In this document: positions 1-51,644 of the stretch, piece by piece
How positions within the stretch are numbered: position 1 is the stretch's first letter
Layout: every line of letters starts with the position of its first letter
Source of the DNA: Fomitopsis serialis
Lineage: Eukaryota > Basidiomycota > Agaricomycetes > Polyporales > Fomitopsidaceae
Length of the DNA: 51,644 nt
NCBI RefSeq assembly: GCF_022376445.1
Contig: NW_025955242.1
Location: forward strand, 1-51,644
Direction: 5' to 3'
Notes under the pieces: model-generated
Database searches by the model: none
What the model was told of the DNA's origin: nothing
What the model saw: the letters and a program-made list of their open reading frames with translations, nothing else
Made by a program: the position numbers and the translations under genes

Positions 1-1568
1 TGCTTGACTGACCGGAACAGCGAGTGACGGCAGATACATGTATTCAGAGACCGACGGAGCATCGATACGCCGGCGTTCGGCCAGGGCGCACAGGGCGCAG
101 TTTGGCGTGATTTGGGTTAGCATCCCGGCTATGAAGTCTCGCTCCACAACTCACGGTGCTCCTTGACTCGCTTGTGTGAGTTGAAACTCAACCAGAGCTC
201 CTGCTGGTATTCCTATGGGAGTTAGCAATGGAGATCGTGACCTGCACGGCACTGTAACAAAGGCGGTGAGTCACTCTAGCTATATAAGTTGCCTTCAGGA
301 AGGCTAGTATTTACGTACCATCCCTCGACGATAGTGACTCAGGCCTCATAAGACTTGCCTCGTCTCCTGAGCCACTCTAGCCACTCGGTCCAGCCAGAAT
401 GCAGTTCATACCACAAATCGTCGTCGTCTCCCTGTTCATCCTCGTCAGTTGCGCCAAACCCATACCGGGTATAAGTACTTCGGTGAGTAATTTCTTGGTC
501 CTTCGTTGTCATGATATTCACTGATGAGGCGCGGCGTGGATAAGCCCTCAACTTCAACGACGGCATATCATGCTGAAGAAACTCCCGCCCCTGATTTCTT
601 CGGGTACTAGACTCCAACGGAGGTAAGACGTGACCCAATTCGTTCTTGTGATGGTTGACAGACCTAATGAGCCCAGCCGCGATGGAGGTGGCAGGCATAA
701 CTTGAACTGCCCATCAGAAGAACGGCTACAATTGCACTTGCGCAGAGGGACTGCTTGACAAGTCTGTTATACCTGGGGAGCAAGGCCTGTGTCAGTGTAT
801 GAGATTCGGAGGACGATGTGGCTGTTCAGAATGGGCGCATCAGCGCACACTATGTAACTGTATATTCACATGCTTTGGACACTCAACTTATGGACGAATT
901 CTGTGTATGTATGTATTTTAGGTATTGCTAGCGGGAGCGGGAGCGGGGAGCAGGTAGCGGGGAAATATGGTGCCTTATTGTAATTGACGATTGACACTGG
1001 CCGAACCAGTGGCTTACTTTCCAGTGCATGGGTGCTGAACGTTGAACGTTGAACTCGTCAAGAGTTAGGACCTCCGAGACCAAGGTGAAGTTCGCGACGG
1101 CCTTCAACACAGGCACTGAGGCAGCCACTGGCACGGGCCGTCGAGGCCGTGATGGTCACACAACTGTCACAGATGCGTGACGTCATACTGCATCTTCCCG
1201 TCACGTATACTCTAACCACGCCGTACCGACTCGCTCGACAACCATATATACAGCATTAGGTATACAGGCCTAGTGGTACCAGGTGGTACTGGTAGTACAA
1301 GGCTGCCCGTAGAAACCCACGCCGAGGTTTGTCTCCCACTCTTGTCCGTCTGCGCAACGTAGTGGGCTGATCAATGTACGACGGCCCGTGCTGCCAAGGT
1401 TCATAGCCACTTGTTCTTAGCCATTGAGATATTGACAGCTTCAAGCTTGACGCGAACACTTGACGTGACGCTGGGGATATCATGGGTATCACATACTGTA
1501 TATACCACCCGCTATCAGCGCGCTTGCAAGAGTGTCTGCCCTTGGGCTTTTGTACCACAACATCCACG
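1..1568. other. No recognisable gene
   Basis: I see no convincing coding exon or RNA gene here. Short open frames occur on both strands but none shows a family motif or a splice-consistent extension. The right end must hold the promoter and 5' leader of the mannosyltransferase gene starting at 1569. Confidence 0.5.
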
Positions 1569-3573
1569 ATGCCTGCAACCCTCCACTACACAAAGAAGAT
1601 CGGCTGGGGGCAAACATACTTTGTACTGCTTGTACTGCGACTCTTCTTCGCGTTCGGACGAGGTTACATACATCCGGACGAACATGATGCGGACGGAGGA
1701 ATCACGTTAGGTGAGCAACCGAGCATTTCTGCTATGCACACGCGATCGACTTCACATGCCTTTTTGTGACCTATGTAGGCAAACAATTTGGATTTTATAC
1801 TCTTCCTTCGAAGGCATGGGATCCCAGCTATCCACGCCGGTCTATCCTCACGCCTGTGTATACCTCGGGAATGGCATATCAAGCAGTGCAGATGTGGCTT
1901 TGGCCGAATCGTAAGTCGTCTGGTGGACCATCTTTTCTACGCTGAGGCTGACGGTTCATTGCGGAGGACATTAGTCCGTACGCAATGTTTGTCGTGGAGC
2001 GACTTTCGATGTTCTACATATCACTGTGGCTTGGTAAGTCAGGCCGTACCCTTGCTCTACTTCCAGCTCATGTGTTCCAGATTCAAGCGTGTTAGAACTG
2101 GTGATAGACCCAGCGGACCGCATGCGCACTGTCGTTCTATTGGCATCTTCATTTGTGATGCTCACATTCCAAGTCCGACCGTTCTCAAACTCGCTCGAAG
2201 CTGTGTGCGTTGCGACGTGCTTGAGCGCTTTGAAGCCGATTGTCCACCCACTGTGGCATAAGACTGTGAGATGCTCCTACTGTCATCAACAACATGATAT
2301 TCATCAGTTCTGCAGTCGAGAAACCACGCTCCTGAACTTATCAGCCTTGCGATATCTGGCGTCCTAGGCGTGTTCATGGGGCCCACGTTCCTCGCGTTCG
2401 CTCTACCCATCATCGCTCAGGCACTCCTGTGGACTTTCCGTCGTGCCTCTCAGAATATCACGTCAGGCCAGTCACGAAGGTCAATTTGGGCGCGGTGGCT
2501 CGAACTCACCCACGTGTCATTGACGGTGGCAGCCACATTAGCCATCGTTATCACTGTCATGGACACCATACTCTTCCGGGGCAAGCTGTCCAGTGACCTG
2601 ATCTCCACCCCGCTCAACGCCTTGCATTATCATTTGTTCATGAGTAACCCGGCGGACCATGGTCCTCATCTATCTTGGCTCCACCTTCTTGATAACCTTT
2701 CATTGATCGTAGGGCCCGGTCTTCTCTACTACGGCATCCGTGCAGCCCGGGAGCTTTGGAAGCCGCCAACTCCGCTCGTGCTTCCTGAGATCCAAGAGCA
2801 GAAGAGCAATTCCATCGACTACATTGATATCTCCAAGAGTACGCATACAGTCTTAGCTCCAGCGAACAAACACTAACGTGCTTGCACAGCATCACTATAC
2901 GTCATTGTCTTCTCAATCAGCGTCTTGACTGCCCTTCATCTCCAAGATCGCCGCTTCTTCGTTCCGCTCTTGGTCCCCTTCATCGTGCTGGTCGGCCGGA
3001 GTCAGCAAATCAAGCGCTTAGGGAAGGTATTCTGGGTGAGTTGCGTGGCGTAGCCAGGGTTGGCACTGTCATGCGGCGAAACTCAAATGCGCGACTTCCG
3101 CTGCAGACATTTTGGTTCGTGTCCAACGCAGTCTTCGCCATAACGTTCGGCGTCCTCCATCAGGGTGGAGTCGTTCCCTCTCTGATGCACTTACACGATC
3201 GACTCGGAGTGCTCAACCAAACAGCACCGCCCGAGTTCAACGGAACGCTCGCCAGCGTCGTATATTGGAAGACGTATCCTCCACCGTGGCACTTGTTGGC
3301 CGTACGCGAGACAGGCAAGTCACGGCCGTATCGCAGCTCTTCGGACAGAAGATCTAGACGCTGACGTCCCCGGTGTATGCGATGCACGATGTCCCCGGGG
3401 AACAGAAGGGATGCCTCGAGCTGCAGGAACGCATCTTCCCCCACCTCGACCTCGAGCATTTGCCGCAGGCGGTGGCATTCGGATGGAAGGATGGTATGAG
3501 CCTAGGTATATACACTGCTAACGCAGCTTGCCTGGATCTCCAAGTTGTGGGTGACGATGGAGCGTCGGAGTGA
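1569..3573 (+). CDS. SMP3: GPI mannosyltransferase 4 (SMP3/PIGZ-like, GT22)
   Basis: Enzymes of this family add the fourth mannose to the GPI-anchor precursor in the ER lumen, using dolichol-phosphate mannose. Model: eight exons, 1569-1710, 1779-1917, 1975-2033, 2081-2265, 2316-2838, 2890-3026, 3107-3301, 3358-3573, about 531 residues, the family's usual size. Seen: the N-terminal luminal motif YIHPDEH (the conserved acidic pair of GT22), many hydrophobic segments, PRRSIL after the first loop, RPFSNSLEAV, then FGVLHQGGVVP and a TYPPP motif close to the C-terminus. The last two are strong signs of the SMP3/PIGZ subgroup. The usual HQEPRF motif reads HLQDRRF here, an unusual divergence. The start is the first ATG before the hydrophobic stretch. 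The donor at 1918 (gtctgg) and the last intron (3302-3357) were chosen by phase and are the least certain junctions. A gene in the same orientation does not follow; the next gene is convergent. Confidence 0.8.
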
Positions 3574-4039
3574 GTGTCCCTCGTGTCAAGGCTCGGAGTT
3601 TCGCTTTCTTTTGCTTTGTCCAGTTATGTGATCGCTCTGCGTCGTTTGGTCCCTTGTGCGGTTCAGTGTCATGTTAGGCCAGTAGTGGTTACGGCGAGAT
3701 CCACTCCATGTGATTCAATTCAGGCAATAATCAATACGAATAAACTACGCTCGTGACGACAGCCACTGAAGCTGAAGCATGATACACAACGTAAGTTACA
3801 ACGAATACAAGTACTGCTACAATCCGAGAGATACACTATCTTAGGTATTGAATCCTCCTCGAGAGAACTATTATCCTGCTCTGGAAACAGGTCCATCTGC
3901 ATGTACTGCTGTTCTGCTACTAGTATATGCTACTAGGGTAGGTCGATTAGATCACCATCACATAAATAGAGTCCAAGTCCGGCCACCCCCTGAGAGGACC
4001 GCAACTGGCTGAGACGTTCGATTAGGTCGGGATTATGGT
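3574..4039. other. Convergent 3' intergenic region
   Basis: Lies between the 3' ends of the mannosyltransferase (+) and the repeat precursor (-). An AATAAA hexamer at 3739-3744 on the + strand could serve as the mannosyltransferase poly(A) signal. Nothing else is recognised. Confidence 0.4.
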
Positions 4040-4691
4040 TCACTGATGTACGGGAAGCCTTCAGCTGAGGGTACTACATCAGACATGCGCCGCGGTCACT
4101 GACCTGGTCATTACGGCGCCACAGGAAGATGCCGGGGGCAGCGAGGGCGGGCTCGGAGGGCGCGTCCGTCTGGGTCGGTACCGAAGAGAACGAGTTGTCA
4201 CGACGCCACAGGAAGATTCCGGGGGCAGCGAGGGCCGACGGAGGCTGGGACGCCTCTGCAGGCTCGCCGTTCGTGTTGGGCGAGGACGCAGTGTCGAGCT
4301 CGCGGCGCCAGAGGAAGATGCCGTCAGCGACGAGGGGGGAGTCCTCTGGTGCGTCTGCCGTCAGATGAGTGGAGGGAGGTGTAGTGTCGCGGCGCCAGAG
4401 GAAGATGCCATTAGCGACGAGGGGGGAGTCCTCTGAGCCGTCCGCCGTTGGCTGAGGGGAGGGAGGCGTAGTGTCGCGGCGCCAGCGGAAGATGTCGGGA
4501 ACAGCGATAGGGTGGGACGGGGTCGGCGTGGCCGGCTCACCGACTGATGTTGGGTGCTACGGGAGAGCGTGAGTCGAAAGCGTGCTTTGAGATGTGCGAG
4601 TGGGACTTACAGCGTGTTCCACGGGCGCAGCGCAGACCGAGGCTGCAAGAACGAACGCTGAGAAGAGAGCAGAGAGAGTGAAGGACTTCAT
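4040..4691 (-). CDS. Secreted precursor with five tandem IF-x-W-RR core repeats
   Basis: Model: exons 4611-4691, 4104-4556 and a final exon 4040-4042 holding only the stop; about 178 residues. If the last intron is retained, translation adds ten residues and stops at 4074. Residues 1-20 or so form a signal peptide (MKSFTLSALFSAFVLAAS...), followed by APVEH. The rest is Pro/Ser/Thr/Ala/acidic linker broken by five cores: PDIFRWRRD, NGIFLWRRD, DGIFLWRRE, PGIFLWRRD, PGIFLWRRN. Core spacing is 29, 29, 34 and 29 residues, and the linkers repeat DSPLVA or ALAAPG just before the core. Each core ends in a dibasic RR, the kind of site cut by Kex2-type proteases, so several short peptides ending in an aromatic core could be released (inference). 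The layout matches fungal Kex2-processed repeat proteins, including some RiPP precursors; I do not recognise this exact family. It has a paralogue at 10196-10535 that shares the signal peptide, intron position and promoter. Confidence 0.85.
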
Positions 4692-4790
4692 GCTTGTAAG
4701 AGAAAGGAAGATCGGTAATCTAGCGAGTGCTTGGCGAGGTATGTTGCTTGCTTGGAGAATTCTGCTGCCCAGCGGCCCCGGTAAGGCCTA

Positions 4791-4888
4791 CTTTTATACG
4801 CCCCGCTCCCGCGAGCCTCTGTCCTGTGTATACAGCATCCCGCAAGCTGCGATTGTCGACTTGGAGAGGAATGCGACAGTTGTCGACT
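4791..4888 (-). promoter_or_regulatory. Promoter of the five-repeat precursor, shared with its paralogue
   Basis: Reading on the minus strand, a TATAAAAG box (4791-4798) lies 100 bp upstream of the start codon. It is preceded by the block GGCTCGCGGGAGC (4805-4817) and, further up, by a dyad CGACA-N2-TGTCG (4874-4888). The same three elements, in the same order and similar spacing, precede the paralogue at 10026-10124. Such conservation inside otherwise diverged sequence suggests function, or a young duplication. Confidence 0.7.
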
Positions 4889-5713
4889 CGCCGAACCGTC
4901 GTACTGGACGCCTGTCAGGCGCACACAGCCCGGACTAGACCCAGCTTGACTCGCTGCTGTGCGTCATGTTCGAGTGTCATGCTCGGAAAAGGCAAGCGTT
5001 GTAGACGGAGCAGGCCACAGTGTGGCCAGTACCCGCGGTCGCACCTCAACGAAACATGTTTAATGTCGACTTGTGGAGGGCTGCCTGTGACACCTATATT
5101 CAGAGATCTGGATGTGGATACGGGGAAACTGCGTACGGTATGCGTTGTCCGGGGCTGAGTGCTACAGGCCATGCCGTGCACTGCGCGACTGCGTGCCTGC
5201 CCGAGACAAGACCGTCGGGTGGGTCGGAGTCATGATGACGATACAGCATATCTGAGCGGATACCGGACTGGCAGTGTCTTGACCACTTTGGAACACTGTT
5301 GATCATAAGTGGGCTCACACGCGCGCAGGTGCAACAATGTAGCAACTTGACAGAAACGATGCCCCGAGGCCAGCCCTAACTCCTGATTCCAAACCGTAGC
5401 AGTGAACAGTATGATCGCGCTCTCGTGCGTGATGAACATGCATTGTCCGAGGTTACAGCAGGCTACACAGATCCGTCGTACCGAGACGAACCTTAATCGA
5501 ACGTAACATTTCCCGTCGGGAGCGCGTCTCGCGGAACACCTCCCTGCAGGCGGGTGAGGCGCGGGCGACTGATCATCTCGACGCTGGCTGCCGACGGTGG
5601 CGGTGTTGGAAATGTTGAAAGCGGGACACTGTTCAAGTCTTGGACAGCGCGTCAGCGTAGCATCCTGACACTCCCCTTGAATGCGATGCACTTACCGGTT
5701 CCGGTTGGTCCAG

Positions 5714-7410
5714 TCATCCCAGTCCTGAGTCAGTGAAATGAGTGGGGTAGGAGAACATGTCTCCAATGGTGGTATCTCTGCACTCCACATCCGGCATCTC
5801 GAATTCGAGGCCCGTGTCGCGCGTGAACTCGGAGGAGGAGTCGTGGTCGTAGTCCGAGATCGTCACGGCGTTCTCCGCGGCCTGGTATATGTCCAACAAG
5901 AAACGCGACACGAGCACGGACATCGCGCTGTCACGAAGTATCAGCGGTGCACCTTGTCAATGCGCAGCACGGAAACATGACGTACGGGACCAGAAAAACT
6001 GTTCCGAGCGACAGCGCCTGTACGGGCCCGAGATGAGATGTGGCCGGGCGAAACACTCGATAGGCAGCTAGCTGATCATACCTCGATGGTGTTCACCACT
6101 ATCTGTGCGACGGTGATCAACAGCAACACGCTGGCAGATTCCATCAACATCAGTGGGACACCAGCCGAGCCAGCCTGGGACATACATAAAATAGAGAGCG
6201 CCTGGTCGGGTAAGCGCGCGACGGACGCATATAAGCTTGACGGTGTCTTATGGGGTTGTCATGCTCACTCACCGTCGCGCAAGAGGAGAAGAAGGAAGGG
6301 CGTGCGCGTCCCGAAGGCGCGCTTCAGGGTGGCTGTCGGTCGCGGGGCGTTCTGCCACGTCGCCAGCAGCACAAGCACGTCAGCCGCGATCGCGCAGGTC
6401 CGGGACGCAATGAGGGCTGCAGAGCAACAAGAATACGCGACGCGGGTCCTCAGCACCTGACAATGGCCAAGAAGGAAAGGCGGTACCTCTGCATTGGAAG
6501 GCGTCAGTCACGAGGAATCGCAGCTACAACAGAAAACTCACCGATTGTCATATGTCATGGAAAAGTGCGCTGTGGGATCGCAGAACGGTAGACTGGGGGG
6601 GAATTCCACGGCGGCGTACGTCACCATGACTGAGGCATACTGACGCGAGATAGATATCAGCAAGGGTGCCCAAAGAGGAAACGCGGAGCGGGTTGCTAAA
6701 TACCATAGTTGTGGCGAAGGGCACAATAGCCAGGCAAAAGACGAAGACGGAGAGATACAAATTCCCTTTGCCGACCACGTAGATTCGGATAGCGGCCATC
6801 ACTGTCCATGTAATGTGCTCAACTCGTCGCACGGCAAGGATAAGAATCCGGGACCGACCTGCCCATATTATGTATGTCAACAGTTGTAGCAGGTCGTATG
6901 TTGCCGCTACGGCCTGGCAGCTGGGAGTGGTACGTGTCATCACCTTAGCCACGTCTTCGGGGTAATCTCTCACCTCTGATAGATGGCAGCCTCAGCGGGT
7001 CATGTCTATGACATCGAGGAAGAGGCTACGCACCAAGTTGGATGTCCACGGCACTGTCTCCAGAACATTGGTGGCCACCAGACCGATCATGACCAATCGG
7101 TTCAAAATGAACACATAAAACGTTGCGGTCCACCGGCCTCGCACGATTCGCATCCCCTGCTCCAGCGTGAGCGCATACTCATATGTCAGCAAAGCTGTGT
7201 ATCCCGGATAGATGAACTTTCTGGCAGCAGAAGAGAGACCGAGAGCGTACACACCCGCTACAGCGGCTTGAGCGCAGTTGCTGACGAAGCTGTGCACGAC
7301 AACAACAACATCAACATTGGAGTCGCTCCCGCCAACACAGATACAACCGACACTCACTTCTCCTGGGAGAGGGCAGCGATTTCTGCCGGGGTCATGCTGG
7401 CGGAGGACAT
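5714..7410 (-). CDS. DUF6533-like multi-pass membrane protein, with a one-base phase break
   Basis: Model: eleven exons, 7358-7410, 7255-7289, 7034-7194, 6859-6973, 6704-6801, 6542-6639, 6457-6488, 6273-6416, 6082-6174, 5986-6017, 5714-5927; about 357 residues. Early residues LLTYEYALTLEQGMRIV, RGRWTATFYVFILNR and the later stretches RTCAIAADVLVLLATW, LLRDG and VLVSRFLLDIYQ follow the pattern of Agaricomycete DUF6533 proteins, which have about seven membrane segments and no established function. All junctions keep phase except exon 8 to exon 9: the donor after LLRDG leaves one base, while the hydrophobic frame of exon 9 needs none. Either a one-base indel, an assembly error or an unusual splice site is present, so the gene may be newly broken. 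The acidic, soluble tail (SDYDHDSSSE) is also usual for the family. Lies between the two arms of the inverted duplication. Confidence 0.65.
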
Positions 7411-9719
7411 GGTGGGCAGCAACGGCTGCAAGGCGTTCGCACCCCGGTCTCGCGGGATAATAACGTCCTCCGCACAACCAGGCCTTCTAACCGCGTGGTG
7501 CGTACGTCTACTCCTGGCGTTAATCAGAACCTTCAGGCAACGGGGCCCAATAGCTGCTGTCTATGTCTATCCATATCGATGAGCGCTTCTACGCCGCCCC
7601 GCAGAATGGGCGGCGAATTGACCTCAACATGGAGGAGATTCATCCGGACAACGCCACCACGCTCCCCACTCTTACTGTTCGTCGTTGCATAGTACCGAGC
7701 ACGGCCTGCGAGAGAGCGCAGACGATATGGAGGGAACGCGACCGGCGCTAGCAATAGAGTTACGTCTCCGGGCATGGGGAATGAATCTCACGTTCTCCGG
7801 ATTGCCATGCGAGCCGACGACGACGGATTCGACTGTCGCACGCACAAGTGCTCGGTGCTCCGCGCGTCCGCACTTGCGCCAGGGATAGTAATTGAAGGCG
7901 ACTTGAGAAACCACCAGCTGAGTCCAAGTCGTTCGTCTCGCACTGCAGTGGGTAGAGGTTTTTCCAGACGTTTGCGTTGCAACGAAGAGCAGGGGTTGAA
8001 GCAGAGACGAGTTAGGCTATCATATTGGAAAGAACAGGTCGCCGTTGAGTACTTGAGTACGAGTTCTGCATACGTCAAACTGGGTAGAGACAAACATGCT
8101 CAGGTTTCACTCAGCCCACCGCGTTGCCGGTGCGACGCGATCACATGATCTCGCAAGCGACGATAACCTCCTCCTCTTCCTCCTCGACTGGTCACTGCGT
8201 GTTTTGAGTCCTCAGTCGACATCCTAGTGCAGGCATTATGTGCAGATGAGTAGAATGGGCTGCTTACGATTGGCACGAGTCTCGGCCGGCTTATTTACTT
8301 ACCCTCAACTTGCTTCACGGCTTCTCGATTCGAGTCTGTGTATCGTAAACTGTGTGGCCAGATGGACATAGTATGGCAATTGCTCTGATAATACTGTGGG
8401 CGGGGCGACTACTAGGTGCGGCGCATAGTACCCAGAGCGTTGGCGAAGGTGCGCACTACTTATTTAGCAGTGATTACGGCTGAAGATTATTCTCGCAGGT
8501 CGATGGAAACCACACTGTGATTTACAACCGTCCGCGCTGTTCAACAGATGCAGACCAGTGCAACTTATGGCTATAACTTTGACATGCTTCGTACATGAAC
8601 CACAGATTTCCGTTCTTCGATGTTGACCGAGATCTGAGCAAAGCCGCTGATCAAGGGCGCCCGCGGTCTCGCTGCAGTGGCTGCATCGGAGATACGGAGT
8701 ATACGACGGTGTATAGTCTCGCCGATTTTGTCAGACTTGTGCTGTTCCTCGTCCTCTGACGTCGAGCCGCTTCAGCTATCTATCATGTCTTGCAAAGTGT
8801 ACCGGAGAAAGTATACCATTCAACTGTTTGACGAATAGCATGCAGGCATGAGTTTTCTCCCGCTACGACGGTTCCACGACTCAGCTGAGAAGCTCTATTA
8901 TTACAGGCATCGTTTTCTTGTGATAGGGTAGTGTCCATACTCAGATCGTGTTTCAGGTTGGCGTCAACCAATTTGAAGGCCTTGAAGATGTCACCAGGAC
9001 AACTTGTCGAGCATCGGTGCGTGTGCAAGTTTCAGAAGGACGGGGTGCGTGTTCACATTCCCACCGGACGCGTGCGTTTTGTGCTGATGAGGACCGCGAC
9101 TTCGACTCCTCCACAGGTGACTCCGCGCGGACGCAGCAATACTAGTACGATCACAGGGAATCCAATTTCACCCTCTTCGTGCTCAGGCTGTACCAACCGA
9201 GGACTACTATGCTGGACTAACCGGAACCGGACTGGTGAGTGCATCGCACTTGCGGGAACTGTCAAAGTTCCATAATGATGTGCCGTCTAGGACTTGAAAG
9301 CTGGCAGACGGTCTTTGGCCATCTCCAGCACTGCCACCGTCGCCGACTGCCAGTGTCGAGAGATGAACAGTAGCCCGAACATCTTGCATCATCAGGAAAT
9401 AACATTTCCCGGGGGCGTTATGCTGTTTGATTAGGTTCGTCTTAGTGTGACGGATCCGTGGAACATGCTAAAACCTCGGACAAAGCATGTCTATCACGCA
9501 GGAGAATATGATTATACTGTGCACTGGCAGCGCGCTGCTACTGCGTTACATCAAAATCTAGGCTATCCTCAAGGCGTCGTTTGCGGTGTCGAGGTACTTG
9601 ATTGCCACATCTCTGTGCATATAGCCGTTCAACATTGCAGAAGGCACGGTAACGATATTGGCGTTCAAATAGGATGCGTCGTCAAGCATGAATTTGAGCT
9701 GTTCGATGGTTCGGAACAA
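7411..9719. other. No recognisable gene
   Basis: Contains only short open frames on both strands. A stretch on the minus strand at 9558-9791 reads as a plausible soluble sequence, but I could not attach further exons or a family, so it is not called. No RNA gene, terminal repeat or transposase motif was seen. Confidence 0.4.
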
Positions 9720-10025
9720 CCTCCGCACCTGCGCGTTGGCATTGGGCGGCCTGGCCCTTGACACTTGGTCCCGGGTAACGTAGACCATCATACGCTATGC
9801 CCATATATTCGTGTCCAGATCTCTGATACCCAAGCATCACAGATGTCCCTATACCAAGTCGACATTACAGCTACTCTGGCCCTCACACGAGTCTTCAGGC
9901 TTCATTGCTTGCCTTTTCTAGATGTGACACCCGAACATGACGCGCAGCCGCAGCAGTGAGTCAAACAGGAAGCAGGGACTGGCTGTGTGTCTACTTGACA
10001 GACGTCGAATGATAGCAGTTCGTCT

Positions 10026-10124
10026 AGTCGACAACTGTCGTAACTCTCACTATTTTTACGATCTCAGCTGGCGAAATGCTACATACACCGCACAGCGGCT
10101 CGCGGGAGCAATGGCGTATAAAAG
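10026..10124 (+). promoter_or_regulatory. Promoter of the short repeat precursor
   Basis: TATAAAAG at 10117-10124 lies 79 bp upstream of the start codon at 10196. GGCTCGCGGGAGC at 10097-10109 and the dyad CGACA-N2-TGTCG at 10026-10040 are the counterparts of the elements before the five-repeat precursor. The dyad could be bound by a dimeric transcription factor (inference). Confidence 0.7.
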
Positions 10125-10195
10125 CAGAGCCTCTCTGGAGCCTCAGAGCAGCACAGCCCACCGACTACACCACGGCGCAAGTCCCTCACGCAAGT

Positions 10196-10535
10196 ATGAA
10201 GTCCTTCATTCTCCCGACTCTTTTCTCCGCGCTCTTCCTTACGTTGGTTCGCGCAGTGCCCGTGGAGCACGACGTGAGCTTCATTCACGCATTGTGACAA
10301 AGTTCTGGCTCACGTTTATCTCCCTTAGCCTGCGCCATCTTCTTCCTCTCCTGTCGTTGCTGACAGATTCTTTCGATGGAGCCGCGAGACAGCTGCGGTG
10401 CCATCGACTCATACTATGGGAGAACCCGTGGACTCCCCACTCGTTGGTGGCGGCATCTTCATGTGGCGTCGTGACACTACTCTGTCTGTCGCACCGACTC
10501 AAGCGGCCGCACCCTCTTCCCCCGTCGTCCCCTGA
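10196..10535 (+). CDS. Short secreted precursor with two IF-x-W cores (paralogue)
   Basis: Exons 10196-10273 and 10329-10535, 94 residues. The signal peptide begins MKSFILPTLFSALF and ends near RAVPVEHD, closely matching the five-repeat precursor; intron 1 sits at the same codon. Core 1 reads DRFFRWSRE, so the dibasic site is degraded to SR. Core 2 reads GGIFMWRRD and is intact, preceded by DSPLVG as in the paralogue. The frame then stops at TGA (10533-10535) exactly where the third core should start. This is a shrunken or decaying copy that could still release one peptide. Function unknown; see the 4040-4691 entry. Confidence 0.8.
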
Positions 10536-10625
10536 TGTTTTCTGTGGAGCAGTGATGGCCAACCGAGTAAGTAACCGCATTCATGTCGAGACGCTTAGCT
10601 GACAGTTTCTGGTTTAATTAGTGAA
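10533..10625 (+). pseudogene. Degenerate third core and 3' end of the short precursor
   Basis: Read past the stop, the frame gives CFLWSSDGQ, which lines up with GIFLWRRNDQ of the longer paralogue: the core Gly codon has become TGA and both Arg are lost. The following 50 bp correspond to the last intron of the paralogue and end in an acceptor followed by TGAA. This is the relic of a third repeat rather than a separate gene. Confidence 0.65.
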
Positions 10626-12152
10626 ACACGACCCAGACCTAGGTAAATATCCAGCGAGTCGCGGTCGACTCCGAGTTCGAGTCAGGGAGCGAACTAGGGC
10701 CATATTTATTATGCAATGGCTTCTGTTCAGACCACGTTATTAGCATATAGCAGAATATTGATATGCGCCCGCGGAACCGGTGCCGATGTGAGATAACGGC
10801 TCCTCGAAGGGAATTCCGTACAATGTGTATATTTATTAGGCTATAGCAGTGTGGTTCGGTGTCGCAGTGGCTGCCGCCACTGCAAACGGCAAGCGGTATG
10901 CGTGTTAATCGATAACCATTGGCTAGAGTACATGGTGCGAGCCTCGCTGGACAATTCAATGATGATCAACATAAAGGAGCGAACGAACGAGTAGTACCGG
11001 TACGACGGTACAGAATGCTCACAGTGACCACTGACACGACAGGTTGACTGGCACCGACATTCGTCCAGTCACTGGAATTGATACTTGCTCGTCAGCGAAA
11101 GCGCGCGTATGAACATGCAATGACTGCCAAGCACGCTTATCCGTGGTTGATCCGTGGTACCATTTTTCGCTACGAGTGCATCAGACAATTTGAACTTGAA
11201 CAATCTCCACAGGCGCCGAGCGGTGAGTACTATGTCACGCGTATCGAATCTCGATTGGTGACTCGGACAGTTGTCACACTCACTACAGTCACGGCTCGAT
11301 GTTGCAGCCTGTCCCAAACAGTGGTCGAGCATGAGCCGAGCTACTCACAGCAGTGGTCAAGCCAAGATGCATCCCGCTCTACAGGAATGTCAGGATGGAC
11401 ATTACCCTCATTGTGAGTTAGCAGTGGCGAAGGCAGTGGGCTAAACACGTGTAGGGTCTGTCTGCTGTTGCTTCTTCGGAGTACAACAGGTCGCAAGCCA
11501 AGAAGGACTGACGCGTACCAACGGCCTCTATTGTGGTCCATTTGTGGACAACTTCTCCCAGTGTCTATGGCACAGCTCTGCGGCATACGCGTACGGAGGC
11601 CGGCGGCAGCGTCACTGTTGGCGCCAATCGCACGCACCTGGCACGCACACCGCGATCGGGGAGGAGGCCTGGCTATAGAGGACGGTAAGTACTTAGATCC
11701 CTTGCTCTCCGCAATACCCATCAGTCACTTTGTACTGCGTACTAAAGAGTTGTTATCATCTGTTTAAAACAGACGTATTGTCCTTGAAACGGAAAGGCCG
11801 GGGGCGTATTGTCTGTAAGTCCGATAATGCAGGATTATGTGCGTGTGGCGGTGCCGGTCTCCGCCACTAAACCGTGTTCCAGTGGCTTCTCTGGACGTGT
11901 GCGAGAAACGCAGGTTGGGAAAGGTATAAAGATGAGTCCTCTCGCTGCGACGCGTGCACGGCTGTACACTTCCTCGACCTCCTCTATATCGCGCGACACC
12001 CGTCCCGCGATCCCCACAGTACCGCGCATCTCCATAGCCTGTCTTTTGAGTACCCTCAACTTCAACCCGCCGTAGTCAACCCAAGATTACTGCTCCCACC
12101 CAACGGCTTCCGACCTACCGTCGACCCATCTATATAACTGATCTGCTACGCT
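10626..12152. other. Gene-poor stretch with the likely promoter of the next gene
   Basis: No coding exon recognised. A TATAAA at 11925-11930 lies 228 bp before the start chosen for the gene at 12153 and is its most likely core promoter; the related gene B at 38171 also has a TATA-like box about 270 bp upstream. Confidence 0.4.
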
Positions 12153-13577
12153 ATGGACGGTGGCGCGCTCTCCCGAGGGGAGGTCACGTCTTCCAAAGCT
12201 GGAGTCCCTGCAAGTCCCATGGGCACATACAACGACGCTAAGGCCACAGCCTTCCCCATATCGGCAGCAAGAGAGGAGCCATACGACCCTCGCACTCCAC
12301 GCTACATCCCCCTGCCACGCTTATTCCAGAACCTTCAGTAGTATCGCCCGCCGTGAGCCATCGAATACTACTAAGAGAAAAACCTGGCTTCCCTGGAATC
12401 CTCGAAGATGGGCGATGGACAGTGCGGCACCCGCATGTGCAGACCTACCTCATGAACCTAGGCAATGTCTACGCCGAGGCGACCGGTTTCACTGGTGCAA
12501 GCACCTCTAGGGACGAACCAGAGAGATACGTATATGGGTGCATTGACGTTGGACGCATCGAAGATGTCGGACAAGTCATCGGCGCGACCTTGGACGATGT
12601 CATGTCGGAAGCCGTCTTGACCCTCGCTGCTTTGGAAGTTATGGACACAGTCAGACATCCGGCGCACTTCGCTCTTTGGGGAGTGAACGTGCGCGACCGC
12701 ACCATTGAAATCGTCAAGCGCGTACAAGGCAAGCTCCTCACGCTGCGCTCGTTGATATATTATATTGAGACGAGGCGCAGCTAGCAGATATATCGTGTCA
12801 AGCAAGACATGGGATCGCTTTAGCGAAGAAACTCAGCGAATACTTCAGCGGGCAGTTTACCCCGAAGTAAAGGCGAAGCAGTCTACCAAGAGGGTCACTC
12901 GGGCACAGAAGCTGAAAGCCATTGCGAAGGATAATTCGAAGACCAAGCTCCAAGCTGCACGTCCGGTCCTGCGTGAGCGCAAAACGAAGAAGAGCGCGGC
13001 GAAGGGTTCTGGAGGCGTGCCGACTACTACATTGAGACGTTCGAGCAGGCTTGCGCCTCTGGTAGAAGAGCGGACACAGACCGCTGATCTGTTACTGCAC
13101 CACGCGAGCGAACAAGGCGCAGATGTCATGGCCACCGACTTGGGGCTCGACGGATGTGACACGGCTCAGCATGCTATTGCATCGTCGGACCCCGAGCTGC
13201 CGCGGCCAACTCAGACGACTCATGAGCGTTCGGTCCCTGCGCAGCTTTTGGTCGCGGAGGCGTTACTTCAGCTCTCAACATCGATACACCCAGATGACCT
13301 CAGGACAGTCCGCGGCGACTCCATGGAGACCTCGCGATCCTTGACGGCTGTGGCCGAAGCGGGCGCTGGCGGCAAGGTGGCGGGAACGAAACGGAAAGCA
13401 TCTGAGGCCGTAGAAGACGATGGCTCAGCGGAACCGCAGTCCGTGGTTGAGAAGCCAAGACGTACATTGAGGTCGGCGCGCCCGGCTACGGCGAAAGGCA
13501 AAATGTTCGCGGCTGAGATGGCGGCCGCCCAAGAGAAGGCGCAGGCCATTAGAGCCAAACGAGCCAAACGTTCGTAA
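12153..13577 (+). CDS. Unknown-family protein, copy A (possibly frame-broken)
   Basis: Unrecognised family, clearly related to the gene at 38171-39789. Shared features, in order: (R)(D/E)EPY near the N-terminus; ILEDGRW followed by HP; a G-R-x-EDVG-x-(V/L)IG segment; (R/H)HPAHFA(L/I)W; then a long low-complexity basic tail with a nuclear-signal-like K-x-KRKA and a KR-rich end. The N-terminal part starts at ATG 12153 but lies in a different frame from ILEDGRW; homology switches frame between about 12290 and 12330 with no GT donor between, suggesting a small indel or an unseen intron. A later intron, 12729-12780, fits only as a GC-AG intron (AAG/gcaagc), and it falls where copy B has a GT-AG intron. 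The last exon is 12781-13577. Likely nuclear from its basic tail (inference). No function can be assigned. Confidence 0.6.
12729..12780 (+). other. Probable GC-AG intron
   Basis: No GT donor here gives the correct phase for the downstream frame. AAG followed by gcaagc is a close match to the known GC-donor consensus and restores the frame. Copy B has a normal 53 bp intron at the equivalent place (38742-38794). Confidence 0.55.
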
Positions 13578-15666
13578 GTTATTGTTATATGATATCCTCT
13601 GTTTTATTGCGACCCTGTTACATGCGTATACCCTTGGACACAGTGACTCGCGTAGCTTGTATCAGCCGCTCCGAACACATGTGTTGTACTAGTCCGATCT
13701 CCTCCCTGCGGCCCTATACCCATCAGCTATACCCGGGCATTCTCAATCAAACTCCGTTGTTTGGATTGACAGCATGATATGTTACGCCCTTGAAACCAAG
13801 GTATACTTTGTAAGCAGAACAGCGACGACAAAACGGAGAAAGCGTGGATAGGACATGGATGCTGTGAACTGGGCCTGAAGGCCTGACATTCAGGCTGGTA
13901 GTAGTACGCGCGTCGCGGCGAGTCGATCGCAGCGACACCGCGTCGCGATCACGTGATAGCTATACCCGAGTTTTCGCGTAGCGTGCGGTGGCGAGTCGCT
14001 GTGAACCAACCTCCGTCCTATTCATCTTGCTTTTTGCCTCATGCATCTGTGCGCAGATTCTATCGTCGCTGTTATGCTATGCCAGAACTGATACATGGCA
14101 CCCGGTGTGGGAGCTCCGCTAAAAGCCTGTGGGAATTTCACGGACGACAGTGACATCTTCGCAAGCTGCGGCGCTGGTGGCATTCACGGGAGTTCCTGAT
14201 CTCGCAGCGGGACCATCGCAGGCATTTGAAACGTATATTTTAACACTGTTCAGAATGCTGGAGAGTGGTATCGTGCGTACACATACACACAGCTGATGTG
14301 ACCCAGGCCATGCCAGCGTATAGCACAGTGGTTGGAGACCACTGACGTTGTCCGGAAGTGTGCCCCCGATCCGCTGCTTCCGGATGCATGCGAAATTGAT
14401 ACCTTCTATGATTCCTTTCGACAGCCGACTGGGACGACATGCTAGCGTCGGGGACAATTCCAGAGTAATGTTGTTCGCTGGCAATCTTACTTCCGTATGA
14501 TGATAACGCCTACAGATAGGGGAATCTTGCGGCTGAAAAGCGTGAAATTGTCACATCGGGCATGTGGAGCTGGATACGGGGCGCTGCTGGTGGATGCCCC
14601 AGGTAGAAGGTACGCACATTCCCGGCAACATCAAAGATACCTCCAACAAATATTCTTGGCCGCTGTTTAGCATCCCCGGGCACGCGAAGTCCCTTTAACT
14701 TGGAACAAGATCAGTAAGGTACGAACAGCCATGCTCAGTCATACATGACAATGTCAGTCTCACGCGAATCGTCGAATTGCTGGGCCAGAGTTTCTAAGGT
14801 TGCGAACCGTTGCGTCTGTATTGCTACCATAAGCAATCTACACTTCATTTACCGGAGGAAGCATCGCAAATGTATCGTCTAGTGCACCTTAATCGACATC
14901 GACATTGCCACAGTGATTTCCAAGCGTTCTTCCATCGCCCAATATTGATGGAATCCCACCAGACGGTCTGCTCACATGAACATTGGTTCCTTGGCGGTAC
15001 TGAATGCGACGAAGCCGCTTACCAAGTTCCTTCCAGGGGCCCACCTGGAAGTTGCTTCGGACGCATCTTCCGCCGCGATGCACAAGGGCATTGAACAGCA
15101 AAGCTCCTGCAAGAAATGGTCGCACACAAGGTCATCAAGACGAGCATCCGACCATTCACCGGCGCCAGGGCCTCCGGCGGCCGCCCATACCGGCAACCCT
15201 GGCTCCACTCACACCCAGGAGCGTCAAACACTTGTAGCTCGGCGGTACCGATATGTACCAGGGTCAGCTGTCGTCCTCCATCTGCCCGAGTCCGAGGTAC
15301 AGGGTCCCCGACGTCTGCGACGAGTAGCGGGTGCAAATTGCATTCTGGCGAGTGATTCGAATCAATTTGTCTCTCATGCGACTCAAAATGCATGCAGCGT
15401 GAAGTCCATTCACTCCCGCTCTGCGCATGGCCTGCACATCCAAATTGAAACGCATCTCGGCTCTGTGCTGGGCGCTTGCACCATCGAGCGCCCAGGGCAT
15501 GCTCGGCCCGGCACCGGGAAATACCGCACGTCGATATCACCGTGAGAGGCGGCCCGGCGGACCGTTTGGGCCCCCCGTCGCCTCCGTCGCCATAAGTACC
15601 TGCTGCCGATGCACAAATCCCGGTCATATACCTCCCTCCCCGTTCGCCTACCGTCCTCTTTCAGTC
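13578..15666. other. Unresolved region; possible minus-strand gene
   Basis: On the minus strand, several stretches look coding-like but could not be joined: around 15430-15230 (including LHPLLVADVGDPVPRTRAD and VHIGTAELQVFDAPG), 15120-14890 (GALLFNALVHRGGRCVRS and GKRLRRIQYRQGT) and 14484-14119 (NACDGPAARSGTPVNATSA). If real, this would be one multi-exon gene divergent from the aldolase gene at 15667. No family motif was recognised. Confidence 0.25.
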
Positions 15667-16974
15667 ATGCAGAACGGAACCGCGAACGGCCACCACGTCG
15701 TACGGCCTCTAGTGCCCGGCATCTTCGCCCCAATCCCGACGTTCTACCAGCCGGAGACGGAGGATCTCGGTGCGTTCACTTTCCCCACCTTTCCTTTGCG
15801 TTGGTTTCGTAATTTGGTGGGGACTAAGGCTGACATCGGTCTGCCCCGTGCCTACCCATATTTGCGCAGATCTCGAGACACTCGCGAAACATGTCGTGCG
15901 TGCGGCCAAGGGGGGCGTGCGCCCACTGCTCGCTGGGTCGATGGGCGAGGGCGTGCACTTGACGCACAGCGAGCGCGTTGCGCTCATTAAGGCTGCGCGG
16001 GTAGCGTTGGACGAGGCAGGCTTCGAGACGATGCCGATCATCGCTGGTACGGGTACAGGGAGTACGCGTGAAACGGTCGAGCTGTGCAAGGAGGCTGCAG
16101 CAGCGGGTGCGGACTACACAATCGTCATCACAAGCGGATACTTCGCCGGCGTGCTCGGCAGTCACAAGAAGGCGCAGAAGGCGTTCTTCAAGGAGGTCTC
16201 GGAGAAGAGCCCTATTCCTGTGATCATCTACAACTGTGAGTGACCGAGCCGTTGCGGATTCACCCAGCAATACTCATCACACGCGATATTTGTCAGACCC
16301 TGGTGCGAGCGGAGGCATTGACCTCGATTCGGATACTATCACGGAACTGGCAGCAGAGTGCCCCAACCTTTGTGGTGTGAAACTCACGTCAGTGCAATGT
16401 GTCCTTGCTCTCCGAAAGCAGCTATTGACTCAACTCAAACAGCTGCGGAAACGTAGGTAAGCTCACGCGGATCTGCGCAACAGTTTCCGAGGATTCATTC
16501 TCTTCGCTGTATCCCCGGACAAACGCGAACGCTCCGTTCCTTGTCCTCGGCGGGTTCGTCGACTTCCTCCTCCCTGCATCGTATGCCAATGCGCATGGCG
16601 CCATCACCGGTCTGGGCAATGTCGCTCCCGTGAGTGGTCACCTGCAGCTGTGCTGATAACGGTCCCTCATGATCACCTCATAGTACACGCTCGTCAAACT
16701 CTACGAGTTAACCGTGGCCGTTCACAAAGATCCGTCACTCCTCCCGGAGGCCCAACGCCTCCAGGGCATCGCTGCCCGCGCAGACTTCACCATTGCCAAG
16801 GCAGGCATCTCCGGAACGAAGGCTCTCATGGAGAAGCTGTACGGCTATGGTGGTCTCCCGCGCAAACCCCTCCCGCCCATCGAGCCTGAGGCCTTTGAGG
16901 CGCTCTGGGCACATCCCCACGTCCAGGATATCGTGAAGGTTGAGCGAGAACTCAACGGCAAGAGTGCACCATAG
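15667..16974 (+). CDS. DHDPS-family class I aldolase
   Basis: Exons 15667-15769, 15870-16235, 16297-16387, 16443-16629, 16684-16974; 345 residues, all phases consistent. The fold is the (beta/alpha)8 barrel of the dihydrodipicolinate synthase / N-acetylneuraminate lyase superfamily. Seen: GIFAPIPTFY at the N-terminal strand, GSMGEG (the GxxGE substrate-carboxylate loop), GTGTGSTRETVEL, IIYNYPGASGG (catalytic Tyr of the triad) and GVKLT, whose Lys is the Schiff-base residue. Fungal members of this subgroup are usually 4-hydroxy-2-oxoglutarate aldolase-like or 2-keto-3-deoxy-L-galactonate aldolase-like (pectin sugar breakdown); the sequence alone does not separate these. It is unlikely to make lysine, since fungi use the aminoadipate route. 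No mitochondrial presequence is obvious. Confidence 0.88.
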
Positions 16975-19900
16975 ACGTTTGCGATACGATGTGTCGCAGG
17001 ACGTCCGTGGGCTGGATCGCAGCCGATATACGACTTAAACGAGACGCATGAGATGGAGAGATACGAGGCGCGCTATACACACTGTATTTCGTTGTACAAG
17101 ACATGTATTCTTTGACGTATCCCATCATGATGATCAATGACCTGCACGGGTATGTAATACCGCGGAGATGCTGATGCCAGGTTATACGTACTACTGTCCA
17201 GCTCTGTCCGCTCGCTGCCCATGCGACCTTGCGGATCTTGCGTCGGTTCAGTCGCGGAGTTACCGCTGAAATCCGTAAGCGTCAAAAGCTCTTCCGGAGC
17301 CTGCGAGTCGGTAGATGCGAGCTCAGCTGCGTGACGCGCAGTGGTTCCGGGACGCTTATGCTCACCGTATGCTCACATGCATCAAGCCGGTCACTTTGCG
17401 GGGTCGAGGTGGATGCGGGGTTGAACAATCGATGTGAGTCCCGTGCTGCGCGAGAAAGTTCAACAAGGTCAATCTCTTGACCCCGGGCCGTGCACAACAT
17501 TGAAGATCCGCGCTGAGCATAGATAAGTTAGTGACTGGATTTGTGGAGACGGTTTGGAGACAGACGCAAACCCCTCGGAGGGCCATGATGGGAGAACTCT
17601 GACCAGGAACCGCTTGCCTGCCGGGTGCTGAGACTCACCGAAAAGGAAGATGATTGAGTGTTGGACGCCCAGCGCTGGCGATGTCGTAAAACAAGGTGTT
17701 GTTGCATGACTGAAGAGATGCAACGGGATAATCTATCTTGTTTGCGTGCTTGTGTTTTGAGAGTCGTCGGTACGCGTCCGTGGGCGTCAGCATGAACGTA
17801 GAGAAAGTACATGGTCTGGAGCTCACAAGATTACTGAAGTGAATGCCATTGAAGATCGGGATACGGCCGCTTGAGACAGTACCGCACAATGGTGGGTGCG
17901 ATTTGCAACGACCCGACAGACCTATTGAATGGTGTGACGTGTCCTCCTGACCGAACGAAATCTCCCATCCAGCCCAACACTTGAAAATCAGCTCAAGCTT
18001 AAAGCGCGAGATGCCCAGCGAGCAATTGACATACACCATACCGCGAGATGTGGCGCCGTGATCAATGGAAACGATTCAGTCAGCCGCATCGCGGGATGAC
18101 AGCAACGGGAATGTGCGTCGCCTGTACTATCAATGGTGGTGAGTGCCAGCGCAGAATCTGCAGCAGGGGCTCACTGTTGACAGAGGAGGTCATTTGAAGG
18201 CCAGGCGGTGTATAGAGTCGAGAATGAGACTGAGATCCCCGGCTAACATGACTGGCGAGACGTGACAGTCACCGGCGACCCTGGACAAGTTGGGATCATC
18301 CTGCCGCGAACTTACGTACGAGCTTCTTGTGCCGCTGTGTCGGTTGCTCTTGTTGTCGCCACTTTGTACTGGTCGATACCTCATAATATCTTCGATGCCA
18401 TTGACGTGACACGACGACTCAGAGATGCGGCTGACTGGCGCAAAGCTGCGAAAAACTCGTCTTTGCGGATTGCAAGGCGCCGACAACTTTATTCGACACA
18501 CTGGCAGTAAAGGCGCCGATACATTCAGATCCGGGGCTCGTATCGCATCGCTAACGATGGTGAGAGCGGCGAACAAACCTTATGAACGGTTCCTCTCCTG
18601 CCATACTCCTTGCGTTCTGGGCGAAGTCTCTGGCGCGCCAGCAAGTAGCCACGGTACGTTTTGCGGCATAGCGGCACATCCGCGTGGTACTGGTAGGTCC
18701 AGTCCAGGTGGTGGAATAGAGTTCGAAACGTCGTGATGTGTCTGCTTGCAGGTCCTAGATGTCCACGTGTAACCAAGTTCGACGGACGCGAGGACTATGG
18801 ATATGGACGTACGTTCGATGCAGGGGTGCGCACGGGCAGAATGCCACTCCCGGGCCCTTCATACTGCCGGTGGGATCTAACACAGACAAAAATGCTCGTG
18901 AGTACAGTTATCATGAATGACGATGCTCGGAGATGTACTGCTCGAATCATGCACCGTTACCGCGTAAGCGGGGGGTAGTCGAGCCAATGCCTGAAGTGCG
19001 AGAGCATATGAATCGGGGCCATGGTACACTACCTTGCACTTGGCGGAGAGCTGGAGCGTTGTACCGTGGTCCCGAATCTTCCATTCTCATGGTATGTATT
19101 GTGACGAGTGCCCATGAAGGTTCTCGGCACAGTACATATGAGAAGGAAGATCGAGACCAGTGTGCGATAGTCAAACCTTCGAGGTTGGCGCGATGGCAAT
19201 GCTAGTTCCTTGAAGAGACGGTGTCCATCAGCTCTGAGGGTGTCTTACCCATCTTTGGGGGTGGGCATAACAAAGGTGATGATGTCGGCTGGTAGACGAT
19301 CAGCGCATTAATGGGTGGGAGTGTCGAGATGTTCTATCACAGACTTACTGTGGACGGTCAGAGCAACAGGGTTGCCCTCAGTGACACCGTCGCGTCGAGG
19401 TGCTCTGTCGGGTGGGCGATATGTGGGCGGGCGTTGTGTCCGAGGGAGGTGCAGGCTCTTCTGCCAGAGCCTCGCTCTTATATTGTGAACGGGCTAAAGA
19501 CCATCACAAACGTTTAAACACCGCCTCACAAGCATCGATATCGATTTGCATCGTCCACTGGTTGTCTTCCGCGCTGAGGCTGCGAGCGCACTATCGGGCC
19601 GGTGAGAGACCATACGTGCATGGTGCGGCGAGGGCACTTGATGTGCTAGTCATCCGCCGGCCGCTCCACGAGCAGAGACAGACATCCCTGTAATGCCGCA
19701 AAGATTGCCACCGAGGTTGACCCTCGATCCCATGGTCGTTCAAGGGCATGCTTGTGCGAGGCATGTTTGATCAGACTAGGCAGCGAGGAGATCCTCCGAG
19801 TCGACCCTCTCACCCTCACCTCTTCCTTCCAATTGGATCCCCCCCTAATACTCGCGGTGCCAAGCATGCGGCTCACCTGTTTCACAGCACCAGCCAGTAG

Positions 19901-20823
19901 TGGACGTGCATGCGCTCCCCTGTGAAAGGCGAGCTGATCAGCGATAAGTGGCGACCGCAAGGTCGGGAGATTGGATGCGTTCGATGGCGTTTCCGCAGAT
20001 CGCTTGTCGTTTTTGGTGTTCTTGCGCAACAAAGGGGAATCAGAGCAGGTCTACCGCCGTAGTTTGGTATAGGGGGGAGGGGAAGCCAGGTCGAGATGAC
20101 TGGTCCAGTTCGAAACCTCGACCGAAGTGGCCGTTCCGGTGGCACGGAAACATGTGACTGAAAGCGGACAAAGGGGACAAGAAACTGCTTCACCAGTGGC
20201 TCTTCCAATTCTGACACTGAATCCTGGATGTGCGTGACTTCGGCGCAGCCTTCCCTCCTGGCTCCCGTGGATTAATGTCCGCTTGTTCACGCAGGCCGTA
20301 CAACTGCTCCCGGCACACTTCGGGAGAACTGGAGTCTCGCTGCCAGACAGCACGCCGATTCTTTCATGCCACCACGCTCAGCAATTCAGTCCTAACGTGC
20401 GCGAACGGCGAGGTTCTGCGCTCTGTTTTGACACTCGTACACGCCCCACTCACTCTGACAGTAATACGCGGGGTCAATTGAACCACCGATAGGTTCGCTC
20501 ATAACACGAGGGAGACAGACGCCACCAAACTGGAGTCCTCCTTACGACATTCGTACGTGTGCCTGTTCATCATGGACGCTGACGCCGCCCGGTTCGGAAG
20601 TCTCAAACAGAGTTTTGAGTCTGACTGCCTCGGCGCGGTCCGAGCAACGAGGCGGGTCAGACGTTCCCGGATAGTAAGTTGGTTCCGAACCAGACTACCG
20701 TATGTCATCCGCCCGATTTGGACTACCCGCCTGGGCGCACGACACATCCGCCCATCCGTGCTTCCGCAAAGCCTATAATATTTACAACCTGCAGACAATG
20801 CTCTGACCTTCACAGACGACACC
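16975..20823. other. Long stretch without a recognised gene
   Basis: About 3.8 kb. Minus-strand frames at 17635-18039, 18190-18576 and 19646-20032 are open for 120-135 codons but have no motif, and I found no splice-consistent chain linking them. No transposon ends or RNA gene seen. It could hold a decayed gene. Confidence 0.35.
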
Positions 20824-21594
20824 ATGACCTCCACGATGACAACGCTTATGCCCCCGCCTCTGCACATCCAAGTTAGAGATGCGCAAGTTGTGCCGGTACC
20901 AACCGTGAGTCGGAGTATTTACCGGGGGTTTCTGTGTCTGATTTCTCGGTTCCAGAACGTAGACACGCGCAAGCCGTCCCCTCCCCAAGCTGATGCCCTC
21001 GTATCGATGATCCGCTCCCTCACGCTCGACGACGACTACTTCGAGCGACGAGCCTTGCGCTCCACCTGCATACAAAAGACCCCGGTAGACGACTTCCATC
21101 CGCAGTACAGCGAGATAATACCGGGTCTTTTCGTCGCCGACATGTACACCGCGACCTCGCCTGCCGTCCACCGCGGTCTAGGGGTCACGCACGTCGTCTC
21201 CGTGCTCAAGCAGGACTGCCCGCGGTTCTGGCAGAATCTGCAGCATGTCTGCGTTCCCATCGAAGACTCGAGGTCCGCCGGGTTACTGGGTCACCTTGAC
21301 TTCATCACGGATTGGATCCAGCATGCGTTGGAGCGCGGCGGCCAGGTGATGGTACACTGCGTGTGGGGCATGAGCCGGAGTGCAAGCGTTGCAATCGCGT
21401 TCCTCATGGCGACAAGGAGGATGTCACTGGACGACGCCTTTAGGCATGTTGTTTCAAGGCGCAAGATTGTCCGGCCAAATAGCGGATTCATGCAACAGCT
21501 CAAGGTCTACGAGCGGATTCTGAGGGCGAGGGAAGAGAAATCAAAGCGAGTGCAAAGGGTGTTCGCATCCATGAAGATACAGGAGTGGCGCTAG
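20824..21594 (+). CDS. Dual-specificity protein phosphatase
   Basis: Hydrolyses phospho-Tyr/Ser/Thr through a cysteinyl-phosphate intermediate. Exons 20824-20904 and 20956-21594, giving 239 residues. The 51 bp between them (gtgagt...ccag) is a multiple of three and stays open, but reads as an out-of-character insert, so I treat it as an intron. Seen: a DSP domain from about residue 75 with PGLFVADMYTA, VVSVLK, the general acid in PIED (Asp131) and the P-loop HCVWGMSRS with Cys162 as nucleophile, followed by a hydrophobic helix and VVSRRKIVRPNSGFMQQL, typical of the C-terminal part of the fold. There is no extra kinase-binding domain, so it resembles small atypical DSPs. Substrate unknown. Internal linker and C-terminal tail are basic and charged. 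Confidence 0.92.
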   Translation: MTSTMTTLMPPPLHIQVRDAQVVPVPTVSRSIYRGFLCLISRFQNVDTRKPSPPQADALVSMIRSLTLDDDYFERRALRSTCIQKTPVDDFHPQYSEIIPGLFVADMYTATSPAVHRGLGVTHVVSVLKQDCPRFWQNLQHVCVPIEDSRSAGLLGHLDFITDWIQHALERGGQVMVHCVWGMSRSASVAIAFLMATRRMSLDDAFRHVVSRRKIVRPNSGFMQQLKVYERILRAREEKSKRVQRVFASMKIQEWR

Positions 21595-22700
21595 AGACAC
21601 GATTTGAAGGAGCCGAAATCTGACGGTGTACGACTACTCTTGACGTTGCAACTCGAACCTTCACGCGTGCACGCCGTGTTGCCATATGATCGCGTGCCGA
21701 TTACAGGAAGTTTTGTAAGCGTATCTCGTTGATGATGTAGCCAGTGTGAGATGTCGGTCTTTCGGAGAGGTAATCTTGAAACCCAGCACATATCGTTTCG
21801 GTTGGCAGCGTAACGGTCAGTTATTCTTGCAACATCGTGTATTCGCCTCGCGTGCTCATTGCTTCCTGTCTCAGCGTGCTTCAAGGGGTCATGGCCTCAG
21901 TCATTGGACGGTGCAGCCATTGAAGGCACGTCGCGGACGAGTCTACAACCTCTACTTGGGATTTCATTGGACGATGCACTGCTCGTATTGTCCGCGAAGA
22001 CGGTTGGATCAAAGTGCACTGTTCATCGCAAAACTACCCGACAACTTGAACACCATTGCCCCACAGTGGGACGAACACGCGCTATCATCTGAGACTAGTA
22101 AATGGGATGGTTTGGTCAGAACTCAGGACACGTCGAACTTCAATGGAAACCCTTTTAAAGGTTGATTACATGCACCGGGCGGTGCGTGAACGACCTCTAT
22201 AGACAATCTAAAGTATCAGTATATCAGTATGCGTAGACAGGCCAGCGTACTACTTACTGGGCCCCGGGTTGTTAGACGCCAGGCTACACATGTAGGAGAG
22301 CACGTGCGTTGCCAGTGTACCTCAGTGCTACTCCTTTTCCACTACTTATCCCGCGTAATAGCGTGCAGAACTTGAAGATCGTGACAATGAATGGTTCGAC
22401 TTGAAACTTCCGAGACTTTTGTACCGACTTTAAGGCCTTGAGGGGTCAAGATCTCGAGAGATCCCGAACCAAGAACGAAGTATTAATCTCATTTTACTAT
22501 ACTGAAATCAGCTGCGGGGCTGATAGGCACAGTCAGCCGCTGTTGTCTCCGGGGCTCGTGCGATAGCTGCAGTACGCAGCTGAGTTGGTTGGCAACAACC
22601 CCTCTCCCCTTAAACAACATCTAAAGTGCGTGATTTGTGCATATTCTCGCTCCAGTTCTGACAGTCTCTTCTGCGTAGTACTGTTCTACGCATTTCGGGC
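21595..22700. other. Intergenic, no gene recognised
   Basis: Separates the phosphatase from the M20 peptidase, both on the plus strand. Only short open frames without motifs. Confidence 0.5.
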
Positions 22701-24229
22701 ATGGCGGAAGCAGCGCACACGATCTCTCGTACCTTAACGCCGGAACAGATAGCTGCAATTAAGCAGGCGACCTGGGACGTATTGCCCCAGTGCCAGGAAT
22801 TCCTCGCGTCACTAATTCGAATTGACACCACGAACCCACCAGGGAAGAATTACCCAGAGTGCGCGAAGCTAATCGGTGACACACTCATTAGACTGGACTC
22901 GGGGTACGCTGTCGAGTATGTCGAGGTGCCGTCAGACCAGCTACCGACTCTCGCACCCATGGGTTCAGGCCTCCCACGCGTCAACGTCATAGGCAGACTG
23001 TCCGGTACTCAAGGTGTATCTGGGAAGACATTGCACGCCAATGGCCACTTCGACGTGGTCCCAATAGGATCGCCGAAGAATTGGAAGTATCCACCCTTTG
23101 GCGGCGAGGTGCATGTCGGCAGAATGTATGGACGTGGTACCGCTGACATGAAGGGTGGGATCGCTGCTCAGGTCCTGACAATCGTATTTCAGAAGTCCAG
23201 TCAGATACTCACGAGCGTCACCTCAGATTTTCGCAGTCGAGGCTATCCGTAGAGCCGGGCTGAAACTGAAAGGGAACATCGAACAATCTGGGGTTGTTGA
23301 CGAAGAAACGACTGGCGTACACAATGCCGGGATGGGCTATCTCGTCGATAATGGATACATCCGGGCTGACAGGATTGACGCCATCGTCATCACCGAGCCC
23401 TTGAACACAACCAATGTGTGTTGCGGACGTAGGTTCTTCCCTGTCACCTCTCTTGTCAAGAGAAGTTTCATGTTCCCTCCGTCAGACCGCGGCACTATTT
23501 GGGGAACAATCACATTTCGGGGCCGATTGTCCCATGGATCCATGCCTGGCCTTGGCGTCAACGCGCTGCATCATGCATGTTCGTTCGTACATCTTGCGAC
23601 CACCACGATTTCGCCCAATTTGGCGCCCCTCAGCGATGCCAACGTTATCCCGCCAGTAGCGCGTGTCCCATCTCTGGCGTTCACCATTTTACAAGCCGGG
23701 GAGAACATCAACTCCGTGCCCGACGTCGCTGTTCTCTCCTTCGACCGCCGTCTCGTCCCAGGGGAGACGCTTGCAGATGCGCGGAAACAGATCTTCGACG
23801 TCCTGGAGTCGATGAAGAAGACGCCAGGATTCGAAGAATTGGACTACGAGTACAAGGAAGACTACCACACCGAAGCAACCTGGGTCGACCCAAACCTCCC
23901 GATCTCGCTCGTCTTCCGAGATGCCATAAAGGTAGTCACCGGTCAAGAAGCCGGGGTCGTGTGCTCGCCTGGCAGCGACGATCAAGTGAGGAGCTTGCGA
24001 TATTCTGTGGCTCAAGAGGCCGTGATTCTCATACTAACTTATGGATTTGCAGCGCTTCCCCGTCCATAGCCTCACGCCGCCTATACAATCCACCATTGTG
24101 TATGGTCCGGGCTATATTTCCGAAGCCCATATCGCCGACGAGAGCATAGACATAGAGAAGGAGCTCCGCGTTGGTATGGAGGTCATGGCTCTCGCCTTCG
24201 CCAGCTTCCTCGGTGTAGAACAAGCGTAG
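22701..24229 (+). CDS. M20 family metallopeptidase/deacylase
   Basis: Exons 22701-23171, 23227-23428, 23486-23985, 24053-24229; 449 residues, all phases consistent. M20 enzymes use two zinc ions to cleave amide bonds (ArgE, DapE, aminoacylase and carboxypeptidase G2 relatives). Seen: IDTTNPPG near residue 36; the first ligand set HFDVVP; GRGTADMKGG (bridging Asp); the catalytic Glu pair DEETTG; ITEP; the lid/dimerisation domain with RLSHGSMPGLGVNA; and a C-terminal YGPGYISEAHIADES with the last His ligand. All metal and catalytic residues are present, so it is probably active. The second intron is 57 bp and stays open, so it could be missed by naive prediction. The specific substrate cannot be told from sequence; no signal peptide is evident, suggesting a cytosolic enzyme. 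Convergent with the transporter gene at 24889-26569. Confidence 0.92.
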
Positions 24230-24888
24230 AATTGTATTGGAACAGGAGGTAGTTAATCAACCTCAGTGTGGCGCAGTTTTGTCATCTTGCTCAGGACGCA
24301 TGCTCGACACAATGCTTCTGCTTACTGTAAACGTTGCAATCACCTGACGACGTTAAACATTCACAGTGTGACAAAACATCGCTCGAGGCTCGAGCTCACA
24401 CGACCTATGTATATTACTCAACTTCAAGCTGACAACCACAAATGTAGAGCGCTTCCACATCCCACGCATTCGATCCCCTATGATGAATTGTCTCCAGGTT
24501 CTGTCTTACAAGTGAGCACAAGTGAGCGAAAGTACGCCCAGTTGGCAGGTGCAATACGAGAGGATTAGCATACGGGGCTGCGTCAGCTCGTTCTCAGGCT
24601 CACCATATCGTTCGCACACATTCACAAAGCAAAGCATCATCACCGAGCAATTCAGAGAAGAGAAGCACGGGAAAACACTCACTGCCACCGTAGATCTTAG
24701 GCCGAGCTGCGTCCGAACAGTACACATCGACGCACGGAACAAAATTCGTTCCGAGGCTCCGAGGGAGTTTCGCCAGCAGGGAGCTTGCAAAGAGCGCAGA
24801 AGAAATGGATGTATACTACAGAAAATGACGATTGACATACAAGAAATGTAAAGGCGGCGTGCTAGACGTTGAGGTCGGTGCCGCGAGC
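24230..24888. other. Convergent 3' intergenic region
   Basis: Holds the 3' untranslated regions of the M20 peptidase (+) and the formate/nitrite transporter (-). No gene recognised. Confidence 0.5.
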
Positions 24889-26569
24889 CTACTGCGCATG
24901 CGCCACCTCGAAGGCCTCCTCGTTCGCCTTGGCACTCCCCCCTTGAGAGCTGTCCTCATCGCGAGCGACGTCCTTGGCAGTGTTGAACACTTCGCCCTCC
25001 TCGACCCCGCGCAGGCCGCCTGCGCGCCAGTCCCCGAGGTAGAAATATGTCGCGGGTAGGGCGACTATCAGGGCACCAACAATGTTTCCGAGGTAGGAAG
25101 CGATCAGGGACCTGGATAGACGATCAGTACAGGCTCGTGAGGAGTGATAACAGTTTGGACACGGACTTCCTGATGTATTCAGCGACCGTCAACTGTTATA
25201 TAATTAGTTGACAGGTCGGTCAATATTGGCAAGATAGATGAGCTCACGTCCGCGCCGAAGAGAATGCCAAGAGGAATTGAGAACATGTTTGCGACGACTG
25301 CGCGTGCGTTAGATGGAGAGTACGACGGGTGGACGCATACCGTACGCACCGTGATCAAAGGCAGCCGTGACGAAGATCTGTTGGGCATAACGCAATCAGG
25401 CATGTGTCCAAATGAGCACAGAGCCTGTAGGCCGCGCACCATGATGGGAATCCAGATTGCTACGATCTGATTGACCATAAGATCGTTAACACACACCATA
25501 AGATCGTTAACACGAGTCGAGACAACGAGCCTCGCACCTTGGACAGTGTGTCTTTAGCACCGGAGGCTTGCTGTAAAAGTGTTCAGCTAAAAATGGACTA
25601 GTGAGGCTCTGCGTGACGTACCCAGACTGCAACGCAAACCAGCCAGTTGCATCCAATACCGCGGAGGAAGATCTGGTACCATTCGGGTTCCTTTGCCTTT
25701 TTCCTATAATAACCAGCATGTTAATACAGTGCTGACATTCCGCGCGACAACTTACAAGGCGAAGTCCTGAGCATAAGAGATGTACGGCTCTGTCGAGATG
25801 ATGCCGCTGTCTATCAGGAACAGTTTTCAGTGAAGCAAATCAAATGGAGAGAAGGTTACGCTCTAACTGACATTTCACCAGTACGGCTGCAAAGAACAAG
25901 CTCCCACACAAGTTCCCGAACGTCACTGTTCAGCGTGCATCAGACCACTATCCCAGAACTCTGTTCACTGTAGCGCTCACCAATCAGCCAGTTCAATGGT
26001 AGTCCCCACCATGGGACTGCGCCCTTCAGGCAGGCCATCGAAAAGATCTAGTAGTGCACGTTGTCTGCCTTAACGTCTCCCTGCAAGGCAGCCATCGAAT
26101 GTTAACTGACCATCATGTTGCTAGTGAGCAGCTCATGTCCCTGAAGCACGATCCTAGTGTCCGGGAACCGCGCATCAGCTATCGCGCCAATCATCCCATT
26201 CAGTAGTTTGCCGCTCACCCGCGCCGCGGCGGGCGAGATAGGCAGGGTTCACTCACATTACGAGGCCAACTGGGAAAACAGCCCCTCCTAAGAATTTGAC
26301 AAGACCGGGGTTGCTCGCATTGATGCCTCCGGAGCCACCAGAGACGATCTCGGACAGAACCCCTCCGAACGACAGCATAACACCAGCGAGGACCTGGGTA
26401 ACGAAAACGCATTTGTCGTGGTCTGGGCTCGCTGTCGGGGACAATGTACACTCACAGCTTTGAGAAACAATTTGTCAGCCCGAGTGTTGTGCTTTACGAT
26501 GCCGTGCTCGACCATGGCCGCAGCGACCTGGGCAGGCATGAGAGTGCTGGGGGGATCAAGGGAGGCCAT
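24889..26569 (-). CDS. Formate/nitrite transporter (FNT/FocA family)
   Basis: Thirteen small exons: 26456-26569, 26257-26393, 26111-26153, 25981-26047, 25872-25925, 25756-25810, 25622-25703, 25538-25570, 25440-25466, 25350-25377, 25248-25297, 25161-25192, 24889-25111; 314 residues, every phase agrees. FNT proteins are pentameric channels with six helices that move small monovalent acids (formate, nitrite, lactate). Seen: MPAQVAAAMVEHGIVKHNT at the cytosolic N-terminus; GVMLSFGGVLSEIVSGGS in helix 1; GLVMIVLQGHELLTSNMM; PLNWLIGVTFGNLCGSL; RGIGCNWLVCVAVW; FDHVVANMF; SLIASYLGNIVGA and a charged tail (EEGEVFNTAKD). The motifs correspond to those of FocA/NirC relatives. Which anion it carries cannot be told. 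Intron density is the highest in the window, typical of Agaricomycete genes. Plasma membrane is the expected location. Confidence 0.93.
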
Positions 26570-29500
26570 GTTGACTGTTCTTGGGATTCACTGCCAAACG
26601 GCTGGGAGACAGCGGACGGGACCGTGGAACAGCAAGTGGATGGGAGCGAGGTGCCTCGACTGTGCGTCAGGGTCAGAGGCCCGTATTAAGTAGGGGGGAC
26701 GGAGAGCGCTCACTGTCCGAGATTTTTCAGCGCATGCCGTAACGCATGCTTCCACGGACTGACGGAGCCGATCGTTTGGGTGCAGATTTCGGGCAAGTGT
26801 CGATACCGGACTGCACGAACAGATGGGAATGTCCTGGTGTAGACGCGGGAAGCAGGCCAATTACACATCCCATCCGCATACGGCAGCTGTAGTGCCGCAG
26901 CCTCGCGTCGCATTCAGGTCCGCTTGTTAGCAGGTCCGCGAATCAGCCTCCAATGATGCTTGTGCGCACGGTTGCGATTCAAGCTCGAACGAGGAGGGGT
27001 TGAAGAAGAACCTAACACTCACCAACGACGACAGATGCGGGGAGTTTGTGGGGAAATGGAGGATCTTGATCTCAGATTTCGATTGTTTGTAAGTCCTGTG
27101 GGAACGCCATCCTCTTACCGGTGTCTTGGCACGCGCCATTCCAGAGTCTTCCTGTGTTCTTAGCCAGGGCAGCCGCCCTTCGAACGTCTCGCGGAAGAGT
27201 ATAGCAGAACCGTGTACGAACATGTCCGCTCAATGTCCACTCCCAGTTTCTGAACCTAGTGATCCAGTCTGTTAACTCCATCCTGAACTTATCCGAAGAT
27301 GATTGATGACTCACCGTGGTATGTCTATCAACGCTCGTCGGTCACACGGTCTTCCTCAGACCCGCGCAGGCCGACGTCAGTGTGTATGTGCCATACCCGG
27401 TGACTTCGCAGAAGAATGGTGGCGGTCGCAAGGTCGGTTAGTACGATTGGTTATAAATAGAACTTGCAGTTGTATGGTTGACTTTTGTCAGATTAGCTGG
27501 CAGCTCGGGCAAGGTCATGGACGTGCGATGTCGTTTCAGATGAGTGCAGACGTTGATCGTCTCGGGCAGTTCGACGAACGTGAAGTCGAGATGATCGATG
27601 GGACGGATGAAGAGCTGCCCGCGCAGACACCAGGAGAGCTTCGGATGCCTGGATATGAGCATAGTGTTTGTCTATTGAACTCTTTTCTGGATCAGCGTTC
27701 TCTCATAAGGTTACGTCGCTCACAAGTAAATGGTTTCAGCCCAACTTGCATGATGATAGGACACAAGATATGCCACCCAAACAGAAGAGAATTTACGCAA
27801 AGAGACACGGCATGTAAGCAGCGTGACGAAGGCGCTACTATGAGGCAGCGCACTATGATCAACGATGTGATGTGCGCCCCGGCGCTTCGACAGGATGTAC
27901 GGCTCAGCTTGGAAGTCTGTTCTCCACGAGGTGTCATGATCAGCAGAGTAGCATCGACCGAGTTAGAAGTTGGCGCACCTGGTTGATGAGTCGAAAGTTT
28001 CTCCTCGACAGCATAACGGTAATAGCCAGGTGTTGCACACGCTAGCCGGCGCTCAGTTGTAACGCAATCGAGCACGTCACATTGTCACCGGCGAAGTTTA
28101 CGCCTCTGGGACGCCTCTGGAGTATCTCTTGCTGCATATCCGCGCTGTCTTCCGTGAGCGAATCCAAACTGACACAGCGAAATTCGAACGCTCATTAGAT
28201 AGATACGACATGCACGACGGGAATGTGCGGTCAGAGAGGCATCAATCACCGATTGTCCCGACGGGACAGAAGGAATTAGTATGACGAGACGCCGCCGTCG
28301 AACTGTCCGAGCTTTAATAGACAGATGCATGAAAGGCAGAAGTTGCCGACGTACCAAGGGACGATGAGATTAGAAGCTTTCCAACCGCGTGCACTTCTGC
28401 GGACCAGTGCTATGAAGAGGATCATCATGCGGCCTGGGGACATGTATGATACTCTGAATTGCCATGCAACGCCGATCCTACGTGTGTACGTCGTCAAACG
28501 CATGATAGTACACTGTCATGCATTACATTAGTGGCAAAGGTTTGACAAGCAAGGACAGAAGCAATCCACTCACATCGACACTGTTGGCGATGATGATTCC
28601 TGATAGCTCTGGGCCGTCAACTAGATTGGTTACATGATCCTGGCATTGGTTACGCCCACGTCTCACGTTAAGCTGCTATTCGAGTCTTCACAGGTGGCCC
28701 GGCGACGAAATGATACTTGCGAAAAGGAGGAAGATCATGCCTGTCAACCATGGCAGTCGCACATGACCATGAAAAAGGTTCTGCGAATACTCGAATGCAG
28801 TTGTGATGAACCGAGTTCAAGTTGCGATTGGCCCAGTTTGAGTGTAGCAGAAAACGCGTTACACGTGATATACACTTGCGCGTCGCGTCGCGTCTTCGAC
28901 CAGGCGGCCTGACCTTCTCACATAACAATGCGACGGTACGGACATTGTTTCAAGTGTTGCAACACTTGCAATATAGTGATGAGATTGTACGTAGTTTCAT
29001 ATGTAGTACTATGGTGGTCGCAAGTCCACTAGTACCGTAGGTCCCATGAAGGTTGTGAATGCATGCTACAGTGCCCACTCGCTAGTCGTGGGCCCCGCGA
29101 AGCCACAGAGGTAACAGCCTGGCATAAGACTTGCTCAAAACATTACCGGCCCATTCAGTCGCTGTCGGTGAAGCATCATGCTGTGCGCACGTCAGCACGA
29201 TATGTGGCGAAGGCGTCATTATGCATTAAGACTCACCCATTAAAAGTGGAGTTGGGAACCTGAGCATTCGTGCAATTGGCAGACCCCACGCAGGCCATGC
29301 AGACAGAAACCAGGGGTTCATCGGATAGATCTTTGGAGCGGGTGAGCGAACATTGCCTGAGTCTTGAACTTGAAGTCAATCCAGGTTCGCACAGGTAGCC
29401 GCAAGTGACGGTGAATGATATGCACGTACAGGTGTAGAAGAATGAGCATTGTGGTGTAGCGACTATTGTCCACTCGAAACCCGTGTCGATAGTCTCCGCA

Positions 29501-31918
29501 AGCCAGTCGAGTTCCAGCGGCAAGTCCTATAGTCCAGCGGGCTATCCACACGCGTCACGGTCCCTGCGTCCTTCGCATTGCGCTCAGAATAGAGCCATGG
29601 CATCTGTGCTTCTTTGTAAGACACGCAGTGATGGTGGAATGGCTTGGGAATAGCACAGAAACATTGTCAATGAAACTTACCTGATGGTTGTCCGCCGTAT
29701 TGGTGTTTGTGTTCGCAGGCATTGCCAGTGTGCTCTCATCCTACGTGCAATCATCAATCGGGATGCTTCCATGATGAACATGACTGCGGTGTACCACACA
29801 GAGTGTAATGTGCGAAGCTTTGCAGCCCATAGCACGATATACATGTCCTGGTAATCGGACGATGTGTACGCCACAGGCTCTACTTCCGGGCGTGTGGCAC
29901 CGTGACGGAAGTGGACTGTGATCTTTGGGTTCTTGAGAGCTGCATGATGGGATATTGGGCGTTGCCGCACGATGTCGAACCTGTGATCAGCCATGAGATT
30001 AATGGAATGGCTACTCTCCAAAGGCTACGAACGCACTGAATAGGGCCTGGCATTGCAGGAAGCATAGTTCTTGCTCGACCGGCTGAGGGACGTCTTGGAA
30101 ACCCCAATATCGCCAAAGGCCGTCCGCAGAGTGGCCCATCGCAAGTGGTCTGCATCCTTCGTGCGTAAACGGCGCCACGAACGGATGCTGGTGCAGTGAA
30201 CCCCCGGCGTAGCACAGGGCGACTGCTCTTCCAATGGCACTGGAACCAAAGGGGGCGGGACCCTGGCCTTCTCGGCTGCCAGCCATTGCTCCTCCTGTAT
30301 CCTGAAAGCCTCCTCTCGTTCCCAATGCCTCGTCGACGTTAGGAAGGGGGCGGTCCACGACTCAGCCTGCTCGAGGTGGAGATGTGTGTAGATACCCATG
30401 GCGGCTCTGTGCCATGCACATCTCGGAGGACCTTTCTTACGTGCCTCACCGTGAGCTGCGAAAATACATCGGAAACCGGACGACGCACCACTGTCCGAAG
30501 CTATTTTTGGTTCGGCCTGGCGCGACGAGGCGGTCTCAAGTACACTCGCGGGTGAGATGAAGCAGGCGGGATATTTGGGGCGTCGACGACGCTCGCATTC
30601 GTTGTCGTTCATGCGAAGGAAGCCGCGGATGGCCAAGGCCGTGAATGCTTTCACCGTCATTGCGGGGTACTTCGTCAATGTGCTTCTTCGACGTCTGCCA
30701 GCGCCGGTAAATGCGTGAGCTTCGAACACCGTAATGTTGAGAAAGATAGTTGCGTGAGTGGTAGAGAGTTGGATCGGCGGGTTGAACAGGTTATCCAACA
30801 ATGGATTGAGCTGAAAAGAGAGTATGAGATGCATTTCAGACGCAAAGAAAACGCAAGACAGACGGAAGGCGTGCGCCGGTGGTGCGTACTGTGTACACTG
30901 GGAAAGGTAGGATGTCGGACGGGAGAGTTGAACCGGTGGTCCAACGACGTGTTGGAGGCATGAGACACGAAGGCGCATTTCGGACGCAGTTGAACAGCAG
31001 GACGGAGACGAACGGGAGGCGTGTGGCGCATTCTGCGTACACTGAGAGATGGCGGGGTGACGCTGATTCGACTGAAGAGCGGAGGATCGTAGGAGTGGCG
31101 AGATAGGACATGGACGCTGAGGCCTGAGGGACCAGTTAGCGCACCAACGACATGGCTTATATACCTCCAGGCGACGATCCACGGGATATGCATTCTGGGC
31201 TCCCTTTGTCCACCCATCGCTCAGATCGTCGGTCCGGCTGCATCGCCCGAACCCTCGGCTGGTTTACATCACGGCTTGAGTGAACAGAGAAAGCAAACTT
31301 GACTGAGGCTATAATGAGGCGCTTAGAGGGACAATGGTTGCCCTCTGTTCCCGGATGAAGATTGTCCTTTGGGCACTGTCTGTATCGGGTCAAGTTCAGA
31401 TTTCCATGCCGTCCAGCCTAATCGAAATCAAATTGACACGCAGAACTACGTCAAGCCCAACATCGGGAGGCATATACCTGGACCAGGTGCGACCATAGCA
31501 TCGTCGGTGGTATCGGACGACGAATACACATCTGCATAGACCCCTCGCTCGAAAACAATGAATAATGTATGTGACTCATGCACGCACCACGTATTATTCA
31601 TAGTCAGAGAAGTAGACCGCCCATGGCATGTGGACGGAAGAATGGAGCGTGCGGCCCTATGTGGCATCGATTGGTGCTTGCGAGTGGCAGACCGACGTCT
31701 AGCTCGATGGGAAAGAAGGTCAGTGGCCTGAAGCTCGAAGATGATAGTCAGGTCGTGCGTCACGACATGGCTGAACGCGACGTTGCGAAGGCGACGATGC
31801 TGCCAGGCTGATTGATTCAGAATAAGCCGACCTTCAGTACCCTCATGAGCGGGTACCGCATATCCTGCTCGTGCGCCAAAAGACCTGCCGCGAGATGCAT
31901 GGATTGCATTGCTCAACC
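26570..31918. other. Gene-poor region, about 5.3 kb
   Basis: No gene was recognised. The longest plus-strand frame (27303-27986) contains repeated acidic stretches but no motif. On the minus strand, 29677-30021 and 29318-29551 contain hydrophobic runs that could be exons of a membrane protein, but I could not connect them. A minus-strand frame of 385 codons (30025-31182) owes part of its length to a tandem duplication listed separately. The region may hold decayed genes. Confidence 0.35.
30768..31060. repeat. Diverged tandem duplication, unit about 145-150 bp
   Basis: Two head-to-tail units, roughly 30768-30906 and 30921-31060. Shared landmarks in order: GAGAGTTG, TTTC(A/G)GACGCA, GACGGA, (C/G)GTACACTG. 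On the minus strand both units encode the pattern SQCTQ(N/Y)AP...ASEM(R/H)L...PP(V/I)QLS, so the frame has been kept in both, though this may be chance in a two-copy array. Confidence 0.6.
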
Positions 31919-32255
31919 CTACTCGTCCTGAGGAAGCTTAGCCGTCTCCACTATCGCCTTTCTCCTTCCTCCGAACATCACACCGATATAGTCTGCGCCG
32001 CCGAGGACAGGCCCTTCCGCGTCCTTGCGCCGCTTCCCGGCCTTCGCCTTGAGACCGACCCGTTTCCTCTGCTCCTGGGGTGTGGACACCGACGCAGCAG
32101 GTTTTGACGGCGTATGAGAGACTGTGGTGGTGCTCGTGCTGCCGTTGGTGGCTTTCTTTGGCTGACCGGCCAGTGTACAATGAGTCGATCGCATACGATT
32201 ACACGAGGATGAGAAGACGAACCGGCTTCTTATGGAATTTTGCGCTGCGCCCCAT
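31919..32255 (-). CDS. Small basic protein, probably nuclear or nucleolar
   Basis: Exons 32223-32255 and 31919-32161; 91 residues. It begins MGRSAKFHKKPPKKA, has a Ser/Thr-rich middle, then QRKRVGLKAKAGKRRK and a tail with GPVLGGADYIGVMFGGRRK ending in LPQDE. The small first exon was chosen because MGRSAKF followed by a run of Lys is typical of small ribosome-biogenesis-type proteins and because phase fits a 61 bp intron (32162-32222). The alternative, an unspliced reading that extends upstream of 32255 in another frame, gives an implausible Ser/His-rich N-terminus. The tail pattern with VLGGADY...GGRRKA looks like a conserved C-terminus, but I cannot name the family with certainty. Confidence 0.65.
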
Positions 32256-32779
32256 TCTGGTGGATCGTATTCGTGCGTTATGTGAGGGACATACTCAAGG
32301 GCAGCGCTGCTCGATGGAACGTGCCAACGTGGATGCAAAGAATGGGATCCCAAGCGAAGAACGACCATCGAAAAGTCCAGATCACGGCACACCAAAAAAG
32401 GCAGGTGTGGTAGTTCTCAGCCCGTGTGACCGGAGGCTCCTCGCTATTCAAAGAAAATCAAAACGACTGAGACAAGCAATAAACGAAACTCACGTCTACA
32501 TAATTCATTGCCCAGCAATACATCATATGCAAATCCGAGTCATTCGTGGCAGCGCGTACATTGATACATACATCACTCGGTACACTCGGTACATACGATG
32601 TTGAGTTTAACCAAGGCCACGGGGCAAAGGCTGGTGAATACAACAGACGATATGATGGATGATCAGTCATCTCATGCACTGTGAGAGTATCAAGTAGATT
32701 CCCAGCTTTATCCCGCGTTCACAGTTCCTCTGGACACAACTAACTGGCACAAGCGGGTAAAGATGTGACTCGCGGCGGA
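32256..32779. other. Intergenic, no gene recognised
   Basis: Lies downstream of the TEN1-like gene and upstream of the small basic protein gene, both on the minus strand; it must hold the promoter of the latter. Nothing else supported. Confidence 0.5.
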
Positions 32780-33319
32780 TCAGCTGTTCTTCTCAGCGAC
32801 ACCCTGCTCGCGCAGACGTATCGCCTTGTTCCATAGTTCCAGGTCGAGTTGTGGCGTATTTCTGATTGATAAGGCACGCAGTACCAGTTGAAGGTCAACC
32901 TCGACCGGACGGGCGTGCATAGGTAACACAGGAGGCGGATACGGATCCTTGAAACATCGCGTCAGACTGCAAACCGGGGAATAGATCACGTTGACGACTT
33001 ACTTCGACTTCTTCGAGCGAGCCAATGACCATCAAAATGCTATTGCTCTCTCTGAGCCACGGCGTCGGTCTAAATGGATCAAGGCAGAGTGCGAGGTCCA
33101 CTAATACCGCGCTTTCCCCTTCGGTTAGGAGCATTATGGATGTGTTCCGATCATACAAAAGCAGCCTGCATAGCGCATCTTAGTGCACGCAATAGTCGTA
33201 TCAAATAAATGACGCTACCGTCCAGCGACTCTGAGCTTTCGGGAGACATGTTCAGGCGTAATCGAGGATACTCTGCAGAGCGAGGCGGTTTCCGTCTGTT
33301 GTTTGGAGTATGTGGTCAT
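32780..33319 (-). CDS. TEN1: TEN1-like CST-complex OB-fold protein
   Basis: Exons 33219-33319, 33003-33165, 32780-32947; 143 residues, phases consistent. TEN1 is the smallest subunit of the CST complex (CTC1/Cdc13-STN1-TEN1), which caps telomeres and helps complete lagging-strand synthesis. Seen: KLRVAGRLLLYDRNTSIMLL, matching the first strands of the TEN1 OB fold; VLVDLALCLDPF; SILMVIGSLEEVE, the strand usually followed by a variable loop; and the C-terminal VLRALSIRNTPQLDLELW followed by a KAIRLRE helix, which resembles the carboxy-terminal strand and helix of human TEN1. Length is right for fungal or animal TEN1. TEN1 proteins are poorly conserved, so this rests on pattern order rather than identity. 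The third exon acceptor ends in AAG. Divergent from the F-box gene at 33811. Confidence 0.72.
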
Positions 33320-33810
33320 CGCATTTTATTGTGTTCCGTCTTCCTGGGTGCGGAGAAAACTGGATATCGTGTTCACGACAACATGGGTGATGTGAGAGGA
33401 GGAGGAGGAGGAGGAGGACCACTCAAGTTCGATCTGCGGGCGCCTACAGCGCTCACTGAACACTGAACGCCGGCGATTGTGGGCGCCTATCACGCATTGG
33501 GCCGTTTCGGGACCTCCGCTGTCTCCGAGTCCGCTGCTGGCTTTCGAGTTCGTCCTCACTCACCTCTACCACGTCTAACACCAAGGGATAGGTCACTACT
33601 ATTCGGTGCATTGGAATACATTACTGCAGGACATTGACCTCGCCAGGCCATCTTTCTGACGACTGCAGTCCTGACTTCCGCGTCGTGCGATCATCCTGAC
33701 AAATCACCGACTCTGGCTAGGGAAACCACTGTCCTACCAATCTTCACCTTCGACGTCGGTTGAAGAGACTTTACAGCCTCCAGGTCATATACATACTGCG
33801 CGGTCTCAGC
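33320..33810. other. Divergent promoter region with a GGA microsatellite
   Basis: 490 bp shared by the TEN1-like gene (-) and the F-box gene (+). It contains a (GGA)7 tract at 33398-33418, purine-rich on the plus strand, 80-100 bp upstream of the TEN1 start codon. No TATA box was recognised. Confidence 0.5.
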
Positions 33811-35657
33811 ATGTCCGCCGAACGCAGCAAGCGGCCCCTGTCCCCTGCTCCGCTGCCTCCTCCGAAGCGCCTCCACTCGCCAGGAGGGTCCCACCGCTCC
33901 CACCAGAATCAGTCGACCTTCGACAGCCTGCTCTATGACGAACTCATTCTTGTCATATTCTCCTATCTTCCGTGGGCCGACCTGTGCACCGTCCAGCGCA
34001 CGAACAGGAACTGGGCGAGGCTCGCGCTCGACAACCAGGTATATACGTATTCTTAACATTGCGTCGATCCCCCTGTCGTTGAACGCGAAGCAATAGCTGT
34101 GGAAGAACTTGTACTTGAGCGAGTACGGTCGGCCCAGACTCCGCGGAGTGAGAGGCTTCATCGGCCGTGCGGACGGGCGAGAGGTCCGACCCCTGCCTGG
34201 GCGAGCCAGGTCGGAGGATGTGAAGGATTGGAAGTGGATGTTTCGCATCAGCTCTAATTGGCGAACAGGTATGTCCACTCTTGACCCAAATTAGCCCCAG
34301 CTAAAGCATCGCACATCACTTAGGCCGCTGTTCCGTTGAGAACTTGCATACTGGTCTTGACTATTCGGCACTACACCCTCCGGCGACCTCTGGCCAAGCA
34401 GATAAGCTGCTTGATGAACAGACCTTCCTGCTGTTAGCAGGCGACATGACCATCTCTGCATCCTCACGCCCATCGACGGCCCCTCGGATAACTCTTGCAT
34501 CTCCTGCACACGAGACACATACGATCCGTTCCCCCTCCGCCCGGACGTCGGATCCAATCCGCATCACAGCTCTCGCACTTGATCAGTCGCCACCCTCGAC
34601 CGCCCACCGCATCCGCCTCATCTCGTTCCTGTCCACGGGCGAGTTCTCCATCTTCAACGTCGACCACCACACGCCCGCGCACTCCTCACGACTGCTCACT
34701 TACGTGCCCACATCCAGAAGCACCCGCACCGCACCGATCATCCAGGCCGTCTACCACCGCCCCCTACTCGTCACGCTTTCGAAGTCCTTCCAACTCTCGC
34801 TGTACGACCTTTCCGACGACAAAGTCGTCCACACGCAAACGCTCACCTCCTTCACCTCGCACCCGCCAAGCTCCCTTGTACTCTCCGCGCCCTCGCCGTC
34901 CACCTACAAGCTCGTGCTCGCCTACGCCATCCCCGTCTACCCCTCCCACTGGAGCGTCGGCGCTACGGAGCTCCTCATCTCCAGCAGCGTGAGCATGGAT
35001 GTCGCCGCGCGTATGACCGTCGCCGCCTCGCGCACCACCCGCGCGATCGACGTCCCCCAGGGCTGGATCGACGAGAACAAGCTGAGGCTGATCCGCGAGC
35101 AATGGGCGCGCAAGGTCGCGCGCGTCGCGGACACGCAGACGGATGGGAAATGGGTCGTCCTGGCTCCGGGCGACCCCCTACCTGCTTCTCGCGCAGCCTC
35201 GCCCACCCTGTCCGCTTCATCGTCATCATCGTCACTGTCACCACCCCCTAGCTCACAGTCGACCTTCACGTCGTCGAGCATGCACACGGCGAGCGCCCTG
35301 CAGCTCTACCGTCTTCACCTCCCCGCGTCGTCCTCGCCCACCGCAGTCCCGAAGCTGACCTTCGTGCGCAGCTTACACGGCCAGATCGGGCCGGTGTCCG
35401 CGCTCGCGCTGGCGGACGGACGGTGTGTCAGCCTCGGCGTGAATGGCAGCATATGGGTGTGGGATCTCGAGGGCGGGACAGGTGCGGAGGTGTCTGGTGG
35501 CGTCGAGATTGAGAGCGTTGAGGATGGCGAGCATGCGAGCTGGAGTGAGGATGAGCGATTACGTTCGGCGGCGGTCAAGGGTACGGTCGTGTTTGACGAA
35601 CGGAGGATAATCAGCTCTGATGTAGACGGCGTGAGGGTATGGAGATTCGACGTGTAA
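33811..35657 (+). CDS. F-box protein with WD40-like C-terminal region
   Basis: Exons 33811-34038, 34097-34268, 34324-35657; 577 residues. The F-box (about residues 36-76) reads FDSLLYDELILVIFSYLPWA, then DLCTVQRTNRNWARLALD, and continues after the intron with LWKNLYLSEYG; it should bind Skp1 in an SCF ubiquitin ligase. The long last exon shows weak repeat units: ITALALD...IRLISFLSTGEFSIFNVD, LLVTLSKSFQLSLYDLSD, and a clearer GPVSALALADGRCVSLGVN...IWVWDLEGG followed by VVFDERRIISSDVDGVRVWRF, so a beta-propeller substrate-binding domain is likely. A Ser/Pro-rich low-complexity insert lies near residues 425-450. Start is the ATG after the intron-free leader; an in-frame upstream ATG at 33760 would add 17 residues. 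Substrate unknown. Confidence 0.85.
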
Positions 35658-35802
35658 CTGTTTTTGCTTTCGCTCAGACTCTTGTATTGCTGTTGTACAT
35701 CTGCTAGAAGCGTGGACACTGATTTCTGTATACATTTCTGCCAAAGAGGCATTTCTCCTCTCGCCGTTACTTACACCTCAGATCCGTGTCCAGTCGATCT
35801 GC

Positions 35803-36959
35803 CTATGGGACGGTTGGGTGCCGCCAGACCTTCACGAAACCGTCAGCACTCGACGTGACGAGCTCACCCGTTTCCACAGGATGGTGCTCAACCCAAGTGG
35901 TGGATTTGTCGTGCACTCTCGGTGGCGGGTTCGGCTGGAGGGGCGCCGCCTGGAACGCCGTCAGCATTGGGCAGAGCGCACAGGAAACCAACGCACATCT
36001 AGCAAATCCCATGCCCAGACCCTCCCTGCCTCGTCTCCGCACACTACGCTAGCCTCGCCGTGGCCGAAGCATGCGCGGCAGCGGTAGGACGAGATGGTCG
36101 CGCCCTGAAAGTCGTTCAGCATCTTGCCTGTGGACGCGTCCATCAGCCGGACGTGCGCGTCGAGCGTTGTGGCAAGATACGTCTGGCCGTCTTGGGACGG
36201 TACCACCGAAGTCACTGGGTCTGCACGATGAGGAGTAGTGAGCGCGAGTAGAAATTGTGGCGTACAGGGCGCACGTACGGCCAATGAAGTCGCTCCGGAG
36301 CTCGCCCATGCGGAGGTCATACGTGCGCACGTAGCCGTCCACCGAGCCCGTGAGCAAGTAGGTAGGACCGACATGCAACGTCTGCACCGCGTCGTGCGCC
36401 TCATCGAGCACTTGGATCGCCTGTCGGTTCTGCGACTTGAGGTCCCACAGCCGGACGGTGGAGTCATATGACCCTGGATGGGTCTGGAGGTCTGTCGGAG
36501 CTGGGGAGGCGGGCAGGAAAGCGGAGACGTACCACTGGCGAGAACGCTCGCATCCGCGTTAAAGTCGACTACGAAGATCTTGCTCATGTGCCCCGCAATC
36601 CGCCGGATGGTCGTCCCCTGCACCACGTCCCACAGGAACACCGAGCGGTCGCCCCCGGAGGACGCGAATTTCGCGTTATCGTGAGAGCTGAAGGCGCATC
36701 TTCAGCGAGCGAGAGAGATGAGCAGATGATGCAAGTCTTACACGGCAACGGAGAGCACCTCGTAGCCGTGCGCCGCGTACTTCTTGATTTCAGTGCCGAG
36801 TTCGGGGTTCCATAGACGAACGGTGCGGTCTTGCCCGCCTGTGAGGACGTATTTGGCAGACCCTTTGGCGTATCTGACGACGTGCACGGGTCCTTTGTGG
36901 TTGTTCAGCGTCGTGTGCAACGTTCGTGGTAAGGCGGCAGGTCCGCGAGAGGGTGCCAT
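35803..36959 (-). CDS. WDR83: WD40 scaffold WDR83/MORG1
   Basis: Exons 36742-36959, 36533-36687, 36279-36473, 35997-36220, 35803-35949; 312 residues, near the 315 of human WDR83. WDR83 is a seven-bladed propeller found as a MAPK-cascade scaffold and in spliceosomal complexes. Seen: GPVHVVRYAKGSAKYVLTGG with RTVRLWNP; SSGGDRSVFLWDV; FVVDFNADASVLASGSYD and STVRLWDLK; LTGSVDGYVRTYDLR; PVTSVVPSQDGQTYLATTLD; GHGEASVVCGDEAGRVWAWD; ELVTSSADGFVKVW. Blade order and the GTTIRRIAGH signature match this family. An upstream in-frame ATG at 37019 would add 20 residues; I prefer MAPSRG at 36959, which starts just before the first blade. The fourth intron is only 47 bp. Convergent with the F-box gene, 145 bp apart. 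Confidence 0.92.
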
Positions 36960-38170
36960 GGTGGTGGTCGGTGGCGAAGAGCGAGTTGCCTTTCCTGGAT
37001 GTTCTGAGAGTGTGTCCAAGGGCCAAGACTAGGATTAGTTTTCCGAGGTTCGTCCACAAGCTCTGGATTACTACTAGGATCTGATAATGGTGCATGAAAA
37101 GTTGTCCAGAAGTAGGGCGCGAGCACAGAGCAATGCTCTGGATGGTCAAGTACTTGCGGCGACTCGATAATACTTATGTACCGCAGTCATACGGATACGG
37201 TACATAGCCTCCAAGTATGCTCTTTCCTTTTTGCCATGCACTGAGCATTAGACAAGATCTATGTAGACGTCAAGAGATAAATACGAGACCAGTCCTCAGC
37301 ACTCTTGGACCTTTTGGCGGTGATGCGCACACAAAATTCAAACATACAGTTGCTATTGTGGCTTCTGCCAGGTCGGCATGCCAGTGGTCGGTATTGTGGG
37401 ATTATACAGCCCTTCCTCTGTCCATTGACACCGCATTGGCACGCAGTAGGTGCGCTAGGATGCTTTCCAGTGGGCAATGAAATCCGTGTGCCATGAGCAG
37501 CCATGAACGAGCGGCGCAAGATGCGCGTGGCCGTCGCATGGGCCAGGGCCGCCCAAGCACGAGCCTCGAGGATGGTGGCCGGTACAAGCGCCGGGATCGG
37601 GTGATAAGATTAGATTGAGGACTCGGAGATCGTAAGCGAGATCGAGGCCAGAGCGATGCTTCCGCTTTAGCCAGCTCATCCTCGTCGCCGTCGACCGAGT
37701 CCCATTGTCTTTTTGTATCTTCGCCCTACTAGATGTCTGAAACACGGCGACGATGCGTATCTATCCGGGCGACAATGCAAGGCGAGTGGCGTCGTCACCG
37801 AGGTCCGGCGATTCGCACGATTCCAGATGTGGGCGATCGAAGGATGCGGGGGCACGCGCCGTGCCACACCGTTTGCCCGGAAAGGCAGCCGGCCACTCTG
37901 CTATAAGTGCGCCCCCGCCCTTGTCCTCCGTACCATCCCCCGCGCCACGGCGACCGCACACGCTCCCCGCTCCCCCAGCCCATCCTATCCATCGCTCCCT
38001 CTCCTGAACCCATCAGCTCTTCCCTGCGCGAGTTGCAGCGCCCCCGCCGGAGAGCACACCGGAACAGACTGCCTACCACCCATCGTACACTTCGGCGCAT
38101 ACACACCCCGCGAGTCTCTCTCCCATTCCTACCCAACGTCTCTCTATACTACACCAACGTCGCCCCATCC
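36960..38170. other. Divergent promoter region
   Basis: Lies between WDR83 (-) and unknown-family copy B (+). A TATA-like TATAAG at 37902-37907 precedes copy B by about 270 bp, followed by a C-rich leader. No gene recognised. Confidence 0.45.
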
Positions 38171-39789
38171 ATGGACTCGGAGGGCGTCGCGCATCCCTTC
38201 TACAGCGACGACAACGTCGCCGGACCATCCTGGGCCACAATGCCTCGCCAGTTCACGACCTCATCCTGCCGCGACGAGCCCTACGTGGAACCACCACCAC
38301 CACCACCACCACCACCACCACCAACACCACTCCGCATACTACGCATTCCAGAATCTAGCACCGATTCCTCCACAGTCAAGGTTCGGTACGTGCGGGAGGT
38401 CCAACCCGGCGTCCTGGAGGACGGTCGATGGCTGCCGGAGCACCCTTTCGTGGAACGCTACATCGACGCTCTGCTTGCAGATTACGAACGCAAGACGAAG
38501 GCCGTTGGAGGCGGGCCCTCAAGTACCCTGCAGTTCCAGATGACCCACGGCAATCCCTCCGTGGGCCGTCCTGAGGATGTCGGCGACCTCATTGGAGAAG
38601 AGCTCAGCCTAGAACGATGTGAGGTTGTTTTTACGCTCACCGCCGTTCGCACCATGCTCTGGCCGCATCACCCGGCTCACTTCGCTATCTGGAACGTCAA
38701 AGTTGGCAAGCGCACTGCTGAGACGGTCGAGAGGACATGGCGTACGTTCTCGTTTGCACTCGTTTCCCCGCCATTGCTTACGGGGTTATTCTAGGTGCCA
38801 AGCGACAACTGCTCTACCATCCGGACTTTGTCTGGATGGACATTAGAACCGACCTGTACCGATGCTACGCATATCACAATTTCGACGTGAACAGGTGTTA
38901 CGACGAATCTCCGAAGCCAGATCGGACGAGGCCAGCAACGCGCGCGGCGGCAGCACGGAATGGCGGCGACGAGCAAGCGGCGGGTGCACCACGCACAGAC
39001 AAGGGCAAGGCCGTCGACCGCGGTGAGCCTGAGCGCGCCACCGCGCCACGTCCTCCCAGGCCCAAGACAACCAGGACAAGGCCTTCCGCCAGTACGGAGC
39101 CCGCCGCACCGACGCGTCGCTCCCAGCGCAGGGCCGCGACGACGAAGAAGTCCGCGCTTCAGACGTCCACGATAGCGGAGGAAGCCGCCTCGCTCGAGGC
39201 GAAGGTCGAGCAAATTGCCACGCCCGCACTCGCCACGCCTGTTCCCGAGCCCAACCCCAACGGGACGGAGGCGGATGTCGACGTCGAGACGACGGAGCAG
39301 CAGGCTGCCCCCGTCCCTGTGCCCGCCACCGCTCCTACCCCTACTGCCAAACGTGCCCGTGCGACAAGGGCGGCACCGTCGCGGGTGAGCAAACGCGTCG
39401 CTGCGCGTACCTCGGACCCGGCTCCCGTCCCCGCCGCGACAGCCTCGCCTACGCCGGTACCGACGCCACAAGCGCAGGGCTCTGCGACGCCCGAGGCGGC
39501 GTTGCTTGTGGAGTCGCTCCAGCCGTCGCGCTCGAGCACTGCGGTGGGCTCCAGCGAGGAGCCTGACAAGCTCGTCGTAGTGGAGGAGGAGCCCGTCAAG
39601 GTTGCAGGCAAGAAGAGGAAGGCGGACGACCTCGTTCAAGAACATGGGCAGGAGGCGGCGGAGGAGGACGGCCCCCGTCGCAAGTCGTCTCGCACGGCTA
39701 AGCGCAAGCTGACGGAGAAGGGACAGGCACTGGATGCCGAGATGAAGGCGGAGAAGAGCGTCAAGCGTTCGCGCACGAGGAGGCGGTGA
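38171..39789 (+). CDS. Unknown-family protein, copy B (intact)
   Basis: Exons 38171-38741 and 38795-39789; 521 residues. Unrecognised family, with a second copy at 12153-13577. Residues 1-70 are disordered and include a poly-Pro run encoded by (CCA)11. Residues 74-190 form the conserved block: VREVQPGVLEDGRWLPEHPF, a variable middle, GRPEDVGDLIGEELSLERCE, then LTAVRTMLWPHHPAHFAIWN and VKVGKRTAETVERTW. After the intron, RAKRQLLYHPDFVWMD is followed by about 300 residues of Ala/Pro/Thr/Arg low complexity, with KKRKADD and KRSRTRRR at the end, both nuclear-signal-like. Likely a nuclear protein with one small folded domain and a long disordered tail (inference). The two genes are on the same strand about 25 kb apart and share the intron position. 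Confidence 0.75.
38291..38323 (+). repeat. (CCA)11 microsatellite encoding poly-Pro
   Basis: Eleven perfect CCA units inside exon 1 of copy B, read as Pro. The corresponding place in copy A is not repetitive. Such tracts commonly vary in length between strains. Confidence 0.95.
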
Positions 39790-41477
39790 ACCCGCCACGA
39801 CCCACACACGTCTAACTTATTGGTTTGTATAACGTCTCACCTGTTGTTGTTCTACTATCCGGATCTGTACATCTATATGTTGTGCTTTTTACAGTACATT
39901 GCTTTGTTGTAGCTCGTCTCGTGTGTTTCTGTGTTACTAGTCGGTCGAGGAGGACATTCGGGAAGTCGCTGGCCGGAGGTGTAGTACTTAATCGATCTCA
40001 TCGCATCGCTAGTAGACTAGAGGTATCCCTGTAATATGTACGACTCGTTTGTACGCGTACACTGTATCGATTTGTCTCCTTTCTCTCGGATCGCGTCGTG
40101 TGCGTGTGAGCGTCATAGATACTTGCCGCGCGCGGGGTGACGCGTCGGGCGCGACGCGGTCACGTGTGCGTTCCTCTCCGAGGTTCTCGGGCGCTATCTC
40201 AGGCGCTCGATGACGTTGTTACATACTCTCACTTCGGACACTTCCAACCTTCAGCACTTCAAAGCTTTGATCAGTACTACTTGTTCAGTACTTAATGCTG
40301 CTCTTGCACTTGAAACAGTGAAGCTTGACGAAGCGCAATGAGTACCCATAAGTGCCGTGGGGTTGTGACTGTGCTTCCGCGCGAGATCTCGATCGGTACA
40401 CCTACTTGTTGGCTCAGCAAACTACTAGTACACTCAGGACCGACCTCTGTCGGTCGAGCATGATCTTCGAGTACGTCGCCGCGACGTCGTGCGGAGGACT
40501 GCAGCATGGGGACGTGACTATGACGGTCGTTATCACGGAAAAATACTTACATTCAGGACTTAGTTATCGTGTAAGACTTACTACTTAGTTGACACGTGAT
40601 CCGCACACCTTAGACATAGTTTCGCTTCGTTTCGTACACTTGGTCTCTACGATCTCCGATAACTCTGGCCATGTCAGCACTGTATATTGATTGCGGCGAG
40701 GCAAAGATCGGTGGTATGCACCATCCTAGAACACCTGATTTCGCTTCGGTGGCTGGTCAATTGCCCAATGCGGAATCATTAGCCATTTATGGCAACTCTG
40801 TCTTCGCCCGGTGCTGTTCATTGCACGGCATGGATAGCACGAATGCGGAAGCCTGCTTATGATTCTACAGAAGCGGATCGTGAAACTCCTCTCAAAAATC
40901 ATTATCGACGAGATGTATGGCCTGAGATGCTTCAGTAGAAAATTCAGACTCCGGGGAGAGCCAATACTACTAGTCCCCGTGGTTCTCATGAATTCGAAAG
41001 ACAAAAATATTGTAACTCATATGACAGAAGTGTATGAAATGAATGAAGGAACACTGTGCGTCACAGAGAATAACGGGGAAACCGTCTGGAGCAGTGGCCT
41101 CGGCAAGTGCGAAGTTCATCCCGATTTGGCAAGGCCGCCTCGGTCTCGCCTCGGGCACGTCGGCCGGGCGCCTATTCCACTAAGTCTAAGTCACGCGAAA
41201 GTAAGACTTGCCCGTAAGTATTTTTCCACGAAACCGTCACTCATACGTGACCGTGGTCCGCACGCCAGATCCAAATCGGTGCACGTATTTGCGCTCAGCG
41301 GCGCAGTGCCAGCGCTCGCTGCGTCGTTCGTCTCTCCCACCATCTGCGATCAGTGTATTCGAGCGGGCGAGTTGGGTCAACGACGTTGACTTTCGACACT
41401 GCAATCGTAGACCTAGTACGTTACCAAGATGGTGGTGTTGGGGGTACGCGAGGCCTAATAACCGTGCCAGAAGCACG
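39790..41477. other. Intergenic, no recognised gene
   Basis: About 1.7 kb between copy B and the coiled-coil membrane protein gene. A plus-strand frame (40859-41389) is open for 176 codons but shows no motif and no splice partner. No repeat structure noticed. Confidence 0.4.
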
Positions 41478-43041
41478 ATGTACTTGAATCAGAACAATCG
41501 TGGTCGCCGCGCCTCACAGCCTGCTAAGAATGGCCGCGCGGCCCGCCCTGCCAACGGGGGTGTTGCACCACCCCCGTATACCCCATACCAAGGAACGAAC
41601 TCGTATGTACAGCTTGTAAGTAGGACAGTTAGACATCCGCTGATATTTTGCTAGCGGGCATAACCACCAGCCGAATACCGCCCGCCGCCAGTACAATCCG
41701 TATGGCCAAAACAGGTACGCCTCGATACCTGAACCACTCACTGAGCACGATTTGTTGAGTCGGTTTTCATTTAGTGGGCCTAACGAAAGATCGCCTCTGA
41801 ACGGCGATCTCCCTCGGTATGGCTATCGAACTGAGCCGCCCCCACCGCCGATCAAGCGTCCGAACAAGGCGCGGGCGGTTCCCAAATGGGTCTGGATCCT
41901 GTTTGTAGCGGCTTCCATCGTGGGGATCGTGGTCTTTGGCATACTACAGACCTGCCGTGCCAACAGACAGACCCACCGCGCCGACGCCCTAGACCGCCGC
42001 CTGGCGGAGTACCCACCCACGCGCGTGGAGCTTGACGCGCTCAAGGCAGAGTGGGAGGAGGGGCGCACGAAGCATGAGATGGAGAAGCGGGCGTATGACG
42101 CGGATACGGAGCGGTGGAGGCGTGCGATGCAGGGGCATGAGGCGGCGAAGAGAGGGTGGGCGGAGGAACAGGAGCGATGGGCGCGTCAGAAGGAGGCGCG
42201 CGAGAGGGAGTGGAAGGAGGAGCAGGGGCGATGGGTGCGTCAGAAGGAGGCGCGCGAGAGGGAGTGGAAGGAGGAGCAGGAGGAGCAGGCACGGCAAAGG
42301 GAGAAACGCGAGAGAGAGCGGAGGGAGGAGCCAGTCCAGCACCGCATGCAGGAGGGTAATGTGTTGGGCTTGTCTTGGGGACAGATCGAGAGCCACCAGT
42401 GCGTCCGCTATGGGACTCGGGAGTATACGGCACGCCTCGCCTTCAATGTGAAGGAGGCGTGCCAGCATATGCCCATCGCTATCAATGGCACCACAATCAG
42501 CGCACCTCATGAGTGCATCATGGCGAGTCGCGACGTCCATCTGCTTGTGTTGATTATTGATGTCCGGACTGCAGGAAGGAGACGCTCTGGTGAGTCGCTG
42601 GAACATCGATCAGGGCGAAGCGGCATGCAAGCCCTACTGGGGAAAACTGTATGACAAGGTTCGTCAGTTCGACAATCAGACTCTACCGGTGCAGGGTTGA
42701 TTGGCCGTATTGCAGGGTTGTATTGGTTGGGGCTCTGGCAAGCACGTAAGTCCTCCCGAACTCCTGTCATCGTACAACGTCAAGTTATGCGCGCTCACCC
42801 ACTGCTGCAGCGCTACGAAGCCCGCCTGTGGGATATCCATGATGGCATGGATTGGATGGCCATGTGTACCACCACCCCCGCCGACATTCGTGGCCACCAT
42901 CTCGATGCCCCGACGCATTGCGACAATCGAGTGTGTCAATTTTTGGACCCATACCCGCATGCAGCGTGGCTGACTTGTATGTAGGGCATTTTCCATGGCA
43001 TGGTCGGCATGTGGGATGTCGACGACTACCAGTGCCAGTGA
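41478..43041 (+). CDS. Single-pass membrane protein, coiled coil plus cysteine-rich C-terminal domain
   Basis: Exons 41478-41615, 41671-42534, 42575-42658, 42716-42745, 42811-42930, 42985-43041; 430 residues. N-terminal 115 residues are polar and proline-rich; one membrane helix follows (WVWILFVAASIVGIVVFG, about 119-139); then a long charged coiled coil with an 18-residue tandem repeat (EEQ-x-RW-x-RQKEAREREWK); then a C-terminal domain with QCVRYGTREYTARL, ACKPYWGKLYDK, GCIGWGSGKHRYEARLWDI, MCTTTPADIRGHHLDAPTHC and a final WDVDDYQC. The Cys spacing suggests disulfides, so the domain probably faces the lumen or outside (inference). I have seen this arrangement in uncharacterised Agaricomycete proteins but know no function. 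The 40 bp second intron and the short fourth exon are set by phase. Start chosen at the first ATG in an otherwise open frame. Confidence 0.72.
42163..42324 (+). repeat. 54-bp tandem repeat in the coiled-coil region
   Basis: Two near-identical 54-bp units (42163-42216, 42217-42270) and a third, diverged one (to about 42324), each encoding 18 residues of the heptad-rich coiled coil. Confidence 0.85.
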
Positions 43042-43994
43042 ATGATTCCCATTCAGTAGAGCTTCAACACCTTCCGGTTCCCATGTGAGTTTGTCGTTGT
43101 CGCTTTTTCCGACTGGTGATGTTCGTCTGACACGACTTGGCCAGGTATTGACGAATCACCTGGCTGCAGGTTGTATATTATACGACGTCATGATATCTTG
43201 TCCCTCGTTCTCCGCTGTCAGTCTGTTCTTGTTCTGTCTACCGCTGTCGCTCTCCGATGTCTGTTGTGTGTACCAATTTCGCTGTCTGCTCGTGCGTCCG
43301 TTCGTCTGTCGCTGTCTCATACATGTATAGTCGTAACCTCAATTGTTGGTCGGACACGGTGTTCATGAAAGGGTATCGAAAGTCCGCCTCTGCTGTGCGA
43401 CAGCCTGCCTGGTCCGGAGACCCAGCACCCGCGCGTCGAAGACGGCGGTTCCTTTGGCTGGATCATTACTTGTCTGCGAGGGCCGCACGGGCCCTATGTA
43501 AACAAAGCTCCAGCGTACGAGGGTAGGTGAGGATTCGTGTGGACTGAATCGGGCCTGCGCATGCGCTCGGCATCATCAGCCCATATATATGTAACGGATG
43601 TCGTGTCCCGAGCTTTGCGTAATACTAATAGTAGTCCGCCTCCCAGTGAAACCCGTACCCGCGTCAGCAAACTCATACTGCGACGCATCTTCGTGTAGAT
43701 GTTCCCTGTTCTCTATGACTGGAAGCGGTGAGGAGACAAGACGTGAAAGTCGTACTTACCGATGATGCGTCGGCGAGTCATGCATGCACATGTAAGGCCA
43801 GTGGCTGGAAACAGCGTTCAAGGCCCTTGACAAAGCCGTGTTCACTGAACGCAATTCGATGTGAATTCGAAGTCTGAAGCAGGCGCGAAGGAGACGCGCT
43901 GCGCGCCACAATTGCTCTCCTTCACACTCACCTCTGCAACACCATGCGGCAGCCCGAGTCTACCACAGTCTTCGCAAACCCCAGACATCAATAA
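43042..43994. other. Intergenic, no gene recognised
   Basis: About 950 bp, pyrimidine-rich in its first half (43090-43330). It holds the 3' end of the coiled-coil gene and the promoter of the kinase gene at 43995. Confidence 0.5.
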
Positions 43995-45587
43995 ATGCAT
44001 GAAGAATGGTCCACGAACATCCTACTGAACGACCCGATGCGGATGTACCGCGCCAAGCGCGACGCAGCCCGCAAGCGGGTCACGGACAAGTACACCATCC
44101 AGGGCTTCATCTCGTCGGGCACGTATGGGCGCGTGTACAAGGCACAGAGCAAGGAGAGCGATGGGCGTATATATGCGATTAAGAAGTTCAAGCCCGACAA
44201 GGAGGGCGACGTCGTCACGTATACGGGAATCAGCCAGAGTGCTATAAGGGAAATCGCAGTAGGTGGAGATTGTAGTGGTAGTCGAGCTAACGGACGAAAT
44301 GATATGCTAGTTGAACAGAGAAATGTCTCATGAGAATGTGGTCGCTCTCAAGGAGGTCATCTTGGAGGACAAGTCCATTTACATGGCATTCGAGTACGCA
44401 GAACACGACTTCCTGGTGCGTCCTACTTACCATACATTCGAGGCACTCATGCATGCTGATACTCTTCGCAGCAAGTCATCCACCACCACTCCCAGTCCCG
44501 GACCGCCGTCCCCATGCCCGTACTCAAGTCGCTCACCTACCAGCTCCTCAACGGGCTGCTCTACCTGCACGACGCGCACATCATCCACCGCGACCTCAAG
44601 CCCGCGAATATCCTCATCACCGCCGGCGGCGTCGTCAAAATCGGCGACCTCGGCCTCGCCCGCCTTACGTACCAGCCCCTCCAGCCGCTCTTCATGGGCG
44701 ACAAGGTCGTCGTCACCATCTGGTACCGCGCGCCTGAGCTCCTCCTCGGCGCGAAACATTACAACAAGGCGGTCGACGTGTGGGCAGTCGGGTGTGTCAT
44801 GGCGGAGCTTGCGAGCTTGCGGCCGATATTCAAGGGCGAGGAGGCGAAGCTGGACGCGAAGAAGAACGTGCCGTTTCAGAAAGACCAGATGTTGAAGATC
44901 ATCGAGGTTCTGGGCACCCCGCAAGGTTTGTGTCACAGTGCCTCACATGGGCGTCGCTGACGTTAGGTCTCGCAGAAAGAGACTGGCCCGGTCTGAAGGA
45001 TCTACCGGAGTACCAAAGCTTGAAGCGTCTCGACGTGTGAGTGTAGCTGCTGCTGACCGCCTCAGGCCGACGCCCAACACTGACGTGCACGGGCAGGTAC
45101 CGTAACCGCCTCAACGAGTGGTGTCACTCGCGCATCAACTCCAAGGAGGGCTTCGAGCTCCTCTGCCAGCTCTTCGAGTACGACCCCGACAAGAGGCTCA
45201 CCGCCAAGGAAGCCCTCCAACACAAATGGTTCCAAGAAGAGCCAAAGCCAACGCTGAAGTGCGCCCCTCCTATCCTCGTGTCTACCTCCCCCCGTATTGA
45301 CACGCCGTGACAGCGCATTCGCCTCTCTTGCTCCGAATCAGGGCTACCCCCAGCGACGAATCACACACGACGACGCGCCGTCGATGATACCCCTCCCCGC
45401 GGCGAACTCGCAAGCGCAACAGCTCGTGCAGGCTCAGGCGCAGGCAGCGCACCTCTCGCAACAGCTCTCGACGCACCCGCATTCCGGGAAGGCGGGCAGC
45501 GCGGGCGCGGCGAGCTTTACGAGCTTGAGTGGAGGAGCGACGGGCGTAGGGAGTGGACATGGGAGGAAGAAGACTAGGCTGGGGTAG
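43995..45587 (+). CDS. SSN3: Mediator kinase SSN3/CDK8
   Basis: Exons 43995-44258, 44311-44415, 44472-44925, 44967-45036, 45097-45258, 45314-45587; 442 residues. CDK8 with cyclin C forms the kinase module of Mediator and phosphorylates RNA polymerase II and transcription factors. Seen: [20 protein letters not shown] (glycine loop at 41-46), AIKKFKPD (Lys63/64), the cyclin-binding SQSAIRE (80-86, the CDK8-type version of PSTAIRE), HRDLKPAN (Asp164), DLG at 182-184 as in yeast Ssn3, [10 protein letters not shown], and [14 protein letters not shown], a CDK8-specific C-lobe element. The Gln-rich tail ([15 protein letters not shown]) is also usual in fungal SSN3. The 41 bp third intron and 60 bp fourth intron are set by phase. 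A possible poly(A) signal AATAAA lies at 45646-45651. Confidence 0.95.
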
Positions 45588-45889
45588 CGGTGGGCTGGCT
45601 TGTAGTATACGGTGAGGCACTATGCATATGGCTGTTCGATGTCACAATAAAGCTGCTTAGACTTAGATGCTAGGCATGGCCTCGGGACGCAGCTGCGATG
45701 CCCTTCCGGGGGTCTCACAGACCAGACAATGCACGTCACTCACGTACTAAGTATATGAAGACGGGATGAGAGCAGTACAGGACCGTACTACAGTGATATT
45801 TTACATACACACAATTGATATGGCTACAGTGTTGTAGGAAAACCTCCAATTGTTCCTAGTGGGCAGCAAACAGAACGTGAAGGGAACCG
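45588..45889. terminator. Convergent 3' region of SSN3 and APC1
   Basis: 302 bp between two convergent stop codons. AATAAA at 45646-45651 on the plus strand suits SSN3. APC1 must end its transcript here from the other side; no strong signal recognised for it. Confidence 0.45.
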
Positions 45890-48800
45890 TCAGCCACCCA
45901 CATGTAGCGCAGCAGTAGGCGTAGTCCACGCAGACAATATTTCATTCAATGACCGGATGGACCAGGCCGAACCCAGTGCAGTGGTCAGCTGCGTGCCCGT
46001 CGCATGCAGGACCTCCTTGATTCCTTGGTCCAACAGTACAATGTCATCCGTACCCTCCGGCGGCGGCGTTCTCAGGCACTGCTCGTGCGCCTGGTCGGCG
46101 AGCCGCTTCAACAACATGAGCAACGTAGATGCAGGTACGCTGTTCCGTTGTAGGTACCACGCCAATTTCCGAGCGAGCGTCCATGCCGGTGTCCCCACCG
46201 GGAAGTTGGGGATAATCTCGCCTCGCGCGTACAACCCAAGCATCGCCAGGAACTTTTCGTCGGAGCGGACATCGTCCAGGTGGCGATCCAGAGCCAAGAG
46301 GGCTCCAGACAGTGTCGACTCTCGGATGAGCGGTGGTCTGGGGTTGTTCTCCGTTCTCCCGCTGAAGCGACGGTCGTACACCCTGTTGTAAAAGTCTGTG
46401 GCCAAGCGTAGATCTTGCATTCTCAGGTTGAAGTATTGAGAGTCGGGTGACGAGCGGCGGAGCTGGTAGAGCGTGAGGTGCGCTTGAATCATCTGCGACT
46501 TGTCCTGCAGGATACTGTCGAACAGGCTCGCGTGGCAATAAGCTTGCAGGAGCTTCTCGGCGTCGGTTTCCCCGTCATCACGGCAGAACCGGTCGGCGAA
46601 TGCGAGGAATAGGATGTCGTTCGAGTATGACGAGATGAACTGGTGCAAATCGCCCGCAGGATGCGTCCTGAAATCCGTGAGCTGTGGGAACTCCAGAGTC
46701 GCCGCATCTCCAGTTGACGATCCTGAGCGTACAAACAGACTCCGGCTCCCCTTGGGGTCTTCCCTGTAGTTCAAGAAGGCCGTCCGCCGCTTGACGTACA
46801 GGGTCTGACTACGGAGAAGTGTCTCCTTGTGTTTTGGGAAGTGCGCGATGTCGAGATAGAATGGCCAATACCGAGGTGTATCGACTCGGATGGACTGCAG
46901 TTTGTCCAGGTCGGGGATGAGAGTAGGCGCTATCATTTGCGTCGTCCCGACTTCGTTGCCCTCTTTCACCTTCAACTTGACGGGCAGGTAGACAACCTCT
47001 CTCGTATCGACATCGCGGGCAACGAGACATCTTGGCTCCGTCGCAAGCACCCACAGGTGTCGCAATGCTTGCAGGTAACTCTTGTTATCCGAGGATACGT
47101 GAGGAAACCGAGGGAAGAATGCCGTGATCATGCATGCTATTGCCGTGTCTGACGTGCCTAGCGTGAAGCGACCACCACCCAGGAAAAGGAGGCCCAGAGA
47201 CATGTGCGTCGCGACATGTGCGCCATATCGGATTGGCTGGTTGTACATGCCGTATGCGTACCTAAGTCTGCGTAGGCAGTTGATCTCGCCTGTACCAGCC
47301 ATGACCATGTTCAAAGCTAAGGAGATGGCGTTGAGGCCTTCCCTAATTGCCGCGCGCTTGATTCTGTGGTCGTAGGCCGGACCTAACCCTGCATCATTCG
47401 CATGAGGTAAATAACACGCGCGGGAGACGACTTACTATTGGTATACGCTATCTGGCTGAACATGTCATAATAACTGATGATGATGAGGTAGGCCTCCTCC
47501 CGGGCGGTCCCTGCATACTTCAAGCCTAGCGCAAAGCAGAGGCCGGCGAGAATGTTGTAGTAGGCCAACTCGTACGCGTCGTCCTCGAGCTCCCCCTTCA
47601 TGCGAGTGTCGACTGCTGCTTGAATGCCTGCTGGCAAGTTGGTTGCGAACCACTCCCTCGTTGGGGCGATCTTGTCCCACATGATGATAGATCGTGACAT
47701 TGCCCTAGACATAAGGAAACTTGGTTGGATACTGTTGAGGGCGACGAGCGTGTCAGGTATAGTGAGGATGTCAGCAACATCCTGTCGCCCAGAGCGGAGG
47801 TACATCAAACCAAGGGTGAGGGCCGCGGCAGGGGAAGTGAGGTTGACGTCGAACGACGGGCGCGTAGCTCTCCCGTTCAACGAGATGTGACCCTCTCCAT
47901 GCACGAGCACGCGGAGACGTTCAAGGATCGTCAAGTCCGCTGGGATGGCGGAGCCTTTGCCGAGCATGACCATGCCACACGCGAGAGCAGCTGATAGTGT
48001 GTAGGCTTCGCGGTATTCGTTGCTGAGGTCCGGCTGATACAAATCTTTACGACTGATCTGATTTAGACAGACATCGGCCATACGCCTGTTCTTCGTACCC
48101 ATGTAGAGGATCCCGATGCCCATCAAGCCCGCTGCCTGAGTGATGAGAGGTACATTGAGGTCGACGTTCGGCGTCGGCAGTAGAGCCGGCGTATGCACAG
48201 CCAGGAGCTTAGTGACATGTCGGTTGCCAGTGCCAACGTTCGCGGCCGACAGTCCCAAGAGTACGCCGATCGAGGTCATGTCATGCTTGGGAGTGAGGTA
48301 ACCGAAGGTATGCCATGTCAGCATCTCGCGTAGGTGACCGGTGAGGCCCAAGGCATACAGGAAACCAGCGTGCTCGGGCGTCAGTTCAGCAGGCTTGTTA
48401 AACTTGATCCAGGTGCTCTCCACTGTGCTCGCTTGCGCAGATATCCGCAATCCCGCAGCCACCCCATTGTGGAACTCGCCCCAGCTTGTGCATTCGATCG
48501 GTATCTTCCCAATCTCAGGGGCGAGCAGTGTGTTCATTGGCGAGAGCCGCACAGTGAACTCGACTTTTGGGATTGCGTAGGCTTCACGAGTGAGCGTCGG
48601 GACGGAGCCAAAAGTGAAGAGCGCTCGCCCTAGGGGCAGAGCCAGTGTCCGTTCTGCAAGTCGAATGACCTGGTGCTGATGTTCTTTTGCCTGGTCGTGT
48701 TCACTGCCAAACAGACGTGTGCATTGAGTCATATATGAAAACACCACCTGAGGCGTACCTTAACTCCGGCCTCTCAATAGCCCTAACAGTCGGGATGAGA

Positions 48801-51644
48801 GATGAACACAGCATACGTGCCACCTCTTCCAATCGCTTGTCTTGACCAAAGCGGATTTGTGTGAAGTCGTCCAAGTTCATCTCCACTCCCGTGACGGCAG
48901 CATATTCGCCGGTGATGGATCTCACTGTTGTAACTACATGTTCTCTAATTGTCCTTCGAGGGATGCTGGGTGACTGAACATCATGGATAGCTGTTAGCGG
49001 AGAGGAAGACGAAAGACAGCTAATTACTCACGATGAACTCTCTGATAGGCCGATAGCCACGAGTGTAGGGCGGCTCCGGTGACGAGTTCATCACTTCAGC
49101 CAAGTCCTCCCGCCCGATCAAAGAGTACGCAGGAATAGACCATTCGCCACTAGGAGATAGCTGGCACGTCCGACAAGCCTCTCTGAGCGGTGCGGCGATA
49201 CCGAGCGCCATACATTTGATGAGGTGTCCTGTGATGGAAACTCGCACCATTGCCTGCAACGCATTGTCCGCCCGCTTCCGAGTCTCGAGCACTTTGTTGT
49301 CGGCGAGGGGCATGTAGACCTCGGTGAGTTGGCGGAGGTAAATCAGCGGCTCTCCGTCGCCAAAGGCGAAAGCGGGAGCGATATTGAATCCGGCTGCAAG
49401 CGTCGAGCTATCTAAGGGAGGAAGGGCCCAGTCGGGGTTGTTGACACGGCCATATAGGATGGCGGACATGTCTGGCGGCCAGACCGGGAGGCGATCGTCG
49501 ACGTTTTCTACGACTAAGGCGAACGGTTAAAGGACAATGTCAGATTCTACATAAAATGTCCGAACATACCGGTCTGATTAGGAGAAGGCCAAGTTGGCAG
49601 CGCATCAGGACAAAGGCGCTTCCAGTAATCTGCCCACTCGGGTCGAATAACGAGTGCAATTTTGCACAGCACAGGTACGACCTGGAGGAGATCTTTATAT
49701 CGGAACGCCATGAAGCGCATGTCCTCGGCGATATGATGAAGACCGAGAAGAATCGGGGCGAGCAGAGCGTTTGGTTTTCGCCCATTCGCTGGTTTCTGCG
49801 AAGGAGGCTTCGTGGTAGGACGCATTGGTTGCTGCAATTTTCTCATGACAGGATCCTCGCGGAACCTTGCCGCAGAACCCGTCAGTGACATGGCTTGCCA
49901 TACATCGTTCCCGTCACTTGGCATTGAAACAACCGGTGGCTCGTCTTTCGCGATCCCAAACGTCTCGTACAACGCCTCCACCAACATTTGAAAGGGCACA
50001 TCCTCCGTCGAGTCCAGGCCCTTGTTCGACCACTTCACGAGGAATCTGCGGTGGAGCTTGAAGAACTTGTCTATGGGCAGCATGAACGCGAGGATTAGTA
50101 GGGTTTGCCGTGTCAGGTGGTCTTTCGGAACCAGGTCGATCGTCGCCCGGACCTGCGACCTGTCTTGGAACATCAAGTTCACCTGCGAGTCGATCCCGGA
50201 TGAGGCAGATAGGATCTGCTTGCCAGCCGGCACGTGTGGTGAAGGCGGCTGGAGGACGCCGTCGACGTCCATGACGACTGCGTCGCCCTCTTTCCAGGGA
50301 CGGACGAGCTCGAGGGGAATCTCGTTTAGCCCATAGGTTAGGAGGCAAAGGGAGCCGTCGGACTTGACCATGAGCAGGTCGCGGATGACGTCTCGGGTCC
50401 CACGAATGGGAGTGACGCAGAACGCAGAGATGTCCTTCTCAAGGAGTTGCGCGGAGTAGGCATTATTCTCCTTGGATATCTTGTGGATGAGCAATTTGCG
50501 GGTGGTGACGAGGCAGATGGCGAGCATACTTCGGAATTGCGTGCCGTCGAAGCGTTGGTCGAACAAAGCACACGTGATGCCTCTGGTTGCCTGCGTGCTG
50601 CAGGTAGAAGATAGGTGAATATCAAGATATATAATGAATGGGAAGAACTTTACTCTTCTTGAGCAATATCGGCGCTAGCCAACCTTTCCATCCAGAACGC
50701 AGCCTGCATCCTAGCTGCGTCTACACGTTCTATGCCCTTATCCACTGCCCGCCACCGCCCAGAGCCATGCGATCCAATGTCTGACTGAGGTCATGACGGC
50801 CAAGCGACTCATGTCTGTCGTGCCTGCCACGTACCGGTTGCGATGCCCACAAAGCATCTGCCGATGCGCCAGCACCAGCGCCGACCATAGCTTCCATCGG
50901 CGTCTGGTTCGCTAGTACCGGCTGGGGATATGGATGGCATTGAGTGGGTGGACGTCTCCTGCGACGCGAGGAAGCCGTTCACCCGAGCCGACCGTATGGC
51001 GCCTGCTCGGTGGGAGGTTGGCAGAAGACCGGCGATTGTGTGCTTTGGACGGCTTTGGACGGAAGGGTCTTGAGGTATGTCTCTGGGCTTGATGAAGGCA
51101 TAGCGCCAAATTGACACTTTCTTCTGAATCGCGTCAATAGTGACGACAATGTGGTCCCACGTGTGGTCAGTGCGCTGTGACACAAAGACGACTTGCTCCT
51201 CAGGAGGAATTGTGACCATAGGCTTGTGAGGGTCATCATCTTGCAGTGTGGCAGGGATTTTGTTGAAGCCTCCTAGAATCTTGTCGGTTAGGCCTATAGG
51301 AGCCGGCTCCGCGAAGGGGTTTGTAAAGGCGAATATTGTCGGCAAGGGGGGCTCGCCAGATACCTTTGCCTCCTCCAGCTCGGAGGGGTCCATTTGGCGC
51401 TGCATCATGACGCCGTGCGGACTGATGGCCATGCTCTTCGGACAATGAATGGGATGTGAAAGGTATAGTCCATCCCGTTCATCAGGAGACCCTACCGATG
51501 CTTCGCAAGAAAATGAATATCGCGCGAGCTCGCGAGCCAGGTTCCTGTTCGCGCTTGTGATCCTGCTGAGCACGAGCAAAAGGCCCAAAAGTTGGCCTGT
51601 CCGAGGACTCGGCCATGGGAGTGGTCTGGTCATGGTAGTCATAC
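45890..51644 (-). CDS. APC1: Anaphase-promoting complex subunit 1 (APC1), 5' end outside window
   Basis: Largest scaffold subunit of the APC/C ubiquitin ligase, which drives exit from mitosis. Exons in transcription order: from beyond 51644 to 50983, then 50835-50921, 50654-50784, 49570-50597, 49032-49513, 48759-48973, 47436-48703, 45890-47388; about 1790 residues are in the window. Seen: an N-terminal propeller part (VSIWRYAFIK); a central region; then the PC-repeat toroid with ELTPEHAGFLYALGLTGHLR, HDMTSIGVLLGLSAANVGTG and QAAGLMGIGILYMGTKNRR, diagnostic for APC1; ARLYALALG-type repeats such as SPAAALTLGLMYL; AHVATHMSLGLLFLGGG; and YLQALRHLWVLATEPR near the C-terminus. All phases agree. The intron 50922-50982 was required to change frame. 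Residues before about 51500 are less typical and may include an unrecognised intron. It probably continues well past the window edge. Confidence 0.95.

Follow-up and report, generated by a model that had tools for sequence, protein, structure and literature searches.

The KEP1 gene and its repeat units

The window, by which we mean the whole 51,644-nucleotide stretch that was analysed, corresponds to contig C204 in an assembly of Fomitopsis serialis (66.2 Mb, 806 contigs), which is placed in the Polyporales, Fomitopsidaceae. The species is a brown-rot bracket fungus and has the synonyms Antrodia or Neoantrodia serialis. On the minus strand of the window lies an open gene, KEP1, with a start ATG at 4691 and a stop TGA at 4042-4040. 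The two-intron model of 178 aa fits exactly the coordinates 4040-4691 reported in the first-pass annotation, to which we can now add the strand, since none was given there. The features of the gene are:

4040..4691, minus strand: KEP1 gene, 178 aa, three exons (4691-4611, 4556-4104 and 4042-4040), from splice sites and frame
4793..4798, minus strand: TATAAA box, a motif match only, about 107 bases before the ATG
4626..4691, minus strand: predicted signal peptide, residues 1-22, from a hydropathy peak of 2.05 over 19 residues and the -3/-1 rule
4557..4610, minus strand: intron 1, 54 nt, GTAAGT..TAG, at the same position in the duplicate KEP2
4043..4103, minus strand: intron 2, 61 nt, GTCAGT..CAG, with the TGA immediately after it; likely, not certain
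4476..4493, minus strand: core 1, IFRWRR, from translation and DNA pattern
4389..4406, minus strand: core 2, IFLWRR, from translation and DNA pattern
4302..4319, minus strand: core 3, IFLWRR, from translation and DNA pattern
4200..4217, minus strand: core 4, IFLWRR, from translation and DNA pattern
4113..4130, minus strand: core 5, IFLWRR (IFQWRR in the other haplotype), from translation and DNA pattern

The translation of 4691-4020 opens with MKSFTLSALFSAFVLAASVCAAPVEHA, followed by intron 1 and then by the frame that bears the five cores. Other choices of intron 1 gave proteins of merely 87 or 44 aa, and the plus strand was rejected as coding since its frame 1 is interrupted by stops. With intron 2 removed, the TGA comes right after RRNDQ. 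Reading through intron 2 instead brings a stop at 4074 and a protein of 187 aa; a CaaX box at this read-through end (ACLM) was dismissed because the Cys is not four residues from the end. Alternative acceptors for intron 2 (5, 30, 39, 95 and 99 nt) brought no additional core, and 5 nt is too short for an intron. The public model of the allelic protein P0002, read as sequence against protein, has intron 1 as in KEP1 and the homologous intron-2 acceptor. The signal peptide was called solely from hydropathy and the -3/-1 rule, and the hydropathy scan detected no hydrophobic stretch beyond residue 25.

When KEP1 is cut after each RR and the signal peptide is taken off, fragments of 32, 29, 29, 34, 29 and 3 residues are obtained, and all five long ones end in IFxWRR. 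This agrees with the first description of the locus as five near-regular units of about 29-34 residues, each ending in an aromatic core and RR. Among 200,000 shuffles of the mature protein, 199,991 lacked IF.WRR, nine had it once and none had it twice; the real protein has it five times. Compared with 300 shuffles, alignment scores between units were higher by z 3.9 to 22.7. In three of the ten unit pairs (1-2, 1-3 and 2-4) the best shuffle was equal to or higher than the observed score; some units thus resemble each other only weakly outside the core. In the core itself the only amino-acid difference among the five copies is position x, and the IFxWRR codons gave a pS of 0.39 and a pN of 0.03 (pooled over the ten unit pairs, which are not independent). 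A degenerate DNA pattern for IFxWRR matched the genome 50 times, and its reversed control 30 times. Of the 50 matches, 12 fall in the KEP1 locus or its allele, with the remaining 38 dispersed. AlphaFold2 run on exon 2 gave no fold (pLDDT 47.4, pTM 0.12), and this result, obtained from a thin alignment of six sequences, is consistent with a disordered precursor.

Alleles, the duplicate KEP2 and relatives

Over the 10 kb that were compared, contig C312 (312,136 bases) shares three long blocks with the window (99.2, 97.7 and 91.6% identity), and C204 is therefore most likely the other haplotype of a region on C312. The allelic protein is P0002 (Fomitopsis serialis B0H18DRAFT_393406), with 98% identity over 57% of the query. 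Exon 1 is identical between the haplotypes. Exon 2 of the other haplotype lacks three bases at one place and a single base of a C-run at another, and it carries three substitutions, all nonsynonymous: I to V, F to L and, at position x of core 5, L to Q. The loss of the single base, in the copy at C312:12294-12757, changes the reading frame downstream of core 2. P0002 is translated in this altered frame, so the public entry hides three of the five cores. This frameshift could be a real null allele or an assembly error.

A second, diverged copy of the gene, KEP2, lies inverted in the same window:

10196..10535, plus strand: KEP2, diverged inverted duplicate, 94 aa, intron 10274-10328
4763..4997, minus strand: KEP1 promoter region, an inverted match to that of KEP2, 71% over 247 columns
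9907..10153, plus strand: KEP2 promoter region, resembling the one of KEP1, with TATAAA at 10117

KEP2 has a predicted signal peptide like that of KEP1 and a 55-nt intron at the position of KEP1 intron 1. Its cores are FFRWSRE and IFMWRRD, and a TGA precedes the remnant of a third core (FLWSSD); the relative P0007, unlike KEP2, carries an uninterrupted third core. KEP2 is present in both haplotypes with an equal score and the same stops. Besides the 71% match of the promoter regions, 9425-9526 is 79% identical to the inverse of 5400-5502, which suggests that one inverted duplication probably carried gene and promoter together. Apart from KEP2 and the alleles, no further paralogues were found in the genome, and three weak rows (E 0.36, 0.49 and 1.1 on C486, C212 and C168) were dismissed.

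The frameshifted allele, the nonsynonymous changes in exon 2 and the interruption of KEP2 in both haplotypes suggest that KEP1 may be dispensable. The frameshift and the interrupted duplicate would also be expected if the family were decaying here and left no useful product. We consider such a decay very unlikely, since the copy in the window has an open frame, the differences in core codons between its units are mostly silent, and the relative P0001 retains the build at 66% identity; moreover, the C-run frameshift could be an assembly error.

Homologue searches covered 5.77 billion proteins; the follow-up rounds scored only the candidates sharing most words, and the last round brought nothing new. 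This protein search, proposed together with the first description, returned, besides the allele P0002, five relatives with the build maintained:

P0001: 66% identity to KEP1, build kept
P0003: 306 aa
P0004: Rhodofomes roseus EVJ58_g301, 111 aa
P0006: 219 aa
P0007: 116 aa

Both members with a named source, Fomitopsis serialis and Rhodofomes roseus, belong to the Fomitopsidaceae. A further hit, P0005 (E 1.5e-3, 24% of the query), resembles a translated DNA repeat and was excluded from all counts.

From KEP1 and the five relatives we collected 25 cores with the expression [IFLMY][FY].W, which fixes the aromatic residue and the W by construction and misses the degenerate units of P0006; P0002 and KEP2 were left out of this set. 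The first core residue is I in 21 of the 25, D or G stands directly before it in 24, and P two places before it in 20. Position x is L in 10 cores, R in six, K in two, C in two, and Q, V, A, N and M in one each. The oddest feature of the family, in our judgement, is this AP[DG]IF_W frame with its one free position. After the W there is RR (16 cores), DRR (one), AR (two), SR (one), ED (one), AD (one) or the end of the protein within one residue (three). Arg occupies the second place after W in 20/25 cores, and the relatives keep the W and the following Arg where the strict RR is not kept. The three proteins that terminate at W or one residue later come from unverified gene models and hint at W as the mature end.

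The cores are also better conserved than the spacers between KEP1 and P0001 (23/24 residues identical in the cores, 55/72 in the spacers; Fisher p 0.037), a comparison made over the three of five planned unit pairs that could be aligned. KEP1 unit 3 has no P0001 counterpart of its own, and the KEP2/P0007 pair was not used.

Cutting does not seem to be kept at every unit of the family, since RR is missing in four of the eight cores of P0003 (ED, AR twice and the protein end) and P0006 contains degenerate units. The persistence of the IFxW part in P0003 where RR is lost, as well as the disordered AlphaFold2 prediction, would suit a protein that is never processed: a disordered secreted or wall protein, rich in Ser, Thr and Pro, that works uncut with IFxW as a binding repeat. 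However, the Arg at the cut position in most of the cores, the five intact RR of KEP1 and the lack in KEP1 of a known domain or of a hydrophobic stretch past residue 25 make this quite improbable.

Class assignment and candidate processing machinery

Fungal Kex2-processed repeat proteins (KEPs) join a predicted signal peptide to three or more similar units flanked by dibasic sites and have no other domain (PMC6339444, PMC7329392), and the architecture of KEP1 supports its assignment to this class, with the processing itself predicted. The five relatives, the diverged duplicate, the disordered structure prediction and a kexin gene in the genome add support. One published definition requires three or more tandem repeats, each 8 to 100 aa long and delimited by Kex2 sites (Umemura 2020, PMC7329392), and another requires at least four fragments, three of them similar (Le Marquer 2019, PMC6339444). 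Counted on RR-cut fragments, apart from the authors' own pipelines, KEP1 has units of 29, 29, 34 and 29 aa flanked by RR on both sides in addition to the first unit, and six fragments in total. The build shared with KEPs, which had been recognised from the sequence at first reading, thus agrees with the checkable parts of the published definitions. None of the five RR sites is followed by a STE13 dipeptide (XA or XP; we found DT, DT, EL, DN and ND), and so the alpha-pheromone-like class of KEPs is not indicated.

The KEP1 protein had no match in Pfam, and the family profile had no sequence match in the PDB with E up to 1, which leaves the repeats without a matching structural protein family in these databases; such a match had been named as evidence against the first reading. 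Our literature search found no paper with both IFLW and Kex2, no paper linking a KEX2-processed repeat with Polyporales and no paper on the Fomitopsis serialis genome; for the core strings, none of the matches listed was by title a fungal-peptide paper. The first-pass remark that no named family with this core was known therefore holds in Pfam, the PDB and the papers searched. A comparison with published repeat-protein catalogues had also been suggested: the conserved motifs compared, from PMC6339444, include EDYXI, XSDW, YVW and others, and the [D/G]IFxW of KEP1 is absent from them. Basidiomycete strains average 5.30 KEPs and most KEP types are confined to one genus (PMC7329392), so a narrow new family is to be expected in such a setting. 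We rate the KEP1 family as a new and narrow one, judged from sequence, within a well-known and common class of fungal precursors. It may already stand unnamed in the supplementary catalogues of PMC7329392 and PMC6339444.

The genome encodes a kexin, as judged by domains, since a gene on C68 combines an S8 peptidase domain with a proprotein-convertase P domain. There are 29 rows for S10 carboxypeptidases, among which Kex1 was not singled out, and eight rows for DPPIV_N on two contigs.

UstYa (PF11807, DUF3328) has 34 rows in the whole genome, and KEP1 shares its precursor organisation with the dikaritin RiPPs of the ustiloxin type (PMC9769878). Both facts would fit cores that UstY-type or other enzymes cyclise or modify in another way. 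However, none of the 34 rows lies on C204 or on the allelic, 312-kb C312 (where the flank on one side of the gene is only about 12 kb), as the earlier failure to find a DUF3328/UstY-type gene in the window had indicated, and a cyclised RiPP is thus not supported. The Pfam scan of the window covered 20 of the 93 frames of at least 120 codons; it identified an Alg9-like mannosyltransferase, a dual-specificity phosphatase, an M20 peptidase, a pof12-like propeller and APC1, and no peptide-modifying enzyme among these 20. The units of KEP1, at 29-34 residues, are also long compared with those of dikaritins. Taken together, we regard a modified RiPP at this locus as extremely unlikely.

Elsewhere in the genome, some of the UstYa-type genes are paired on one contig (e.g. 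C151 and C113) and may mark real cyclic-peptide clusters. Within the window, a frame at 41644-42654 has a hydrophobic transmembrane-like stretch and no Pfam match. A 54-bp tandem repeat at 42139-42331 in this frame encodes a charged, Arg/Glu-rich, coiled-coil-like region.

Predicted peptides and their possible roles

We favour, with a probability of roughly 0.6, the reading of KEP1 as a secreted five-unit precursor which Kex2 cuts after the five RR to release five linear, [D/G]IFxW-ended peptides that act extracellularly. The signal peptide would be removed by signal peptidase on entry into the secretory pathway, and Kex2 would cut after each of the five RR. A Kex1-type carboxypeptidase would then trim the RR and leave W as the mature end. 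The expected products are peptides of 30, 27, 27, 32 and 27 residues, which would not be cyclised. Each would have a front that is polar and rich in Ser, Thr and Pro, and a hydrophobic end (weaker in the first); the predicted pI is 4.05 for four of them and 5.75 for the first. The average masses calculated for the five, unmodified and without RR, are 2813.0, 2867.1, 3239.5, 2819.0 and 3243.6 Da. The conserved end AP[D/G]IFxW may be the active part, and the peptides may work extracellularly, either in signalling or against other organisms.

W-ended KEP peptides of mushrooms, for example SGVAADW and GPPAPSW, have been detected by mass spectrometry (PMC9769878). Their likeness to KEP1 is one of build, namely a predicted W end before RR and a linear peptide; KEP1 differs from these -AADW and -APSW types in its units of 29-34 residues and in the lack of STE13 dipeptides after RR. 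This parallel in the predicted mature end, together with the relatives that stop at or near W, leads us to prefer an extracellular peptide with an active C-terminus. The same study found no antibacterial activity for the synthetic Coprinopsis cinerea KEP peptides tested and no visible phenotype for six kep knockouts in this species (PMC9769878).

The main rival is a surface role like that of Rep1 of Ustilago maydis, in which amphiphilic peptides released by Kex2 would assemble on the hyphal surface. The likeness to Rep1 was drawn by length and hydropathy: both have amphiphilic, Kex2-bounded units that are a few tens of residues long. Rep1 peptides measure 35-53 residues and Hum3 repeats 31-36 residues (PMC4617103). 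In four of the five predicted KEP1 peptides the front is polar (GRAVY -0.66 to -1.31) and the last eight residues are hydrophobic (1.47 to 1.54), and a structural role would tolerate the variation of the fronts among units. However, the KEP1 units are shorter than those of Rep1 and contain 34-41% Ser, Thr or Pro, which would disfavour fibrils, and the hydrophobic end of the first peptide is weaker (0.35). We consider such a surface role unlikely.

Most mushroom KEP peptides have no known role. In the KEP1 family processing and activity can be tested directly, since the conservation of the end is sharp, a single position varies and the masses of five products are predicted. The free residue x varies between units, between the duplicates and between the two haplotypes of one strain. 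This residue would carry the identity of the signal if the fixed AP[D/G]IF_W end served as a lineage-specific peptide code, a reading that we consider unlikely; trimming by an aminopeptidase up to the conserved X-Pro bond would then leave a common short peptide.

The only two Cys at position x among the 25 cores occur in P0003 and P0006. At their C-terminal ends both proteins share CARKR[DN]D as well as a final core containing this Cys (DIFCWA and DLFCWV), and a disulfide between the two Cys is conceivable.
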